From: Chlorobaculum limnaeum
GTDB lineage: Bacteria; Bacteroidota; Chlorobiia; Chlorobiales; Chlorobiaceae
Length of the DNA: 64,000 nucleotides
Direction of reading: 5' to 3'
Assembly (NCBI RefSeq): GCF_001747405.1
Contig: NZ_CP017305.1
Location: 1,072,001-1,136,000, forward strand
The position numbers were made by a program, and so were the translations under genes. Every line of letters begins with the position of its first letter. The stretch's first letter is position 1. This document shows, in pieces, positions 1-64,000 of the stretch. The notes under the pieces are model-generated. The model did no database searches and was not told the DNA's origin. It saw only the letters and a program-made list of their open reading frames with translations.

Positions 1-131
1 GAAAACTCAAAGATGCCGGAGTGCTGGTGCGCAATGTCTCCGGCTATCCGCTCATGGAAAACTGCCTCCGCTTCAACGTCGGTCTCAAGGAGGAGAACGA
101 CCGCCTGCTGGAGCTGCTGAAAACTCTCTGA
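1..131 (+). CDS. hisC: Histidinol-phosphate aminotransferase, C-terminal end (partial)
   Basis: The open frame enters from the left edge and stops at TGA 129-131. The last 42 or so residues contain a Gly-Tyr-Pro-Leu followed by Asn-Cys-Leu-Arg-Phe, matching the end of HisC-type fold-I PLP aminotransferases, where the Arg contacts the substrate carboxylate or phosphate. HisC converts imidazole-acetol phosphate to histidinol phosphate in histidine synthesis. The catalytic lysine lies outside the window, so the assignment rests on this tail alone; another class I/II aminotransferase is possible. The next gene starts one base after the stop, suggesting co-transcription. Confidence 0.7.
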   Translation, partial: KLKDAGVLVRNVSGYPLMENCLRFNVGLKEENDRLLELLKTL

Positions 132-132
132 T

Positions 133-675
133 ATGGCGGTTTTCAGGCAGTTGGCGGGCGACGAGATGGGTCGGCTCGCGCCCGACGCCTACACGAATTC
201 GGTGCGTCATCCGGTGACACTCATGCTGCACAACATTCGCAGCATGTGGAACGTCGGCGCGATGTTCCGGACAGCCGACGCGGCGGGCATCGATGAAATT
301 GTCATCACCGGCTACACGGCCACGCCGCCGCGCAAGGAGATCGAAAAGACCGCCCTCGGCGCGCAGGAGAGCGTGCCGTGGCGACATTTCGCCGATCCGG
401 TCGAGGCGATCGCGGCGCTGAAAGAGGAGGGTAAGAAGATTTTCGGCCTCGAAATCGCCGAGAACAGCCGGGCCTACACCTCGCTGACACCATATGATTT
501 TCCCCTCGCGCTGATCGTCGGTAACGAGGTCGAGGGGATCGGAGACGCACTGCTCGGCCACTGCGATGGCGTCATCGAAATTCCGCAGTATGGCGTGAAG
601 CATTCGCTGAACGTGGCCGTGGCGGCGGGGGTGGCGCTTTTCGAATGCGTCAGGGCCTTCAGGGAAAACCGGTGA
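133..675 (+). CDS. SpoU/TrmH-family RNA 2'-O-methyltransferase
   Basis: This is a 180-residue knotted (SPOUT) methyltransferase that would use SAM to methylate a tRNA or rRNA ribose 2'-OH. All three family motifs are visible: motif 1 around residues 34-50 (Asn-Ile-Arg-Ser then Asn-Val-Gly-Ala-Met-Phe-Arg-Thr-Ala-Asp), motif 2 (Ile-Val-Gly-Asn-Glu-Val-Glu-Gly-Ile) near residue 132, and motif 3 (Ile-Pro-Gln-Tyr-Gly then Ser-Leu-Asn-Val-Ala) near 153-165. It is short, with no N-terminal substrate-binding extension, so the exact RNA target cannot be named. The ATG sits immediately behind the upstream aminotransferase stop. Confidence 0.88.
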   Translation: MAVFRQLAGDEMGRLAPDAYTNSVRHPVTLMLHNIRSMWNVGAMFRTADAAGIDEIVITGYTATPPRKEIEKTALGAQESVPWRHFADPVEAIAALKEEGKKIFGLEIAENSRAYTSLTPYDFPLALIVGNEVEGIGDALLGHCDGVIEIPQYGVKHSLNVAVAAGVALFECVRAFRENR

Positions 676-795
676 ACTTTTACGACAGTAGCGGGTTTCT
701 TCTCTCTAATTGTTGTATATTCAGGGCGGATTTTCGATCCGTCGATCATTTTACCGGTTCTGCCCTCATCACTGTTCCTTATCCGTTACCTTGCC

Positions 796-1629
796 ATGCT
801 CCATTACAAAACACATGTGATTGCCGAAGACGCCCCGTGGGTAGTGTTCGTGCATGGCGCGGGAGGAAGCTCGTCGATCTGGTTTCTCCAGATCAAAGAG
901 TTCGTCAAGCACTTCAATGTCCTGCTGGTCGATCTCCGCGGACATGGCCGCTCCAAGCAGATCACCACGTCAAAAGAGGAGCGCCGTTACAATTTTGAAG
1001 TCGTTACCCGCGACGTCATCGAGGTGCTCGACGCTCTGCAAATCCAGCGCGCGCACTTCATTGGCATCTCGCTCGGCACCATTCTCATCAGGAATCTCAG
1101 CGAGCTGGCCCCGGAGCGGGTGCAGTCGATGATTATGGGGGGCGCGATCATCCGGCTTAACGTGCGGGCCAAGGTGCTGGTGGCTATCGGCAATTTCTTC
1201 AAGAGTTTAGTGCCTTACATGTGGCTCTACACTTTTTTCGCCTGGATCATCATGCCGAAAGCCCGGCACCGCAAGTCCCGCGTCATGTTCGTGAACGAAG
1301 CCAAAAAGGTGGCGCAGAAGGAGTTCATGCGCTGGTTCACTCTCACCTACGAACTCAATCCGCTCCTGAAGTATTTCGAAGAGAAAGATACCGGCATTCC
1401 GACGCTCTACCTCATGGGCGAAGAAGATTACATGTTCCTGCCAGCGGTTGAGTATATCGTTAGCCACCACACCAACTCCTACCTCCAGGTGATCAGCAAT
1501 TCAGGCCACGTTTGCAACATCGACCAGCCTCACGAATTCAACTCCCGCGCTATCGACTTTCTTCGGAACATCTCCGCCAGGAGTCTGCCCCAAAACGTTG
1601 AGGCTGTGCCGCAGCTCGTCGCCATTTAA
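796..1629 (+). CDS. Alpha/beta-hydrolase fold protein
   Basis: A 277-residue alpha/beta hydrolase. The oxyanion-hole His-Gly-Ala-Gly-Gly is at about residues 20-24, the nucleophile elbow Gly-Ile-Ser-Leu-Gly has Ser92, an acidic residue sits in Gly-Glu-Glu-Asp-Tyr near 213, and the catalytic His is in Ser-Gly-His-Val near 237. The triad looks complete, so it should be an active esterase, lipase or peptidase-type enzyme. The substrate is unknown and there is no signal peptide. Its stop overlaps the convergent pth stop by three bases. Confidence 0.8.
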   Translation: MLHYKTHVIAEDAPWVVFVHGAGGSSSIWFLQIKEFVKHFNVLLVDLRGHGRSKQITTSKEERRYNFEVVTRDVIEVLDALQIQRAHFIGISLGTILIRNLSELAPERVQSMIMGGAIIRLNVRAKVLVAIGNFFKSLVPYMWLYTFFAWIIMPKARHRKSRVMFVNEAKKVAQKEFMRWFTLTYELNPLLKYFEEKDTGIPTLYLMGEEDYMFLPAVEYIVSHHTNSYLQVISNSGHVCNIDQPHEFNSRAIDFLRNISARSLPQNVEAVPQLVAI

Positions 1630-2189
1630 CAGACCGTCCCGTTAAAACGGGTCATCGCGTGTTCGATGCCAAGCGAGGCGAAGTCGAGCACTGCGTCGGC
1701 GCAGACCGGAATCACCTTATCGACGCATTTCCGTTCCTCCGCGCTGAACTTCGACAGCACGAACGACGAGAGCGACACCGGCAGCGGCTCCACGCCAACG
1801 CCGACGCGCAGCCGCGCGAACTCCTCGCTGCCGAGGCTCTGGATGATGTGCTTCAGCCCGTTCTGCCCGCCCGCCGAACCTTTCGCCCGCATCCGCACGG
1901 TGCCCAGCGGAATGTTGACATCGTCGCAAATCACGAGCAACTCTTCCTTCTGGATTTTCCAGAAGTTCATCGCCGCCACCACGGCGTGGCCCGACAGATT
2001 CATGTAGGTCATCGGCTTGACGAGAATCAGCGGCCCGCCCGGCGCAGCGATTTTTGCGTAGCGGTAATTGCCCTTGCCCGACGAAAACGCCGAGTTTCCG
2101 GCGAGGTGGTCGATGACATCGAAGCCGATATTATGCCTCGTTGCCGCGTGACGAAGTTCGGGATTGCCAAGGCCGACGATAAGTTTCAT
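1626..2189 (-). CDS. pth: Peptidyl-tRNA hydrolase
   Basis: Pth cleaves the ester bond of peptidyl-tRNA released from stalled ribosomes and recycles tRNA. The start at 2189 gives a protein opening Met-Lys-Leu-Ile-Val-Gly-Leu-Gly-Asn-Pro, the family signature, with Asn9 and the catalytic His19 (in Arg-His-Asn) in place. A further conserved segment, Cys-Asp-Asp-Val-Asn-Ile-Pro-Leu-Gly, lies near residue 90, and Gly-Ser-Ala-Gly-Gly-Gln-Asn-Gly follows. The 187-residue length is typical. An upstream in-frame ATG at 2219 would add ten residues that do not look conserved, so I prefer 2189. Confidence 0.95.
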   Translation of the reverse strand: MKLIVGLGNPELRHAATRHNIGFDVIDHLAGNSAFSSGKGNYRYAKIAAPGGPLILVKPMTYMNLSGHAVVAAMNFWKIQKEELLVICDDVNIPLGTVRMRAKGSAGGQNGLKHIIQSLGSEEFARLRVGVGVEPLPVSLSSFVLSKFSAEERKCVDKVIPVCADAVLDFASLGIEHAMTRFNGTVC

Positions 2190-2276
2190 GCGCGTGTCTG
2201 AAGTGTTCCGTGTGTTCAAAGTGCCGGAAAATACGAATTATGAATTAAAGAAACGCCCCTCCATCCCTCCTCTCTT

Positions 2277-2309
2277 GTCCACATAGTCCACCACGTCCAC
2301 AACGTCCAC
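2277..2309. repeat. GTCCACnnn nonamer tandem repeat
   Basis: Three and two-thirds tandem units of the 9-mer GTCCACnnn lie between the divergent pth and TIR genes. The same 9-mer unit recurs at 13958-13973, 14034-14049 and 18041-18055, always between genes. No coding or promoter role is visible. Confidence 0.75.
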
Positions 2310-2410
2310 ACAGCACAAATACCCAGTCCCACGCCATCCACGCTTTGTGCTACCGTAAAAACCCGCTATCTTCCTGAAAGCGTGGCCTCGTAACTTTTTC
2401 CCCTCGTTGC

Positions 2411-3442
2411 ATGGCTCAGGATCAAAAGGATTTTTTCATCAGCTACACCAGCGCTGACCGGCAATGGGCGGAGTGGATCGCCTGGCATCTCGAAAAAGCG
2501 GGATATTCTACGGTTATTCAGGCGTGGGATTTCCGTGCGGGCGGGAATTTCATTCTTGAGATGGATCGAGCCACAAAAGATACCGGTAGAACGATTGCCG
2601 TGCTCTCTGAACGGTATCAGCAGGCGCTCTACACGCAGCCCGAATGGGCTGCGACTTTTTTTCTGGATCCAACCGGTCAGCAGCGCCGCTTGATTCCTGT
2701 CAGGATTGAAGACGTAAAGCCAGAAGGGCTATTTGCTTCTTTGATTTACATCGATCTTGCCGGATTGCCGGAAGAGTCTGCGAAGAAAAAGCTGCTCGCC
2801 GATATTCAGGCAACAATGAGCAGTGAGCCGGCAAGGCTGCTAAGTGTCACAGGATTTTCGGTAAAAGCAGAAACGTCGTCATCTGCTGTAGAGAGTAGGC
2901 AAGATATAACAAATTCAGCTGTTGAGGTTTTTATATCGTATTCTCATAAAGATGAAAATCATAGGAATGAACTGGCTAAACATCTTAATCTTTTAAAAAG
3001 ACAAAATATTATTCAAACTTGGTATGATCGTGAGATTAACGCTGGTAATGAATGGAAAATAGAAATAGATAAACATTTGAATTCGGCGCAAATCATTCTT
3101 TTATTGGTAAGCTGTGATTTTTTGGCTTCTGATTATTGTTATGATATTGAAATGACTAGGGCATTGGAGCGGCATGATAATGGTGAAGCACGTGTAATTC
3201 CTGTTATTCTTAGGCCAGTAGACTGGAAAGGTGCTCCGTTTAGTAATCTTAAAGCACTGCCTAAAGATGCCAAGCCAGTAAGTTCTTGGGGTGATATTGA
3301 TGATGCTTATATGGATATTTCTATGGAAATTAGAAGAGTTGCAGAAGAGAGGAGATCGGTTTATTCTATGAAAGAACGACAAGAAAAAATAAAAAGATAC
3401 ATCAAAGGTCACAGGTTTTTGAAGACGCACGTAATAAATTAA
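2411..3442 (+). CDS. Tandem TIR-domain protein (frame broken near the C-terminus)
   Basis: A 343-residue soluble protein with two TIR domains. TIR-1 (about 5-140) opens Phe-Phe-Ile-Ser-Tyr-Thr-Ser-Ala-Asp and has a Pro-Glu-Trp at the place of the catalytic Glu. TIR-2 (about 173-310) opens Val-Phe-Ile-Ser-Tyr-Ser-His-Lys-Asp and has Ser-Asp-Tyr-Cys-Tyr-Asp-Ile-Glu. Bacterial TIRs are commonly NAD-consuming or cyclic-ADP-ribose-making immune effectors; that role here is inference. The second half is AT-rich with rare-looking codons, unlike TIR-1, suggesting acquisition or a mosaic. After an A-rich tract at about 3374-3390 the -1 frame stays open with protein-like, charged sequence to TAA 3562-3564, only 8 bp before the TPR gene. 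The annotated stop at 3442 is therefore probably premature (indel) or bypassed by frameshifting. Confidence 0.85.
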   Translation: MAQDQKDFFISYTSADRQWAEWIAWHLEKAGYSTVIQAWDFRAGGNFILEMDRATKDTGRTIAVLSERYQQALYTQPEWAATFFLDPTGQQRRLIPVRIEDVKPEGLFASLIYIDLAGLPEESAKKKLLADIQATMSSEPARLLSVTGFSVKAETSSSAVESRQDITNSAVEVFISYSHKDENHRNELAKHLNLLKRQNIIQTWYDREINAGNEWKIEIDKHLNSAQIILLLVSCDFLASDYCYDIEMTRALERHDNGEARVIPVILRPVDWKGAPFSNLKALPKDAKPVSSWGDIDDAYMDISMEIRRVAEERRSVYSMKERQEKIKRYIKGHRFLKTHVIN

Positions 3443-3572
3443 TTCAAGTCAAACAACTGCGGGATGAAAAATTGATAGATGATATAGTAGCGCGAGAAGG
3501 GCAGCGTGAACTTATAAAAAAAATCTTGAAGCTCAAAAATGAATTTTATTGTGTTAATAAATAAGAAGAATT

Positions 3573-4535
3573 ATGCCAATAAAAGATGAGATGGATTTGG
3601 CTTTAAGCTTGAATAATCAAGCTGATATGCTCCAAAATCAGGGCAAGTATGCAGAAGCTGAAAGTCTTGGGCGCCGTGCGTTAGAAATCTTCGAAGCACA
3701 GTTAGGAGAGGATGATCCAGAGGTTGCAACAAGTTTAAATAACTTGGCTGGATTTCTTCAAAGTCAGGGTAAATATTCAGAAGCTGAAGAACTTTATCGA
3801 CGAGCCTTAGAAATCTATGAAACTAGGCTAGGAAAGAATGATCCAGAAGTTGCAACCAGTTTAAATAACTTAGCTGGATTGCTTTTTGATCAGGGTAGGT
3901 ACGCTGAAGTAGGGCCGCTCTATCGACGCGCTCTTATGATTGATGAAAAAACATTAGGGCCAAATCATTTAGATGTTGCATCAATCCTTCATAATCTGGC
4001 CGGATTGCTTCAAGCTCAAGGTGAATATTCAGAAGCTGAAGAACTTTATCGACGAGCGTTAACAATTTATCAATCTCAGTTGGGTAGTGAGCATACATTT
4101 ATTACAACAAACTTGAATAACTTAGCAGGACTGCTTAAGAGTCAAGGAAAATATGTAGAAGCTGAGTCGCTATATCAGCGTGCGCTATATATTCGTGAAA
4201 AACAATTAGGCGATACTCACCCAGATGTTGCTACAAGCCTTAATAACCTAGCATTATTGCTTAAGGAAAAAGGCAAGTATGTCGAAGCAGAGCACCTATA
4301 TCGACGTGCTTTAATGATTAACGAAAATACATTAGGATCAGAACATCCCTCCGTTGCGACGAGTCTCAACAATTTGGCAGGATTGCTTGATGCACAAGGC
4401 AAGTATGTCGATGCGGAACCGCTTTACCAGCGGGCTGTGCAGATTTGTGAGGAAGTATTGGGAGCCTCGCACCCCAACACGATCACGATGAGGAATAATC
4501 TGGCGGCATTGCGGGAGATTATGAACAATCGGTGA
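3573..4535 (+). CDS. Kinesin-light-chain-type TPR protein
   Basis: A 320-residue protein built almost wholly of about seven 42-residue TPR_12/TPR_10 repeats, each with a Leu-Asn-Asn-Leu-Ala core, Gly-Lys-Tyr-x-Glu-Ala-Glu and Leu-Tyr-x-Arg-Ala-Leu. No enzymatic domain, signal peptide or membrane segment is seen. The repeats form a superhelical protein-binding scaffold. An AGAAGAATT ribosome-binding stretch precedes ATG 3573. It sits directly behind the tandem-TIR gene (8 bp if the -1 frame is used), so I infer a two-gene operon in which the TPR array senses a ligand or holds the TIR effector. KLC-type TPR proteins commonly partner TIR, CHAT or STAND proteins in bacteria. Confidence 0.85.
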   Translation: MPIKDEMDLALSLNNQADMLQNQGKYAEAESLGRRALEIFEAQLGEDDPEVATSLNNLAGFLQSQGKYSEAEELYRRALEIYETRLGKNDPEVATSLNNLAGLLFDQGRYAEVGPLYRRALMIDEKTLGPNHLDVASILHNLAGLLQAQGEYSEAEELYRRALTIYQSQLGSEHTFITTNLNNLAGLLKSQGKYVEAESLYQRALYIREKQLGDTHPDVATSLNNLALLLKEKGKYVEAEHLYRRALMINENTLGSEHPSVATSLNNLAGLLDAQGKYVDAEPLYQRAVQICEEVLGASHPNTITMRNNLAALREIMNNR

Positions 4536-4550
4536 GCGTTCGGGTTGGGG

Positions 4551-4786
4551 TTCTGTAGGGGCGGGTTTCATGCCGGGAGCGCCGAGCGCCTGCTCGGCAT
4601 CTTTTTGGGGATTGTTTCTTTTGTTTGTGGAGCCTTCGGCTCCATTGCCAGGCAGGCGCTTGGCGCTCCCAGGGGGAGATTGGACAATCTGGCGGTGTCG
4701 CCGGGAATGACAAACGGGAGCGTCGAGGCTCCCGTTTTGTGTTCCAGCATTGGAAAAGGGCGGGCGTGAAGCCCGCCCCTACAGAA
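4551..4786. repeat. MITE-like element with 24-bp terminal inverted repeats
   Basis: Two ends, 4551-4574 and 4763-4786, are inverted copies of each other with 22 of 24 positions identical; the end reads TTCTGTAGGGGCGGG inward. The 236-bp element has no gene and contains internal hairpins (for example GAGCCTTCGGCTC and GGGAGC...GCTCCC). A related short palindrome lies at 18064-18092. It fills the gap between the TPR gene and the convergent flxA gene. I infer a non-autonomous transposable element; no matching transposase is in the window. Confidence 0.6.
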
Positions 4787-4814
4787 TTCAATCGTGTCCA
4801 CGCCGTCCGTGTTC

Positions 4815-5651
4815 TTACAAATCCGCCTGCGGCATTGCCTGCACTTCGGCTGCTGTGAAGACCGGGCCTTCTTTGCAGATATAAACCGAGCCGACGTTGC
4901 AGCGGCCGCATTTGCCGACGCCGCATTTCATGCGGTTTTCGAGCGTCGTATAGACGTTCTCCGCCGTGAAGCCGAGTTTTTCGAGCGCGGCGAGCGTGAA
5001 CTTGATCATGATCGGCGGGCCGCAGAGGACGGCGATGGTGTTCTCCGGCGACGGGGCGGCCTGTTCGAGCACGGTCGGCACAAAGCCCACGTGATCCTGC
5101 CAGTCCGGCGTTTCGCCTCCCGGATCGACCGTCAGCACGAGCCGTACGTCGTCGCGCTTTTTCCACTCGTCCAGCTCATCCTTATAGACCAGGTCGGCCA
5201 CGGTTCTCGCGCCGTAAACGATGGTCACGTCCTTGTACTTCTCCCGCTGGTCGAGGCACGACCAGATGACGCTGCGCGTCGGGGGAAGCGCGATGCCGCC
5301 CGCGATGAAGAGGAGGTTCTTGCCCTCGAACTCTTCGATCGGGAAGCGGTTGCCGTAGGGGCCGCGGAAGGTCACGATGTCCCCTGCGTCGGTGTTGGCG
5401 AGCGTCGAAGTCACGCGCCCCGACTGGCGGAAGGTGCACTCGATGTACTCCTTGCGGGTCTCCGGGCTGGCGACGCAGAAGGTGCTCTCGCCCTCGCCGA
5501 AGATGCCGTACAGACCGAACATGCCGGTCTTGTAGTTCGCCTTGAAGAACTCGTGATCCTCCTGCTTGACGAATTCGAGCTTGAGCGTGTTGACGCCGGG
5601 GGCTTCAGCGCGCTTCGACACAACCCGCATCGGAAACGGGCTGTAGATCAT
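4815..5651 (-). CDS. flxA: FlxA-like FAD/NAD(H)-binding oxidoreductase subunit
   Basis: The protein (278 residues from ATG 5651) is a ferredoxin-reductase-type flavoprotein. A FAD-binding barrel fills the first 100 residues or so, followed by a NAD-binding fold with Gly-Gly-Ile-Ala-Leu-Pro-Pro, a Cys-Gly-Pro-Pro near the end of that fold, and a C-terminal [2Fe-2S] motif of the DHOD-B type (Cys-x4-Cys-x2-Cys, with a fourth Cys at Tyr-Ile-Cys). In Flx/Hdr complexes this subunit takes electrons from NADH. It is the last gene of the minus-strand cluster. A GTG at 5681 would give a 4-bp GTGA overlap with flxB and ten extra residues and is a serious alternative start. Confidence 0.85.
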   Translation of the reverse strand: MIYSPFPMRVVSKRAEAPGVNTLKLEFVKQEDHEFFKANYKTGMFGLYGIFGEGESTFCVASPETRKEYIECTFRQSGRVTSTLANTDAGDIVTFRGPYGNRFPIEEFEGKNLLFIAGGIALPPTRSVIWSCLDQREKYKDVTIVYGARTVADLVYKDELDEWKKRDDVRLVLTVDPGGETPDWQDHVGFVPTVLEQAAPSPENTIAVLCGPPIMIKFTLAALEKLGFTAENVYTTLENRMKCGVGKCGRCNVGSVYICKEGPVFTAAEVQAMPQADL

Positions 5652-5677
5652 GTCGTGGGTATGGTATCGGTCTTGTG

Positions 5678-6691
5678 TCACCTCGGTAAATTTGAAATCG
5701 CTTGCAGAGTTTCGGTAATACCCATGTCCACCGGGCACTGGCGGGTGCAGCGGCCGCAGCCGGAGCAACTGTTGACGCCGAACTTGCCGCGATAGTAGTT
5801 GAATTTGTGCATGATGCGCTGCCGCCAGCGGGTCGATTGCGTGTTCCTCGGGTTGTTGCCGGAGGTGTGCATCGTGAAGAGCGGGAAGGAGCAACTGTCC
5901 CAGTTCTTGCGGCGGATGCCCTGGTAGGTGTCGCCCTCGTCCTGGATGTCGAAGCAGTGGCAGGTGGGGCAGAGGAAGGTGCAGCTTCCGCAGCCGACGC
6001 AGCGCAGCGAAATATCCTTCCAGAACTGGCTCTCGAAGCTCGCCGGATCGGCCAGCCACTCCATCACCTTTTCGACATCGAACTTCTCGGCCACCTGGGG
6101 CAGGGGAGCGGTTTCGGCGGAACTCTCCTGCAGGAGCGAAGAGATCGTCTCCAACAGCGCCGTGCCTCGATCCGAGACAGCCTCGACCTGCCAGCCGCTG
6201 CCGTCCGAGAGCGGGCGGAGCAACACGTCCGCGCCTTTCGAGCTGTCGGGCGAGAGCTTCACCGAGGTGCACATGCAGAAGTCGTCCGCCTGCGAGCAGG
6301 CGATGGTGACGATCACCGAGTTGTCGCGGCGGCGGAACCAGTAGTCGTCCTTGTAGTCCCAGCCGAAGAGCGGATCGTCGATGGCCAGGCCCGAGGCGTC
6401 GCAGGGGCGCACGCCGAAGAAGACGCGCTTCCTTTCTGGCGGCGTCATGGTTTCGCTGTCGATCTGGTGCTTGCCGATCTTGTATTTGATGAGCGGCTCG
6501 GTCTGTGGAAAGAAGTGATCCTTGATGGTGCGCTCGGTCAGCACGAGGTCGAGGGCCATGTCGCTGGCTTTCTGAACCTCGCCGAAGGTGCTCATTTCGT
6601 GCCGTTTCACGGGCGCGAGCACGCTGAATCCGGCTTTTTGCCACGCGGCAAGGCAGTCGTCGAGTTTATTCCTGAGAAGTATTCTGGTCAT
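5678..6691 (-). CDS. flxB: FlxB-like 4Fe-4S dicluster subunit (sulfhydrogenase-beta type)
   Basis: A 337-residue iron-sulfur protein of the HydB/sulfhydrogenase beta-subunit family. The first 200 or so residues contain a conserved Val-Arg-Pro-Cys-Asp-Ala-Ser-Gly and a Cys-Met-Cys. Two ferredoxin-like cluster motifs follow: Cys-Val-Gly-Cys-Gly-Ser-Cys...Cys-Pro, with an unusually Cys-rich continuation (Pro-Thr-Cys-His-Cys), and Cys-Ser-Gly-Cys-Gly-Arg-Cys...Cys-Pro. It would relay electrons between FlxA and the HdrA/FlxD core. It lies 14 bp behind flxC. Confidence 0.85.
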   Translation of the reverse strand: MTRILLRNKLDDCLAAWQKAGFSVLAPVKRHEMSTFGEVQKASDMALDLVLTERTIKDHFFPQTEPLIKYKIGKHQIDSETMTPPERKRVFFGVRPCDASGLAIDDPLFGWDYKDDYWFRRRDNSVIVTIACSQADDFCMCTSVKLSPDSSKGADVLLRPLSDGSGWQVEAVSDRGTALLETISSLLQESSAETAPLPQVAEKFDVEKVMEWLADPASFESQFWKDISLRCVGCGSCTFLCPTCHCFDIQDEGDTYQGIRRKNWDSCSFPLFTMHTSGNNPRNTQSTRWRQRIMHKFNYYRGKFGVNSCSGCGRCTRQCPVDMGITETLQAISNLPR

Positions 6692-6705
6692 GCTTGTCCG
6701 GATGC

Positions 6706-7536
6706 TTAAAGAATGAAGGTCTCGGGATCGTCCTGCTTGAAGCTCGCGAGCACCGGTTTCTGGTCGCTGTTTTCGCCAGCGACGTAATTGAAGGCGCTAC
6801 GCACCTCCTTGCCCATGCGGTAGTTGACGAGCCGGAGCGGAATGTTCACCGGGCAGGCGCGGTCGCAGGCACCGCATGCCGCGCAGCGTCCGGCAAGGTG
6901 GAAGGCGCGGACGAGGTTCCATTCGAAGTTGCCGAGGGTGTGCGACGAGGTGCTGACCCACTGCGGCTGGTTGACGTCAACGATGCAGCGGCGGCAGTAG
7001 CACATCGGGCAGACCTGGCGGCAGGCGTAGCACTTGATGCACTTCGAGAAATGCTCTTTCCAGAACTCGAAGCGCTCGGCGGGACTCATCGCCTCGATCT
7101 TTTCGGCGGCCTCGATGACGTGGGGCGGCGGCGTCAGCTTCCTGATTTTTTCGCCGATGCTGAAATCCGAAATGTTCCGTCCTTCGAGTGGCGTAACTTC
7201 CTTACCGTTCTCGATGGCGTAGCCGAGGATCACCACCTGTTCCGGCTTGAGCTGAGCCTCCGAGATGAGAATATTGACGCTGCGGATGCCGTCCGGTTTG
7301 AGGAAAACTCCGACTTTCTTGCCATCCGAAAGTAAGCCTTCGGCGACCAGGTAGGTCGAGAGATTCGCGATGCAGGCCGCGTCGAGCACGAACTTCTGCG
7401 CCTGTTCCGGCGTGCGGGCAAAGAGCGGTCGTCGTCGGTCGGCGGTCGAACCTGCGCCGAAGCCGATGACCAGCTTCACCTCGCCCGACGAGAGCAGCGC
7501 CGCCGCTTCATTTCTGTATTGTTCCTGTATTCCCAT
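6706..7536 (-). CDS. flxC: FlxC-like 4Fe-4S electron-transfer subunit
   Basis: A 276-residue protein with an N-terminal F420-hydrogenase-beta/FdhB-like region and two cluster motifs in the C-terminal half: Cys-Ile-Lys-Cys-Tyr-Ala-Cys...Cys-Pro-Met-Cys-Tyr-Cys, and Cys-Ala-Ala-Cys-Gly-Ala-Cys...Cys-Pro. It has no flavin or pyridine-nucleotide motif, so it is probably an internal electron conduit. It starts 3 bp after the flxD stop, and flxB follows 14 bp later, so co-translation is likely. Confidence 0.82.
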   Translation of the reverse strand: MGIQEQYRNEAAALLSSGEVKLVIGFGAGSTADRRRPLFARTPEQAQKFVLDAACIANLSTYLVAEGLLSDGKKVGVFLKPDGIRSVNILISEAQLKPEQVVILGYAIENGKEVTPLEGRNISDFSIGEKIRKLTPPPHVIEAAEKIEAMSPAERFEFWKEHFSKCIKCYACRQVCPMCYCRRCIVDVNQPQWVSTSSHTLGNFEWNLVRAFHLAGRCAACGACDRACPVNIPLRLVNYRMGKEVRSAFNYVAGENSDQKPVLASFKQDDPETFIL

Positions 7537-7539
7537 TGA

Positions 7540-7989
7540 TTAATAGGTCGACTGGGTTTCGATGACTTTCTGCAGCTCCTGATACTGCGTGAATGGCCCG
7601 AGCTTGCGGGTGTCCTCGGTGATCTCGTTGATGAGCTCGGCGAACTTGGCCCCCTCGGCGGCGCTGATCCACGAGAAGCGGATGCGATCTTCCGGAATAC
7701 CGGTGAAGGCGAGCAGGGCGCGGAAGACCGTCCAGCGGCGGCGGGCGTGGTAGTTGCCCGCGGCGAAGTGGCAGTCACCCGGATGGCAGCCGCTGACGAG
7801 CACGGAGTCGGCGCCTTTCTGCAATGCCTTGAGGATGAACATCGGGCTGATGCGTCCGGTGCAGGGGAGACGCACGATTCTGACGTTCGGAGCGTATTTC
7901 AGACGGCTCGTACCTGCGAGGTCAGCGCCCGCGTAGGTGCAGTAGGTGCAGACAAAAGCCACTATTTTCGGTTCGAATGGTTCGCTCAT
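7540..7989 (-). CDS. flxD: FlxD/MvhD-type delta iron-sulfur subunit
   Basis: A 149-residue MvhD-family protein with paired cysteines: Cys-Thr-Tyr-Cys-Thr-Tyr-Ala-Gly-Ala-Asp near residue 14, a Cys near 43, and Ser-Gly-Cys-His-Pro-Gly-Asp-Cys near 67-74. MvhD binds a [2Fe-2S] cluster and passes electrons from a hydrogenase, formate dehydrogenase or Flx module to HdrA. No hydrogenase subunits are nearby; the neighbouring donor genes are flxA, flxB and flxC. Confidence 0.92.
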   Translation of the reverse strand: MSEPFEPKIVAFVCTYCTYAGADLAGTSRLKYAPNVRIVRLPCTGRISPMFILKALQKGADSVLVSGCHPGDCHFAAGNYHARRRWTVFRALLAFTGIPEDRIRFSWISAAEGAKFAELINEITEDTRKLGPFTQYQELQKVIETQSTY

Positions 7990-8045
7990 CGGCGGATTCG
8001 GTCGCTTGTTGGTTTCAGGTTGCTTTTACGTCGCTCGACGTATCG

Positions 8046-10019
8046 TCAGAGCGCCATCACTTCGGCGAAGATTTGCTTTTCGGTAAATCCGGCCAGATCG
8101 ATGCTGTTCGAGCGGCAGAAGGTCACGCAGGTGCCGCATCCCTGGCAGAGGCCGGGATTGACGCTGGCCACCTGTTTGACGAGGTTGCCGTTACGGTCGC
8201 GGATGTCCTTCTGCTCGATGGCATTGTAAGGGCAGGCATAGACGCAGCCCCAGCATCCGGCGCAGGTCGATTCGCCCACTGCCGCCACCACCGGCTCGCG
8301 TTCGAGCTGCTCGCGGCTGAAGAGGCCGAGCACCTTGGCTGCCGAGGCCGAGGCCTGGGCGACCGAGTCGGGAATGTCCTTCGGCGACTGGCACGCGCCG
8401 CAGAGGTAGATGCCGGCGGTGGCGGTCTCGACCGGGCGGAGCTTCAGGTGCGCTTCGTTGTAGAAGCCGTATTCGTCGTAGCCGATGCCGATTTTCTTGG
8501 CGAACTCCTTGGCGTCCGGTTGGGGCACGATGGCCGTGGCGAGCACCACCATGTCCGCCTCGACCTCGACCGGCTTGCCGAGCAGCGTATCGACGCCGCG
8601 TACGATCAGCTTGCCGTTCTCCTCGAACACCTTGCTGACTCGGCCCCGCAGGTACTCGGCCTCATCCTCCTCGATGGCGCGGCGGGTGAACTCGTCATAC
8701 CCCTTGCCCGCGGCGCGGATGTCCATGTAGAAAATCTTGCTGTTGCTGCCATGGTGTTTGTGCGCGTAAAGCATGGCGTGTTTTGCCGTGTACATGCAGC
8801 AAATTTTGGAGCAGTATTTGACGCCTTTCGATGGATCGCGCGAACCGGCGCACTGGATGAACACCACGGTTTCCGGCTCCTTGCCGTCCGACGGGCGCAG
8901 AATCTTTCCGGCGGTCGGGCCACTGGCCGAAGCGAGGCGCTCGAAGTGCAGGCCGGTAATCACATCCTTGTACTTGCCGTAACCGTACTCGCCATAGACG
9001 CTCGTGTCCTGGATCTGGAAGCCGGTGGCCACGACAATCGCGCCAACCTCGTACTCCTCCCAGGTGTCCTGCATTTCGAAATCGATGCAGTTCTCGATCT
9101 GGCAGGTCTTCTGGCATATCTTGCACTTGCCGTTCTTGAAGTAGGTGCAGCGGTTCCTGTCGATCACCGGCACGTTCGGCACGGCCTGCGCGAAGGGGGT
9201 GTAGATCGCCGTGCGGTTGCCGAGGCCGCACTCGAATTCGCTCGGAATCTTCTTGACCGGGCACTTCTGGATGCAGTCGCCGCAGCCGGTGCACTTGCTC
9301 ATATCGACGTAGCGGGCCTTCTTGCGCACCTTCACCCGGAAATTGCCGATGTAGCCATCCACCTCTTCGACTTCGGCATACGTCAGTACCGTGATGTTGG
9401 GGTGCTGTATCGCCTCGACCATGCGCGGCGTCAGGATGCACTGCGAGCAGTCGAGCGTCGGGAAGGTCTCGGAGAGCTGCGACATGTGACCGCCAATCGA
9501 AGGCTCGCGCTCGACGAGGATGACCTCGCGCCCGGCGCCGGCTATGTCGAGCGCCGCCTGGATGCCCGCGATGCCGCCGCCGATGACCAGCGCGCGGCGC
9601 GTGACCGGCACGGAGATCGGCTTCAGCTCGTTGTTGCGCTTCACCTTTTCGACCAGCGATCGGGTGATTTCGATCGCCTTTTCGGTGGCCTGCTCCTTGT
9701 CGGAATGCACCCAGGAGCACTGCTCGCGGATGTTGGCCAGTTCGAGCATGTACGGGTTGAGACCGGCCTCGGCGCACGCCTTGCGGAAGGTGGTTTCGTG
9801 CATCCTCGGCGAACAGGCCGCCACCACGACGCCGGTCAGGTTGTTCTCCCTGATGGCGCGCTTGACCGTCTCCTGCCCCGGATCGGAGCAGAAATATTTG
9901 TACTCGTTGCAGATTTCCACGCCGGGATGGTCGGACAGTGCCTTGACAAGGTTGCCCGTATCGACCTTCGAGGCGATATTTTCACCGCAGTGACAGACGA
10001 AGACTCCTATTTTAGCCAT
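8046..10019 (-). CDS. hdrA: HdrA-type flavin/iron-sulfur subunit (electron bifurcation)
   Basis: A 657-residue HdrA. Visible features in order are an N-terminal Cys-His-Cys-Gly-Glu-Asn, the FAD-binding Gly-Gly-Gly-Ile-Ala-Gly near residue 150, the HdrA-specific Cys-Ser-Gln-Cys-Ile-Leu, a ferredoxin motif (Cys-Thr-Gly-Cys-Gly-Asp-Cys...Cys-Pro), Cys-Ser-Lys-Ile-Cys-Cys, and two C-terminal 4Fe-4S motifs. HdrA carries the bifurcating FAD in Hdr complexes. Start 10019 (Met-Ala-Lys-Ile-Gly-Val) is chosen over an upstream ATG at 10052 because it opens directly into the conserved core. FlxD follows 56 bp downstream. Confidence 0.93.
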   Translation of the reverse strand: MAKIGVFVCHCGENIASKVDTGNLVKALSDHPGVEICNEYKYFCSDPGQETVKRAIRENNLTGVVVAACSPRMHETTFRKACAEAGLNPYMLELANIREQCSWVHSDKEQATEKAIEITRSLVEKVKRNNELKPISVPVTRRALVIGGGIAGIQAALDIAGAGREVILVEREPSIGGHMSQLSETFPTLDCSQCILTPRMVEAIQHPNITVLTYAEVEEVDGYIGNFRVKVRKKARYVDMSKCTGCGDCIQKCPVKKIPSEFECGLGNRTAIYTPFAQAVPNVPVIDRNRCTYFKNGKCKICQKTCQIENCIDFEMQDTWEEYEVGAIVVATGFQIQDTSVYGEYGYGKYKDVITGLHFERLASASGPTAGKILRPSDGKEPETVVFIQCAGSRDPSKGVKYCSKICCMYTAKHAMLYAHKHHGSNSKIFYMDIRAAGKGYDEFTRRAIEEDEAEYLRGRVSKVFEENGKLIVRGVDTLLGKPVEVEADMVVLATAIVPQPDAKEFAKKIGIGYDEYGFYNEAHLKLRPVETATAGIYLCGACQSPKDIPDSVAQASASAAKVLGLFSREQLEREPVVAAVGESTCAGCWGCVYACPYNAIEQKDIRDRNGNLVKQVASVNPGLCQGCGTCVTFCRSNSIDLAGFTEKQIFAEVMAL

Positions 10020-10343
10020 CCTGAAGCCCTGAGTTGATGTTGTTTCAGGCACCGGTGCGAACAGCGCCGAGTGCCGCCAGACTATGGGGACAGTCAGTCC
10101 CTTGTACCGCTGTTTTCAGCAGTGCAGTTCAAGTGTTGCGATTTTGAGATTTCCCTTCCGGCCTCGCTCCTGTTTTTTTCAGATGGTCGTCCCGGGAAAA
10201 CAGGACGCTGAACCAGGCATCGGCCGGTCAGGAGAGCATCCCGCCGGGTGACGGGATGTTGCCGGAGCCGGGCGGACGAACTACCTGATGAAAACTTTCA
10301 ATGTACGATTCAAACGCCTTTTTTCTCATACACCGCGAGCACA
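10020..10343. other. Gap between hdrCB and hdrA
   Basis: There is no credible gene here. The only structure I see is a 7-bp stem (CATCCCG with CGGGATG, 10237-10258) without a T-run, so it is not an obvious terminator. The gap probably belongs to the transcript leader of hdrA. Confidence 0.5.
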
Positions 10344-11846
10344 TTAAAGGTTTCTGACCATGCCGGTCGCCGGAACGAAGTGCTTGTCGAGCGCCACCTC
10401 TTCGGGACTCGCGCCGCAGGCCATTGCCACCAGATCGGAAATGTAGTATACCGGCATCTCGCCGACGTCGTTGTACCGTTTGCGCATTCCCGCCTGACGC
10501 ATGTCGAGGTTGGTATGGCAGAGCGGACAGGCCACGACGAACGCGCCTGCGCCGTTGTTTGTGGCGTTTTTGGCGATCTTGTGGGTCAAGTCCTCGATCA
10601 TCTCCTGCTGGGCCATCGTCAGTCCTGCACCGCAGCACTCTACCTTGTAGGCCCAATCTACCGGTTTGGCGCCAATCGCTTCGACGATCTCCTCCATCTT
10701 GGTCGGATTTTCGGGGTCGTCGTAGCCCATTGCGTCGAACGGACGCACCAGCAGGCAGCCGTAGTAGCAGGCGAGTGGCAGCTCCTTGAGCGGGTGGGTG
10801 ACCCGCTTCTTGATCTCTTCAGCGCCCATGCCTTCGAGCAGTTGCATGACGCCGATGAAGCGAGACTTGAGTTCAGTCTCGCGCCCCATCGCGCTCTTCA
10901 GTTCTTCGCGCAGCTCCGCGGACTCCATGAGCGCCTTGCGGGCGGTCACCTGCCGGTTCAGGCAGGCGGCGCAGGGGGCGAGCACGTAGTCGAGGCCCTG
11001 CTGGTCAGCAAGCGCCTGGTTCCGCGCCGGAAGCAGCACGGAGAGTTTGTGGTTGGTGGCGTGGGCCGAACTCGCGCCGCAGCAGTTCCAGTCCTCGATT
11101 TCGTGGAGCCGGATGCCGAGCCGGTCGCACATCTTGCGAATCGAGATGTCGTAATCCTTCGCCGTGCCGGAGAGCGAGCAGCCGGGGTAGTAGCCGATGG
11201 TCATGCCGGAGGTGATCCTGACCGGTTCGTCCGCCTTGAAGGTGCGCTTGACCGGCTTGCGTTTTGGCGCTGCGGAGTGGCTGCTTCCTTCGGCGATCTG
11301 GAAAATCTTTTCGATCTCTTCCTTGTGCTCGACGGTCTCCTTCGAGGTGAAGGCGGTCACGGGATTGATCTTGCCCTGCTTCATCATTTTGAGGCCCGCG
11401 CCAGCGTCCTGCAGGAAGGTGCGGGTGCGCAGCTTGTAGCTGTTGACCAGCGCCAGCTCCTGCAATCTTCCGCTCTTGCGCACCGTGTTGAGGAACGAGG
11501 TGTGGAAGGCCGTGACCAGCTTTTTTGCCTTGTCGGACGAAACGATGCCACTCTTGAGCGCCATCTCCCGGACGGCATCCATCGTGCCGGCGATCTCCAT
11601 GTTTTGCGGACAGCGTGCTGTGCAGGTCATGCAGCCGATGCAGTACCAGAGCGAGTCGCTCTGCATCGCCTCCTCGACGTAACCAGCCTGCACGAGGCGC
11701 ATGATCCTCGCCGGAGGGTTGTCCATGAAACCTCCGGCGGGACATCCCGCGGTGCATTTGCCACACTGATAGCAGCAGGCGTAGTTGTTGCCTGTCGTCT
11801 GTTCGAGCTGCCGCTTCAATGAATCTGTACGGATAGTATGCTCCAT
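10344..11846 (-). CDS. hdrCB: Fused HdrC-HdrB heterodisulfide-reductase-like protein
   Basis: A 500-residue fusion. The N-terminal 110 residues are HdrC-like with two 4Fe-4S motifs (Cys-Tyr-Gln-Cys-Gly-Lys-Cys...Cys-Pro; Cys-Ile-Gly-Cys-Met-Thr-Cys...Cys-Pro). The C-terminal 290 residues are HdrB-like with two CCG domains (Pro-Gly-Cys-Ser...Asn-Cys-Cys-Gly...Cys-Ala-Ala-Cys and Tyr-Gly-Cys-Leu...Glu-Cys-Cys-Gly...Cys-Pro-Leu-Cys), which hold non-cubane clusters that reduce disulfides in HdrB. The about 110-residue linker is variable and Lys-rich. It is the first gene of the minus-strand cluster and supplies the high-potential acceptor site. The natural disulfide or other acceptor is unknown. 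Confidence 0.88.
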   Translation of the reverse strand: MEHTIRTDSLKRQLEQTTGNNYACCYQCGKCTAGCPAGGFMDNPPARIMRLVQAGYVEEAMQSDSLWYCIGCMTCTARCPQNMEIAGTMDAVREMALKSGIVSSDKAKKLVTAFHTSFLNTVRKSGRLQELALVNSYKLRTRTFLQDAGAGLKMMKQGKINPVTAFTSKETVEHKEEIEKIFQIAEGSSHSAAPKRKPVKRTFKADEPVRITSGMTIGYYPGCSLSGTAKDYDISIRKMCDRLGIRLHEIEDWNCCGASSAHATNHKLSVLLPARNQALADQQGLDYVLAPCAACLNRQVTARKALMESAELREELKSAMGRETELKSRFIGVMQLLEGMGAEEIKKRVTHPLKELPLACYYGCLLVRPFDAMGYDDPENPTKMEEIVEAIGAKPVDWAYKVECCGAGLTMAQQEMIEDLTHKIAKNATNNGAGAFVVACPLCHTNLDMRQAGMRKRYNDVGEMPVYYISDLVAMACGASPEEVALDKHFVPATGMVRNL

Positions 11847-12124
11847 CGATTGATGACTGCTGTTGTTATGGTATCCCGGAAATCGTCTGGCGTTTCGAGC
11901 GCCCGTGAGCCGTTTGGCGGTTGTGAAGCGTAAAAATCTACGTCAACGTTTCAAGGATGCCTGCTATTTTTGGATGAATTCGTGCGGGTTCTACAAAGAC
12001 ATGAGCCTTTATTGTAACAAAAAATACACTAATGTCCAATTAAGGGCGTTTATTTTCTTTACTTCTTCAGAAAGCCGTATTCTTGTAATGTGTGCGATCC
12101 GTTAAAAAATAAACAACGACAACT

Positions 12125-12580
12125 ATGCTGAAAGAGTTCAGGGAGTTCGCCCTCAAGGGTAATGTGGTCGATATGGCGGTTGGCATCATTATCGGCGGAG
12201 CCTTCGGGGGACTGGTCAATTCGCTGGTCAACGACCTTCTGATGCCGCCGTTCGGTCTGCTCCTGAAAGGGGTCGATTTTTCGAATCTTTTTGTCGTGCT
12301 GAAAGAAGGGGCATCGCCTGGTCCCTATCTGGCTCTTGCCGACGCCAAAACTGCCGGGGCGGTGACGCTCAACTATGGCCTGTTCGTCAATGCGCTCATC
12401 GGTTTTCTGATCATGGCCTTCGCGGTGTTTCTCCTTGTCCGGTCGATCAACCGGCTTCGCGCCATGTCGGAAAAACAGGCCGCGCCTGCCGCAGCTCCGC
12501 AAACCAAAGAGTGCCCGTTCTGTTTCTCGACCATACCGTCGAAAGCCGTGCGCTGCCCGAATTGCACGTCGCAGTTGTAA
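12125..12580 (+). CDS. mscL: Large-conductance mechanosensitive channel with C-terminal zinc ribbon
   Basis: MscL opens in the inner membrane under tension to release solutes during osmotic downshock. Residues 1-105 are canonical: the N-terminal Leu-Lys-Glu-Phe-Arg-Glu-Phe-Ala amphipathic helix, TM1 rich in Gly/Ile/Val, and TM2 around 88-108. The C-terminus is unusual: after the charged linker, residues 128-149 hold Cys-Pro-Phe-Cys...Cys-Pro-Asn-Cys, a zinc-ribbon-like motif. It is divergent from hdrCB across a 278-bp gap. Confidence 0.95.
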   Translation: MLKEFREFALKGNVVDMAVGIIIGGAFGGLVNSLVNDLLMPPFGLLLKGVDFSNLFVVLKEGASPGPYLALADAKTAGAVTLNYGLFVNALIGFLIMAFAVFLLVRSINRLRAMSEKQAAPAAAPQTKECPFCFSTIPSKAVRCPNCTSQL

Positions 12581-12728
12581 AAAAAGATTATCCAGGAACT
12601 TCCGGAAAACAATCGGCAGGATTTTTGGAAGATCCCCTATGGAGATCAACGGCTTTTTGTTTATGATTGAGTTTGCTTTGACCAAAATTCAGTGTAGCCG
12701 TTTCAACGTTATTCCGAAACCAGAATCC

Positions 12729-13943
12729 ATGTTCGACGAGATAGAATTCGACAAAATCAAGAGACTGCCTAAATATGTGTTTGCCGCTGTCAATGAGCTG
12801 AAGATGGCCGAACGCCGGGCAGGGGAGGATGTCATCGATTTTTCGATGGGCAATCCCGATGGCCCGACGCCCCAGCATATCATCGACAAGCTCGTCGAGA
12901 GCGTCGGCAAACCCAGGACGCACGGCTATTCGGTCTCCAAAGGCATCTACAAGCTGCGCGGCGCTATCGGCGGCTGGTATCGCGACAAGTACAATGTCGA
13001 TCTCGATCTCGACCGGGAGGTGGTGGTGACGATGGGTTCCAAGGAGGGGTATGTCCACCTCGTCCAGGCGATAACCAACCCCGGCGACCTGGCGATTGTG
13101 CCCGACCCGTGCTACCCGATTCACTCGCAGGCCTTCATTCTCGCGGGCGGAAACGTGCACCGCATGAAGCTCGAAATGAACGAGGATTACACGCTCGACG
13201 AGGAGGCTTTTTTTCACAATCTCGAAACCGCCCTTCGCGAATCGTCGCCCAAGCCGAAGTACCTCGTGGTCAACTTTCCGAACAATCCGACCACGGCCAC
13301 GGTCGAGCTGCCCTTCTACGAACGCCTCGTCGAGCTGGCGCGGCGGGAGCGTTTTTACATCATCAGCGACATCGCCTATGCCGAAATTACCTTCGATGGT
13401 TATGTGACTCCCTCTATCCTCCAGGTGCCGGGGGCGAAGGACGTTGCCGTCGAAAGCTATACGCTTTCGAAAACCTACAACATGGCTGGCTGGCGCATGG
13501 GTTTCATGGTCGGCAACGCCAAGCTTGTCGGCGCGCTGGAGAAGATCAAGAGTTGGCTCGATTATGGCACCTTTACGCCGATTCAGGTCGCTTCGACCAT
13601 CGCGCTCACCGGCGACCAGAGCTGCGTTCGTGAGATCAGCGAGGTGTACCGCAAGCGCCGCGATGTGCTCATTTCGAGCTTCGCCAATGCAGGCTGGGAC
13701 ATTGTATCCCCGAAGGCCTCGATGTTCGTCTGGGCGAGAATTCCCGAACAGATGCGCGCGATGGGCAGCCTCGAATTCAGCAAGAAACTGCTGATGGAGG
13801 GCAAAGTGGCGGTCAGCCCGGGCATTGGCTTTGGCACCTACGGCGACGAGTACGTCCGCGTGGCGATGATCGAAAACGAAGAGCGAATCCGCCAGGCTGC
13901 AAGGAATATCAAGAGGTTTTTGAAGAGCAACAGCGGGGTGTGA
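12729..13943 (+). CDS. AlaC-type PLP aminotransferase (class I/II)
   Basis: A 404-residue fold-I aminotransferase. Conserved features are Ser-Met-Gly-Asn-Pro-Asp-Gly-Pro-Thr-Pro near residue 38, Asn-Phe-Pro-Asn-Asn-Pro-Thr near 180, Asp-Ile-Ala-Tyr (PLP pyridine and ring contacts) near 216, the Schiff-base lysine in Ser-Lys-Thr-Tyr-Asn-Met-Ala-Gly-Trp-Arg-Met near 249, and the terminal substrate Arg in Val-Arg-Val-Ala-Met. The sequence style is closest to AlaC glutamate-pyruvate aminotransferases; an LL-diaminopimelate or aspartate enzyme cannot be excluded. A longer open frame upstream overlaps mscL and is not protein-like, so ATG 12729 is chosen. Confidence 0.85.
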   Translation: MFDEIEFDKIKRLPKYVFAAVNELKMAERRAGEDVIDFSMGNPDGPTPQHIIDKLVESVGKPRTHGYSVSKGIYKLRGAIGGWYRDKYNVDLDLDREVVVTMGSKEGYVHLVQAITNPGDLAIVPDPCYPIHSQAFILAGGNVHRMKLEMNEDYTLDEEAFFHNLETALRESSPKPKYLVVNFPNNPTTATVELPFYERLVELARRERFYIISDIAYAEITFDGYVTPSILQVPGAKDVAVESYTLSKTYNMAGWRMGFMVGNAKLVGALEKIKSWLDYGTFTPIQVASTIALTGDQSCVREISEVYRKRRDVLISSFANAGWDIVSPKASMFVWARIPEQMRAMGSLEFSKKLLMEGKVAVSPGIGFGTYGDEYVRVAMIENEERIRQAARNIKRFLKSNSGV

Positions 13944-13957
13944 GGCTGGTGGACGAA

Positions 13958-14055
13958 GTGGACTTTGTGGACAGGAACCGGAGGTAATGATTAGCGGTTT
14001 ACCGGGTTAGAGCGGTAGCTTCTATTCTTCTGTTGTCCACAAAGTCCACTTTTTT
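13958..14055. repeat. 16-bp inverted repeat of GTCCAC nonamers, terminator-like
   Basis: GTGGACTTTGTGGACA (13958-13973) and its perfect reverse complement (14034-14049) face each other across 60 bp, and the right arm is followed by six T. It lies between the convergent aminotransferase and nnr genes. The arms are made of the same GTCCACnnn units seen elsewhere, so I infer a repeat pair that may double as a terminator for the plus-strand gene. Confidence 0.6.
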
Positions 14056-14056
14056 C

Positions 14057-15640
14057 TCACTCCTCGCTTTCGAACAGCTCCAGCACGGCCTGGGGAATAG
14101 CCTGCAACACATCCACTGAAGAGACGAGGCTCGATACGTTCGAGGCGAGGTCTCCGGCGCGGCCGTGCAGCCAGGCGGCGGCTGCGGCCGCTTCGTGGCT
14201 GTCGAGGCCTTTGGCGGCCAGTGCGCCGATCATGCCGGAGAGCACGTCGCCCGTGCCTGCCGAGGCGAGCGCTTCGGTGCCGCTGTTCGAGATGAGCACC
14301 ATGCCCGATGGCGAGGCGATGAAGGTCGGCATCCCCTTGAGCAGCAGGTTGACGTTCCACTCCTCGGCGAGCATCCGCGCCGTGTCGATCGGCGAGAGCA
14401 TGATGTCCTCGACCGAGAGACCCGACAGGCGGCTGCATTCGCCCGCATGCGGCGTCAGCACGGCATCTTCGAGGCTGGAGACCCGGTCGAACAGATCGCG
14501 TTCGGCGATGGCGTAGAGCGCATCGGCGTCGAGCACCAGCTTTTTTCCGGCGATTTCCGGCGTGCAGAGCAGCGTTTCGACCAGCTCCTGCGCCTCGTCG
14601 CTGCGACCGATACCGCATCCTATCACAATCGCGTCGGCCCATTTGGCCTTTTCGATGATCGAAATCATGTCGCGCCCGATCACCACCACTTCCGGAGCGA
14701 AGCTGTGCATTACCGCTGCCTGACCGTCGGGCAAGGACGCGCAGACGTACCCCGCGCCGGTCTTGACGGCGGCGCGGGCGGCGAGCAGGGCCGCGCCGAG
14801 CATCGAGCCGCCGCCGTCCGCCGAGCCGGTGACGAGCAGCACTTTGCCATTCAGGTGCTTGGCGCTCGACGGGTCGCGCAGCAAATAACTCTCCGCCGCG
14901 AAGGCTTCATCCACGAGCAGGCAGGAGGTCGGTTCGACGAGGAACTCCGGTATCGAGATTTCCGCAGTCTGAATCTCTCCGCAGAGCGATGGCCCGGAGT
15001 TCTGGAAAAATCCGGTCTTGAGGAAGGCCATCGTTACAGTCATGTCCGCATTGACGCAAGGTTCGGATGAGCGCCCGCTGGTAGCGTCGAGGCCCGACGG
15101 CAGATCGATGGCCACTGTCACGGCTTCGGAGTGGGCGTTGACGAAGTTGATCAGCTCGACTGCCGACCTGGCCGGTTCTCGGAGTTCTGGATCTTCGGTA
15201 TCGATCCTGAGTCCGGTGCCGAAAATAGCGTCCACGACCACCTGATATTCGGTCGCGCCAACGGTGGTTCGCGCCTCGTAGATTCCCGCGAAGATTCTCA
15301 GCCCCTCGTTGTAGCGCCGGTACGCCTTGAGGATGTGCAGCCCTTCGAGGTTAACCCCGGCCAGATCATCTTCCGGCCAGACCAGCAGCACATCGACTCG
15401 CGCCCCTCGGTTCAAGAGGTGACGCGCGACGACGAATCCGTCGCCGCCGTTGTTGCCCTTGCCGCAGACGACGAGCGCCGAAACGCCGTCGAGGCTTTTG
15501 CTGTGCTCGAAGCGCCCGGCGATCATCCGCGCGGTTTCGCGCCCGGCAAGCTCCATCAGCCGGGTTTCGCCGGTGCGCAGCTCCTCGATAGCCGCCCGAT
15601 CCGCCAGACTCATCTCCCGCGCCGTCAATACCGGATTCAT
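14057..15640 (-). CDS. nnr: Bifunctional NAD(P)H-hydrate epimerase / ADP-dependent dehydratase
   Basis: A 527-residue repair enzyme that returns damaged NAD(P)H hydrates to NAD(P)H. The N-terminal YjeF epimerase domain (1-230) has Gly-Lys-Gly-Asn-Asn-Gly-Gly-Asp-Gly near residue 61 and Asp-Leu-Pro-Ser-Gly-Leu-Asp near 164. The C-terminal ribokinase-like dehydratase domain (about 255-520) has Asp-Ala-Asp-Ala-Leu, Thr-Pro-His-Ala-Gly-Glu, and the ATP/ADP signature Gly-Thr-Gly-Asp-Val-Leu-Ser-Gly. It lies 35 bp behind purL, so the two are probably co-transcribed. Confidence 0.93.
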   Translation of the reverse strand: MNPVLTAREMSLADRAAIEELRTGETRLMELAGRETARMIAGRFEHSKSLDGVSALVVCGKGNNGGDGFVVARHLLNRGARVDVLLVWPEDDLAGVNLEGLHILKAYRRYNEGLRIFAGIYEARTTVGATEYQVVVDAIFGTGLRIDTEDPELREPARSAVELINFVNAHSEAVTVAIDLPSGLDATSGRSSEPCVNADMTVTMAFLKTGFFQNSGPSLCGEIQTAEISIPEFLVEPTSCLLVDEAFAAESYLLRDPSSAKHLNGKVLLVTGSADGGGSMLGAALLAARAAVKTGAGYVCASLPDGQAAVMHSFAPEVVVIGRDMISIIEKAKWADAIVIGCGIGRSDEAQELVETLLCTPEIAGKKLVLDADALYAIAERDLFDRVSSLEDAVLTPHAGECSRLSGLSVEDIMLSPIDTARMLAEEWNVNLLLKGMPTFIASPSGMVLISNSGTEALASAGTGDVLSGMIGALAAKGLDSHEAAAAAAWLHGRAGDLASNVSSLVSSVDVLQAIPQAVLELFESEE

Positions 15641-15675
15641 CGTTCGTCTCCTTTTTCGTCCTTTGTATCCCTTTC

Positions 15676-17955
15676 TTACAACTCTTCGAGATGCAGCGCC
15701 GACTCGAGCGCGTGCTCGTAAGCGTGCAGCAGTTCGTCAATCGTAAACTCCGACACCGGGCTGCCATTGACCGCGATGCTGCCACCCTCTGGCATTACCT
15801 TGCCGATGACACGCACCGGTACGTTCAGGCGGTCGGCCTCCTCGATGATCGCTCCGGCTCTTCCGGGATCGACCGAAATCACCACGCGCCCCTGCGCTTC
15901 GGAGAAGAGGAGCTTCTGGATGGCCGCGCTGTCCGCGCCCGCGCATTCGAGATCGACCTCAAAGCCGAGCATCCTGTCGCGGTTCATGATCGATTTTTCG
16001 GCGAGCGTGACCGCAAGGCCGCCATCCGACACGTCGTGCGCCGAGTTGACCAGCTTTTTCGCTGCGAGCGTGACGAGCAGCTCCTGAAGGTTTTTCTCGT
16101 GCTTCAGATCGACAGCAGGGGAGTCCGCGCCTGGCGTGCCGTACTGCATCACGAGGTACTCGGATCCGTCGAGCGAAAGCTCCGGATCGCCGAGCAGCAC
16201 GATGGCGTCACCCGCCTCGCGGAAGGTCGATTCCACGAGGTTGTCGATGTCGTCGAGCAGGCCGATCATGCCGATGGTGGGTGTCGGGTAGATCGCCGTG
16301 CGTCCGCCGCCAAGCGAGGTTTCGTTGTAGAAGCTGACGTTGCCGCCCGTCACCGGAGTGTCGAACATGCGGCAGGCGTCGCCCATGCCTTCGACGGCGC
16401 TCTTGAACTGGAAGTAGACCTCCGGTTTGTAGGGATTGCCGAAGTTCAGGCAGTTGGTCACGGCGAGCGGTCGTGCGCCGGTGCAGGCGATGTTGCGCGC
16501 GCACTCCGCGACGGCAATCGCGCCGCCCGCTTTCGGGTTCAGGTAGACGTAGCGGGAGTTGCAGTCGGTCTTCATCGCGAGGCCCTTTTTGGTGCCCTTG
16601 ATGCGGATCACCGCTGCGTCGGTCTGGCCCGCCGGGGTGACGGTGTTGGTCTGCACCATCGAGTCGTACTGCTGGTAGACCCACGCCTTGCTGGCGATGT
16701 TCGGGCGGGAGAGCAGTTGCAGCGAGAGCGCCTTGAAGTCGAGCGAACTGTCCGCCACGAGGTCAGCCGCCGGAGTGTCGGGCTTCTTCTCGACTGCCTC
16801 GCGGATGTAGACCGGCGCGCCGCCGCCGAGCACGAGTGACATGGCCGGAATCTCGGCGACCACCTCGCCGTGGTGGCGTACGCGCAGCATGTTGTCATCC
16901 GTCACCTGTCCGATCACCACTGCGCTCACATCCCACTTGCGGTAGACGTCGATGATCTCCTGCTCTCGCCCCTTCTCGGCCACGATCAGCATCCGTTCCT
17001 GCGACTCCGAAAGCATCAGCTCGTAGGCGGTCATGCCCTTTTCGCGGGCGGGCGTCAGGTCGAGGTCGATCTCGATGCCGCCGCTGCCGGTTTTCTCGAT
17101 GCCGCGCGCGCTCATCTCCGAGGTGGAGCTGGTCAGCCCCGCCGCGCCCATGTCCTGCAAGCCGACCACCGCGCCGGTCGCGATCGCTTCAAGCGTCGCT
17201 TCGAGCAGCAGCTTTTCGGCGAAGGGATCGCCCACCTGCACGCTCGGGCGCTTGTCCTCCGACGCTTCACTGAGGTCTTCCGAGGCGAAGGTCGCGCCGT
17301 GGATGCCATCACGTCCGGTCGAAGAGCCGACGATCAGCACCGGATTGCCCTTGCCGAGCGCTGTGGCGCTGACGGTTTTGTGGTGCTCAACGAGGCCGAC
17401 CGACATGGCGTTGACCAGCGGGTTGCCGGTGTAGCACTCCTCGAAGTAGATTTCGCCCGCCACAGTCGGTACGCCGAAGGAGTTGCCGTAGTCGCCGATG
17501 CCGCGCACCACGCCGTCAACGAGGTAGCGCACGCGCGGGTCACGCGGAGAGCCGAAGCGAAGCGAGTCGAGCGATGCCACCGGCCTTGCGCCCATCGTAA
17601 AGATGTCGCGGTGGATGCCGCCGACGCCGGTCGCCGCGCCCTGGTAAGGCTCGACCGCCGAGGGGTGGTTGTGCGACTCGATCTTGAAGGCCACGGCGAG
17701 GTTGTCGCCAATATCGACCAGTCCGGCGTTCTCCTCGCCCGCCTGCGTGAGCAGCGAAGCGCCGTCGCGAGGCAGGGTCTTGAGCACGGCGATGGAGTTC
17801 TTGTAGCTGCAATGCTCGGACCACATCACCGAGTAGATGCCCAGCTCGGTAAAGCTGGGCGTCCGGCCCAGTACGCCGCAAATCTTGGCATATTCCTCTT
17901 CGTTCAGGCCGTGCTCCTGGGCCAGCTTCAGGTTCACTTCAGGTTCGGTGCTCAT
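15676..17955 (-). CDS. purL: Phosphoribosylformylglycinamidine synthase subunit PurL
   Basis: The ATP-dependent large subunit of FGAM synthase (purine step 4), 759 residues, matching the small-PurL form that works with PurS and PurQ (not in this window). The signature Pro-Ser-Phe-Thr-Glu-Leu...Trp-Ser-Glu-His-Cys-Ser-Tyr-Lys is near residues 33-51. Other landmarks are Glu-Ser-His-Asn-His-Pro-Ser near 93, Gly-Leu-Gln-Asp-Met-Gly-Ala-Ala-Gly near 265, and a second AIRS-like half after about 430. It heads the purL-nnr unit. Confidence 0.95.
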
Positions 17956-18040
17956 GGTTTGCTTTTTATAGGTCGTATAAGTCTTACAGGACGTATAGGT
18001 CTTATAAGATTAAAGATGAAAAACAGGTCTACGGTTTTTT

Positions 18041-18092
18041 GTCCACATCGTCCACAAATCGTGCAGGGCGGGCACAAGACCCGCCCCTACAA
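18041..18092. repeat. Intergenic repeats: GTCCAC nonamers plus GC-rich palindrome
   Basis: Two GTCCACnnn units (18041-18055) are followed by a palindrome at 18064-18092 (GGGCGGG...CCCGCCCC then TACAAG), whose right arm resembles the ends of the element at 4551-4786. It lies in the gap between secA and purL, where it could also act as a transcription-stop hairpin for secA, although no T-run follows. Confidence 0.6.
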
Positions 18093-18116
18093 GAATTATC
18101 CATTGTCAACTATTCA

Positions 18117-21212
<3,096 letters not shown>

Positions 21213-21519
21213 GTAATCTTTTGATTTCTCGGTGTTTCGTGACGGTTCCGGTGGCGTAAGGCGCACTTTCCAATGAGCCCTAAAGTACCGAATTTAGCAC
21301 GCTGAAAAAACAACCGCCGAAAAAAACATGTTTTCCACGAGAACCGCGCCGCTCGCCGCTTCGCGCGGTGAGAATTATGAATTATGAATGCTGAATCATG
21401 ATTCGGATGAGACTGATCTGTGGGATGATACGGATTGACCGCAAGCGTGAAATCGCGCTTCGTTTGCGGTATATTGAAACCGGGCAAACTCAGGATGAAC
21501 CTCCTTTGACATCACAATC

Positions 21520-21978
21520 ATGCAAGCTTTTCGTGTGTCGCTTCTCGTGGCTTTTCTGGCGGTGGCCGGAATCGCCGTCGCCGCACCGCTGCACGCCCGC
21601 GCGGTTCAAGGGATGACGCGACATCTCCATACACCGCCGCCGGGCAGTACGGAGCGCCGCGCGATTCTCGACGCGATGCGTATGAGTATAAAGGAGTTGC
21701 ACAGCCTCGACGTGGTTTTCGTCGTCAAGACGATGCATGTCAGCGGCGGATGGGCCTGGGTGCATACCCTGCCTCGCTCGAAGGACGGCAAGGCCTCGTA
21801 CGAAGATTTTTACGCGCTGTTGTGCCGGGAGGCCGGGCGTTGGCGGATTGCCGAAATTCCCTGCACCGAACCGGAGAATCCCGAGTGCATCGACAGTCCC
21901 GACTATTTCAGGAGGCTCGCTCGCCGTTTTCCGGGCGTGCCTGCGTCTATTTTTGCCGAGGATGCGCCTGTTCGCTGA
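21520..21978 (+). CDS. Hypothetical exported protein
   Basis: A 152-residue protein of unrecognised family. Residues 1-22 form a Sec signal peptide (Arg at 5, hydrophobic Leu-Leu-Val-Ala-Phe-Leu-Ala core, Ala-Val-Ala-Ala cleavage region). The mature part has a central Trp-Ala-Trp-Val-His and a late Cys...Cys pair. The pattern of a short helix, then a strand-like Trp-rich segment and Gly-Arg-Trp-Arg-Ile, resembles small NTF2-like or SnoaL-like periplasmic proteins, but this is only an impression. It lies 37 bp upstream of the DUF1648 membrane gene. Confidence 0.7.
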   Translation: MQAFRVSLLVAFLAVAGIAVAAPLHARAVQGMTRHLHTPPPGSTERRAILDAMRMSIKELHSLDVVFVVKTMHVSGGWAWVHTLPRSKDGKASYEDFYALLCREAGRWRIAEIPCTEPENPECIDSPDYFRRLARRFPGVPASIFAEDAPVR

Positions 21979-22015
21979 GGCACATTTCAGTCACCCCTGC
22001 AAAATGGAGCCATAA

Positions 22016-22525
22016 ATGACATCAAAACAAAACAAGCATCCCTTCGCGGTCGCCTTCTTCTCTTTACTCAGTGCCCTGCTGGCGGGCCACGCTATTTACC
22101 ACTATTTTATTCTACCCGATCAGGTCGCCACCCATTTCGGCTTTTCAGGCAATCCGGACGCCTGGGGGCCGAAAACGGTCTTTTTCCTCTGGTACGTCAT
22201 CATCACCGGTCTTTGCATTGTTATGTTCATTGTGGTGAACCGCCTCCTGAGACCGGGCCGCCTCTCATGGCTGAACATTCCCAACAAGGAGTACTGGCTG
22301 GCGCCGGAACGCATTCACGATACCCTGCATTATGTCAGAAACGGTATGCTGCTCTTCGGCTCCGGTAACCTGCTGTTCGTGCTCGACTTCATCAATCAGT
22401 CGTTTCAGGTCTCTCTCGGACACGCATCGAAGCTCGATCATCCCCTGACCACTCTTGCCATGTATCTGCTTTTCTGCGTTTTATGGGTTTCCGCTCTGTA
22501 CCGCCGATTTGGCAGGAAGAAGTGA
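22016..22525 (+). CDS. DUF1648-type membrane protein
   Basis: A 169-residue integral membrane protein with about four transmembrane segments (roughly 12-32, 55-76, 105-124, 142-160). The first segment is followed by Leu-Pro-Asp-Gln-Val-Ala-Thr-His-Phe-Gly-Phe-Ser-Gly-Asn-Pro-Asp-Ala, the DUF1648 hallmark (ligand Pro plus His-x-Gly and Gly-Pro-Asp). The family includes SdpI-like immunity/sensor proteins, but the function here is unknown. Confidence 0.8.
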   Translation: MTSKQNKHPFAVAFFSLLSALLAGHAIYHYFILPDQVATHFGFSGNPDAWGPKTVFFLWYVIITGLCIVMFIVVNRLLRPGRLSWLNIPNKEYWLAPERIHDTLHYVRNGMLLFGSGNLLFVLDFINQSFQVSLGHASKLDHPLTTLAMYLLFCVLWVSALYRRFGRKK

Positions 22526-22823
22526 GCCCGGAGACGTTGCCGATCACGGAAACGGCCGGGAAGAGATACCGCAAGGCTTGTTACTGCGGCTCAATGTCTC
22601 GAGTTTGTTTATTTTGAGTATGAGTGACGCGAGTGAATGGAATCGGGTTTATGATATCTGGTGTCGAATTTACGTAGAGCTACGCACCTTGAACTCCTGA
22701 GCAGTTCACAGTCCAGCTAGTAAAGAGTTTGTGCGCGAGGCGATGTGCTTCCGTTGCCGTACATTATTTCCGAAATGTGAAAAAGCGTGAGGGGAATCGG
22801 TTGTTGAATCGTGAGGGTGATAA

Positions 22824-23483
22824 ATGAACTACAGACTGCTTGTTTTTGATTTCGATGGCACGCTGGCCGACAGCGAAGCAAGTATCATGGGTGCAATGCA
22901 GCTTGTGGCCAAAGATTTCGGGCTTTCGGAAGTTGACTGCGTGAAAGCCAGACAAACTATCGGTTTGCCGTTGCAGCGTACAATTGAAATAGGACTTGGT
23001 CTTGAGGCCGGAGATGCAGCGGCGGCGGTCGAACTCTACCGGAGGTATTACAAGGAGATCGCTTTCGATTCGACTTGCCTTTTTCCGGGAGTCAAAGAGA
23101 CCCTGGAACAGTTGAGGCAGAACTACCTGCTTGCGATTGCCTCAAGCAAAAGCCGACAGGGACTTTTGTCCATGATGCGTCAGTTCGGTATTGTCGATCA
23201 TTTCTCTTTCATTGCCGGAGCGCAGGATGTTTCGAATGGCAAACCCGCCCCCGATATGGTGCTGCTCGCGTTGCAGCATTTCGGTATTCCAGCGGCAGAG
23301 TGTCTGGTTGTGGGCGATACGGTGTACGACATCGAGATGGGGCAGCGGGCGTGTGCCGATACCTGTGCGGTTACTTACGGGAACCATTCGGCGGACGAGC
23401 TTCGCAGGCTCGATCCCACCTTCCTCATTGACTCGTTCGAGTGCATCCTTTCGTGCCTGAATGATGGCGGCAGCTCAGGTTGA
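22824..23483 (+). CDS. HAD-superfamily phosphatase (phosphoglycolate-phosphatase type)
   Basis: A 219-residue haloacid-dehalogenase hydrolase, subfamily IA with a C1 helical cap. Motif I is Asp-Phe-Asp-Gly-Thr at residues 9-13 (both catalytic Asp present), motif II is Ala-Ser-Ser-Lys-Ser near 112, motif III is Gly-Lys-Pro-Ala-Pro-Asp near 140, and motif IV is Gly-Asp-Thr-Val-Tyr-Asp near 166. It probably dephosphorylates phosphoglycolate or a similar small sugar phosphate. It is upstream of, and close to, the exonuclease gene. Confidence 0.88.
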   Translation: MNYRLLVFDFDGTLADSEASIMGAMQLVAKDFGLSEVDCVKARQTIGLPLQRTIEIGLGLEAGDAAAAVELYRRYYKEIAFDSTCLFPGVKETLEQLRQNYLLAIASSKSRQGLLSMMRQFGIVDHFSFIAGAQDVSNGKPAPDMVLLALQHFGIPAAECLVVGDTVYDIEMGQRACADTCAVTYGNHSADELRRLDPTFLIDSFECILSCLNDGGSSG

Positions 23484-23507
23484 CTAATCATAATCTGATA
23501 TTTTTTT

Positions 23508-24134
23508 ATGCAGCGGAAGTTGGCGGATACGCTGGTAGTGCTGGATTTCGAAACGACTGGATTGTCGCCGGAGCATGGTGACCGGACCATCGAGATCGGC
23601 GCGGTGCTGCTCGAAAACGGAACGATTGCCGATCGATTCCAGCGGCTCATGAATCCCGGATTTCGTATCAGCCGGTTCATCGAAGGGTACACTGGTATTA
23701 CCAACGAGATGCTCAAAGGTGAGCCTCGTTGCGAAGAGGTGATGGCCGATTTTTCGGAGTTTATCGCCGGGCACAATATCGTGGCGCACAATGCGTCATT
23801 TGACCGGCGTTTTCTTGACGCCGAGCTGAAACGGCTGAACCAGGCCTACGAGGGGGAGTGCTGCTGCTCACTCCTTCTATCGCGGCGAATTTATCAGGAG
23901 GCTCCGAATCACAAGTTACAGACGCTTGTTTCTTATGCTGCTCTTCCGCAAACCGGTCGTTTTCACCGTGCGCAGGCCGATGCCGAGATGACGGCATCCT
24001 TGTGGATGTCGATGATTGACCGCATTCGCCGGCAATATGGTCTCTCTACAATATTTTTCGACCAGTTGAGTGAACTCTCGAAAATCGACAGGCTTTATGC
24101 CCACCGATATCTTTCTGGCTTGGCGGAGGAGTGA
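23508..24134 (+). CDS. DnaQ-like DEDDh 3'-5' exonuclease
   Basis: A 208-residue exonuclease of the DnaQ/Pol III epsilon fold. ExoI is Asp-Phe-Glu-Thr-Thr-Gly near residue 12, ExoII is Ala-His-Asn-Ala-Ser-Phe-Asp near 92, and ExoIII is His-Arg-Ala-Gln-Ala-Asp-Ala near 150, giving a complete D-E-D-D-h set. There is no polymerase-binding tail, so it is either a free-standing proofreading/repair exonuclease or an RNase T-like enzyme. Confidence 0.88.
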
Positions 24135-24218
24135 GCGGAGGCTGGTATTGATACGTGTTTCTTGGTACCCAGAACCGTATATTTTTTCTTTAGGCGGTAA
24201 CCTGAAGCCGATTGATCT

Positions 24219-25418
24219 ATGCAGCGCTATGATGTGGTGATTTCCGGCGCCGGGCTTGCCGGTTGCTCAGCGGCTTTGTCTCTGGCCCGGCAAGGATTGC
24301 GTGTGGCCTTGCTCGACAAGGCGTGCTTTCCGAGAGAGAAGATTTGCGGAGACGGCGTAACCGCCGCTTCGACCGAGCTGCTCGAAGAGATGGGCGTGCT
24401 GGAGATGCTCCGTCAGCGGCCCGGCAGCCTGACGGAGTTCAGGGGCGCGACCTTTGTTTCGCCCGGCGGTACGGTAGTGCAGGGCAGGATTTTGCGGAAT
24501 GGCCATCTTAGCGGCAGCTCTTACGTCATTCCGAGAATGGTGCTTGACGACTCCCTCGTTTCTCGCGTCAAAGAGCACTCTTCGATCACTTTTCTCGACA
24601 AGACAACCGTCACCGGTCTCGTTATGGATGGCGACAGGGCACGGGGCGTTGCTACCTCAGCCGGGGAGTTTTGCGGAAGAATCATCATCGCTGCTGACGG
24701 GGCGTATTCGCCGATAGCGAAACAGCTCGATCTCTGGAACCGCGACAAAAGCCAGCAGGGATTCGCCATGCGGGCGTGGTTTTCGGGGGTCGAGGGGCTG
24801 GGGGATTCAATCGAGCTGTGTTATGACAAGGCGATGCTTCCGGGCTATGGCTGGATCTTTCCCGCCGGTGAGCAGCGGGCCAACGTCGGGGTATTTCTTT
24901 TGCCGCGCTTCACCGATCAGCGAACGCTCAAGCGCCTCTTCGAGCGTTTCGTCGGCGAACACCACTACGCGGTGGGCAGGTTGAAGAACGCCGTCATGGA
25001 GCCGGGCACGCTCAAAAGCTGGCCGCTGCCGTTCGGCTCCTTTGCAGGCAAACGGGGCCGGAGCAACGTGCTGCTCGCGGGCGACGCCGGAAGCTTCATC
25101 GACCCGATCACCGGCGAAGGCATCTACTACGCGCTGAAAACCGGACGCTACGCCGCCGAAGCGGTCGCCCACGCGCTGGAGCGTAACGACGAATCGGCGG
25201 CGTTGACCCGCTACGAGCAGCTCTGGCGGGGCGAGTTTTCGACCCGCGTCTATGTTCCCGGTTACGCATTTCAGCATTTCATGAACAATGAGTGGTTCGT
25301 GGAAACCTTCATGCGCTACACCGCCAGAAAACAGCACCGCGCCGACCTCCTCGCCGACGTCGTCGTCCACAACCGCAAACGCCGCGACCTGTTCAAACTG
25401 CTGAATCCGTTTTATTGA
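24219..25418 (+). CDS. Geranylgeranyl-reductase-family FAD oxidoreductase
   Basis: A 399-residue flavoprotein opening with a Rossmann dinucleotide motif (Gly-Ala-Gly-Leu-Ala-Gly) at residues 9-14 and the family signature Phe-Pro-Arg-Glu-Lys-Ile-Cys-Gly-Asp-Gly near 40. A second FAD motif, Leu-Leu-Ala-Gly-Asp-Ala-Gly-Ser-Phe-Ile-Asp-Pro, is near 285. Family members reduce geranylgeranyl chains of (bacterio)chlorophylls or archaeal-type lipids. In a green sulfur bacterium a role in pigment or isoprenoid-quinone tail reduction is likely but not shown by context, since no bch gene is adjacent. Confidence 0.85.
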   Translation: MQRYDVVISGAGLAGCSAALSLARQGLRVALLDKACFPREKICGDGVTAASTELLEEMGVLEMLRQRPGSLTEFRGATFVSPGGTVVQGRILRNGHLSGSSYVIPRMVLDDSLVSRVKEHSSITFLDKTTVTGLVMDGDRARGVATSAGEFCGRIIIAADGAYSPIAKQLDLWNRDKSQQGFAMRAWFSGVEGLGDSIELCYDKAMLPGYGWIFPAGEQRANVGVFLLPRFTDQRTLKRLFERFVGEHHYAVGRLKNAVMEPGTLKSWPLPFGSFAGKRGRSNVLLAGDAGSFIDPITGEGIYYALKTGRYAAEAVAHALERNDESAALTRYEQLWRGEFSTRVYVPGYAFQHFMNNEWFVETFMRYTARKQHRADLLADVVVHNRKRRDLFKLLNPFY

Positions 25419-25766
25419 AATGCAATAGTCGCAGGTGACTATAAACTTTGTCTGTATATACTAAAGCCGTCTGTGATCCGGTTGTTTTAAGATAGATGCT
25501 TCATGCTATTACGTCCTTTCTTTTGAGCGAAACTGCGCTTGTCTTTGCGTCCGATTTTGAGAAAAAAGGTATTATTATTATCTATTAGTTGTAGCTTGGT
25601 CGTTAGGTTTATTACTTTTCTTTCCGGGACGGTATCCTCTGATCGATGGCACATCAATTTTTGATGACTAAGTGGCAAAAAGGTATGTAAAATATTGTTT
25701 TTTATTTGGTTGATGTTGGCGTTCAATATCAGTTCTTCTCAGTATTCTATACTAAATATTACTGCC
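25419..25766. other. AT-rich gap before the lipoprotein gene
   Basis: Its composition shifts to strongly AT-rich here, and short A/T runs are present. I see no gene and no RNA structure I can name. It probably carries the promoter of the lipoprotein gene and marks the left edge of an acquired segment. Confidence 0.4.
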
Positions 25767-26861
25767 ATGAAACGTTTTATTCTGTTTGTTTCGGGGCTTG
25801 GGCTGGCTTTGGGCTTGAGTGGGTGCGGCTTTTCGAAAAGCGCAGTTACACAATCTCTCGAAATCAACAAATCGATCTCAGACGGCGACAGCAAGGTAAT
25901 GCTGCTCAATGTCCTCAGAGCATCCGAACATCTTCCTCCGGTCTTTACCGGAATGAGTGGAATCAGAGTTAGCTCTTCGGGGGTTGGTACCTCGGCAACT
26001 TTATCCATTCCTTTTGGCGGGGATGCTGACAACAACTACGGATTTACTCCTTCGGTCCGTTCTAATCACGATCTGTACTATGATGTAGCTGTATTTCAGA
26101 CCAAGGAGTTCATGTGCGGTATATTGAGTCCAATCAAGCCTGAGACTTTCAAGTATTATTGGGACATGGGTTGGCCCAAAAGTCTTTTGCTGAACCTGTT
26201 CGTCAGGGAGGTAAAATATTATGAGATGGATAACAGGAATCGACTGGTTTTAGTTAAGAAATTAACCAATTATCCAATGAACGCTACAGAATATCAGAAA
26301 TTCACCGAAGAGATGAACTTGCTTATTGGAGATTCTTTTGATGTGGTATATAGGGAGTTTTGTGAGAAAGATATTGATGGAAACAATGCAAAGCAAAAAG
26401 ATACTAATTTGCCAATTATAGCAAGGACTGTAGCGTTTATCAACGCGAGTAACAATCGAGAAAAATTGAATTCATATACTTTTCAAAACAGTTATGTAAT
26501 TACTCTGCCGCCTGAAATAAAAAAAGATAGCAGGGGGCGGTATGCGGTATTTTACCTTAGATCTCCCGAAGCAATCATTTACTATTTGGGCGAGATCGTT
26601 AGAGCAGGACAGGTAAATGGTTATTACCCTGAGGTTTATATCGGTGAAAATAGAAAAGACCGAATATTTGTCGCTCGTCCCGATGTCAATGGTAAAGATG
26701 ATGCATTGGTAAGCGTCAGCTTCAATGATAAGAAATATATCATTCCAAGAGAAGGTTCTGGTAGAAGTCTTGAAGTTATATCTCTGTTAATGCAGCTTGT
26801 TGGTCAGCAAAAATCATCTTCTGATTTGCCGCAAACTTCAACGATCCGTTTTGAGCCTTGA
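25767..26861 (+). CDS. Putative outer-membrane or periplasmic lipoprotein, unknown function
   Basis: A 364-residue lipoprotein. Residues 1-20 are a signal peptide ending in the lipobox Leu-Ser-Gly-Cys, which gives a lipidated Cys20. The mature part has a conserved-looking Val-Met-Leu-Leu-Asn-Val-Leu-Arg-Ala and a later Tyr-Leu-Arg-Ser-Pro-Glu-Ala-Ile-Ile-Tyr-Tyr-Leu-Gly segment of the kind seen in uncharacterised bacterial lipoproteins. The gene is much more AT-rich than its neighbours and ends in a good terminator, so it is probably an acquired single-gene unit. Start 25767 is chosen because earlier in-frame codons precede a proper signal peptide. Confidence 0.75.
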   Translation: MKRFILFVSGLGLALGLSGCGFSKSAVTQSLEINKSISDGDSKVMLLNVLRASEHLPPVFTGMSGIRVSSSGVGTSATLSIPFGGDADNNYGFTPSVRSNHDLYYDVAVFQTKEFMCGILSPIKPETFKYYWDMGWPKSLLLNLFVREVKYYEMDNRNRLVLVKKLTNYPMNATEYQKFTEEMNLLIGDSFDVVYREFCEKDIDGNNAKQKDTNLPIIARTVAFINASNNREKLNSYTFQNSYVITLPPEIKKDSRGRYAVFYLRSPEAIIYYLGEIVRAGQVNGYYPEVYIGENRKDRIFVARPDVNGKDDALVSVSFNDKKYIIPREGSGRSLEVISLLMQLVGQQKSSSDLPQTSTIRFEP

Positions 26862-26871
26862 GTGGTATCGA

Positions 26872-26915
26872 TTTACAGATCATGGCTCTTGGCAAGCTGT
26901 AAATGGTTTTTTTTT
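26872..26915 (+). terminator. Rho-independent terminator after the lipoprotein gene
   Basis: A stem of TTTACAG (26872-26878) with CTGTAAA (26897-26903) is followed shortly by nine T (26907-26915), 10 bp after the stop codon. Confidence 0.75.
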
Positions 26916-26929
26916 GATGGGCATATGAT

Positions 26930-27050
26930 TCAGACGGGATAAGAGAAGCTCGCATCTCGCCTCGGCCGTGAGCTTTGGCATGTCGATAAGGTCATAGCCG
27001 AGTGATTCGTAGGCTTTTGGACGGCGAAATAACGCGCTTCAGCTTCCGAG
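26930..27050 (-). pseudogene. Decayed C-terminal fragment of an AAA_28-type ATPase
   Basis: The reverse strand at about 26940-27012 encodes Lys-Ala-Tyr-Glu-Ser-Leu-Gly-Tyr-Asp-Leu-Ile and then Ala-Arg-Cys-Glu-Leu-Leu-Leu-Ser-Arg-Leu, clearly homologous to the end of the intact ATPase at 34401-34952. Just upstream, a different frame gives Glu-Ala-Arg-Tyr-Phe-Ala-Val-Gln, so a frameshift separates the pieces and no ATP-binding part remains. Confidence 0.65.
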
Positions 27051-27176
27051 AGACTTTAAGGAAGTGAGCGTACAGGAGACTTGGGCTGCGACACCAGATG
27101 AATTCCAATAGCTCATCAGATGTCATTACATCGTCGTGAATGTAAGGATATCTTCCGGCAAGCCTCGTCACGCTTG

Positions 27177-27203
27177 GCCCCGGCGCTCCATCTGCGCCGG
27201 GGC
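27177..27203 (-). terminator. Strong hairpin downstream of the biotin-carrier gene
   Basis: A perfect 10-bp stem, GCCCCGGCGC with GCGCCGGGGC, has a 7-nt loop 13 bp past the biotin-carrier stop. No T-run follows on the minus strand, so it may be a 3'-end stabiliser or a Rho-dependent stop. Confidence 0.55.
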
Positions 27204-27215
27204 TTGTCATTATCC

Positions 27216-27614
27216 CTACTCGAACTCTATCAGCGCCTGGCCGCTTTTGACGGCTTCGCCGGGGGTGGCAAGGATGGCTTTGACTGTTCCGGCGGTGTGG
27301 GCGGTGATGTTGGTTTCCATCTTCATCGCTTCGAGCACCACGAGCAGGTCGTTGACCTGTAACTTCTGGCCTACCTGCACGTTGACGCGGTTCACGATAC
27401 CGGCTATCGGGCTGCGGCACACCTTTTCGTCCGGCAGATTGTCCGCCACCGGCTTGGCCGGTTGGGGCCGGGCGGCGGGCGGCGGCTCAGGGTTGCGGGA
27501 CTGGATCGTGGATACCGGCTGCGGGAAAGAGGCGGGCATTCGCACCTCCTCGCCCTCGATCACCTCGACATCCACCACATATTTTTTCCCATCTATAGTC
27601 AGACTTAACTGCAC
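27216..27614 (-). CDS. Biotin carboxyl carrier subunit (1.3S type)
   Basis: A 132-residue biotinyl-domain protein. The C-terminal 75 residues form the lipoyl/biotinyl fold with Glu-Ala-Met-Lys-Met-Glu-Thr, and Lys98 is the biotinylation site. A Pro/Ala-rich hinge (about 40-60) separates it from a small N-terminal docking part. It carries CO2 between the two carboxyltransferase subunits encoded upstream. The size fits the 1.3S subunit of transcarboxylase or the gamma subunit of biotin-dependent decarboxylases. Confidence 0.9.
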   Translation of the reverse strand: MQLSLTIDGKKYVVDVEVIEGEEVRMPASFPQPVSTIQSRNPEPPPAARPQPAKPVADNLPDEKVCRSPIAGIVNRVNVQVGQKLQVNDLLVVLEAMKMETNITAHTAGTVKAILATPGEAVKSGQALIEFE

Positions 27615-27626
27615 GACTTTGGTTCC

Positions 27627-27842
27627 TTATTGTTTTATGCTGAAAGTGTGGGAGGACTGGATCGAAACCCTGCCCATCTGCGACCACGAACTCGGCCCCT
27701 GTTCGCTGATGAACCGGGCGCGCCGGATGCGAACGTTCTTGCCGAGGTAGGCCGCTATCGAGGCCGACATGATCATGAGCAGCTCCGGCGTGATCTCCTG
27801 CTGCTCCTCGCGCATGGTTTCTTTTGTTTCCTGTTCGTTCAT
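27627..27842 (-). CDS. Small accessory subunit of the biotin carboxyltransferase operon
   Basis: A 71-residue Glu-rich protein with a central Ile-Ala-Ala-Tyr-Leu-Gly-Lys-Asn-Val-Arg-Ile-Arg-Arg-Ala segment. Small proteins with this Tyr-Leu-Gly-Lys...Arg-Ile-Arg pattern recur next to methylmalonyl-CoA decarboxylase and carboxyltransferase genes. It lies between the 12S-type and biotin-carrier genes (gaps of 18 and 12 bp), so I infer an assembly or structural role. No catalytic motif is seen. Confidence 0.65.
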   Translation of the reverse strand: MNEQETKETMREEQQEITPELLMIMSASIAAYLGKNVRIRRARFISEQGPSSWSQMGRVSIQSSHTFSIKQ

Positions 27843-27860
27843 GATTCAGGTTCGTTTGGT

Positions 27861-29423
27861 TCAGAGAGGAATCAGGCCGTGCTTTTTCTGCGGCCTGAAC
27901 TCCCGTTTCGAGTGCAGAATGTCGAGCGACATGGCCAGATAGCGCCGCGTTTCGGCGGGTTCGATCACGTCATCGACCTTCATGGCGGAAGCGGCGGCGT
28001 AGGGGGTGGAGAACGACTCCTTGTACTCCGCGATCAGCTCCTGCCGTTTGGCCTTCGGATCGTCCGCCTTGCGAATTTCGTTGCGGAAAATCACATCGAC
28101 CGCCCCTTCGGCGCCCATCACCGCGATCTCGGCGGTGGGCCACGAAATCACGCGGTCGGCGTCGAGATCCTTGCTGCACATGGCCAGGTACGCGCCGCCA
28201 TACGCCTTGCGCATCACCACGGTGATTTTCGGCACGGTGGCCGCCGAGTAGGCGAAGAGCATTTTCGCGCCGTGGCGGATGATGCCGCCATACTCCTGCT
28301 CCACGCCCGGCAGAAAGCCGGGCACGTCAACGAGCGTCACGAGCGGAATGTTGAAGGCGTTGCAGAAGCGGATGAACCGCGCCGCCTTGTCGGAGGCGTC
28401 GATGTCGAGTACGCCCGCCATCACCGCGGGCTGGTTGGCCACGATGCCCACCGAGCGCCCCTGAATGCGGGCGAAGCCGATCACGATGTTCCGGGCGAAG
28501 TGCTCCTGCACCTCCATGAAGTCCGCCCGATCCACAAGCCGTGCGACGACGTCGCGCACATCGTAGCTCTGGCGCGAGTCAACCGGGATGATCGTGTTCA
28601 GGTACTTGTCCGGCAGGATGATCTCCTCGGCGTCCCACTGCGGCGGGTCTTCGAGGTTGTTCGACGGCAGGAAGGAGAGCAGTCGGCGGCAGATAGCCAT
28701 CGCGTCGCGGTCGTCCTCGGCCACGAAGTGCACCACGCCGGAGATGTTCATCTGCGCCGCCGGGCCGCCGATCTCTTCGGCAGTCACCTCTTCGCCGGTC
28801 ACCGCCTTGATGACCGAGGGGCCAGTGATGAACATGCAGGCCGATCTGGTCTGGATGATGAAGTCCGTCAGCGCCGGGCTGTAGGCCGCGCCGCCCGCGC
28901 ACGGGCCGCAGATCAGCGAAATCTGCGGCACCACGCCCGAGAGCATGACGTTGTTGTAAAACACCTGCCCGTAGCCGGAGAGGCTTTCGATCCCCTCCTG
29001 GATGCGTGCGCCGCCGGAGTCGTTGACGACAATGAAGGGCGAGCCGGTTTTCAGCGAAGCCTGCATCATCTGCACGATCTTGCGGCAGTGCACCTCGCCC
29101 GCCGAACCGCCGCCGACGGTGAAATCCTGACACGCCAGATGCACGAGCCGCCCGTCCACGCTGCCCGCGCCGGTCACGACGCCATCGGCGGGCATCGGCT
29201 TGCCCTGCATACCGAAGTTGGTGCAGCGGTGCTCGGCGAAAAGGCCGCTTTCGAGAAAGCTGTCCTGATCGAGCAGCACGGCGATACGCTCGCGAGCCGT
29301 CAGGCTTCCGCCCGCATGTTGCTTGTCGATGCGCTCCTGCCCGCCGCCGAGCTGAATCCTCTCCCGTTTCCGGTTCAGTTCCTCTATTTTTTCTTCAATG
29401 CTCTTGATATGTTCTGGCATCAC
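27861..29423 (-). CDS. Acyl-CoA carboxyltransferase (12S/MmdA type)
   Basis: A 520-residue crotonase-fold carboxyltransferase of the propionyl-CoA carboxylase beta / methylmalonyl-CoA decarboxylase alpha / transcarboxylase 12S family. Features are Asp-Ser-Gly-Gly-Ala-Arg-Ile-Gln-Glu-Gly near residue 134, an oxyanion Gly-Pro-Cys-Ala-Gly-Gly-Ala-Ala-Tyr-Ser-Pro-Ala near 173, and Val-Pro-Gly-Phe-Leu-Pro-Gly near 378. It moves a carboxyl group between biotin and an acyl-CoA, most likely methylmalonyl/propionyl-CoA. Confidence 0.88.
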   Translation of the reverse strand: MMPEHIKSIEEKIEELNRKRERIQLGGGQERIDKQHAGGSLTARERIAVLLDQDSFLESGLFAEHRCTNFGMQGKPMPADGVVTGAGSVDGRLVHLACQDFTVGGGSAGEVHCRKIVQMMQASLKTGSPFIVVNDSGGARIQEGIESLSGYGQVFYNNVMLSGVVPQISLICGPCAGGAAYSPALTDFIIQTRSACMFITGPSVIKAVTGEEVTAEEIGGPAAQMNISGVVHFVAEDDRDAMAICRRLLSFLPSNNLEDPPQWDAEEIILPDKYLNTIIPVDSRQSYDVRDVVARLVDRADFMEVQEHFARNIVIGFARIQGRSVGIVANQPAVMAGVLDIDASDKAARFIRFCNAFNIPLVTLVDVPGFLPGVEQEYGGIIRHGAKMLFAYSAATVPKITVVMRKAYGGAYLAMCSKDLDADRVISWPTAEIAVMGAEGAVDVIFRNEIRKADDPKAKRQELIAEYKESFSTPYAAASAMKVDDVIEPAETRRYLAMSLDILHSKREFRPQKKHGLIPL

Positions 29424-29436
29424 TCGATTATTATAA

Positions 29437-30939
29437 TTATTGATATGGGGCCACCGTCACCTTGTGCTGCCGTCCGCTGAGGGTCACGGCATAGGTGATG
29501 GGGCCGGTAATGGCGCCCTGGTGCCCCTCCGCGGGCTTGGTTTCGGAGACGCCGGTGAGCGGGTCGCGGCCAAGGTTGCGCGGCCCTTCGTGGCGGGTGG
29601 CGAAAAATTTGGGCGCGACCTGCGGAAACATCGCATAGGTCAGCACATCCTCGTCGGAGCCGTTGCACCCTTCGAGCGCGAGCGCTTCGGAGCGCAGCTT
29701 CTGCCATTCGGGCTGGAGCAGGTCCGCGGGACGGCAGGTGATCGGCTGCTTTCCGGCGTGCCGGTGGGCCATCTCGACCACCTCGGGATTCTTTTCGCCC
29801 GGCCCCTTGCCGTAATATCCAAGCATGAGATCGGCGAATTCGCCGGTCAGCACGGCGTAGCGCCCCATCAGCACGTTCAGCACCGCCTGGGTGCCCACGA
29901 TCTGGCTGCTTGGCGTGACGAGCGGCACGTAGCCGGTGTCGCGGCGCACGAGCGGAATCTCGTCGAGCACCTCCTGCATCCGGTCGCCCGCCCCCTGCTG
30001 GCGAAGCTGGTTCTCCATGTTGGAGAGCATCCCGCCGGGAATCTGGCTCTTGAAGAGTTCGGTCTCTACGCCGGTAACTTTCGACTGGAACTCGCTGTAG
30101 CGCTCCAGCACGTTCATGAAGTGGCGCTTGACGCGCTGCACCCGCTCCATATCGACGCGGGTTGCAAAGCCGGTGCCTTCGAGCATCTCGATGAAGCTCT
30201 CCGTCGGATTGTGGCCGGGGCCGAGGCTCATCGAGCTGACGGCGGTATCGACGCAATCCACGCCCGCCTCGACCGCCTTCATGAGGCTCACGAGGGTGAC
30301 GCCGGTGGTGGAGTGCACGTGCAGGTGAACGCGCAGCGCCGGGCCGCACGCCTCCTTGATGCCGCGCACCAGCTCGTAGGCCGCCTGCGGCTTGATGAGC
30401 GCCGCCATGTCCTTGACGCAGATCGAGTCAACACCCATATCCTGCAACCGCCGCGCCTGATCGACGAAGAGGGCCGTGGTGTGGATCGGGCTGACCGTGT
30501 AGGAGATGGTGCCCTGCGCGTGGCCGCCCGCATTTTTGACCGCCCGCACCGAGGTTTCGATGTTGCGCAGGTCGTTGAGCGCGTCGAAGATGCGGAACAC
30601 GCCGATGCCGTTCTCGGCGGATTTCTGGCAGAAGCGCTCGACCACCTCGTCCTGGTAGTGGCGGTAGCCAAGCAGGTTCTGGCCGCGCAGAAGCATCTGC
30701 AACGGGGTTTTCGGCATGAGCTTTTTAAAGGTGCGCAGCCGCTCCCACGGGTCTTCGTTCAGGTAGCGGATGCAGGCGTCGTAGGTCGCGCCGCCCCAGC
30801 ACTCGATCGACCAGTACCCCGCTTCGTCGAGGTCGGCGCAGGCTCCGGTCATGTCGTCGATGCCGAGGCGCGTCGCGATGAGGCTCTGATGGGCGTCGCG
30901 CAGCGCAAGCTCGGTAATATCAATGATTCTTGGTTCCAT
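29437..30939 (-). CDS. Pyruvate/oxaloacetate carboxyltransferase (5S/OadA type)
   Basis: A 500-residue TIM-barrel carboxyltransferase opening Ile-Thr-Glu-Leu-Ala-Leu-Arg-Asp-Ala-His-Gln-Ser, with the metal-site Arg-Asp and later Val-His-Leu-His-Val-His-Ser-Thr, the carbamylated-Lys region Cys-Val-Lys-Asp-Met-Ala, and Arg-Gly-Gln-Asn-Leu-Leu-Gly-Tyr-Arg. It has no fused biotin domain, as in the transcarboxylase 5S subunit, and the carrier is encoded three genes downstream. The four genes form one minus-strand operon with gaps of about 12-18 bp. No membrane beta subunit of a sodium-pumping decarboxylase is present. Confidence 0.9.
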   Translation of the reverse strand: MEPRIIDITELALRDAHQSLIATRLGIDDMTGACADLDEAGYWSIECWGGATYDACIRYLNEDPWERLRTFKKLMPKTPLQMLLRGQNLLGYRHYQDEVVERFCQKSAENGIGVFRIFDALNDLRNIETSVRAVKNAGGHAQGTISYTVSPIHTTALFVDQARRLQDMGVDSICVKDMAALIKPQAAYELVRGIKEACGPALRVHLHVHSTTGVTLVSLMKAVEAGVDCVDTAVSSMSLGPGHNPTESFIEMLEGTGFATRVDMERVQRVKRHFMNVLERYSEFQSKVTGVETELFKSQIPGGMLSNMENQLRQQGAGDRMQEVLDEIPLVRRDTGYVPLVTPSSQIVGTQAVLNVLMGRYAVLTGEFADLMLGYYGKGPGEKNPEVVEMAHRHAGKQPITCRPADLLQPEWQKLRSEALALEGCNGSDEDVLTYAMFPQVAPKFFATRHEGPRNLGRDPLTGVSETKPAEGHQGAITGPITYAVTLSGRQHKVTVAPYQ

Positions 30940-31507
30940 GAATGGTTGTCAGGTGAATTTGGAGTTCCGGATGGAATGACTCCGGTGAAGCGGAATTGGT
31001 TCCCGGCCGGACGTTGAAGGATGTAAAGCAGGATCGAAAAGGCATTGATCTCATCTATAGTTTGCCGGAGCTTCTGGCGGCATGGCGAGCCGCAATGGTA
31101 AAATTCCGCCAAAACATCAACTTTTTACTGCGAACGAATATAGAAAAAATATGCTGATTCTATGTGACATAATTGAAAATCCATAAGAAAAGCCATTTTT
31201 CAGGCTGGACGCGAGTCGATTTGGAGCTTCAGGCAGGCGAACGGTGACGAGAGAGGCGTTGCCATTTTCTGCCTGCCCGCCAGAAATACGGAAGGCCGGG
31301 ACTTGATAAATACCGAGATTCTTCGTACATATAAGCCGTAAGCCACGCCGTCGAGCTTATGCATTACCCCTCCCGAGACGGATTGTCGAATGAGCTGAAC
31401 AGACCCGATGTAAGACGAGTGACGGAATCGATGGTATGTGCTTTGATCCTGTGGTTTCTACTGAGCTGGTGTGAAGCGTATTTTGAGCGATGCCGTGTGT
31501 GTTGCCG
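30940..31507. other. Long gap, no gene recognised
   Basis: GC-rich at the left (probable promoter and leader of the 5S gene), turning AT-rich to the right. A 60-codon open stretch at 31359-31541 lacks protein-like character and is not called. Confidence 0.45.
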
Positions 31508-31667
31508 GTTTAGACTGATCGGTATAAGTCAGCAGGATTAAATGATTGTTAATGAGGTTAACTTAATTATAAATAATAAGTTAGATGGTCTGTGATTATG
31601 ATTTATGCTTTGTCTTATACAGAAAGTAGCTTTCTGCCTTTTCTGGATTAGGCAGATCAGTCTAAAC
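31508..31667. other. Inverted-repeat-bounded structured region upstream of the TIR gene
   Basis: Perfect 13-bp arms GTTTAGACTGATC (31508-31520) and GATCAGTCTAAAC (31655-31667) enclose 134 bp. Inside are an AT hairpin (31560-31582, one bulged base) and a CAGAAAG-tag-CTTTCTG hairpin (31620-31636). It ends 55 bp before the TIR start. It could be a structured RNA, a regulatory operator, or a mobile-element relic; the sequence alone does not decide. Confidence 0.5.
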
Positions 31668-31722
31668 ATTGTTGGCCCACATGCAATTGAAATTGTGAAT
31701 TCATAAAGCGAAGGAGAAGAAT

Positions 31723-32505
31723 ATGTCTTGCAAGGTGTTTGTTAGCTACAGTTGGTCAAATAGTGCTGAACGCAGAGCATTGCAGGCAGAGATTGGCGAA
31801 TTAGAAGGCATATCGGTGCTTGTTGATAAGAATTACATAAAACCGGGCGACCAAATCCATGCGAGAGTTGCACAGATGATTGATGCTGCAGACTATGTCG
31901 TCGTACTCCTAACGACAGAAGGGCTAAGCTCCCCTGAGGTTCGAGACGAGCTGAGTAGGTGTCACGACCGTGGAAAAAGAATCATTCCTGTGGCTATGGA
32001 GGGCACTCCGCTTGAGGATTTACCGTGGTTTTTACGTGATGTGAGAGTGATCAAATACAACCATCGGAACTTTGATGCGGTAGTCGAAGAGTTGCTTGCC
32101 TTACTTCATTCTCTGGTGGACCCAAAAGAACAAATTGATCTGACCAGATTACCACCAGCTATCAAGTGTAAATTGGAAAAAGGTTGCAGGTTGATTGTCG
32201 TAGGTAATGAAAGTCGAGAATCAGGCTTAGAAGGTTTATTGCTCTTCGAACTCCACATGCGGCATTCGGATGCAATTTTCGTTATCGCTTCCGATCCAAA
32301 GTTTTCAGTTGAACTAGTTGCAGAATATTTGGCTAAGGATTTGCAGCCACACCTGCGTCACAGAGATTATGAATGGATGCTTATTAAGGAAAACAGACAG
32401 CTTCCAGGCTATCTCTCTTTAGAAGCAGCCAATCTAAGAAGTGGTGATGTAGTACTTTTATTAGGCAATCATCGTATGCCAGAATGGGCGCCTTTCTGCC
32501 GATAG
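31723..32505 (+). CDS. TIR-domain protein with C-terminal ubiquitin-like domain
   Basis: A 260-residue AT-rich gene with a clear AAGGAGAA ribosome-binding site. Residues 4-130 are a TIR domain: Val-Phe-Val-Ser-Tyr-Ser-Trp (5-11), Lys-Pro-Gly-Asp near 40, and Ser-Ser-Pro-Glu-Val-Arg-Asp-Glu-Leu (69-77) at the catalytic-Glu position (Glu72/Glu76), so NAD cleavage or cyclisation is plausible. After a linker, residues 182-249 read like a beta-grasp/ubiquitin fold: a first strand Ala-Ile-Phe-Val-Ile-Ala, a helix Glu-Leu-Val-Ala-Glu-Tyr-Leu-Ala, then Trp-Met-Leu-Ile, and the end Leu-Arg-Ser-Gly-Asp-Val-Val-Leu-Leu-Leu typical of 'GD-x-hydrophobic' ubiquitin-like endings. There is no C-terminal Gly-Gly. 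The fold call is by eye. It is 14 bp upstream of, and surely co-transcribed with, a radical SAM gene. Confidence 0.8.
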   Translation: MSCKVFVSYSWSNSAERRALQAEIGELEGISVLVDKNYIKPGDQIHARVAQMIDAADYVVVLLTTEGLSSPEVRDELSRCHDRGKRIIPVAMEGTPLEDLPWFLRDVRVIKYNHRNFDAVVEELLALLHSLVDPKEQIDLTRLPPAIKCKLEKGCRLIVVGNESRESGLEGLLLFELHMRHSDAIFVIASDPKFSVELVAEYLAKDLQPHLRHRDYEWMLIKENRQLPGYLSLEAANLRSGDVVLLLGNHRMPEWAPFCR

Positions 32506-32519
32506 CATGAGGTTGAATC

Positions 32520-33743
32520 ATGACCAAAGATTTGCCAGTGAAACCAGAATTGGCATTTCTGGTATTACAGCCTACTTCTAGTCAGCTCTATTGCATTCCA
32601 CAACATCTTGTCAAGGACAAGCGCATAGCGGAAGATAGAAAGAGTTCTTATCGGAAGGAAGAAATCTCATATGTCATTGATCTAACGAATGGACGAGAGT
32701 TCTATGTAACACAAGATTTACTTGAAATTCATGCAATTCCCGATGAGATGATTCGTGAATACCTTGTTGCTTTTTCCGTCAAGGGGTTGAGAAGGCCATA
32801 TCGCTTTGCTCCCCGCGAACCATTTGTTTTTCATGGGAATCTATTAAATCCTAAGACGGGAATGATAAACCTCGGAGGATATTGCAATAGTCACTGTAGG
32901 TTTTGTTATACAAGATGGTTGCAGGATTCTCCAGATATGAAGACGAACGAAGCCAAGGAAATTATGAATAGATTATCGAGAATTGAGAGCATAGATACTC
33001 TTGTCCTGACCGGAGGAGAAGCAACCATCCGCACCGACTTAGAATTATTGCTTGGACATGCTAAGCATCTCGGGTTCTCAGATATAGGGTTACAGACCAA
33101 TGGCAGAGCACTAAATTCAGATTATGTTCAGAAATTGTTGAAAGCGGGTCTCTCTACTGTTCTCATATCACTACATGGAACTTCCGAACATGTTCATGAT
33201 AAAATCACTGGAGTTCCTGGAAGCTATAAGGCTACCTTGAGAGCTATAAGTAATCTATTTTCTGCATCTGTCGGTGTAGTTGTTAATACAGTTATTTGCC
33301 GTTCTAATGCTCATGAACTGAATAACATGCCAAACGTCCTTGGCGATTTTGTGGAAAGAGGTGTTACATGGCGGCTATCATATCCGATACTTGAAGGGGA
33401 TGCCTACGTTAATCGGCAGGAGTTGCTCATACGCTTTTCCAAACTCAATCGATACTTAGTTGATACTCTACCTAAAGCTCGTAGGATTGGGATGAAGTTG
33501 CAGGCTGGGACTATGCCTCTTTGCATCTCTAAACGCTATGAGTTACATAATACGTATACTACTAACGAGCTGCTTTCTTTAATTGTAGTATCTCCTTTCT
33601 ATAATCATAATATTGTTCGCGGCGAAGTGTCGGTAAAGTTCAGAGCATGTTCTGCTTGCACTACTGAGTCTTTGTGTCGTGGCATTCAAATCGAGTACCT
33701 AAAGATGTTCCCAGATGCGCATAAAGAATTTCGTCCTATATAG
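32520..33743 (+). CDS. Radical SAM enzyme partnered with the TIR protein
   Basis: A 407-residue radical SAM protein. The cluster motif Cys-x3-Cys-x2-Cys is at Cys122, Cys126 and Cys129, followed by Tyr. The SAM-binding Thr-Gly-Gly-Glu-Ala-Thr is near residue 164, and Gln-Thr-Asn-Gly-Arg lies in the next strand. A long N-terminal region (1-115) precedes the barrel and has no match I recognise. Near the end, Cys377, Cys380 and Cys386 (Cys-x2-Cys-x5-Cys) suggest a SPASM/twitch-like auxiliary cluster, as in peptide-modifying and sactipeptide-type enzymes. No small precursor-peptide gene is seen beside it, so the substrate may be the TIR partner, its ubiquitin-like domain or a nucleotide. AT-rich throughout, with foreign-looking codon use. 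Confidence 0.85.
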   Translation: MTKDLPVKPELAFLVLQPTSSQLYCIPQHLVKDKRIAEDRKSSYRKEEISYVIDLTNGREFYVTQDLLEIHAIPDEMIREYLVAFSVKGLRRPYRFAPREPFVFHGNLLNPKTGMINLGGYCNSHCRFCYTRWLQDSPDMKTNEAKEIMNRLSRIESIDTLVLTGGEATIRTDLELLLGHAKHLGFSDIGLQTNGRALNSDYVQKLLKAGLSTVLISLHGTSEHVHDKITGVPGSYKATLRAISNLFSASVGVVVNTVICRSNAHELNNMPNVLGDFVERGVTWRLSYPILEGDAYVNRQELLIRFSKLNRYLVDTLPKARRIGMKLQAGTMPLCISKRYELHNTYTTNELLSLIVVSPFYNHNIVRGEVSVKFRACSACTTESLCRGIQIEYLKMFPDAHKEFRPI

Positions 33744-34050
33744 GACTCTCAATCATATGATTTACAGTGGTATCAAGTACCAATCGATATTAAGAGGAAT
33801 GACGTAAGAACTTGCCAACCAAACCTTGAACCGGACGCAAAAAGACGCGCCGGTTAAGGTTGCGTTAGGTTTTAATAACATGGACATTACCCAAATACTC
33901 TAAGCAGCGGAAAAAGGACGCCATGAATTCTGTGGGCAATGCCCATGGTAGCCTGTCAGTGAGCCGTCAGTATGAAGAGAATAAGAGAGATTAAGGGACG
34001 TTGTTCCGTTGCTGAAAATTATGCGTTCACCTCTCCAGCTCAAGGCGATT
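33744..34050. other. Gap holding the attC-like palindrome
   Basis: The only clear structure is the palindrome at 33814-33870. The rest (33871-34050) has no open frame of note; a short Met-Asp-Ile-Thr-Gln-Ile-Leu start followed at once by a stop suggests a decayed gene I cannot name. Confidence 0.4.
33814..33870 (+). other. Integron attC-like palindrome
   Basis: The arms AACCTTGAACCGG (33822-33834) and CCGGTTAAGGTT (33850-33861) pair with one extra G in the left arm, as in the L''/L' boxes of attC sites. The flanking boxes are CCAAC (33815-33819) and GTTAGGT (33864-33870), the latter fitting the R' core GTTRRRY. It is 70 bp past the radical SAM stop, where an attC would lie in a gene cassette. 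The left R'' box is imperfect, and no integrase is in the window. Confidence 0.4.
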
Positions 34051-34335
34051 TCACAGCAGCATCTCGTAGCCGTTGCTTTCTACCGCTTTTCGGAATGCGG
34101 GTGAAATGCCGTTTCAGTCGAGAATATCAACTCTGAAAGGCAATTCGGATTCCTGAAAAGCCTCTTTGATTTCGGCGAGCAGTTTCCAGTCGAGCGCGGA
34201 TTTGACCTTGATGGCGAGGTTGAGGTCTGACCGGGGTTTTGCCGTGCCGTGAATCCGTGAGCCGAACACGATGATTTCGGCGTCCGGCACGAAACGATCA
34301 AGGAAGTTCTTTTAAGGACAGCCCAGGTCAAAGAC
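34051..34335 (-). pseudogene. MNT-type nucleotidyltransferase relic
   Basis: The reverse strand encodes Val-Phe-Gly-Ser-Arg-Ile-His-Gly-Thr-Ala, Lys-Pro-Arg-Ser-Asp-Leu-Asn-Leu-Ala, the hallmark of minimal nucleotidyltransferases (MNT antitoxin type, where the Asp pair binds metal), and ends Phe-Arg-Lys-Ala-Val-Glu near 34080. It is broken by an in-frame TGA at 34114-34116 (where Trp is expected after Ile-Leu-Asp) and by a frameshift or stop at its N-terminus near 34310. One metal-binding Asp is also replaced by Asn. The usual HEPN partner gene is not visible. Confidence 0.75.
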
Positions 34336-34400
34336 TTGCTCGCCATTCTGAAGTGAAGTCAAAAGCTGTGGGCACACTCGATTCCGTCCAGCTTTCCTCC

Positions 34401-34952
34401 TCACAATCTTCCCAGCACAAACTCGCATCTCGCATTAACCGGCAGTTTCGGCACTTCGATCAACTCGTAGCCGAGCGATTCGTATGCCGTGCGGATGGCG
34501 TCGTGGAGCGCTTCGGCTTCGGCGAGGGTTTGCGGGCGTTCGGCGTCGTTGACGTAGATTTCGGGCCACGGCGGGAGGATGAAGACTGTGCGCTCGTAGC
34601 GGCATCCAGCGTGGGCTTCGAGGTAGTGGGCCGGGATGTTGAGGCCGCTGCGATGCAGGTAGCCGAAAATGTCGGGGAGGGCGCGGTCGAAGAAGCAGCG
34701 TTCGCCTGCCTCTGCGGCGTGGTCGTGCTGGAGGAGCATTTCCGTGAAGGCGAGGCGGGCGAAGGCTTCGAGGTCGTTCCAGGGCATCACACCGCCGGGA
34801 CGCTTCGCTTCGCGCCGGATCAGCTCGCGCGAGACCTCCGGATAGCAGCGGTGGCCGCGTGCTTCGAGCGCTTCGATGAGCGTACTTTTGCCGCTTCCCG
34901 GCCCGCCGGTGATGATGTAGCGGCGGGTCGTCTTCGTATCAGTCGCAATCAT
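34401..34952 (-). CDS. AAA_28-type P-loop ATPase
   Basis: A 183-residue predicted ATPase or kinase-like protein. Walker A Gly-Gly-Pro-Gly-Ser-Gly-Lys-Ser is near residue 15, and Cys-Phe-Phe-Asp-Arg-Ala-Leu-Pro-Asp near 86 serves as the Walker B-like/lid motif. The family is uncharacterised and is often found as single genes; similarity to dephospho-CoA and adenylate kinases suggests small-molecule phosphorylation. The start at 34952 lies 2 bp past the cobyrinate diamide synthase stop, so it is in the same transcript. A decayed relative is at 26930-27050. Confidence 0.8.
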   Translation of the reverse strand: MIATDTKTTRRYIITGGPGSGKSTLIEALEARGHRCYPEVSRELIRREAKRPGGVMPWNDLEAFARLAFTEMLLQHDHAAEAGERCFFDRALPDIFGYLHRSGLNIPAHYLEAHAGCRYERTVFILPPWPEIYVNDAERPQTLAEAEALHDAIRTAYESLGYELIEVPKLPVNARCEFVLGRL

Positions 34953-34954
34953 CG

Positions 34955-36307
34955 TTACCTCAACGCGGGGAACCAGTTGGCGAGGTTGTCCTTCTCGCCC
35001 CAATACAGATGTAGGTAGGAGGCGATGGTGTTGCCGACGCGGAAGAGGCTGGTGGGAACGTGCTCGTCGCGGGCGTTACGGATGTCGGCGATGGTGTCGA
35101 TCTCGCCCTGGCGCGAGATGCGGGAGTAGTGGAATTCGTGGCCGCGCAGCTCGATGCCCTCCGTGCCCGTCGGATAGACCTTGCGGTAGCCGAGCGTGAG
35201 GCGGGCCTCCTGCATGGTGGTGTCGAGGTCGAGGACGCCGCACATCGGATACGCTGTTCCGTCAGCGAGCGTGAGCGATTGGCCGAGGTACATCAGGCCG
35301 CCGCACTCGGCCCAGGTCGCGCCTCCGCTCCGGCACCACGCGGCGATGGCGTGGCGCATCGGGGTGTTCGCCGCAAGCGCTTGGGCGTGCAGCTCCGGGT
35401 AGCCTCCGGCGAGATAGAGAACGTCGGCCTGGGGCAGCTCGCGGTCGTGCAGCGGGCTGAAGAATCGCACCTCGCCGTACCGCGCCAGCGCCTCTATGTT
35501 GGCTTGGTAGATGAAGTTGAACGCTTCGTCCCGCGCCACGGCGATCACCTTGTCCGACTTTTTTGCCACCGGACGGATTGGCTCGACTTCCGGCAGTTCG
35601 ATCCGCGCTACTTCGATCAGGCGCTCGATATTTACCGTTTTTTCGATGTGGTCGGCCATCGCGTCGATGATGCCCTGCCGGTCGTACTCCGCCGAGGTGT
35701 TGAGGCCGAGGTGGCGCTCGTCAATCGTGATGGCGCTGTTGCGCGGCAGGTAGCCGAGCGGCTCCACGCCCGCGTCCTTCGCGGCGGCTTCGAGGTAGCG
35801 GTAGTGCGAGGCACTGCCGACGCGGTTGAAAATCACGCCCGCGACGTTGACCGACGGATCGAAGTGCTTGAAGCCATACAAAATCGGCGCGGCGGAGTAG
35901 GCCATCTTCGAGCCGTCGATCACCATGATGACCGGCAGCCCAAGCAGCGCGGCGATCTCGGCGCTGCTGCCGTCCGATTTTTCGGCGCCGTCGAACAGCC
36001 CCATCACCCCCTCGACCACCGAAATCTCCTCTGTCGAGGCGTGGCGTGCGAAGAGCGAGCGGACGTGCGCTTTCGAGGCCATGAAGGTGTCGAGGTTCAG
36101 CCCCGGTCGCGCCGTCTCTCCCGTCGAAGCGGCCATTGCGTGGAGCATCGTGTCGAGGTAGTCCGGCCCGCACTTGAAAGGCTGGGCGGCGAGGCCGCGC
36201 CGCGCCAAAAGGCGCAAAAGGCCGAGGGTGATCGTCGTTTTGCCGGAGCCGCTCGACGGGGCGGCGATGAGGAACCCCCGGCTCTCGTGCGTCGCGTTAC
36301 TGTTCAT
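34955..36307 (-). CDS. cbiA: Cobyrinate a,c-diamide synthase
   Basis: A 450-residue ATP-dependent amidase that converts cobyrinate to the a,c-diamide in cobalamin synthesis. The N-terminal dethiobiotin-synthetase-like domain has Ser-Gly-Ser-Gly-Lys-Thr-Thr near residue 20 and Glu-Gly-Val-Met-Gly-Leu-Phe-Asp-Gly-Ala near 103. The C-terminal type-1 glutamine amidotransferase has the nucleophile in Glu-Cys-Gly-Gly-Leu-Met-Tyr near 336 and a terminal His motif. The start overlaps the end of the upstream btuF-like gene by 11 bp, and these minus-strand genes form a second corrinoid unit apart from the main locus at 42-57 kb. Confidence 0.93.
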   Translation of the reverse strand: MNSNATHESRGFLIAAPSSGSGKTTITLGLLRLLARRGLAAQPFKCGPDYLDTMLHAMAASTGETARPGLNLDTFMASKAHVRSLFARHASTEEISVVEGVMGLFDGAEKSDGSSAEIAALLGLPVIMVIDGSKMAYSAAPILYGFKHFDPSVNVAGVIFNRVGSASHYRYLEAAAKDAGVEPLGYLPRNSAITIDERHLGLNTSAEYDRQGIIDAMADHIEKTVNIERLIEVARIELPEVEPIRPVAKKSDKVIAVARDEAFNFIYQANIEALARYGEVRFFSPLHDRELPQADVLYLAGGYPELHAQALAANTPMRHAIAAWCRSGGATWAECGGLMYLGQSLTLADGTAYPMCGVLDLDTTMQEARLTLGYRKVYPTGTEGIELRGHEFHYSRISRQGEIDTIADIRNARDEHVPTSLFRVGNTIASYLHLYWGEKDNLANWFPALR

Positions 36308-37199
36308 TGCTCTCGATCAGCTTTTTCATTCCGGCGATCCCTTCGAGGATGCGCGGGCCGGGGCGCAGGTAGAGGCGGTTGTCGAACTTGTCGTACACCC
36401 GGTTGCGCTGCACGGCGCTGATGCCCTGCCATCCCGGCCTTTTCTTGAGGTTGTCGGCGGCGGGCGTTTCGTTGGCCATGTACATGCAGGCGATGATCTC
36501 CGGATTTTCGCGGATAACCCATTCTGGCGAGACTTCGAAGTACTCTTTCTCGACCGCATCGCCGATGTTGCGTCCGCCCGCGTAGCCGATCAGGCGCGAG
36601 ACGAAGCTCTTGTTGCCGCCCGTCCAGAGCGGATCGTTCCATATCTCAAGATAAATCGAGGGCTTGCGCGTTTTCGCGGCGGCCTCCTCGCGATACTTTG
36701 CCAGCCCTTGCTCGATCACCGAGGCGAGGCTGTCGGCCTGCCTGGTGTGGCCGGTGAGCGCGCCGAGCTTGCGGAGTGCCTGGGGCAGCTCTTCGGGATC
36801 CTGGCAGCGGATGTGCTCGCGGCGCAGATGCATTTCGGCCATTTTTTTCGAGGTCTGTTCATCGGCCAGATCGACGTCGAGCACGAGGTCGGGAGTCATC
36901 GAGGCGAGCACCTCCAGCGAGGGGCGTCCGAAGGAGCCGACCACCGGCACCTTTTCAGCTTCGGCGGGCCAGTCGCAGGCGCTGGTTCTGCCGACGACCT
37001 GGTCGCCCGCGCCGATGGCGTAGAGCATTTCGGTGAGGCTCGGCGCGAGGCTGACGATGCGCTTCGGCGTTCCGGCGGCGGCAGGCGTCGTCGTCGGCGC
37101 GGGCGCGGGCTGGCGCGAGCAACCGGCAAGCGTGTGCAGGCAGAGCGCGAGCAGGATGAAGAGGGGAGTCAGGTGGTTACTTTTCGAGCGAGCGGGCAT
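36297..37199 (-). CDS. btuF: BtuF-like corrinoid ABC-transporter binding lipoprotein
   Basis: A 300-residue substrate-binding protein of the BtuF/FecB class III fold. From ATG 37199 the first 26 residues form a signal peptide ending in a lipobox-like Leu-Ala-Gly-Cys, so it is membrane-anchored. The mature part opens Pro-Lys-Arg-Ile-Val-Ser-Leu-Ala-Pro-Ser-Leu-Thr-Glu, the BtuF entry motif, and has Val-Gly-Arg-Thr-Ser-Ala-Cys-Asp-Trp-Pro. Adjacency to cbiA supports a corrinoid ligand. The start lies inside the end of the Nudix gene (23-bp overlap). A second BtuF-like gene is at 44683. Confidence 0.88.
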   Translation of the reverse strand: MPARSKSNHLTPLFILLALCLHTLAGCSRQPAPAPTTTPAAAGTPKRIVSLAPSLTEMLYAIGAGDQVVGRTSACDWPAEAEKVPVVGSFGRPSLEVLASMTPDLVLDVDLADEQTSKKMAEMHLRREHIRCQDPEELPQALRKLGALTGHTRQADSLASVIEQGLAKYREEAAAKTRKPSIYLEIWNDPLWTGGNKSFVSRLIGYAGGRNIGDAVEKEYFEVSPEWVIRENPEIIACMYMANETPAADNLKKRPGWQGISAVQRNRVYDKFDNRLYLRPGPRILEGIAGMKKLIESNEQ

Positions 37200-37584
37200 A
37201 GTGTTGCAGGACAAGGTTATGGGTGAAAGCGAGCGGCATTGCGAGCGCATCGTCGAGCGCGAACCACGCCATTTCGGAGACTTCGTCGGGCTGCTGTTCC
37301 GTCGCGCCCGATCCGGCTCCCGCGAAGGCAAGCGCCACGGCGTGGAAGCGGTGCTCCGGGAAGATTTCCTCGAACCAGCCGACGAACGTATCCGGCGCGA
37401 AATCGAGGCCGGTCTCCTCCTTCACCTCGCGCCGCACGGCGGTTTCAGCAGCCTCGAACTCCTCGACATGCCCGCCCGGCAGACACCACAATCCATTGAA
37501 AGGATTGACGTTACGCCGCGTCAGGAGTATCGTCCGGCGATCTCCGGCGGGGTGGATAATGGCAGCGACGGTGGCTTTAGGCAT
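37177..37584 (-). CDS. Nudix hydrolase
   Basis: A 135-residue Nudix protein. The Nudix box is complete: Gly-His-Val-Glu-Glu-Phe-Glu, then Arg-Arg-Glu-Val-Lys-Glu-Glu-Thr-Gly-Leu (residues 38-60), which coordinates Mg2+ for cleaving nucleoside-diphosphate-linked substrates. The N-terminal Trp-Cys-Leu-Pro-Gly-Gly context is MutT/ADP-ribose-like. It heads the small minus-strand transcript with btuF, cbiA and the ATPase. Any link to cobalamin is only positional. Confidence 0.88.
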   Translation of the reverse strand: MPKATVAAIIHPAGDRRTILLTRRNVNPFNGLWCLPGGHVEEFEAAETAVRREVKEETGLDFAPDTFVGWFEEIFPEHRFHAVALAFAGAGSGATEQQPDEVSEMAWFALDDALAMPLAFTHNLVLQHYARSLEK

Positions 37585-37714
37585 GGGGATGGTGGAGGCG
37601 TTGACGATCTTGCACAGTCACAAAAAATCACCCGCAAGATAGTGCAGAGGGTTTTTCACGGCAAGTGCTTTTCGCGGGGGGCGGGGGATTGGCAAGGGGT
37701 GGATGATGGGTTTG

Positions 37715-37951
37715 TCATGAGGCGCTCTCATGCCCCCGTTCACGGATTTCTCGCTGAATGCCAATAAGCTCTTCAGTCGTGATGTTCAGATCGATTCCGG
37801 GAACATCCAGCGGTGAGCCGCTTCGACTCGCTGGCCTTAAGACAAAAAGCTGACCATCCTTACGGCGAATCATGACCTCACCTTCTTTCCGCGCCTTCTC
37901 CAGCACGGACGACAAGTGTTGCCGTGCTTCTGTATAAGTATATGTTTTCAT
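37715..37951 (-). CDS. Phd/YefM-type antitoxin
   Basis: A 78-residue antitoxin-like protein. The N-terminus, Thr-Tyr-Thr-Glu-Ala-Arg-Gln-His-Leu-Ser-Ser-Val-Leu-Glu, is the Phd/YefM dimerising DNA-binding domain, and the C-terminus is a charged, probably disordered toxin-binding tail. It overlaps the PIN toxin stop by one base (ATGA). The toxin lies upstream in the transcript, which is the reverse of the usual antitoxin-first order. Confidence 0.8.
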   Translation of the reverse strand: MKTYTYTEARQHLSSVLEKARKEGEVMIRRKDGQLFVLRPASRSGSPLDVPGIDLNITTEELIGIQREIRERGHESAS

Positions 37952-38343
37952 CAGTTAACCTCCAGAATATTGATACCCAAATGCCGGGCAGTTTGTTCCA
38001 GTCCTTGATCAAGTGTAAGCAATGGAGTGCGATACTTCAAAGCACAGGCCAGCATATAGGCATCATAGGCGTAAATTTTTTGCTGAGCAGCAATTTCCAC
38101 AGCATGTGACAGGCTGATTTCCACAAATCGTATCGGTATGCACTCATATGAATCTACCGCAAGCTGAGCTTGTTCATGAGTCATGCGATTTCTCTTGAGC
38201 ATCGCGCTCAATGCATTGCCGATTTCCCAATGCAGGGATAATGGGGCAATTAATGTTTCGCCATCAGTGAGCTTCAGAAGCTGTTGCTTATGCGACTCAT
38301 TGATGAGAACAGCTATAATCGCTGAAGTGTCTATGACTATCAT
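37951..38343 (-). CDS. PIN-domain toxin (VapC-like)
   Basis: A 130-residue PIN ribonuclease. The first acidic residue is in Ile-Asp-Thr-Ser-Ala near position 4, a Glu follows in Trp-Glu-Ile-Gly-Asn-Ala near 46, Asp in Ala-Tyr-Asp-Ala-Tyr near 96, and Asp in Leu-Thr-Leu-Asp near 114, giving the complete PIN Mg2+ site. It should cleave tRNA or rRNA. ATG 38343 is chosen because Met-Ile-Val-Ile-Asp-Thr is the standard opening. Confidence 0.87.
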   Translation of the reverse strand: MIVIDTSAIIAVLINESHKQQLLKLTDGETLIAPLSLHWEIGNALSAMLKRNRMTHEQAQLAVDSYECIPIRFVEISLSHAVEIAAQQKIYAYDAYMLACALKYRTPLLTLDQGLEQTARHLGINILEVN

Positions 38344-38388
38344 AATTTTCCTGATATTGTACAGTTGCATATATAATACTATTTTCTT

Positions 38389-38586
38389 TCACTTGCCACA
38401 ACTGAAAACGTTTATCTTGGCAATTTCAAATCCACCTTGTATTTCTTTTTTGATCTCATCCCAAGTGACGCCTTTCACTTTTCCAGTAATGAGATCGACA
38501 TATCGCCTGTTAGCCAACTCAGCCCAAGCCTCATCCATGTCCTGAACAATTATATTTTCCAATATATCTTTAGGGGTTTCTGACAT
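38389..38586 (-). CDS. Small antitoxin-like protein
   Basis: A 65-residue acidic protein ending with Glu-Ala-Trp-Ala-Glu-Leu-Ala-Asn-Arg-Arg...Thr-Gly-Lys-Val-Lys-Gly-Val-Thr-Trp-Asp-Glu, which resembles the C-terminal half of addiction-module (TIGR02574-like) antitoxins. It is 45 bp upstream of the PIN gene. It may be an extra antitoxin or a fragment; no RelE toxin follows it. Confidence 0.55.
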   Translation of the reverse strand: MSETPKDILENIIVQDMDEAWAELANRRYVDLITGKVKGVTWDEIKKEIQGGFEIAKINVFSCGK

Positions 38587-38633
38587 TTTTTCTCCGTTTG
38601 CGATGAAGTATTCGGTGAAATTACCTGTAAAAA

Positions 38634-38867
38634 TCAATGAATATGCTTTTCTCGAATTCTGCCAAAGACCTCTTCTCCGGAAATCCATTGAGCCTTGCCT
38701 TCCTCAACTTGCAATACCCGGCGTTCCGCCTCATCCGCCCAAAGACGATCAATTTCTGGATCGATAGTCTGGTTGAGGCTTTCCAGAAGTTTCTCGATAA
38801 GGCTCAATCGAAAATTTGCCGTTAAAGAGAGGGCTTCTTCTATGATTCTGTCATGTGTTGCTGGCAT
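38634..38867 (-). CDS. Addiction-module antitoxin component (TIGR02574-like)
   Basis: A 77-residue protein of the putative addiction-module family: a helical N-terminus with Leu-Ser-Leu-Ile-Glu-Lys-Leu-Leu-Glu-Ser-Leu, then Asp-Glu-Ala-Glu-Arg-Arg-Val...Gly-Lys-Ala-Gln-Trp-Ile-Ser-Gly-Glu-Glu-Val. Such antitoxins usually precede a RelE/ParE toxin, but none is adjacent here; the next genes are another small antitoxin-like protein and the PIN/Phd pair. Confidence 0.7.
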   Translation of the reverse strand: MPATHDRIIEEALSLTANFRLSLIEKLLESLNQTIDPEIDRLWADEAERRVLQVEEGKAQWISGEEVFGRIREKHIH

Positions 38868-38927
38868 AGTGTTAGTGTGTCGGAGGCTTTTTTTTATATA
38901 GGCTGTCGCTAGTGCATGTCGTATTTT

Positions 38928-39521
38928 TTAAATAATTCCTTTTTGCTTTAGTGATTTTATCCATCTTTTTTCGTGTTGATCGATTGATCCTATTCTTGCT
39001 GCCGGATGCGGTACATGAATGCATTCTATGCCTGATTTTATTAAACCATAGTGCGCCGCATTGCCGAGTGCCAGAATGATTTTAGGCTTCGCCAATTGCA
39101 GTTCTTTTGCAACGAACTTGCTTGCAACTTGTTTGATGAGCCTTAAAGGGATATGTGTGGATATTCCGTCTGGCTTAATGAATGGAAACACGTTAGTCGC
39201 ATATACATCTTTGATGCCGACTGAGAAGACACGCTTCAGGAGTTCCTCTAACCTTAAATTGGTTTTAAGGCTTATCGTACGACCATATTCTTGAACTGAT
39301 TGATCTACTTTATGCTCTAGGCCGTCATGGCTAGACCAATCTTGTAGAACAATGGCTATTCCGCCCAATTGATGGGCGCCTTTTGTATAAGGGCTAACCC
39401 ATTCTTTAAAATTGTACCCATAGTCCTCAGGTTGCCCATACCCAGCTAGCGAGTAGTTAACCCGTTCATCAGCGAGGGCCAAGTATTCTGAAGACATTTG
39501 GCCTTTTTCTGGTATCTCCAT
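38928..39521 (-). CDS. Uracil-DNA-glycosylase-family protein
   Basis: A 197-residue AT-rich gene. The second half carries UDG-superfamily traits: Thr-Asn-Val-Phe-Pro-Phe near residue 110, Lys-Ile-Ile-Leu-Ala-Leu-Gly-Asn-Ala near 147, and the catalytic/DNA-intercalating loop His-Val-Pro-His-Pro-Ala-Ala-Arg near 169. No iron-sulfur cysteines are present, so it is not a family 4 or 5 enzyme. It may remove uracil, or it may be a catalytically divergent member. Its base composition differs from core genes, suggesting transfer. Confidence 0.7.
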   Translation of the reverse strand: MEIPEKGQMSSEYLALADERVNYSLAGYGQPEDYGYNFKEWVSPYTKGAHQLGGIAIVLQDWSSHDGLEHKVDQSVQEYGRTISLKTNLRLEELLKRVFSVGIKDVYATNVFPFIKPDGISTHIPLRLIKQVASKFVAKELQLAKPKIILALGNAAHYGLIKSGIECIHVPHPAARIGSIDQHEKRWIKSLKQKGII

Positions 39522-39838
39522 TAGTCTTTTTTTTGAATGTACCTATGATGCTTGAACTGCGCTTGCGTGTTCTTGCTTAATCCACTAACATTCTCCGCAC
39601 AAGTAAATCATAAGCAAAATCCCGCAAATCACCAGCGATAAAATGTCAGGCCAGACACGCAGTTCTGCCCCAATAGCACACCGTGATCCGTAAGCATTGA
39701 CGCCAAGCTCCGATGATCGATCAACCGCAAAAATCGGCGGCAACAGCGCTTGCGGGATACTTTTACGGGCGAGTTTCGTTACAGCAAAGAGGCCGGAAAG
39801 TTACCGGCGGCAACGGAACTTGAGTTTTATCGGAATTA
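39522..39838. other. Gap between UDG-like and SRPBCC genes
   Basis: No credible gene is seen. Short GC-rich imperfect repeats around 39720-39830 (GGCGGCAAC...GGCGGCAACGG) are visible. It probably holds divergent promoters. Confidence 0.4.
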
Positions 39839-40303
39839 ATGAACCTTCATACCAAAACCTGGGTACAGCGGTTGCCTGTGCCGATAGATGTAGTGTGGGA
39901 CTTTTTTTCGCAGCCGGACAATCTTGCCCGGATCACTCCGCCGGAGATGTTCCTGCGGGTCGATGGCGGGAGCACCGGAAAGCCGATTTATGAAGGGATG
40001 CAACTAAGCTACACGCTCTATCCCTTCATGATGATTCCCGTGCGCTGGACGACTGAAATCATGCGGGTCTCGCGGCCCGACTTTTTCGAGGATCGCCAGC
40101 TCGAAGGGCCGTACGAACTGTGGCATCACACGCACCGGTTCCGCGAAATCGAAGGCGGCACGGAGATGACCGACATCGTGGAGTACGCGCTGCCGTTCGA
40201 CCTGCTCGGCGAGGTGGTCGAGGCGCTGATCGTCGGGCGTCGGCTCGACGAGGTGTTCGAGTACCGGCGGCGCAAGGTTGCGGAGATTCTGGGCGGGATG
40301 TGA
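39839..40303 (+). CDS. SRPBCC-family (cyclase/dehydrase-like) protein
   Basis: A 154-residue START/Bet v1-fold protein: an opening strand Lys-Thr-Trp-Val-Gln-Arg-Leu-Pro-Val-Pro, then Val-Trp-Asp-Phe-Phe-Ser near residue 20, Ile-Thr-Pro-Pro, and a central Trp-His-His-Thr-His-Arg-Phe, ending in a long C-terminal helix with Arg-Arg-Arg-Lys-Val. These proteins bind hydrophobic ligands in a cavity. The ligand is unknown, and it is not in an evident operon. Confidence 0.78.
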   Translation: MNLHTKTWVQRLPVPIDVVWDFFSQPDNLARITPPEMFLRVDGGSTGKPIYEGMQLSYTLYPFMMIPVRWTTEIMRVSRPDFFEDRQLEGPYELWHHTHRFREIEGGTEMTDIVEYALPFDLLGEVVEALIVGRRLDEVFEYRRRKVAEILGGM

Positions 40304-40390
40304 GCGGGGGGACACCGCATCGAGATTGTTGTCGGAATCGGCAAGAGGAGATTGGGCTGAAGCCCGGAGTTATTTTTGTGGAATGGCTGT

Positions 40391-40469
40391 CCCCGGCTTG
40401 AAAGCCGGGGCAACATGAATGTAAGAGGTCTGAATGTCCGCAGGGTTGAAACCCTGCTGAATGTAAGAG
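40391..40469 (+). repeat. 79-bp two-hairpin element, copy 1
   Basis: This copy opens with CCCCGGCTTGAAAGCCGGGG and has a second hairpin, GCAGGGTTGAAACCCTGC. Each hairpin is followed by TGAATGTAAGAG after a short or no spacer. A GGGCTGAAGCCC hairpin lies upstream at about 40350. It precedes the Na/Pi-cotransporter gene by 39 bp. All four copies are exactly 79 bp and in the same orientation. Confidence 0.88.
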
Positions 40470-40508
40470 AAGAGGCTGTCGAAGAGAATCTTTTATTGCC
40501 GGAAATAA

Positions 40509-42194
40509 TTGCTCATGGAGAACATGCAATCGCAATCGTTACTCTCCAATCTCCTGCTGTTCGCGGGCGGTCTTGCCGTGTTCCTGTTGGGGATGAAGTC
40601 GCTCAATGCGGGGCTTCGCAAGGCTTCGAGCGGCAAGATTGCCGGGTGGTTGGCCACGATTACCGGCAACTCTTTCTCGGCGCTGCTCTCCGGGGCGGTG
40701 GCTACCGTGGCCGTGCAGTCGAGCAGCATGGTGATGCTCACGCTCATCGGGCTGGTGCAGTCGCGGATTCTCACCTTTTCGCAGTCGCTTGGCGTGGTGC
40801 TCGGCGCGGAGATCGGCACCACCACGATGGCCCAGCTCATCGCCTTTTCGCCGGGCGAACTCGGTCTGCCGCTCTTTGCGCTCGGCTTTTTTCTGTCGCT
40901 TCTCCGCCGGAACCGGGTTGTCTCGCTTTTTGGCGAGGTGCTCTCTGGCCTCGGCCTGCTCTTTTTCGGCCTCAAGCTCATGGGCGTGGCGGTCGCGCCG
41001 CTGCAATCGAGCGAGCCGTTCCTGGCGATTCTGACCACGCTCGAAAATCCCCTTCTTTGCGTGCTGGCCGGTGCGGTTATGACGGCGCTCATCCAGAGCA
41101 GCGGGGCTTTTGTCGCCATTCTCATCACGCTTGCCCAGCAGGGTACGCTCACGCTCGAAGTGGCCGTGCCGCTCATGTTCGGCGCCAACATCGGTACCTG
41201 CATCACGGCGGCCATCGGCAGCGCCGGAAGCGTCCGGCCCGCCCGGCGGGTCTTTCTGGCGCAGCTCATGTTCAACGTCACCTACGTCATCCTCTTTCTC
41301 ATCTTTCTGCCGCCCTGGCTCGACCTGATCCGCGCCATTTCTCCCTCCGATGCCGCCGGAGGGCTGGCGAGGCAGATCGCCAACGCGCACACCTTTTCCA
41401 ACCTCTTCATGGCGCCGCTCTTCCTGCCGTTCCTGCCGCAGTTCGGGCGTCTGCTCGTCAAGCTGCTGCCCGACGATCCGGAGGAGACGGGGCGGATTCC
41501 CGCCGTGTGGCATCTGCGCGACTCCGCGCTCGCCACGCCGGAGGTGGCGGTCGGGCTTGCCCGGCTGGAGGTTTCGCGCATGAACAAGATTCTCGGACGC
41601 ATGTCGCGGGCTCTGCCGGAGCCGTTCATCGGCGGTGGGCCGGGGCGCGACCTCGTTTACTCGCGGCTGCCGGTCTCCGAAGGTTTGCTGATGCGTGAGG
41701 AGAAGCTCGATTTTCTGGAGAAGAAGGTGACCGCCTACCTGATCCGCGTCATGCAGGAGGCGGTTGCCGAGCCGCTCATCCGTGAGGCGGCGGCGCTGAT
41801 GGCGCTGGCGAAGGATATCGAGGCGGCGGGCGACGTGGTCGAAACCCTGCTTGCCGATTTTCCAGCCGACGGGTTCGATAACGGGCTGACCAGCGAGGGA
41901 AAGCGGGAGATCGCGCAGCTTCACGAGCAGGTGTGCCGCGAGATTGCGGCCATGAGCCTGGCCATCGAGGAGATGAGTCCCCGCAGGGCGCTGGCGGTGC
42001 TCGACGAGGGCAAGAACTTCAAGCACCTCTTGCTCGAACTCGGCTTTTCGCACATGCGGCGCATCAGGATTCGCCCCGAGTCGGAGCGCACCCACGACCT
42101 GCACATGGAGCTGCTCCGTGCGCTCGAAGCGTTGCACCACCAGACGAGGTCGATGGCTCGCACCATCATCCGGGCCGCCGATGGCAAGGGGTGA
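40509..42194 (+). CDS. Na+/phosphate cotransporter family protein (NptA/YjbB-like) with PhoU-like tail
   Basis: A 561-residue inner-membrane protein. Residues 1-330 hold about eight or nine transmembrane segments with the two family repeats around Val-Gln-Ser-Ser-Ser-Met (about 70) and Ile-Gln-Ser-Ser-Gly-Ala (about 197), the inverted Gln-Ser-Ser motifs of PF02690. Residues 350-561 are a soluble helical PhoU-like domain. It would carry or export phosphate with Na+. A Met at 40515 is an alternative start. It is unrelated to the cobalamin genes that follow the riboswitch. Confidence 0.88.
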   Translation: MLMENMQSQSLLSNLLLFAGGLAVFLLGMKSLNAGLRKASSGKIAGWLATITGNSFSALLSGAVATVAVQSSSMVMLTLIGLVQSRILTFSQSLGVVLGAEIGTTTMAQLIAFSPGELGLPLFALGFFLSLLRRNRVVSLFGEVLSGLGLLFFGLKLMGVAVAPLQSSEPFLAILTTLENPLLCVLAGAVMTALIQSSGAFVAILITLAQQGTLTLEVAVPLMFGANIGTCITAAIGSAGSVRPARRVFLAQLMFNVTYVILFLIFLPPWLDLIRAISPSDAAGGLARQIANAHTFSNLFMAPLFLPFLPQFGRLLVKLLPDDPEETGRIPAVWHLRDSALATPEVAVGLARLEVSRMNKILGRMSRALPEPFIGGGPGRDLVYSRLPVSEGLLMREEKLDFLEKKVTAYLIRVMQEAVAEPLIREAAALMALAKDIEAAGDVVETLLADFPADGFDNGLTSEGKREIAQLHEQVCREIAAMSLAIEEMSPRRALAVLDEGKNFKHLLLELGFSHMRRIRIRPESERTHDLHMELLRALEALHHQTRSMARTIIRAADGKG

Positions 42195-42260
42195 GTCGCT
42201 TGCAATTGAGCGGGAAAATCGTAAATTGCGCCCGCAAAGATGATGTTCTTTCACATGATT

Positions 42261-42470
42261 AGCTGGTGCCGGCTTCAAAGCCGGAGAATAGGGAAGTACG
42301 TGAGATTCGTACACTGTACCCGCAACTGTACAACGGCAAGCTGCCGCTCACAGGCATGGCCACATGCCTCGAAGCTCGCAGTCGCTGTGTGTCACTGCCC
42401 GAAGTCCTCCACGGACGGGGCGGGAAGGCCGCAGCGGTTCAGCCGTTAAAGTCAGGAGACCTGCCAGTTA
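42261..42470 (+). promoter_or_regulatory. Cobalamin (AdoCbl-type) riboswitch
   Basis: Conserved elements appear in order: GGTGCC at 42265, the AGGGAA region, GTACCCGCAACTGTA (about 42317-42332), GTCACTG (about 42391), CGGGAAGGC (about 42421), and the B12 box AGTCAGGAGACCTGCC (42450-42465). It lies 240 bp upstream of the btuB start, so vitamin B12 should repress btuB and probably the genes behind it. The remaining leader (42471-42707) holds further stems that may form the expression platform. Confidence 0.95.
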
Positions 42471-42707
42471 CTCTTTGCTCAGTGACAAGACTACGGGTTA
42501 ATAGTCAGGCAAAGCGCTTCCGGTAACACCGACTGTTCAGCACTGTTTTTCAATGCACTCTCTTTTGTACGTCAAGGGCGTGAATTTCGCTTTGACGCAT
42601 CTCAGGCATTGTCAAACCATCGAGTTGTTCCGCCGGGCACCGGGTCAGTCCTTTTCCTCAACCCCTGTCTGTTGAATCATTCAAACAACTCAACACAGGA
42701 CAACACC

Positions 42708-44660
42708 ATGAACAAACGAACGCTCGCCACTCTCATGGCGGCCATGCTCGCCAGCCCCACGCTCCATGCCGAAGAGACCTTGCTGGCATACGCCGGCGAT
42801 GAAATCGTCGTGACTTCGAGCCGGGTGCAGCAGCCGAAAAAAGAGCTGACCTCGAACGTTACCATCATCACCAAAGAGGAAATCCGTGAGTCGTCGGCCA
42901 ACGATCTCAGTGAATTGCTCGCTGAAAAGAACCTTGGGCACATCCAGAAGTATCCCGGCACCTCGACCTCTGTTGGCATTCGCGGCTTCAGGACTGAATC
43001 TCACGGCAACGACCTGATGGGCAAGGTGCTCGTGCTGCTCGATGGACGCCGCGCGGGTACCGGCAACCTCGCCAAGATCATGACGGCGAACGTCGAACGC
43101 ATCGAAATCATCAGGGGGCCAGCCGCCGTGCAGTATGGTTCAGCGGCGATTGGGGGCGTGATCAACGTGATTACGGCCAAGGGATCGGGCGCGCCATCGG
43201 CTTCGATCGAACAGAAACTCGGCAGCAACGACTTCTCGAAAACCGAAGTTGCCATTCAGGGCAAATCCGGACGCTTCGACTATTCAGGCAGCATCTCGAA
43301 ATCGGATTCCGGAAGCTACCGGACGGCCAAAGGTGATATCTACCAGAACACCGGCTATCAGGATCAGAAAATGGCGAGTCTGAATGTGGGATACGAGATT
43401 GCCGACGGTCACCGGATCGGCATGATCGTTCACTCCTTCGATGTGGACAAGGCTGGTTCACCGAGCTATCTGAGTTCGCCTGATCTGGATGCCTATACAG
43501 TTCAGAACAACCAGTCCGTCGATTTCAGGTATGACGGCGCAACCTCCAGCCGGAACATTTCATGGATGGCCCGCTACTTTACCGGCGAGGACAAGTATCG
43601 CTATGTCGATCCGAGCAGCGCGTATGAAAGCACCAAAAATGTTGACCAGCAAGGGGCGCAGGCGCAGGTTACCTGGCAGCCGGGAGCGCTCAGACTCACG
43701 ACAGGATTTGACTGGCTGAAATACGAAGTCGATTCCACATTGACGCCGACCTGGGCCACGTATGAAAATCCGGCAGGTTTCTTACTTGGTAAATACGGCT
43801 TGTTCGACGAGCGTCTGATTCTGACCGCTGGCGTGCGTTACGACGATTATCGTGTCAAAATGAAAGCAAGCGAAGGCACGTCGAGGAGCAAGGACAACTT
43901 CGCGCATCAGGCTGGTGTCGCCTGGCAGGCAAGCGAAGCGCTCAAGATCAGGGGTTCGTTTGCCGAAGGTTTCAGAATGCCCTCGGAGCGGGAGCTTGCC
44001 GCCAATATCACGAGCTGGGGTACAACCTATATTGGCAATCCCGATCTCAAGCCGGAGTCGAGCGACACCTGGGAGGTTGGCATGGATCTCGCCTGGAAAG
44101 GGTTCAATGCTTCGCTGACGTGGTTCAGCACCGATTACACGGATATGATCCAGACGGAAGCGATTGCCGCCTCGACCTACACCTATCTCAATATCGGTAG
44201 CGCCACGGTCTCCGGAATCGAAGCCGAACTCTCCAAGGTTTTCAAGCTCGATGGCTCTTCGTGGACGCTCGAACCGTATGCCGGGTACACGCATCTCTTG
44301 AAGTATCGTGACAACAAGAGCGGTGACGACCTGCTTTTCACGCCGCAGTGGAACGCCAGCACCGGACTGAAAGTGCGCGACGGGCGCGGCTTCAATGGCG
44401 CGTTCAATCTTGCCTACAGCGGCAAGACCTTTATCCAGAACTACGAAACCGGCTCTGGAGAAGTGGTTCCGAAAGGCGGATTCGCTGTGGCCAATTTGTC
44501 CGCTTCGAGGAAGTTTCCTTTTGGAGACAAAGGCATAGCCGGACCTGGAATTACGCTCAAGGCCGAGATCAACAACCTCTTCGACCGGGGTTATCAGTAT
44601 GTCACGGGCTATCCCATGCCGGGCCGCACCTTTGTGCTGGGGCTGAAGGCAGACATCTGA
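42708..44660 (+). CDS. btuB: TonB-dependent corrinoid receptor, BtuB-like
   Basis: A 650-residue outer-membrane receptor. Residues 1-20 are a signal peptide (Ala-Ser-Pro-Thr-Leu-His-Ala); a TonB box follows (Asp-Glu-Ile-Val-Val-Thr-Ser) and the plug domain runs to about 170 with Ile-Arg-Gly-Pro-Ala-Ala-Val-Gln-Tyr-Gly-Ser. The rest is a 22-strand barrel ending in an aromatic-rich strand. The upstream cobalamin riboswitch makes corrinoid the likely ligand. ATG 42708 is chosen because it gives the signal peptide directly. Confidence 0.9.
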   Translation: MNKRTLATLMAAMLASPTLHAEETLLAYAGDEIVVTSSRVQQPKKELTSNVTIITKEEIRESSANDLSELLAEKNLGHIQKYPGTSTSVGIRGFRTESHGNDLMGKVLVLLDGRRAGTGNLAKIMTANVERIEIIRGPAAVQYGSAAIGGVINVITAKGSGAPSASIEQKLGSNDFSKTEVAIQGKSGRFDYSGSISKSDSGSYRTAKGDIYQNTGYQDQKMASLNVGYEIADGHRIGMIVHSFDVDKAGSPSYLSSPDLDAYTVQNNQSVDFRYDGATSSRNISWMARYFTGEDKYRYVDPSSAYESTKNVDQQGAQAQVTWQPGALRLTTGFDWLKYEVDSTLTPTWATYENPAGFLLGKYGLFDERLILTAGVRYDDYRVKMKASEGTSRSKDNFAHQAGVAWQASEALKIRGSFAEGFRMPSERELAANITSWGTTYIGNPDLKPESSDTWEVGMDLAWKGFNASLTWFSTDYTDMIQTEAIAASTYTYLNIGSATVSGIEAELSKVFKLDGSSWTLEPYAGYTHLLKYRDNKSGDDLLFTPQWNASTGLKVRDGRGFNGAFNLAYSGKTFIQNYETGSGEVVPKGGFAVANLSASRKFPFGDKGIAGPGITLKAEINNLFDRGYQYVTGYPMPGRTFVLGLKADI

Positions 44661-44682
44661 ATGATGTAATCCATTGCCAATC

Positions 44683-45480
44683 ATGAAAAAAATAGTCACG
44701 ATCTTGCTGCTCCTGCTTTTCGCGGGAGCGGCGGGGCGGGCCGAGGGGCGCGTCGTCAGCCAGTCACCCTACATTACCGATACCTTGCGGTCGCTCGGTC
44801 TTGAAAACCGCATTGCGGGCGTGAGCCGGTATGACGACCTCGACCTGCCGAAGACCGGCGGCGTGATCGATCCCGATCCGGCGGCCATCGCGGCCCTGCA
44901 TCCCGGTTACCTGTTCGTCTCGGACTGGGGCGGCCCGGATCTCTGCAAGCGGGTGACGCCGCCGGGCGCGAAGTGCGTCATGCTGCACGGCTTCAAAAGC
45001 ATGGCGGAGATTGGCGGAAACATCCGCGCCATCTGCAACGCGCTCGGCATCGAGGGCGGCGACGAGAAGGCGGCGGCGTTCGACCGGCAGTGGCGCGAGG
45101 CTGCGGCAGAGGTCAACGGCGGCGGACGGCGGGCGCTGATTCTGTCGAGCTGCGAGGGCAGCCCGTTCTCGTTCGGCGTCAACACCTATCTCCAAGAGCT
45201 TTTCACGGCGGCGGGATTCAAGGTTGTCGAGGACTATCCCGGCATCCGCCATGTCGCTCCGACGGAGCTGATCGGCACTGTCTGGGAGCTGGTCGAGGAG
45301 AAGAGGCCGGAGATCGTGTTCGTGCTTCAGAAAGATGGCTACGAATGCCCCGTGCGGATTCCCGAAGGCAACTACCGGATCGTGCGGCTCAATGGCCCGC
45401 ATTTCGTGTCGCCATCGCCAAAAATTCTTGACGGACTCGCCGATTTGAAGTGGCAGTTCGGCAGTCGTAAACAGAAATAA
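44683..45480 (+). CDS. btuF: BtuF-like corrinoid-binding periplasmic protein
   Basis: A 265-residue class III substrate-binding protein. The signal peptide is residues 1-22 (Lys-Lys then a Leu-rich core, Ala-Gly-Arg-Ala). The mature part has Val-Val-Ser-Gln-Ser-Pro-Tyr-Ile-Thr-Asp-Thr-Leu, and Val-Ser-Asp-Trp-Gly-Gly near 90. It starts 22 bp after btuB and would hand corrinoids to the BtuCD pair at 50.5-52.8 kb. An in-frame TTG three codons upstream is a weaker start. Confidence 0.85.
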   Translation: MKKIVTILLLLLFAGAAGRAEGRVVSQSPYITDTLRSLGLENRIAGVSRYDDLDLPKTGGVIDPDPAAIAALHPGYLFVSDWGGPDLCKRVTPPGAKCVMLHGFKSMAEIGGNIRAICNALGIEGGDEKAAAFDRQWREAAAEVNGGGRRALILSSCEGSPFSFGVNTYLQELFTAAGFKVVEDYPGIRHVAPTELIGTVWELVEEKRPEIVFVLQKDGYECPVRIPEGNYRIVRLNGPHFVSPSPKILDGLADLKWQFGSRKQK

Positions 45481-45488
45481 GAATTGAA

Positions 45489-46127
45489 ATGACCATCAGT
45501 GCAGACGAGCGCGATGCGCTCTATAAAGTAATATACAGCCGCCGTGACGTACGCGGGCAGTTCCTCGCTGATCCGGTGCCAGAGGAGGTACTCCGCCGGG
45601 TGCTCGACGCGGCGCACCATGCGCCGAGCGTGGGCTTCATGCAGCCGTGGGACTTTGTCGTCGTGCGTGACTTTGAGGTGCGCAAGCAGATCAAGGCGGG
45701 CTTCGAGACGGCCCACGCCGAGGCGGCGGCGATGTTCGAGGGCGCGAAGCGCGAGCAGTATCGCTCGTTCAAGCTCGAAGGGATTCTCGAAGCGCCGGTC
45801 GGCGTCTGCGTCACCTGCGACCGCACCCGCAGCGGCGAGGTGGTGATCGGGCGGACGGCCAATCCCGAGATGGATCTCTACAGCTCGGTCTGCGCCGTGC
45901 AGAATCTGTGGCTCGCCGCACGGGCGGAGAATCTCGGCGTCGGCTGGGTGAGTATCATCCATCACGACAGCGTTCGCCAGGCGCTCGGTATTCCGGAGCA
46001 CATCGTGCCGGTGGCGTGGCTCTGCATCGGTTACGTGAGCTTTTTCCACGACACACCGGAGCTGGAGCAGGCGGGCTGGCTGCCGCGCCTCGCGCTCGAA
46101 GAGCTGGTGCATCAGGAGCAGTGGTGA
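45489..46127 (+). CDS. bluB: 5,6-Dimethylbenzimidazole synthase, BluB
   Basis: A 212-residue nitroreductase-fold protein. BluB cannibalises FMN, using O2, to make the lower ligand of cobalamin. Family traits are Tyr-Ser-Arg-Arg-Asp-Val-Arg near residue 16 (FMN phosphate contacts), [13 protein letters not shown] near 42-54 and Asn-Leu-Gly-Val-Gly-Trp-Val-Ser near 148. It could alternatively be a corrinoid reductase of the same family. Its position between btuF and cobQ fits lower-ligand synthesis, but an O2-requiring enzyme in a presumed anaerobe is odd. Confidence 0.88.
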
Positions 46128-46144
46128 AAAATACGGCAACGCCC

Positions 46145-47644
46145 ATGACCAATATTGCCGTACTTGGCACCGCCTCGGACGCGGGCAAGAGCATCGTGGC
46201 CACCGCGCTCTGCCGCATTTTCCGCAACGCGGGCATCGACGTAGCGCCGTTCAAGGCGCAGAACATGTCGAACAACTCCGGCGTCACGCCCGACGGCTTC
46301 GAGATGGGGCGGGCGCAGATCGTGCAGGCGCAGGCCGCGCGGGTCGCGCCCCACGCCGACATGAACCCGGTGCTGCTCAAGCCCAACACCGACACCGGCG
46401 CGCAGGTCGTGCTGCAAGGCAAGGTCTGCACGGACAAAACGGCGCGTGAATACTTCGGCGACACGCGGCGCTGGGCGGAGGCGGCCTTCGAGAGCCTCGA
46501 CCGCCTGAAGGCGCGGCACGAGATGATCGTGCTCGAAGGGGCCGGATCGTGCGCCGAGATGAACCTCTACGAGCGCGATTTCGTCAACTTCAAGAGCGCC
46601 CGCCGTGCCGGGGCGGCGGTGATCCTCGTGGCCGACATCGACCGTGGCGGCGTCTTCGCGCAGGTCGCGGGCACGCTCGCCGTGATTCCTCCAGAGGATC
46701 GGGCGCTGGTCAAAGGGGTGATCATAAATCGCTTCCGGGGCGACAAGTCGCTCTTCGAGGATGGCGTAAAAATGCTTGAATCGATGACCGGCGTGCCGGT
46801 GCTTGGCGTGATTCCCTATTTTCGCGGCTTCACGATCGATGCCGAGGATGCCGTGCCGCTCTCCTCGGTGGTCGATCCCAGGCGCGAGCCCTCCGCCGAC
46901 AAGATCGGCATCGCGGCGATCTACTTCCCGCACATCTCGAACTTCACCGACCTCTCGCCGCTGGAGCAGGATCTGTCCACAGAGCTGCACTACCTGCACC
47001 ATCCGAAGCCGCTCGACAGCTACAAGGCGCTGGTGCTGCCGGGTTCGAAGAACGTGCGCGGCGATTTCGAATGGCTCGAACGGATGGGGTGGCGCAAAGA
47101 GATCGAGGCGTTCCGGGCGAGGGGCGGCGTGATCGTTGGCCTCTGCGGCGGCTACCAGATGCTCGGCGAGCGCATTGCCGATCCGCACGGCGTCGAGGGC
47201 GCTCCGGGCGCGAGCGCGGGGCTTGGGATGCTGCCCGTCGAGACGGTGCTCGAACGCGAAAAAGCGCTCTGTAACAGCGTCGGAAAACTTGCAGAAAGCT
47301 CATGCTTCGTCAGCGGTTACGAGATTCACATGGGCCGCACGACGCTCGCCGGGGGCGCGTCGCCGCTCATCGAGGTGACGGAGCGCAACGGCGTCGCGTC
47401 TGAAGAGTTCGACGGCGCGAAGAGCGAGGACGGGCGGGTGATGGGCACCTATTTCCACGGCTTTTTCGACGAACCCGGCGTCCGCGCATGGTTCTTGCGG
47501 CTGCTCGACAGCGGCTACGAACCCGCCGCGTCTGCCGCCGCCGATCCGTTCGAGCTGCTTGCCGCGCACTTTGCGGAGAATCTCGATCTCGACGCGCTCT
47601 TCGCCATCGCCGGTATTTCCGTCACGAAGGGGAGCGCGTCATGA
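46145..47644 (+). CDS. cobQ: Cobyric acid synthase
   Basis: A 499-residue amidotransferase that amidates four side chains (b, d, e, g) of adenosylcobyrinic a,c-diamide. The N-terminal synthetase domain begins with Thr-Ala-Ser-Asp-Ala-Gly-Lys-Ser and has Lys-Ala-Gln-Asn-Met-Ser-Asn-Asn-Ser near residue 39; the C-terminal glutaminase domain has the nucleophile in Gly-Leu-Cys-Gly-Gly-Tyr-Gln-Met near 334 and the His in Gly-Thr-Tyr-Phe-His-Gly near 435. A GTG at 46124, overlapping the bluB stop as GTGA, is an alternative start adding seven residues. Confidence 0.95.
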
Positions 47645-48747
47645 GCGGCGACCATCTGCTTGCACACTGCCACGGCGACCGCACGGGTGAGCTGGCGGGC
47701 GGCGGCGCGGCGCTCGATTTCAGCGTCAACCTCGCGCCGGTCGCGCCGCCGCTCTCGGCGCTGTCCGCGTCGATCCCGCTCGCGCCATATCCCTCGATGG
47801 ACGGGCGCGGCGTTCGCGATTTTTACGTCGCCTGCTTCGGTCTCGATCCTGAATGCGTCCTCGCCACGAACGGGGCGATCGAGGGCCTCTACCTCGTGCC
47901 GCGAGCGCTCGGCATGAAGCGCGTGCTCGTGCCCCAGCCATCATTCTTCGATTACGGACGCGCCTGCCGCCTCGCCGGTGTGGAGGTCGTTCCGCTTGCA
48001 CTGAGCGAGGCCGACGGCTTCGCCTTTCCCGGCATCGACGAGCTGGCCGAGGTGCTTGCCGGGTGCGACGCGCTCCTGGCCGGAAGCCCGAACAACCCTA
48101 CCGGCACGCTGATTCCCAAGGAGCTGCTGCTGGCGCTGGCCTGCCGCTTTCCGGAGAAGCAGTTCATCATCGACGAGGCGTTTATCCAGTTCACGGAGGA
48201 TTTTCCGTCGAACTCACTCATGCCGGAGATTCGGGCGTTCAGGAACATCGTGGTGATCCATTCGCTCACCAAATTTTACGCCATCGCCGGACTGCGGCTT
48301 GGCGCAATCGTGGCGCATCCGTCGATGATCGAGCGGCTCTACGGCCACAAGGAGCCGTGGACGGTCAACGTTGTCGCGGAGCACGCCGCCAGGCTGCTGC
48401 TGCACTGCGGCGAGTACGAAGAGGAGGTGCGCTCCATCATCCGCGAGGGACGCCAACAGATTGCCGACGGGCTGGCCGGGAACTCCGCGATTACGCTGCA
48501 CGGCGGGGCGGCGAACTTCTTTTTCGCCTCCGTCGCAGACGGCCTCACGCTCGACGCGCTGCTCGCCCATCTCCGGTTGCGCGGCATCCTCGTGCGCGAT
48601 TGCCGGAACTTCGAGGGCGTTCCTCCCAGATTTTTCCGCTTCTGTATCCGCACGTCCGAGGAGAACTCCCGACTGATCGAGGTGTTGAACGACTTCGCCG
48701 AAGTGTCGAAGCAGGTAAAAGCTGACGCGCTGGAGGCGGTGTCGTGA
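47641..48747 (+). CDS. cobD: L-threonine-O-3-phosphate decarboxylase (CobD type)
   Basis: A 368-residue PLP enzyme that makes (R)-1-amino-2-propanol phosphate, the arm linking the corrin ring to the lower ligand. Features are Phe-Ser-Val-Asn-Leu near residue 28, Ala-Thr-Asn-Gly-Ala near 80, Gly-Ser-Pro-Asn-Asn-Pro-Thr-Gly near 152, Asp-Glu-Ala-Phe-Ile near 178, and the Schiff-base lysine in Ser-Leu-Thr-Lys-Phe-Tyr near 208. ATG 47641 overlaps the cobQ stop (ATGA), showing translational coupling. In Pseudomonas naming this is CobC. Confidence 0.92.
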
Positions 48748-49700
48748 CCTGGTTGCTGATGCCAGCGGCGTTCCTGCTCGATCTGCTACTTGGCGATCCG
48801 CAGTGGTTTCCGCATCCGGTGCGGCTGGTCGGCAAGCTCGCGATCGGCGCGGAGCGTCTTTTTCGTGGCATGGCATTTCTGCCGCTGAGGATGGCCGGGG
48901 CACTGACGGCGGCGACCGTCATCACGGCGACTGTCGTGACGGTGCTGGCGCTCGTGGTGGCGGCGTTTCTCCTTCATCCGCTTGCTGGCGTCGTGGCGTC
49001 TGTGCTCTTGCTCTATTTCGCGATTGCGCCGCGCGATCTTTACGATCACGCCGCCGCCGTCCGCGATGCGCTGCTCGCAAGCGATCTCGAACTCGCCCGC
49101 CGGAGGGTGGCGATGATGGTCGGTCGTGATACCTCGACGCTCGACGAAGAAGGCGTTGCGCGGGCCGCCGTAGAGAGCGTGGCGGAGAATACGTCGGATG
49201 GCGTGACCGCGCCGCTCTTTTACGGCATCCTTTTCGGCCCGGCGGGAGCTTGGCTCTACAAGGCGTCGAACACGCTCGACTCGATGTTCGGCTATCGCAA
49301 CGAGCGCTATCGCGAGTTCGGCTGGGCCTCTGCGCGGTTCGACGACCTTCTCAATTTTCTCCCGGCGAGGCTGACGGTTTTGGCGGTTGCGGGCGCGGCG
49401 TTTATTTTACGGCTCGATCCGGCGGCGACGTTCCGCTCGGTCATGGAAGCCGCGAGGCGGCACGAGAGTCCGAATGCGGGCTATCCCGAATCGGCCTTCG
49501 CCGGGGCGCTCGGCGTCACGCTCGGCGGCGAGCGGAGTTACGGTGGCGTCACCAAAACCGTGCCGACGCTTGGCATCCGCGAAGGCGCGATGGAGGCCGC
49601 CACGATCAGCCGCGCCATGCGCCTGATGTATGTTGCATCGGCGATTTTCATGGCTGGGGGCACAGGGCTGCTTTTTGCCGCCGGGATGTTTATGCAGTGA
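48744..49700 (+). CDS. cbiB: Adenosylcobinamide-phosphate synthase
   Basis: A 318-residue membrane enzyme that attaches aminopropanol (phosphate) to cobyric acid. It has about five hydrophobic segments, an N-terminal [14 protein letters not shown] signature at residues 14-27, and Ala-Glu-Asn-Thr-Ser-Asp-Gly near 150. The GTG start at 48744 overlaps the cobD stop (GTGA), so it is coupled to it. A 79-bp repeat element follows the gene. Confidence 0.93.
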
Positions 49701-49771
49701 AGGCAGGTCGGCAGGAATCGACAGAAAGGGAAATTGGGCTGAAGCCCATGAAAGTTTGTTCAGTTCGATAT

Positions 49772-49850
49772 CCCCGGTTTGAAAACCGGGGCAATGGGAA
49801 TGCAAGAGGTCTGAATGTCCGCAGGGCTGAAACCCCGCTGAGTGTAAGAG
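49772..49850 (+). repeat. 79-bp two-hairpin element, copy 2
   Basis: The first stem is CCCCGGTTTGAAAACCGGGG, so it differs from the other copies by a compensatory C-G to T-A change. The second hairpin is GCAGGG...CCCCGC with one A-C mismatch. It is bordered upstream by a GGGCTGAAGCCC hairpin at about 49736. It lies between cbiB and cobO. Confidence 0.88.
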
Positions 49851-49949
49851 CGGGTTTTGTGGTTCAGCCGTTTTTCCCGAATAGTTGAAATCATGGCACT
49901 TTTCAGAGGTCTCCTCAAAAGTGTCGTTAACTCTCTAATCAATCTGATT

Positions 49950-50474
49950 ATGACACAGAAAAGGGTTCTCCTCTTTACCGGCAACGGCAAAGGCAAAAGC
50001 ACGGCGGCGTTCGGAATGCTCTCCCGCGCCCTCGGCCATGGCATGAAGGCTCGCGTCATCCAGTTTGTCAAGGCGCAGGAGGGGGTTGGTGAGGTGCTTT
50101 TCTTCACGCGCTTCGAGGATGTCGAATGGGATCACTACGGCAAAGGGTTCCTGCCGACCAACCCCGACAGCCCGATGATGGAGAAGCACAAGCAGGCGGC
50201 GGAGTTCGGCTTCGAGGAGGCGCTCGACGCGCTGGCTTCGGACGAGTACGATTTCGTGCTGCTCGACGAGGTGTGTTTCGCGCTGTCAAAGGAGATCATT
50301 CCGCTCGAACCGCTCATCGAGGCGATTGTCAACGCCAGCGACAAAATCATCGTGCTGACCGGCCGCAACGCGCCGCAGGCACTCATCGATCTGGCCGACA
50401 CCGTGACCGAGATGCGCATGGTCAAGCATGGCTACGAGCAGGGTCTGCTTTCGCAGGCCGGAGTGGAGGAGTGA
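49950..50474 (+). CDS. cobO: Cob(I)yrinic acid a,c-diamide adenosyltransferase
   Basis: A 174-residue CobA/CobO/BtuR-type adenosyltransferase that attaches the 5'-deoxyadenosyl group to Co(I). It has the variant P-loop Gly-Asn-Gly-Lys-Gly-Lys-Ser-Thr at residues 11-18, which binds ATP in the reverse orientation, and the Asp-Glu-Val (Leu-Leu-Asp-Glu-Val-Cys) Walker B. ATG 49950 opens Met-Thr-Gln-Lys-Arg-Val-Leu-Leu-Phe-Thr-Gly; an upstream ATG at 49893 adds a non-conserved stretch. It is the first gene of the block behind repeat copy 2. Confidence 0.93.
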   Translation: MTQKRVLLFTGNGKGKSTAAFGMLSRALGHGMKARVIQFVKAQEGVGEVLFFTRFEDVEWDHYGKGFLPTNPDSPMMEKHKQAAEFGFEEALDALASDEYDFVLLDEVCFALSKEIIPLEPLIEAIVNASDKIIVLTGRNAPQALIDLADTVTEMRMVKHGYEQGLLSQAGVEE

Positions 50475-50524
50475 GTCTGGCGAAGGGAGGCTCCACATCC
50501 AGATGCGGTGACGGCTGCCGCCCG

Positions 50525-51517
50525 ATGCCGGTGAAGGGTTCGCCGAAGAACCGCCGCCGGGCGCTCCTGCTTGTCGCCGCCTTGCCGCTGCTCTTCGCCG
50601 TGTCGGCGCTGCTCGGGCCGTCGGGCGTCGGCCTGCCCGACACGGCGACTGTTTCGGGCCGCGCGATTCTCGATCTGCGGCTCGGGCGCTTCTTCATGGG
50701 GATGCTCGTTGGCGCGGCGCTCTCGACCTCCGGCACGGTGTTCCAGGCGATCCTGCGCAATCCGCTCGCCGAACCCTACGTGCTCGGCGTGAGCGGCGGC
50801 GCGGGACTTGGCGCGGCGTTGAGCATCCTCGTTGGCGGGGCGTTCATCGGCGCGATTGGCCTGCCGCTGACCGCCTTTGCCTTCGCGCTTATCACTCTTT
50901 TCGCCGTTTATGCCATCGCCAACCAGGGGGGCGTGCCGTCGGTTTACAGCCTGATCCTGAGCGGCGTGATCGTCAGCGCCATCTGTTCGAGCGTCATCAT
51001 GTTCCTCGTTTCGACCGCCGACATCGAGGGGATGCACACCGTGGTGTGGTGGATGCTTGGCAATCTTCAGCCCTCTTCGTGGAGCGAGCAACTCGTGTCG
51101 CTCGTTATCATCTTTGCCGCCTCCGGCGCGTTGTGGCTGCTCGCTCCGGCGCTGAATGTGCTGACGCTCGGACGCGAAATGGCCCACTATCAGGGCCTCG
51201 ACGCCGGATTCGTCACCATTTCGAGCCTTCTGCTTTCGACCATGCTCGCGGCGACGGCGGTCTCGATGGGCGGCATGATCGGCTTCGTCGGCCTGATCGT
51301 GCCGCACGTCATGCGGGCGCTCTTCGGCCCCGACCACCGCTGGCTGATTCCCGCCTCGGCCATCGGTGGCGGCGCGTTCCTCGTGCTCTGCGATGCGCTG
51401 GCCAGAACCATCATGGCCCCGGTCGAGATTCCGGTCGGCGTCGTCACGGCGCTGGCGGGCGGCCCCTTTTTCCTCATCGTGCTGCGCAAAAAAATGAAGT
51501 ATGCCTGGACCGACTGA
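50525..51517 (+). CDS. btuC: Corrinoid ABC-transporter permease (FecCD/BtuC family)
   Basis: A 330-residue inner-membrane permease with about nine or ten transmembrane segments. Family motifs are Leu-Arg-Leu-Gly-Arg-Phe near residue 57, Asn-Pro-Leu-Ala-Glu-Pro-Tyr-Val-Leu-Gly near 79, and Gly-Leu-Ile-Val-Pro-His-Val-Met-Arg near 256. A GTG at 50471, overlapping the cobO stop as GTGA, is an in-frame alternative that would add 18 residues with two Cys. It overlaps the ATPase gene by 17 bp. Confidence 0.92.
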   Translation: MPVKGSPKNRRRALLLVAALPLLFAVSALLGPSGVGLPDTATVSGRAILDLRLGRFFMGMLVGAALSTSGTVFQAILRNPLAEPYVLGVSGGAGLGAALSILVGGAFIGAIGLPLTAFAFALITLFAVYAIANQGGVPSVYSLILSGVIVSAICSSVIMFLVSTADIEGMHTVVWWMLGNLQPSSWSEQLVSLVIIFAASGALWLLAPALNVLTLGREMAHYQGLDAGFVTISSLLLSTMLAATAVSMGGMIGFVGLIVPHVMRALFGPDHRWLIPASAIGGGAFLVLCDALARTIMAPVEIPVGVVTALAGGPFFLIVLRKKMKYAWTD

Positions 51518-52796
51518 CCGCCAGAAACCGGCCCTCGCCTTCCGGGGCGTCACCGCCGGGTACAAGGGGCGCACGGTGCTGCGCGAGGTCGATTTCGAGA
51601 TCGCCGAGGGGGAGTTCGTCTCGCTCATCGGCCCGAACGGCTCCGGCAAGAGCACCATGCTCAAGACGGCGACCGGCCTCTTGAGACCGCTCGAAGGGCG
51701 GGTCGAGGTGTTCGGGCGCGAAGTCTCGTCGCTCAAACCGCGCGAGCGGGCCTCGCTCATCGGCGTGGTGCCGCAGAAGCTCGACTCGCCGATGGCCTTC
51801 ACAGTCGGCGAGATCGTCATGATCGGGCGCAGCGTGCGCGGACGGTGGGGCGGGCCGGACGCGGCGGATCACGACAGCGCCGAGCGGGCGATGATCTACA
51901 CCAACGTGCTCGACCTGAAAGATCGCCTCTTCAACCAGCTCAGCGCGGGCGAGCAGCAGCGCACGGCGCTCGCGATGGCCCTCGCGCAGGAGCCGCGCAT
52001 CATCATGCTCGACGAGTCGATCGCGCACCTCGACATCAACCACAGCCAGGAGGTGCTGCGCATCCTGATGAACATCAACCGCGAAGAGAAGATCACCGTG
52101 CTGCTCGTGAGCCACGACCTCAACCTCGCCGCGCAGATCGCCGACCGCTTGATGCTCATCGACAAGGGGCGGCTCGTGCGCAACGGTTCGCCGGGCGAGG
52201 TGATGGAGGAGGAGCTGCTCCGGCGGGTCTATGACTGCGATCTGCGTGTGCGGCGCGATCCTTTCAGCGGCAATCCGGTGGTGAGCGGCGTGCTCGACGC
52301 GGCGCTACGCCGTCCGTCCGCGCGGAAGCGGCTGCACGTCATCAGCGGCGGCGGATCGGGCATCGAGCTATTCCGGCGTCTCGTCATCGAGGGGTTCGAC
52401 GTGACCGCCGGGGTGCTCAACCGGCTCGACTCCGATTCGGAGGCCGCCCGCGCCCTCGACATTGCCGCCGTGCTCGAACAGCCCTTTTCGCCGGTCGGCG
52501 GCGAGGCGCTCTCGCAGGCGCGACGCATGGTCGATGCAGCGGATGGCGTCGTCGTCGGTCTCGTGCCCTTCGGCCCCGGCAACCTCGTCAATCTCGATCT
52601 CGCCGAACTGGCGCTGAAGGCGGGCAAGCCGGTGTGGCTCGCCGCAGGCATCGCCTCGCGCGACTACACGCCCGGCAAAGCGGCGGCGGCCAAAGCTCGC
52701 GAACTCTGCGACGGCGGGGCGGTGGAGTGGTCGAACATTCATGAACTCATGGCCCGGATCGAACAGACCTGGCCGCAACCAGAGACGCAGCATTGA
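51501..52796 (+). CDS. btuD: Corrinoid ABC-transporter ATPase with extra C-terminal domain
   Basis: A 431-residue ABC ATPase, far longer than the usual 250. Residues 10-245 carry Walker A Gly-Pro-Asn-Gly-Ser-Gly-Lys-Ser-Thr, signature Leu-Ser-Ala-Gly-Glu-Gln-Gln-Arg, Walker B Ile-Ile-Met-Leu-Asp-Glu-Ser, and the H-loop. Residues about 275-431 form an extra domain with a Gly-Gly-Gly-Ser-Gly loop near its start, an Asn-Arg-Leu-Asp-Ser-Asp-Ser-Glu and a Val-Pro-Phe-Gly-Pro-Gly-Asn. This looks like a small Rossmann-like fold that might bind a nucleotide or corrinoid, but its function is unknown. Confidence 0.9.
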
Positions 52797-52797
52797 T

Positions 52798-53589
52798 ATG
52801 AACCGTTATCCCTTCAGGCTCGGCACCTCCTCCTACATCATCCCGGACGACATTCTGCCCAACGTGCGCTACCTCGCGGGCAAGGTGCAGGACATCGAAC
52901 TCGTGCTCTTCGAGTCCGACGAGTTCAGCAACCTGCCATCGCCGGAGGTGATCCGCGAGCTGGTCGCGCTGGCCGGGGAGCACGGTCTTACCTACTCGGT
53001 GCACCTGCCGCTGGACGTTTATCTCGGCAGCCCTTTTCGGGATGAGCGGGAGCGCTCGGTCGGCAAGTGCCGCAGGATTATCGACCTCACCGAAGCGCTG
53101 CCGAAATCGGCCTTCGTGATGCACTTCGAGGCGGGCAAAGGGGTGGACATCAACACTTTTTCCGACGAGGAACGGCAGATTTTCGTGGAGAGTCTCGGCG
53201 ATTCAGCGCGGATGCTGCTCGACGGCTGCGGCCATCCGGCCAGCATGTTCTGCGCCGAGAACCTGAACTACCCCTTCGAGATCGTCTGGCCGGTGGTCGA
53301 AAAGTTCGGCTTCTCGGTGACGCTCGACGTAGGCCATCTCGAATACTACGGCTTCCCGACCGCCGACTATCTCGACCGCTACCTGCCACGCACGAAAGTG
53401 CTGCACATGCACGGCACGACGGAGGGGCGCGACCACAACTCGCTCGCCTTCATGCGCCCCGAAGCGCTCGACATGGTGGTCGAAGCGCTGCGGAAAGCTG
53501 AAGGCGAACCGAAGGTGTTCACGCTGGAGATATTCTCGGAGGCTGATTTCCTGTCGTCGTGCCAGGCGCTGGAGCGGTTTGGGGTGTGA
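52798..53589 (+). CDS. cbiR: Cobamide-remodelling phosphodiesterase, CbiR-like
   Basis: A 263-residue protein of the xylose-isomerase-like TIM-barrel (AP endonuclease 2) superfamily. It has His-Leu-Pro-Leu-Asp near residue 70, His-Phe-Glu-Ala near 108, Cys-Ala-Glu-Asn-Leu near 155, Asp-Val-Gly-His-Leu near 178, and His-Met-His-Gly near 201, forming the His/Glu/Asp metal-site set. In this cobalamin context CbiR, which cleaves the nucleotide loop so another lower ligand can be fitted, is the best match. It follows btuD by 1 bp. Confidence 0.85.
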
Positions 53590-53632
53590 TGGGGTCGTTA
53601 TGACTCCGGCCATTAAAATTCTTAACCAATTG

Positions 53633-53652
53633 CCCCGGACTTCAGTCCGGGG
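53633..53652. repeat. GC-rich palindrome related to the 79-bp element
   Basis: CCCCGGACTTCAGTCCGGGG is a perfect palindromic hairpin just upstream of copy 3. It is followed at about 53679-53695 by GGGCTTTAGCCC, in inverted sense to the GGGCTGAAGCCC hairpins flanking copies 1 and 2. Confidence 0.6.
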
Positions 53653-53737
53653 TAAAGGGATAATACCCAATAAACATGGGCTTTAGCCCAATCTCTTTCT
53701 GGGGAGAAGGGGAAGAGCGGGGGCGGCGAAATCTGTT

Positions 53738-53816
53738 CCCCGGCTTGAAAGCCGGGGCAAATTGAATGTAAGAGCATTGAATGTCCGAAGGGTTGAAACC
53801 CTTCTGAATGTAAGAG
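53738..53816 (+). repeat. 79-bp two-hairpin element, copy 3
   Basis: It has the same layout as copies 1, 2 and 4, with the second hairpin now GAAGGGTTGAAACCCTTC, a compensatory C-G to A-T change compared with copy 1. It lies between cbiR and cobU, 22 bp before the cobU start. Confidence 0.88.
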
Positions 53817-53837
53817 CGATTATCAATTTCTATTACC

Positions 53838-54362
53838 ATGCCTGAAGTAATTTATGTGACCGGTGGGGCGCGGAGCGGGAAGAGCAGTTATGCGCTCCGG
53901 CTTGCGGAGCCTTACGAGCGCCGGGTGTTTCTCGCCACCGCCGAGGCGTTCGATGGCGAGATGCAGCGGCGCATCGACAAGCATCGCGAGGAGCGCGAGG
54001 AGCAGTTCGTGACCGTCGAGGAGCCGCTCTTCATCGACCGCGCCATCCAGAATCTGCCATCTGGCACAGAAGTTGTGCTGCTCGATTGCCTGACCGTGTG
54101 GCTCGGCAACATGATGCACCATCTCGGCGACGAGGCCGCGATCAGCGAACGCATCGACGCGCTGCTCGACGTGCTGAGCGATCCGCCGTGCGACATCATT
54201 CTCGTCTCGAACGAGGTCGGCATGGGCATCGTGCCGGAAAACGCGATGGCTCGCGAGTTCCGCGACCTGGCCGGAACGCTCAACCGCAAGGTGGCCGAAC
54301 GCGCCACGCAGGCGTATCTCTTGTGCAGCGGCCTGCCGCTTGTTCTGAAGAAGCGGAGTTGA
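53838..54362 (+). CDS. cobU: Adenosylcobinamide kinase / GTP:adenosylcobinamide-phosphate guanylyltransferase
   Basis: A 174-residue bifunctional enzyme activating the corrinoid as GDP-cobinamide. P-loop Gly-Gly-Ala-Arg-Ser-Gly-Lys-Ser-Ser is at residues 9-17, the guanylylated histidine is in Arg-Ile-Asp-Lys-His-Arg near 48, and Val-Ser-Asn-Glu-Val-Gly-Met-Gly near 122 completes the signature. The gene stands alone after repeat copy 3 and before the G-rich repeat block. Confidence 0.95.
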   Translation: MPEVIYVTGGARSGKSSYALRLAEPYERRVFLATAEAFDGEMQRRIDKHREEREEQFVTVEEPLFIDRAIQNLPSGTEVVLLDCLTVWLGNMMHHLGDEAAISERIDALLDVLSDPPCDIILVSNEVGMGIVPENAMAREFRDLAGTLNRKVAERATQAYLLCSGLPLVLKKRS

Positions 54363-54420
54363 TCTGTTTGCGCTTTAGTCCAGGGTTGTGAACGACAGGA
54401 AAGAAATAAAGGAGTCAGGG

Positions 54421-54615
54421 AAATCCCCCCTTAATCCCCCCTTTGCCAAAGGGGGGACAAAATTGAAATCCTCTCTTTAGCAAGAGGGGGGGACAAAATT
54501 GAAAAATTTTCCATCGAGCAAAAAGGGGGGACAAAATAGAAATCCTCTCTTTAGCAAATGGGGGACAAAATAGAAATCCCCCCTTTAGAAAAGGGGGGCA
54601 GGGGGGATTAGGGAT
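54421..54615. repeat. Tandem G-rich repeat block
   Basis: Four imperfect units with a GGGGG-ACAAAAT-GAAATCC core, spaced about 36-38 bp, fill the gap between cobU and cobT. The block is closed at both ends by inverted CCCCCCTT / GGGGGGATTA-type arms. It resembles intergenic C/G-rich palindromic repeats of green sulfur bacteria. No gene is present here. Confidence 0.7.
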
Positions 54616-54733
54616 TCCAAACACCGAAAATCGAAGAGCATTTATTGCCGCCAAAGTAAATAATTAATGCGCTTCCGGTACCGCATCAAACTATCCATAT
54701 TTTTCGTCACCAATTTTAACCTCAGTACCATCC

Positions 54734-55795
54734 ATGACCGACCGATTCCAGCAGCTTCTTGCCTCCATCAAGCCTGTCGATATGTCCCTCACGGGCGCAG
54801 TTCAGGCGCATCTTGATGATCTCACCAAACCGCAGGGGAGCCTTGGGCGGCTCGAAGAGATTGCCATGAAATATTGCATCGCGACCGGCACGACCAGGCC
54901 GTCGCTCTGTAAAAAGAAGGTGTTCTGCTTTGCGGGGGATCATGGCGTGGCCGCCGAGGGGGTTTCGGCCTATCCCGCCGAGGTGACGCCGCAGATGGTC
55001 TACAACATGCTTGGCGGCGGGGCGGCTATCGACGTGCTGTCGCGCCACGCCGGGGCTGATCTCGAAGTGGTCGATATGGGTGTCAATCACGACTTCGCGG
55101 AGCATCCGATGCTGCGCCGCTGCAAGGTGAAGCACGGCTCGGCGAACATGGCGCACGGACCGGCGATGAGCCTCGACGAGACGCTTCAGGCGATCATGGC
55201 TGGCGCGGAACTGGCCATCGAGGCTCGCGAGCAGGGGTACGACTTGCTTGCCACCGGCGAGATGGGCATCGCCAACACCACGCCCGCGACGGCGCTCTAC
55301 TCGGTGCTGCTCGACCTGCCGGTCGAGGCGATCACCGGGCGCGGCACGGGCATCGACGACGAGCGACTCCGCCACAAGATCGCGGTCATCGAGAAATCAA
55401 TCGAGGTCAATCGCGCGAGCCTTGCCACGCCGCTCGAAGTGCTGGCGGCGCTTGGCGGCTTCGAGATCGCGGGTATTTGCGGCCTGATTCTCGGCGCGGC
55501 GTCGGTCGGGATGCCGGTGGTGGTCGATGGCTTCATCTCGAGTTCTGCGGCAGTGTGCGCCATCAAGCTCTCGTGCAAGGTGAGCGATTATCTTTTCTTC
55601 AGCCACCTCTCCAACGAGCAGGGGCATCGCGCGGTGATGCAGAAGCTCGGCGCGAGGCCGATTCTCGATCTCGACCTGCGGCTCGGCGAAGGCACTGGCG
55701 CAGCGATGGCGATGCAGGTGATCGAAGCATCGGTGAAAATCTGCAACGAAATGGCTACCTTCAGCTCGGCGGGAGTTTCCGGCAAAAACGACTGA
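54734..55795 (+). CDS. cobT: Nicotinate-nucleotide:dimethylbenzimidazole phosphoribosyltransferase
   Basis: A 353-residue enzyme that makes alpha-ribazole phosphate from the lower-ligand base and nicotinate mononucleotide. Family landmarks are [14 protein letters not shown] near residue 27, Phe-Ala-Gly-Asp-His-Gly-Val near 67, Asn-Thr-Thr-Pro-Ala-Thr-Ala near 180, and Gly-Arg-Gly-Thr-Gly near 200. The catalytic Glu lies in the C-terminal Leu-Arg-Leu-Gly-Glu-Gly segment. The alpha/beta hydrolase and cobS genes follow with gaps of 4 bp and a 1-bp overlap. Confidence 0.95.
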
Positions 55796-55799
55796 TACC

Positions 55800-56687
55800 A
55801 TGGACTCATTTCTCGACATACAGCGCCAGCGGGCCGACAGCGACAGCAAGTTCATCGACTGCAACGGCTTCCGCGTGCACTACAAACTTTACGGCTGCGG
55901 CAAGCCGCCCTTCATCGTTCTCCTGCACGGCAGCTTTCTGAGCATCCGCTCGTGGCGCGACGTCGCCAAACCGCTCGCCGAGAACGCAACTGTGCTGGCG
56001 TTCGACCGCCCGGCCTTCGGCCTCACCTCGCGCCCCGTGCCGTCCCGAACCAACGAGGCGCGGTACAGCCCCGAGGCGCAGAGCGACCTTGTCGTGGCGC
56101 TGATGGACAAGCTCGGCATGGATCGCGCGGTGATCGTGGGCAACTCCACCGGCGGCACTTTGGCGCTGCTGACGGCTCTGCGCCATCCGAAGCGCGTGCA
56201 GGGCCTCGTGCTCGTGGGCGCGATGATCTACAGCGGTTACGCCAACAGCGAGGTTCCGGCGTTTATGAAGCCCTTTATGAAGGCGATGTCGCCGGTGTTT
56301 TCGCGGCTCATGAAAAAGATCATTACCAAGCTGTACGATAAGAACATCCGGGGATTCTGGCACGTCAAGTCACGCCTGTCGGACGAGACGCTCGCCGCGT
56401 TCAGGAGCGATTTGATGGTGGGCGAGTGGTCGCGCGGCTTCTGGGAGCTGTTCCTTGAAACGCACCGCCTCCATTTCGACAAGCGAGTGTCATCGGTCTC
56501 GATGCCCTCGCTCGTCGTGACGGGCGAGCACGACCTCACCGTCAAGACGGAGGAGAGTTTCCGTTTGGCGAAAGAGCTGCCGAAGGCTGAGCTGCTCGTG
56601 ATTCCGGACTGCGCCCATCTCCCGCAGGAGGAGAAGCCTCGCGAGTTCGTCGAAGGCGTCCAGGCTTTCGTCGGGAGAATCGCCTGA
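55800..56687 (+). CDS. Alpha/beta hydrolase embedded between cobT and cobS
   Basis: A 295-residue alpha/beta hydrolase. The oxyanion His-Gly-Ser-Phe is near residue 43, the nucleophile is in Gly-Asn-Ser-Thr-Gly-Gly near 117, Asp in Gly-Glu-His-Asp-Leu near 242, and His in Cys-Ala-His-Leu near 270, so the triad looks complete. It lies 4 bp after cobT and overlaps cobS by one base (TGATG), so it is firmly in the transcript. No alpha-ribazole-phosphate phosphatase (CobC or CobZ) is seen in the locus; this enzyme might serve corrinoid or nucleotide-loop chemistry, but a hydrolase of this fold is not a known phosphatase for that step. Confidence 0.8.
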   Translation: MDSFLDIQRQRADSDSKFIDCNGFRVHYKLYGCGKPPFIVLLHGSFLSIRSWRDVAKPLAENATVLAFDRPAFGLTSRPVPSRTNEARYSPEAQSDLVVALMDKLGMDRAVIVGNSTGGTLALLTALRHPKRVQGLVLVGAMIYSGYANSEVPAFMKPFMKAMSPVFSRLMKKIITKLYDKNIRGFWHVKSRLSDETLAAFRSDLMVGEWSRGFWELFLETHRLHFDKRVSSVSMPSLVVTGEHDLTVKTEESFRLAKELPKAELLVIPDCAHLPQEEKPREFVEGVQAFVGRIA

Positions 56688-57451
56688 TGCTGCGCGGCCT
56701 CGTGACGGCGCTTCGCACGCTGACGGCGCTGCCGGTGCCGGGGCGCGATGCCGGGCGTTTCAGCGATTCGCTCTACTGGTTTCCGCTCGTTGGCCTCGTC
56801 ATCGGCACGCTCGAAGCCCTGCTCGCTCGCTTCGGCGTGCTCGCGGGATGGTACGAAATGGCCGCGCTGCTTGCGCTTGGTGGCGGCATTATCCTCACGC
56901 GGGGATTGCACGCCGATGGCCTCGCCGACCTCGCCGACGGCTTTTTCGGCGGGCGCAATCGCGAAGCGGCGCTGCGCATCATGAAAGACCCCAACGTCGG
57001 CTCGTTCGGCTCGCTGGCGCTCATTCTCGTGATGCTCTTCAAATTTGTCTGCCTTCTCGAACTGGCGCGGTATGGCGCATTCGGCACGATGACTGCTGGC
57101 GTGCTGCTCGCCCGCATGGGCCAGGTGCTGCTCGCCACGTGGCTGCCCTACGCGCGGGCCGAGGGGGGCACGGCGACCGCCTTCGTCGAAGGCGCGGGAT
57201 GGCCGCATCTCGTTGTTGCCGTCGCTTCGGCATTCGTCTTTCTTCTCTATCCGGTCGGCTTCGGCTGGTCGCGAGCGCTCTTTCTCATGGCGAGCGCCGC
57301 TGCGTCAACGCTCGCCCTCGGCCTGTTGAGCCGCCGCAAGATCGGCGGCGTTACCGGCGACGTGCTTGGCGCATGCAGCGAGCTGACCGAAACGTTCGTC
57401 TGGTTCGCCGCCGTGCTGTCGATACGCTTTCCGTTGTTTGGCATGATGTAA
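56687..57451 (+). CDS. cobS: Cobalamin (5'-phosphate) synthase
   Basis: A 254-residue multi-pass membrane enzyme that joins GDP-cobinamide to alpha-ribazole (phosphate), the last assembly step. About six transmembrane segments are visible. The metal-binding motif Gly-Leu-His-Ala-Asp-Gly-Leu-Ala-Asp-Leu-Ala-Asp-Gly-Phe-Phe-Gly-Gly near residue 74 has the expected Asp-x2-Asp-x2-Asp spacing. ATG 56687 overlaps the hydrolase stop by one base. Confidence 0.93.
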   Translation: MLRGLVTALRTLTALPVPGRDAGRFSDSLYWFPLVGLVIGTLEALLARFGVLAGWYEMAALLALGGGIILTRGLHADGLADLADGFFGGRNREAALRIMKDPNVGSFGSLALILVMLFKFVCLLELARYGAFGTMTAGVLLARMGQVLLATWLPYARAEGGTATAFVEGAGWPHLVVAVASAFVFLLYPVGFGWSRALFLMASAAASTLALGLLSRRKIGGVTGDVLGACSELTETFVWFAAVLSIRFPLFGMM

Positions 57452-57580
57452 TTCCGGTTTCGATTTCGGGAGTGGATTCGGAACTCTCCTCTCCGGGTGG
57501 GCGTTGCTTCTCAGCCGTCAGATGGTTATTATGGGGGCGCGCAAATAATAGTAATCACTAACAAGTTCAGCATCAGAGAT

Positions 57581-57988
57581 ATGAGCAGCGATATGATCGT
57601 CACGTTTGGCGGCGGCAAGAAAGTCAACGCCGAGTTCAGGGGATTCACCATCGAAACCGACCAGGCCGTGTACGCTGGCGGCGAAGGTTCCGCGCCCGAA
57701 CCCTTCACCCTGTTCCTCGCCTCGATTGGCACCTGCGCGGGCATTTTCGTCCTCTCCTTCTGCCAGAGCCGCGGCATTCCGACCGATGGAATCCGGGTCG
57801 TCCAGAGCCACGAACCGAAGCCGGATGGCCGGGGCATTGGCAAGATCACCATCACCATCGAGCTGCCTCCCGATTTCCCGGAAAAGTACAAGGATGCGGT
57901 GATCAACGCAGCCAACCTCTGCGCCGTCAAGAAGCACATCATGGAGCCACCGGTGTTTGAGGTCAAGACCGAAACTGTCGGCGGCTGA
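57581..57988 (+). CDS. OsmC/Ohr-family protein
   Basis: A 135-residue OsmC-fold protein, probably a thiol peroxidase. The two redox cysteines are in Ile-Gly-Thr-Cys-Ala-Gly near residue 48 and Asn-Leu-Cys-Ala-Val-Lys near 113; the first is followed by Phe-Cys-Gln. Start 57581 (Met-Ser-Ser-Asp-Met-Ile-Val-Thr-Phe) gives a standard opening strand. It follows cobS by 130 bp and precedes repeat copy 4, and has no evident corrinoid link. Confidence 0.82.
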   Translation: MSSDMIVTFGGGKKVNAEFRGFTIETDQAVYAGGEGSAPEPFTLFLASIGTCAGIFVLSFCQSRGIPTDGIRVVQSHEPKPDGRGIGKITITIELPPDFPEKYKDAVINAANLCAVKKHIMEPPVFEVKTETVGG

Positions 57989-58046
57989 CGGATTCCGCAA
58001 GTTATTGTCCCGGCGAGTCGGGATTGGGTGGCGCTCGAAATCTGTT

Positions 58047-58125
58047 CCCCGGCTTGAAAGCCGGGGCAATGTGAATGTAAAAGTATTGAATGTCCGAAGG
58101 GTTAAAACCCTTCTGAATGTAAGAG
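58047..58125 (+). repeat. 79-bp two-hairpin element, copy 4
   Basis: It has the same layout, with second hairpin GAAGGGTTAAAACCCTTC. The ACCGTTTC... flank is not repeated. It lies between the OsmC and DUF134 genes. Confidence 0.88.
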
Positions 58126-58218
58126 CCGTTTCTTTACCCTATCCGCCGTTTACGACAAGTCGGTATCATCACGCCTGATGTTCCGTTGATAGCAAAATTG
58201 AATGATACTCGTCGATTC

Positions 58219-58680
58219 ATGAAAAACCCTCGCGCTGGCAGACCGCTTCAGAGCCGTTCTGTCGAAGAGCTTCCCGGCGTCACCTGCTTTTTGCCCGAAG
58301 GCGTCCCACCTGCCCGCCTCCAGAATGTCGTGCTGTCGGTCGATGAGGTGGAGGCGTTGCGCCTGGCCGATCTCGACGGGATGTACCACGCCGATGCCGC
58401 CGAAAAGATGAAGGTCTCCCGCCAGACCTTTGGCCGCATCATCAAGTCGGCCCGCAAAAAGGTGGCAGACGCCCTGGTCGGCGGCAAGACCATCTGCATC
58501 GAAGGGGGAGTGATCGAAGGGAGTTGCCTGACGGGCGAGTCGGAGGAGCCAGCCGTCTGCATCTGCCTGCACTGTGGCTACGAGCAGCCGCACGTGCCCG
58601 GCGTGCCGTGCCGGACAGCCAACTGCCCGCACTGCGGCAAAATGCTGATTCGCAAGGGGAGGCACAGCCGTGTCGATTGA
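58219..58680 (+). CDS. DUF134 (UPF0251) HTH protein with zinc-binding tail
   Basis: A 153-residue protein. The N-terminal half is the DUF134 domain: Gly-Val-Thr-Cys-Phe-Leu-Pro near residue 22, then Leu-Ser-Val-Asp-Glu-Val-Glu-Ala-Leu-Arg-Leu-Ala-Asp-Leu, and a helix-turn-helix with Met-Lys-Val-Ser-Arg-Gln-Thr-Phe-Gly-Arg (sigma-70 region-4-like). The C-terminal half holds Cys-Ile-Cys-Leu-His-Cys-Gly and Cys...Asn-Cys-Pro-His-Cys-Gly, likely zinc or iron-sulfur ligands. A DNA-binding regulator is likely. Its stop overlaps the alcohol dehydrogenase start by 11 bp. Confidence 0.85.
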   Translation: MKNPRAGRPLQSRSVEELPGVTCFLPEGVPPARLQNVVLSVDEVEALRLADLDGMYHADAAEKMKVSRQTFGRIIKSARKKVADALVGGKTICIEGGVIEGSCLTGESEEPAVCICLHCGYEQPHVPGVPCRTANCPHCGKMLIRKGRHSRVD

Positions 58681-59860
58681 GAGGGGGCTTGAATTTTCCG
58701 TTTTGCCGACGCCGCGCATCCACTTCGGCGCGGGAACGCTCTCGAAGCTTCCCTCCCTCGCTGCCGCGTATGGCCGGAGGATGCTGCTCGTCACGGGGCG
58801 CCAGACGTTGCGGCGCTCGCCGGTTGCGGCGTCCATTCCTGACGAACTTCGCCGCGCCGGGATCGAGTGCCAGTGCCTCGAAGTCGAGCGCGAGCCGTCG
58901 CCGGAGCTGATTGACGAGGCGGCGGCGCTCGGTCGCCAGAAGCCGTTCGAGGTTGTCGTGGCCATCGGCGGCGGCAGCGCCGTGGATGCGGGGAAAGCGA
59001 TTTCGGCCATGCTGCTTCAGCGCGAATCCGTCGAGCGCTTCATCGAGGGGCAGCCGGGATTCATGCCGCACGACGGGCGCAAGGTTCCGTTTATCGCCGT
59101 GCCGACCACCTCCGGTACGGGCACCGAGGCGACGAGCAACGCCGTCATCAGCCGCGTCGGGCCGGGCGGCTACAAGCGCTCGCTGCGCCACCCCGACTTC
59201 GTGCCCAACGAAGCGATTATCGATCCCGAACTCATGACGAGTGCGCCGCCTGAGCTGACCGCCTCGTCGGGCATGGACGCCTTCACGCAGCTTCTCGAAG
59301 CCTACCTCTCGCCCTTCGCCAGCCCCTATACCGACGCGGTTTCATGCAGCGGCCTCGTGCATTTCAGCCGCTCGTTCGAGCTGGCCTGCGGCGCGGGCGC
59401 GCTCGACGTGGCTGTCCGGGCCGACATGGCCTACGCGGCGCTGATGTCGGGCATCGCGCTCTCCAACGCGGGTCTCGGCATCGTGCACGGCTTCGCCTCG
59501 TCGGTCGGCGGCCTCTTCGACATTCCGCACGGCACGCTCTGCGCGACCTTGCTCGCCGAATCGACGCGCGAGAACATTCGCCAGCTCAGAGCCTCGGAGG
59601 GCGGCGAGGTGGCCTTGCAGAAGTTCGCCAACGCCAGCCGCATCCTCACCGGCAGCACGACCGGCAACGTCATGGACGACTGCAACCGCCTCGTCGATCT
59701 CCTCGAAGAGTGGCAAGCCCGCTACGCCTTCCCCCGCCTCGGCAAGTTCGGCCTCCGCGAAGCCGACTTTGCCACCATCATCCCCGCCACCCGCAGCAAA
59801 ACCAACGCCGCCACGCTCGACGAAGCCGCGATGCGGCGGATTTTGAAAGCGAGGGTGTGA
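58670..59860 (+). CDS. Iron-containing alcohol dehydrogenase
   Basis: A 396-residue group III alcohol dehydrogenase. The NAD motif Gly-Gly-Gly-Ser-Ala-Val-Asp-Ala-Gly-Lys is near residue 104, Thr-Thr-Ser-Gly-Thr-Gly-Thr-Glu near 145, and the iron ligands Asp near 203, His in Gly-Met-Asp-Ala-Phe region and His-Gly...His-Gly near 268 and 282 (Ile-Val-His-Gly-Phe-Ala, Ile-Pro-His-Gly) are in place. The substrate is unknown. It starts with GTG inside the DUF134 gene, so the regulator is probably translationally coupled and may sense the same pathway. Confidence 0.88.
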   Translation: MSIERGLEFSVLPTPRIHFGAGTLSKLPSLAAAYGRRMLLVTGRQTLRRSPVAASIPDELRRAGIECQCLEVEREPSPELIDEAAALGRQKPFEVVVAIGGGSAVDAGKAISAMLLQRESVERFIEGQPGFMPHDGRKVPFIAVPTTSGTGTEATSNAVISRVGPGGYKRSLRHPDFVPNEAIIDPELMTSAPPELTASSGMDAFTQLLEAYLSPFASPYTDAVSCSGLVHFSRSFELACGAGALDVAVRADMAYAALMSGIALSNAGLGIVHGFASSVGGLFDIPHGTLCATLLAESTRENIRQLRASEGGEVALQKFANASRILTGSTTGNVMDDCNRLVDLLEEWQARYAFPRLGKFGLREADFATIIPATRSKTNAATLDEAAMRRILKARV

Positions 59861-60063
59861 TAATGGATAATTGACAATGGATAATTGATAATGCGGGGAG
59901 GGGGAATGAATTTCCTGCAGGGGCGGAGCTGCGTGTCCGCTCTTGACGACCGGCTCGATTTTTTGTTCTTGAAAATCAATGCCTGGAGACGGCTGTCCAT
60001 GGAAAGGTCTTGCCTTATATTACTCATATTCCAAGGCATATATGCAAACTGCTGCTGTTGGGC
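59861..60063. other. Gap at the start of the decayed defence island
   Basis: A short direct repeat, AATTGACAATGGATAATTGATAATG-like, lies at about 59863-59892, just after the dehydrogenase stop. There is no other gene or structure I can name. Confidence 0.4.
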
Positions 60064-60300
60064 ATGAACAGAACCGAGGCTCAAACCCGTTCCGGGTTGG
60101 TTGACAGGCTGCTGGCTCAGTCCGGCTGGAACATCAAAGACCCCATGCAGGTCGTCGAAGAGTTTGATATTCTGATGTCGCTTCCCGATGGGGTCGAAGA
60201 GGCTCGAACTCCCTTTCTGGTTGACCGGATCGCCTTGCGCGACCAGGCGCAGGATGCCTTCAAGGAGCATCTGCCCAACGAATCGCGCTGGCTGAAATAG
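60064..60300 (+). pseudogene. Internally deleted type I restriction subunit HsdR relic
   Basis: The 78-residue frame opens like HsdR N-termini (Thr-Glu-Ala-Gln-Thr-Arg...Ser-Gly-Trp-Asn-Ile-Lys-Asp-Pro...Val-Val-Glu-Glu-Phe-Asp-Ile) and after Glu-Ala-Arg-Thr-Pro-Phe jumps into Leu-Val-Asp-Arg-Ile-Ala-Leu-Arg-Asp-Gln-Ala, a segment that normally lies well inside the helicase domain just before motif Ia. It then stops. The nuclease catalytic region and Walker A are absent, so it is a deletion relic of a type I restriction-modification locus; hsdM and hsdS are not seen. Confidence 0.75.
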
Positions 60301-60440
60301 TGGCGTTGAGATCAACGGAGTCGATCGGGATCGGGGTTGAGATTGGAACCTGGCAAGGATCGATCCCGTCAAAATCCCCATGACTCACGACCATTCACGC
60401 ATCGAGTCAGTCGTAAACCTTTCGTTCACCGGTACGTTCG

Positions 60441-62366
60441 TCACTTGCTGTTTCTGACAGAGGGGGGCAGCGACTCGAATTTGGCCTTGTTGACAATCAC
60501 GTCAGACAATGCCTGCAACAATGCGACATTCTTGTGCCCATCCAGTTTGGCGCGAGCGATATTGCCCGAAAAATCCCACCCCTCATCACGAGCACCGGAT
60601 TTCAACAGTTTGACAATCTCTTTTACGGATTGTGGATACTCTTTCGGAAAATGCGCAAGACGATAGAACCATAACTCAAGCTTGATTTCCGGTTCTTGGG
60701 GGTTAGCAGAAACTGCCCGATCCATCAATGCCCGACCACTCTTGTAATCGCCCCGTATCAATTTTAATTGCGCATAATTGATAAGGCTGTTCGCATGTTT
60801 TGGATCGGCAGCTATTGCTTGTTCATACAGTTTTTCTGCCCGATTATTGTCTTTACGAATTGTTTGTATAAAAATCGCATAACTGCCAAGTATATCCGCA
60901 CGTTTCGGTTCAGCAGTTATCGCTCTCTTGTACAGCTCTTCCGCTCGATTGTAGTCTTTTCGGATATCTCTCATAAATATTGCATAACTGCCAAGTATAT
61001 CCGCACGTTTCGGTTCAGCAGTTATCGCTCTCTTGTACAGCTCTTCCGCTCGATTGTAGTCTTTTCGGATATCTCTCATAAATATTGCATAACTGCCAAG
61101 TATATCCGCATGTTTCGGATCGGCAGCTATCGCTCTCTTGTACAGCTCTTCCGCTCGATTGTAGTCTTTACGAATATCATACATAAAGTTCGCATAACTA
61201 CCAAGATTGTTCGCATGTTTTGGATCGGCAGCTATAGCCTGTTCATACAGCTCTTCCGCTCGTTTGTAGTCTTTACGAATATCATACATAAAGTTCGCAT
61301 AACTACCAAGATTGTTCGCATGTTTCGGATCGGCAGCTATCGCTCTCTTGTACAGCTCTTCCGCTCGTTTGTAGTCCTTACGATTATCACACATAAAGTT
61401 CGCATAATTGCCAAGATTGTTCGCATGTTTCGGATCGGCAGCTATCGCTCTCTTGTACAGCTCTTCCGCTCGTTTGTAGTCCTTACGATTATCACACATA
61501 AAGTTCGCATAATTGCCAAGATTGTTCGCATGTTTCGGATCGGCAGCTATCGCCTGTTTGTACAGTTCTTCCGCTCGATTGTAGTCCTTGCGGATATTTT
61601 TAAGAAAAATCGCATAATTGCCAAGATTGTTCGCATGTTTCGGATCGGCAGCTATCGCTCTCTTGTACAGCTCTTCCGCTCGTTTGTAGTCCTTACGATT
61701 ATCACACATAAAGTTCGCATAATTCCCAAGTGTAATAGCATCTTCTTGAGAATCGCTCTTGATAGCTTTCTCATAAGCTGCTTCTGCTCTATCGTAATCC
61801 GCTTTTTGCTCTTTTTTGAAACTCTCTTCGAAAATACTGCCATTACTTGAATTGCCATCCGACATATTATCGATATCAATAACATTCTTTTTTTGTTCAA
61901 ATAATAGCCGTGTTATCTCTGCCGGATTATCCATTGTCGCTAACATATGATACCAATAAGCAATATCACCATCACTCAGACTTTTTTTCAGGTCATCGAC
62001 CATTTTTTCAAAAAAAGACTTCAACGTGGTTTTGTTACCACTATCGATAACGTCTTTAACATAGTCTGAAAGCGCATCAGAACTATTTTGCTTGATCAGG
62101 CTTTTGATTGTCACCTCAACTAGGCTGTAGGCATTTTTTTCTGCCATCTCGGCTTTTATCTTGGCTTGATCAGCTCTATTTCGTTCGATGAATCCCCAGA
62201 CCGCAAGGCTAACGGCGATCAACAATGCAATAATGGAATAAACATAACGTCGCCGAATCCGTACCAATTCTTGCAAACGTTCAACTTCCAATTGCTTTTC
62301 TCGGCGTAATCGCTCCTGTTCTTCTTGTTGGTGTTGTGTTTCTGTTTCGCTCAGTTTTAAAAATTT
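60441..62366 (-). pseudogene. C-terminal part of a STAND-type/TPR protein, severed by ISL3 insertion
   Basis: The frame reads from the left end of the IS (about 62366) to a stop at 60441, with 616 codons from a TTG at 62291 but open further upstream. In order it holds a charged coiled coil (Gln-Gln-Glu-Glu-Gln-Glu-Arg-Leu-Arg-Arg-Glu), a single transmembrane segment (about residues 16-34 of the TTG form: Tyr-Ser-Ile-Ile-Ala-Leu-Leu-Ile-Ala-Val), a helical region, about eleven TPR-like 35-residue repeats with Arg-Ala-Glu-Glu-Leu-Tyr and Asp-Pro-Lys-His-Ala, and a tail. The middle repeats are nearly identical in DNA. Without the insert it is one ORF with the segment at 63733-64000. It may be silent, or still be translated from an internal start. 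Confidence 0.8.
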
Positions 62367-63732
62367 GGCTCTTCGCAGAATTTAATGGGCTGGTAGTAAA
62401 AATGAGTGGCTTGGTGTAATTTATCCAAGAACGCCAAAACACTAACCCCAACGTATGCCGAGCCTCATTACCCATTACCAGCAGTTATTAGGATTACCAG
62501 AAACATGGAAGGTGTCTGATGTCCGGCTGTCGACGTCCGGCCCCCGGATAGAAATCCATCTGGAGTATATCGGACCCAAAGTCGAATGCCCTGAATGCGG
62601 CAAGGCCGGACGAATTTATGACCTGGCGCCAGAACAACGGTGGCGGCATCTGGATACCATGGAGTACGAGACGCATCTGATAGCCAGGGTGCCTCGGTGT
62701 GAGTGCAAAGAGCACAGGATCAAGACAATTCAAGTTCCGTGGGCAACGCGCTATTCGCGCTACACCCTGAAGTTTGAAGCGCTTGCTGTCGAGTTGCTTC
62801 AGGAGTGTTCAAGCATTCAGTCGGCATCGAGGCTCTTGCGATTGAACTGGCATGCAACCAACGAGATCATGAACCGTGCAGTTAAGCGAGGCCTGAGCCG
62901 CCGGAATAAGGAGGCGATTGCTCATCTTGGTCTTGATGAAAAGAGCTTCCGGGCAGGCCATCAGTATGTGACGATCCTGAACGACCTGAAAGGTGGCCGG
63001 GTACTTGAGGTGGTCCAGAGCCGAACGACCGATGGAGCAGAAGCGCTACTCCTCAGCTTTGAAGCATCGCAACGCCAGGGTGTGAAATCGATCTCGATGG
63101 ATATGTGGAAACCCTTCGCGATTGCTGCCAAAAAGCATCTGCCGCAGGCCGATATTGTGCATGACCGTTTCCATATCAGCAAATATCTGAACGAGGCGGT
63201 CGACACGGTTCGTCGCCAAGAGTCCCGTCAACTTCATCATGCAGGGGACAGGACTCTGATTGGCTCGAAATTCACCTGGCTGCGCAATCCGGAGAACATG
63301 ACGGAAAGCCAGCGGACAAGCTTTGATCAATTGATGGCCTGTGAGCTGAAAACCGGAAAAGCCTGGTCGATGAAGAACATGTTTCGGGAGTTCTGGCGGC
63401 TGGGTTGTCGAGAGAGTGCAAGCTTCTTTTTCGATTACTGGTCTGAACGCGTTGACCAGTTAGCGTTGAAACCCATGATCAAGGTCAAAGAGCTGCTGAA
63501 GCGGCATCTCGACAACATCCTGAACTATTTCGAGCACGAAATGACCAACGCAGTTTCCGAAGGTCTGAACAGCAAGATCCAGTTGTACAAAGCATCGGCC
63601 CGTGGGTTCCACAGCTTTCACAGCTACCGCATAAGGATTTTGTTTTACTGTGGAAAGCTCAACATGGCTATTACCGGTTGACGTAATTGCTGACGAGCGT
63701 TACCATTAAATCTTACGAAGAACCAAAAATTT
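62359..63732 (+). mobile_element. Intact ISL3-family insertion sequence with 8-bp target duplication
   Basis: The element proper is 62367-63724. The left end GGCTCTTCGCAGAATTTAAT (62367-62386) and the inverted right end at 63703-63724 match at about 18 of 22 positions. It is flanked by a perfect direct duplication AAAAATTT (62359-62366 and 63725-63732). Size, ends and 8-bp duplication are typical of ISL3. Because the duplication is intact the insertion is recent. Confidence 0.95.
62455..63681 (+). CDS. ISL3-family transposase
   Basis: A 408-residue transposase. The N-terminal zinc-finger-like Cys-Pro-Glu-Cys-Gly...Cys-Glu-Cys (residues 36-80), then the helix-turn-helix, and the DDE region with Leu-Gly-Leu-Asp-Glu-Lys-Ser (first Asp near 162), Ile-Ser-Met-Asp-Met-Trp (near 212), and a late Glu in Thr-Asn-Ala-Val-Ser-Glu-Gly-Leu-Asn (near 368) complete the catalytic set. 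The uninterrupted frame suggests it is active. It is transcribed opposite to the gene it disrupts. Confidence 0.95.
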   Translation: MPSLITHYQQLLGLPETWKVSDVRLSTSGPRIEIHLEYIGPKVECPECGKAGRIYDLAPEQRWRHLDTMEYETHLIARVPRCECKEHRIKTIQVPWATRYSRYTLKFEALAVELLQECSSIQSASRLLRLNWHATNEIMNRAVKRGLSRRNKEAIAHLGLDEKSFRAGHQYVTILNDLKGGRVLEVVQSRTTDGAEALLLSFEASQRQGVKSISMDMWKPFAIAAKKHLPQADIVHDRFHISKYLNEAVDTVRRQESRQLHHAGDRTLIGSKFTWLRNPENMTESQRTSFDQLMACELKTGKAWSMKNMFREFWRLGCRESASFFFDYWSERVDQLALKPMIKVKELLKRHLDNILNYFEHEMTNAVSEGLNSKIQLYKASARGFHSFHSYRIRILFYCGKLNMAITG

Positions 63733-64000
63733 TATAACGAGATCGAAGAGCTGCTCTTTGTTCTCATCAGACGCCGATTGCGAAATGGAATCTATGAGCA
63801 CACTGCTTGTATATCTTTCAGCCCAAACGGCGTCCGGTTTCGTCTCCTCCTGCCATTCAAGAGCCAACGCCAGATCGGTGCCATGCCAGAGTTCACCCTC
63901 TTCCCGCGAGTGGCGATCTGCGGCATCCAGCAATCGCTGGTACATCTGGGCCTTTTTCACTTCCGAGCTTACCCATTCACGCAACCGAATCCACTGACGG
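63733..64000 (-). pseudogene. Upstream part of the STAND/TPR gene, cut off by the IS
   Basis: The frame is open from the right window edge down to the IS and ends inside it at about 63706. The residues include Arg-Leu-Arg-Glu-Trp, then Tyr-Gln-Arg-Leu-Leu-Asp-Ala-Ala, Glu-Leu-Trp-His-Gly-Thr-Asp-Leu-Ala-Leu-Ala-Leu-Glu-Trp, and Ala-Val-Trp-Ala-Glu-Arg-Tyr. This is the C-terminal signature that follows the winged-helix part of nSTAND/TIR-NTPase proteins. The NTPase and any effector domain would lie beyond position 64000. Confidence 0.75.

What the first reader, a model, noticed from the sequence alone, without database searches (positions are those of the whole stretch)
31723..33743. TIR plus ubiquitin-like domain protein paired with a radical SAM enzyme
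Two AT-rich genes 14 bp apart in a GC-rich genome. The first has a TIR domain with a plausible catalytic Glu (residue 72 or 76) and a C-terminal region (182-249) that I read as beta-grasp/ubiquitin-like, without a terminal Gly-Gly. The second is a radical SAM protein with Cys122/126/129, an unassigned 115-residue N-terminus and a C-terminal Cys377/380/386 cluster. TIR proteins are known bacterial immune NADase or cyclase effectors, and a few radical SAM proteins (viperin-like) are antiviral. A TIR/radical SAM pair with a ubiquitin-like domain is not a system I know. A modifying enzyme that activates or restrains the TIR partner, or makes a signal for it, is one model.
Basis: partly seen in the sequence, partly recalled or inferred. 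Interest (0 to 1): 0.88.

Follow-up and report, generated by a model that had tools for sequence, protein, structure and literature searches.

The report
TIR–radical SAM pair in integron cassette
In a green sulfur bacterium, a TIR-domain gene and a radical SAM enzyme gene travel together as one integron gene cassette parked at an integrase-less landing site of a type that often holds antiviral defence genes, so the pair is probably a small, undescribed immune system.

Summary
The two genes are real: a 260-aa TIR_2 protein (31723-32505) and a 407-aa radical SAM enzyme (32520-33743), AT-rich, 14 bp apart. Tools changed the picture in three ways. (1) The pair is a two-gene integron cassette. On its left is an attI site (31496-31673), the same sequence that follows integron integrases in related genomes, conserved up to the G^TT crossover. 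On its right is an attC (33813-33870) with the extrahelical base, the only strict attC match in the window. The genome has no full integron integrase. (2) Related attI sites carry other cargo, at least 15 of 54 recognisably defence-type (CBASS cyclase, OLD/Gabija-like, PifA, TIRs, Mrr, Eco29kI). At this same chromosomal position other species carry different cargo. (3) I found no second copy of the pair (phylum sample, motif-limited scan of 85,000 species genomes, plasmids, phages, viral contigs). The enzyme core resembles peptide-modifying radical SAM enzymes (SkfB, HxsC); viperin cut-offs are not met. The cassette has no room for a separate precursor peptide. The TIR glutamate is E76; the ubiquitin-like reading is neither confirmed nor excluded. 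Best model: a compact TIR effector controlled by its radical SAM partner. Cassette anatomy is well supported; function is inferred.

The parts
31320..31495 (+). Repeat upstream of attI, shared by the dispersed attI copies of this genus but not seen next to intI
31496..31673 (+). attI recombination site without an integrase; crossover G^TT with G at 31671
   Evidence: Same 178-bp stretch follows the intI ORF in related loci, its end 152-158 bp after the ORF end in five of them; conservation stops at GTT
31672..33864 (+). Two-gene integron cassette, about 2.2 kb, from the TT of the attI junction to the G of the attC R' box
31723..32505 (+). TIR-domain protein, 260 aa; E76 in the catalytic-Glu position; C-terminal region of unknown fold (residues 135-260) ending ...RMPEWAPFCR
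32520..33743 (+). Radical SAM enzyme, 407 aa; CX3CX2C at 122/126/129; auxiliary-cluster-type Cys 335/377/380/386; orphan N-terminus 1-115
33813..33870 (+). attC: R'' ...CCAAC, L'' CCTTGAACCGG with extrahelical G, L' CCGGTTAAGG, R' GTTAGGT
   Evidence: Only strict hit in the window on both strands; bottom strand folds as a hairpin, z -3.1
34050..34309 (-). Conserved right flank: broken MNT nucleotidyltransferase gene (in-frame TGA, upstream part lost); intact MNT gene at sister loci

Best explanation
The pair is one integron gene cassette captured at a solitary attI in a green sulfur bacterium. Shown: attI on the left, attC on the right, no attC between the genes, other cargo at sister attI sites. 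Inferred: it is a compact two-component immune module. The TIR protein is the effector (NAD+ cleavage or an NAD-derived signal through E76). Its C-terminal region is the sensing or regulatory part. The radical SAM enzyme works on its partner, most likely by modifying a residue of the TIR protein, perhaps in the C-terminal tail ...RMPEWAPFCR, to license or restrain it. The reasoning for the last step: the enzyme core is closest to peptide maturases, it has auxiliary-cluster-type cysteines, and the cassette leaves no room for a precursor peptide, so the TIR protein is the only other encoded polypeptide. Expression would come from a promoter near attI.
For: Cassette: the left repeat sits directly after integron integrases (TIGR02249 over cut-off in 15 of 86 family genomes) and ends at G^TT. 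The attC is the only strict match in 128 kb of strand, 0 in 20 shuffles, 3 in 1.2 Mb of control strand, and folds well. Sister loci show attI-cargo-attC, e.g. L124, L132, L135. Orthologous positions in L138, L139, L140, L174 hold the attI with different cargo; L141 lacks it. Defence context: CD-NTase 477 bits, OLD, PifA, PDC-S06, TIRs, Mrr, Eco29kI, HNH, AbiU2 next to attI. TIR with E76. Enzyme: top PDB sequence hit SkfB E = 1.2e-12, top Foldseek hit SkfB 6efn, HxsC-like C-terminus. No other ORF above 64 aa in the cassette on either strand.
Against: No second copy of the pair was found, so co-conservation is untested. The substrate claim rests on exclusion. [quoted passage not shown] attC R'' is imperfect (TGCCAAC against RYYYAAC). 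No promoter-like match was found in 31250-31720. Integron cassettes carry many functions besides defence.
Confidence: 0.5

Rival explanations
1. The radical SAM enzyme acts on a nucleotide, viperin-style, and makes an antiviral nucleotide or a signal that the TIR protein senses.
For: pVip profiles match 121-266 at up to 62 bits; Foldseek aligns viperins with target TM about 0.6-0.7.
Against: NCBIfam viperin model scores 53.9 against a cut-off of 180. The pVip match covers only the shared radical SAM core. The extra C-terminal cysteines are not a viperin feature (own knowledge). Other radical SAM barrels match similarly.
Confidence: 0.15
2. The cassette is a stabilising toxin-antitoxin-like or other non-immune accessory module, and the defence-rich setting is incidental.
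For: Cassettes at sister attI sites also include an aldo-keto reductase, TerB proteins, a GNAT and unknown genes; toxin-antitoxin type genes lie near some sites.
Against: TIR proteins recur as cargo here (L122, L155, L184, L190), and at least 15 of 54 sites have defence-type cargo.
Confidence: 0.25
3. The two genes are linked only by being carried together and do not work together.
For: No second instance of the pair was found.
Against: 14 bp apart, same strand, a ribosome-binding-site-like GAGG before the second start, and no attC between them, so they are captured as one unit.
Confidence: 0.1

Closest known systems
Antiphage gene cassettes of sedentary and mobile integrons (Darracq et al. 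2025 and a parallel study, as reviewed in PMC12409362)
   Same: Small defence systems of one or two genes carried as attC-bounded cassettes
   Different: Those described are in integrons with an integrase; here single cassettes sit at dispersed attI copies in a genome without intI, and TIR plus radical SAM is not among the systems I know
Integrons with intI transcribed toward attI (Treponema; intI clade includes Chlorobium phaeobacteroides, PMC3607928)
   Same: Same layout in the family's intI-bearing loci: intI, attI, cassettes all in one direction
   Different: The window's copy has no intI and a different upstream 176 bp
FxSxx/VMAP and FtsH-ternary conflict systems (PMC7159879)
   Same: Radical SAM enzyme in systems that also have TIR-bearing or ubiquitin-like components; predicted peptide modification
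   Different: Those have vWA/MoxR-type or AP-ATPase components, a metallopeptidase and a small peptide gene; this cassette has two genes only
SkfB / HxsC-type radical SAM maturases
   Same: Best sequence and fold matches; C-terminal auxiliary-cluster-type cysteines
   Different: No precursor peptide or HxsB/HxsA partners; 23-30% identity; orphan 115-aa N-terminus
Thoeris, bSEFIR and other TIR defence proteins
   Same: TIR domain with catalytic-type Glu; bSEFIR profile E = 8.6e-12
   Different: No ThsA, and the part after the TIR matches none of them

Membership tests
Integron gene cassette | 5' junction at G^TT of an attI (or attC) | tested here: met
   Left repeat equals the sequence after intI and ends at GTT, 31671-31673
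Integron gene cassette | 3' attC with R'/L'/L''/R'' and extrahelical base | tested here: met
   33813-33870, only strict hit in the window; R'' imperfect
Integron gene cassette | Excised and inserted by IntI | not testable with these tools
   Needs an experiment; cargo differs at orthologous sites, which fits
Complete integron | Integron integrase gene in the element or genome | tested here: not met
   No match over the TIGR02249 cut-off in G000
TIR NADase/cyclase | TIR domain with catalytic Glu | tested here: met
   TIR_2 above cut-off; E76 aligns with Glu in five of the six other TIR rows compared, two of them the same gene
TIR NADase/cyclase | NAD+ cleavage | not testable with these tools
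   Needs an assay
Ubiquitin-like beta-grasp domain in the TIR protein | Beta-grasp fold of residues 182-249 | tested here: inconclusive
   No meaningful Pfam or PDB hit; model pLDDT below 50
Prokaryotic viperin (pVip) | Score above the family cut-off | tested here: not met
   NCBIfam 53.9 of 180 bits
His-Xaa-Ser maturase HxsC | Score above the family cut-off | tested here: not met
   76.1 of 267.9 bits
Thoeris | ThsB TIR above cut-off plus ThsA | tested here: not met
   ThsB_TIR 19.6 of 21.2 bits; only two genes in the cassette
FxSxx / VMAP system | Peptide gene, metallopeptidase, vWA or AP-ATPase gene nearby | tested here: not met
   Neighbours are carboxylase-type subunits, an AAA_28 protein and a cobyrinate-synthase-like protein; AAA_28 by Pfam, the others by reading the ORFs only

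The most novel reading that the evidence does not exclude
A new two-gene immune module in which a radical SAM enzyme post-translationally modifies its TIR effector partner, as a RiPP maturase modifies a peptide, spread as an integron cassette between solitary attI docking sites that serve this bacterial family as scattered slots for single defence cassettes.
Probability: 0.22. Interest if true: 0.85.

Novelty: new variant of a known kind. Interest (0 to 1): 0.64.

Why it matters
If right, it adds a TIR effector controlled by radical chemistry to bacterial immunity, a control mechanism I know of for no TIR protein. It also shows that green sulfur bacteria keep single cassettes, many of them defence genes, at repeated attI sites spread over the chromosome. 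That gives a short, sequence-defined list of places in which to look for further small defence systems: read what follows GTT at each attI.

Tried and rejected
Close relatives of either protein: none in viral contigs; weak TIR-only or radical-SAM-only hits in plasmids and phages. The genome-contig scan used an alignment (A3) that I built from P0002 plus hand-written motif variants, to steer the patterns to LTGGEAT[IL]R and CNxxCxFCYT; relatives without either motif would be missed. None of its 38 loci has a TIR match nearby. Left repeat as a known RNA family: rejected, the only Rfam hit is a sub-threshold hammerhead elsewhere. Left repeat as a transposon end: set aside once it was found next to intI. 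Left repeat as an attC: set aside for the 178-bp form, because it follows intI at a nearly fixed distance; some shorter copies inside arrays may be attC. YukD ubiquitin-like family as a comparison set: too few members in the phylum to use. P0001 structure: unusable, so no fold search was run on it.

Full report
Observation. Both genes are present as described: a 260-aa protein at 31723-32505 and a 407-aa protein at 32520-33743, same strand, 14 bp between them. Their kilobases have GC 0.42-0.45, against about 0.60-0.65 around them. The first has a TIR_2 domain (E = 7.2e-18) and matches the bSEFIR profile (E = 8.6e-12). The Glu shared with most other TIRs aligned is E76, in the S-x5-E position; E72 varies. 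The second is a radical SAM protein (E = 5.4e-22). Besides Cys122/126/129, the cysteines 377, 380 and 386 are invariant and 335 nearly so among 15 homologues, which fits an auxiliary iron-sulfur cluster. The genome encodes the FMO bacteriochlorophyll a protein (724.7 bits), so the host is a green sulfur bacterium or close kin; it is one contig of 2.80 Mb.

Relatives. No close relative of either protein was found. In about 300 genomes of the phylum the TIR protein has only TIR-domain matches, best E = 1e-8 outside the genome itself. The enzyme's best match is an HxsC-like protein at 29% identity in a genome of the same genus (L026). Plasmids, phages and viral contigs gave partial matches only. 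The single scan of 85,000 species genomes was steered with an alignment that I built from P0002 and hand-written motif variants; it returned 38 radical SAM loci at about 23-40% identity. None had a TIR match beside it, and none shared the enzyme's N-terminal 115 residues or the TIR protein's C-terminal part. The pair is therefore a singleton as far as searched. That is a limit of the evidence, not proof of absence.

The cassette. A BLAST of the region against the genus showed that the DNA on both sides of the pair is repeated elsewhere. The left repeat occurs in 54 of 86 genomes of the family. Integron integrases over the TIGR02249 cut-off occur in 15 of these 86, and the left repeat lies directly after them, in the same direction: in five loci its end is 152-158 bp from the end of the intI reading frame. 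Across dozens of loci the conserved sequence reads ...GGCAGATCAGTCTAAACATTGTT and stops there, followed often by AGGC or GGGC and then by unrelated cargo. That is the form of an attI site: conserved up to the G^TT crossover. The layout with intI reading toward attI is known from Treponema, whose intI clade includes Chlorobium phaeobacteroides (PMC3607928).

On the right, a strict attC search (R' GTTRRRY, L' and L'' complementary except for one extra base, R'' AAC) gives one hit in the whole window on both strands. It lies at 33813-33870, in the cassette direction, about 70 bp after the enzyme's stop. Twenty shuffles gave none; 1.2 Mb of control strand gave three, so a chance hit in this particular place is unlikely, about one in a thousand (the last figure is my estimate). 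Its bottom strand folds as a hairpin, z = -3.1. R'' is imperfect. There is no attC between the genes, so the pair is one two-gene cassette of about 2.2 kb, 31672-33864. The genome holds no integrase over the cut-off.

Sister sites. The same attI carries other cargo elsewhere, with attC-like sites after the cargo in several (L124, L132, L134, L135, L128, L130, L122). At the orthologous chromosomal position L138, L139, L140 and L174 have the attI with different genes, and L141 lacks the element. Of 54 attI sites with an ORF downstream, at least 15 have recognisable defence-type cargo as first or second ORF, this pair included: TIR proteins (L122, L155, L184, L190), a CBASS-type cyclase (L186), OLD/Gabija-like ATPases (L136, L138), PifA (L165), PDC-S06 (L139), PDC-S31 (L193), Mrr (L185), an Eco29kI restriction-modification pair (L156), an HNH protein (L179) and AbiU2 (L130). 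I had no formal background rate for this count, not every cargo was scanned against every library, and some of the shorter att matches inside arrays may be attC rather than attI. Antiphage cassettes are known from Vibrio and mobile integrons (PMC12409362).

Mechanism. Shown: the anatomy above. Established by family: TIR domains of this kind can cleave NAD+; radical SAM enzymes use a 5'-deoxyadenosyl radical. Inferred: the TIR protein is the effector and the enzyme modifies or controls it. The enzyme's closest solved relative by sequence and by fold is the peptide maturase SkfB, with a confident model for the core only. Within the cassette no reading frame other than the two genes exceeds 64 codons, and only about 120 bp remain between the enzyme's stop and the crossover, so a separate precursor peptide is unlikely. 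Viperin membership fails the family cut-off, although the shared barrel aligns. The ubiquitin-like reading of residues 182-249 is unresolved.

Novelty. The parts are known kinds; a stand-alone TIR plus radical SAM cassette is new to me, and the closest described association is the FxSxx/VMAP and FtsH-ternary systems (PMC7159879). I rate it a new variant of a known kind. My confidence is about 0.93 for the cassette, about 0.6 for a defence role, and about 0.3 for modification of the TIR partner.

Noticed in passing
G000:C1 586589-588433, 702290-706932, 1722644, 1954441, 2172744-2172940 (L122-L126): Further solitary attI copies (some partial) in the same genome, several with a single cassette; three sites, the window's included, have the MNT gene on the right. 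How attI copies without intI spread is not explained.
   Followed up: partly
L123, L127, L128, L130, L138, L139, L140: A MNT nucleotidyltransferase gene (apparently with an upstream HEPN gene at some loci, by reading only) recurs on the opposite strand just right of the cargo, as if part of the docking unit.
   Followed up: partly
L132:1149-3024 (-): Another attI cassette with a radical SAM gene (468 aa), here with a 4-fold beta-flower protein rich in K-x-M repeats and a canonical-looking attC-like site.
   Followed up: partly
L133:2811-3596 (-): Penicillin-binding/class D beta-lactamase-like gene as cargo next to a partial attI repeat.
   Followed up: no
window 37951-38688 (-): PIN-domain toxin with an addiction-module antitoxin, in an AT-rich stretch near the pair.
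   Followed up: no
window 38928-39521 (-): Protein with a weak uracil-DNA glycosylase match, AT-rich.
   Followed up: no
L058:4010-12943: Six related radical SAM genes in one archaeal contig.
   Followed up: no
window 33721-33758 (-): Hammerhead-like match below the Rfam gathering score (17.1 of 34 bits, E = 2.6), probably chance.
   Followed up: no
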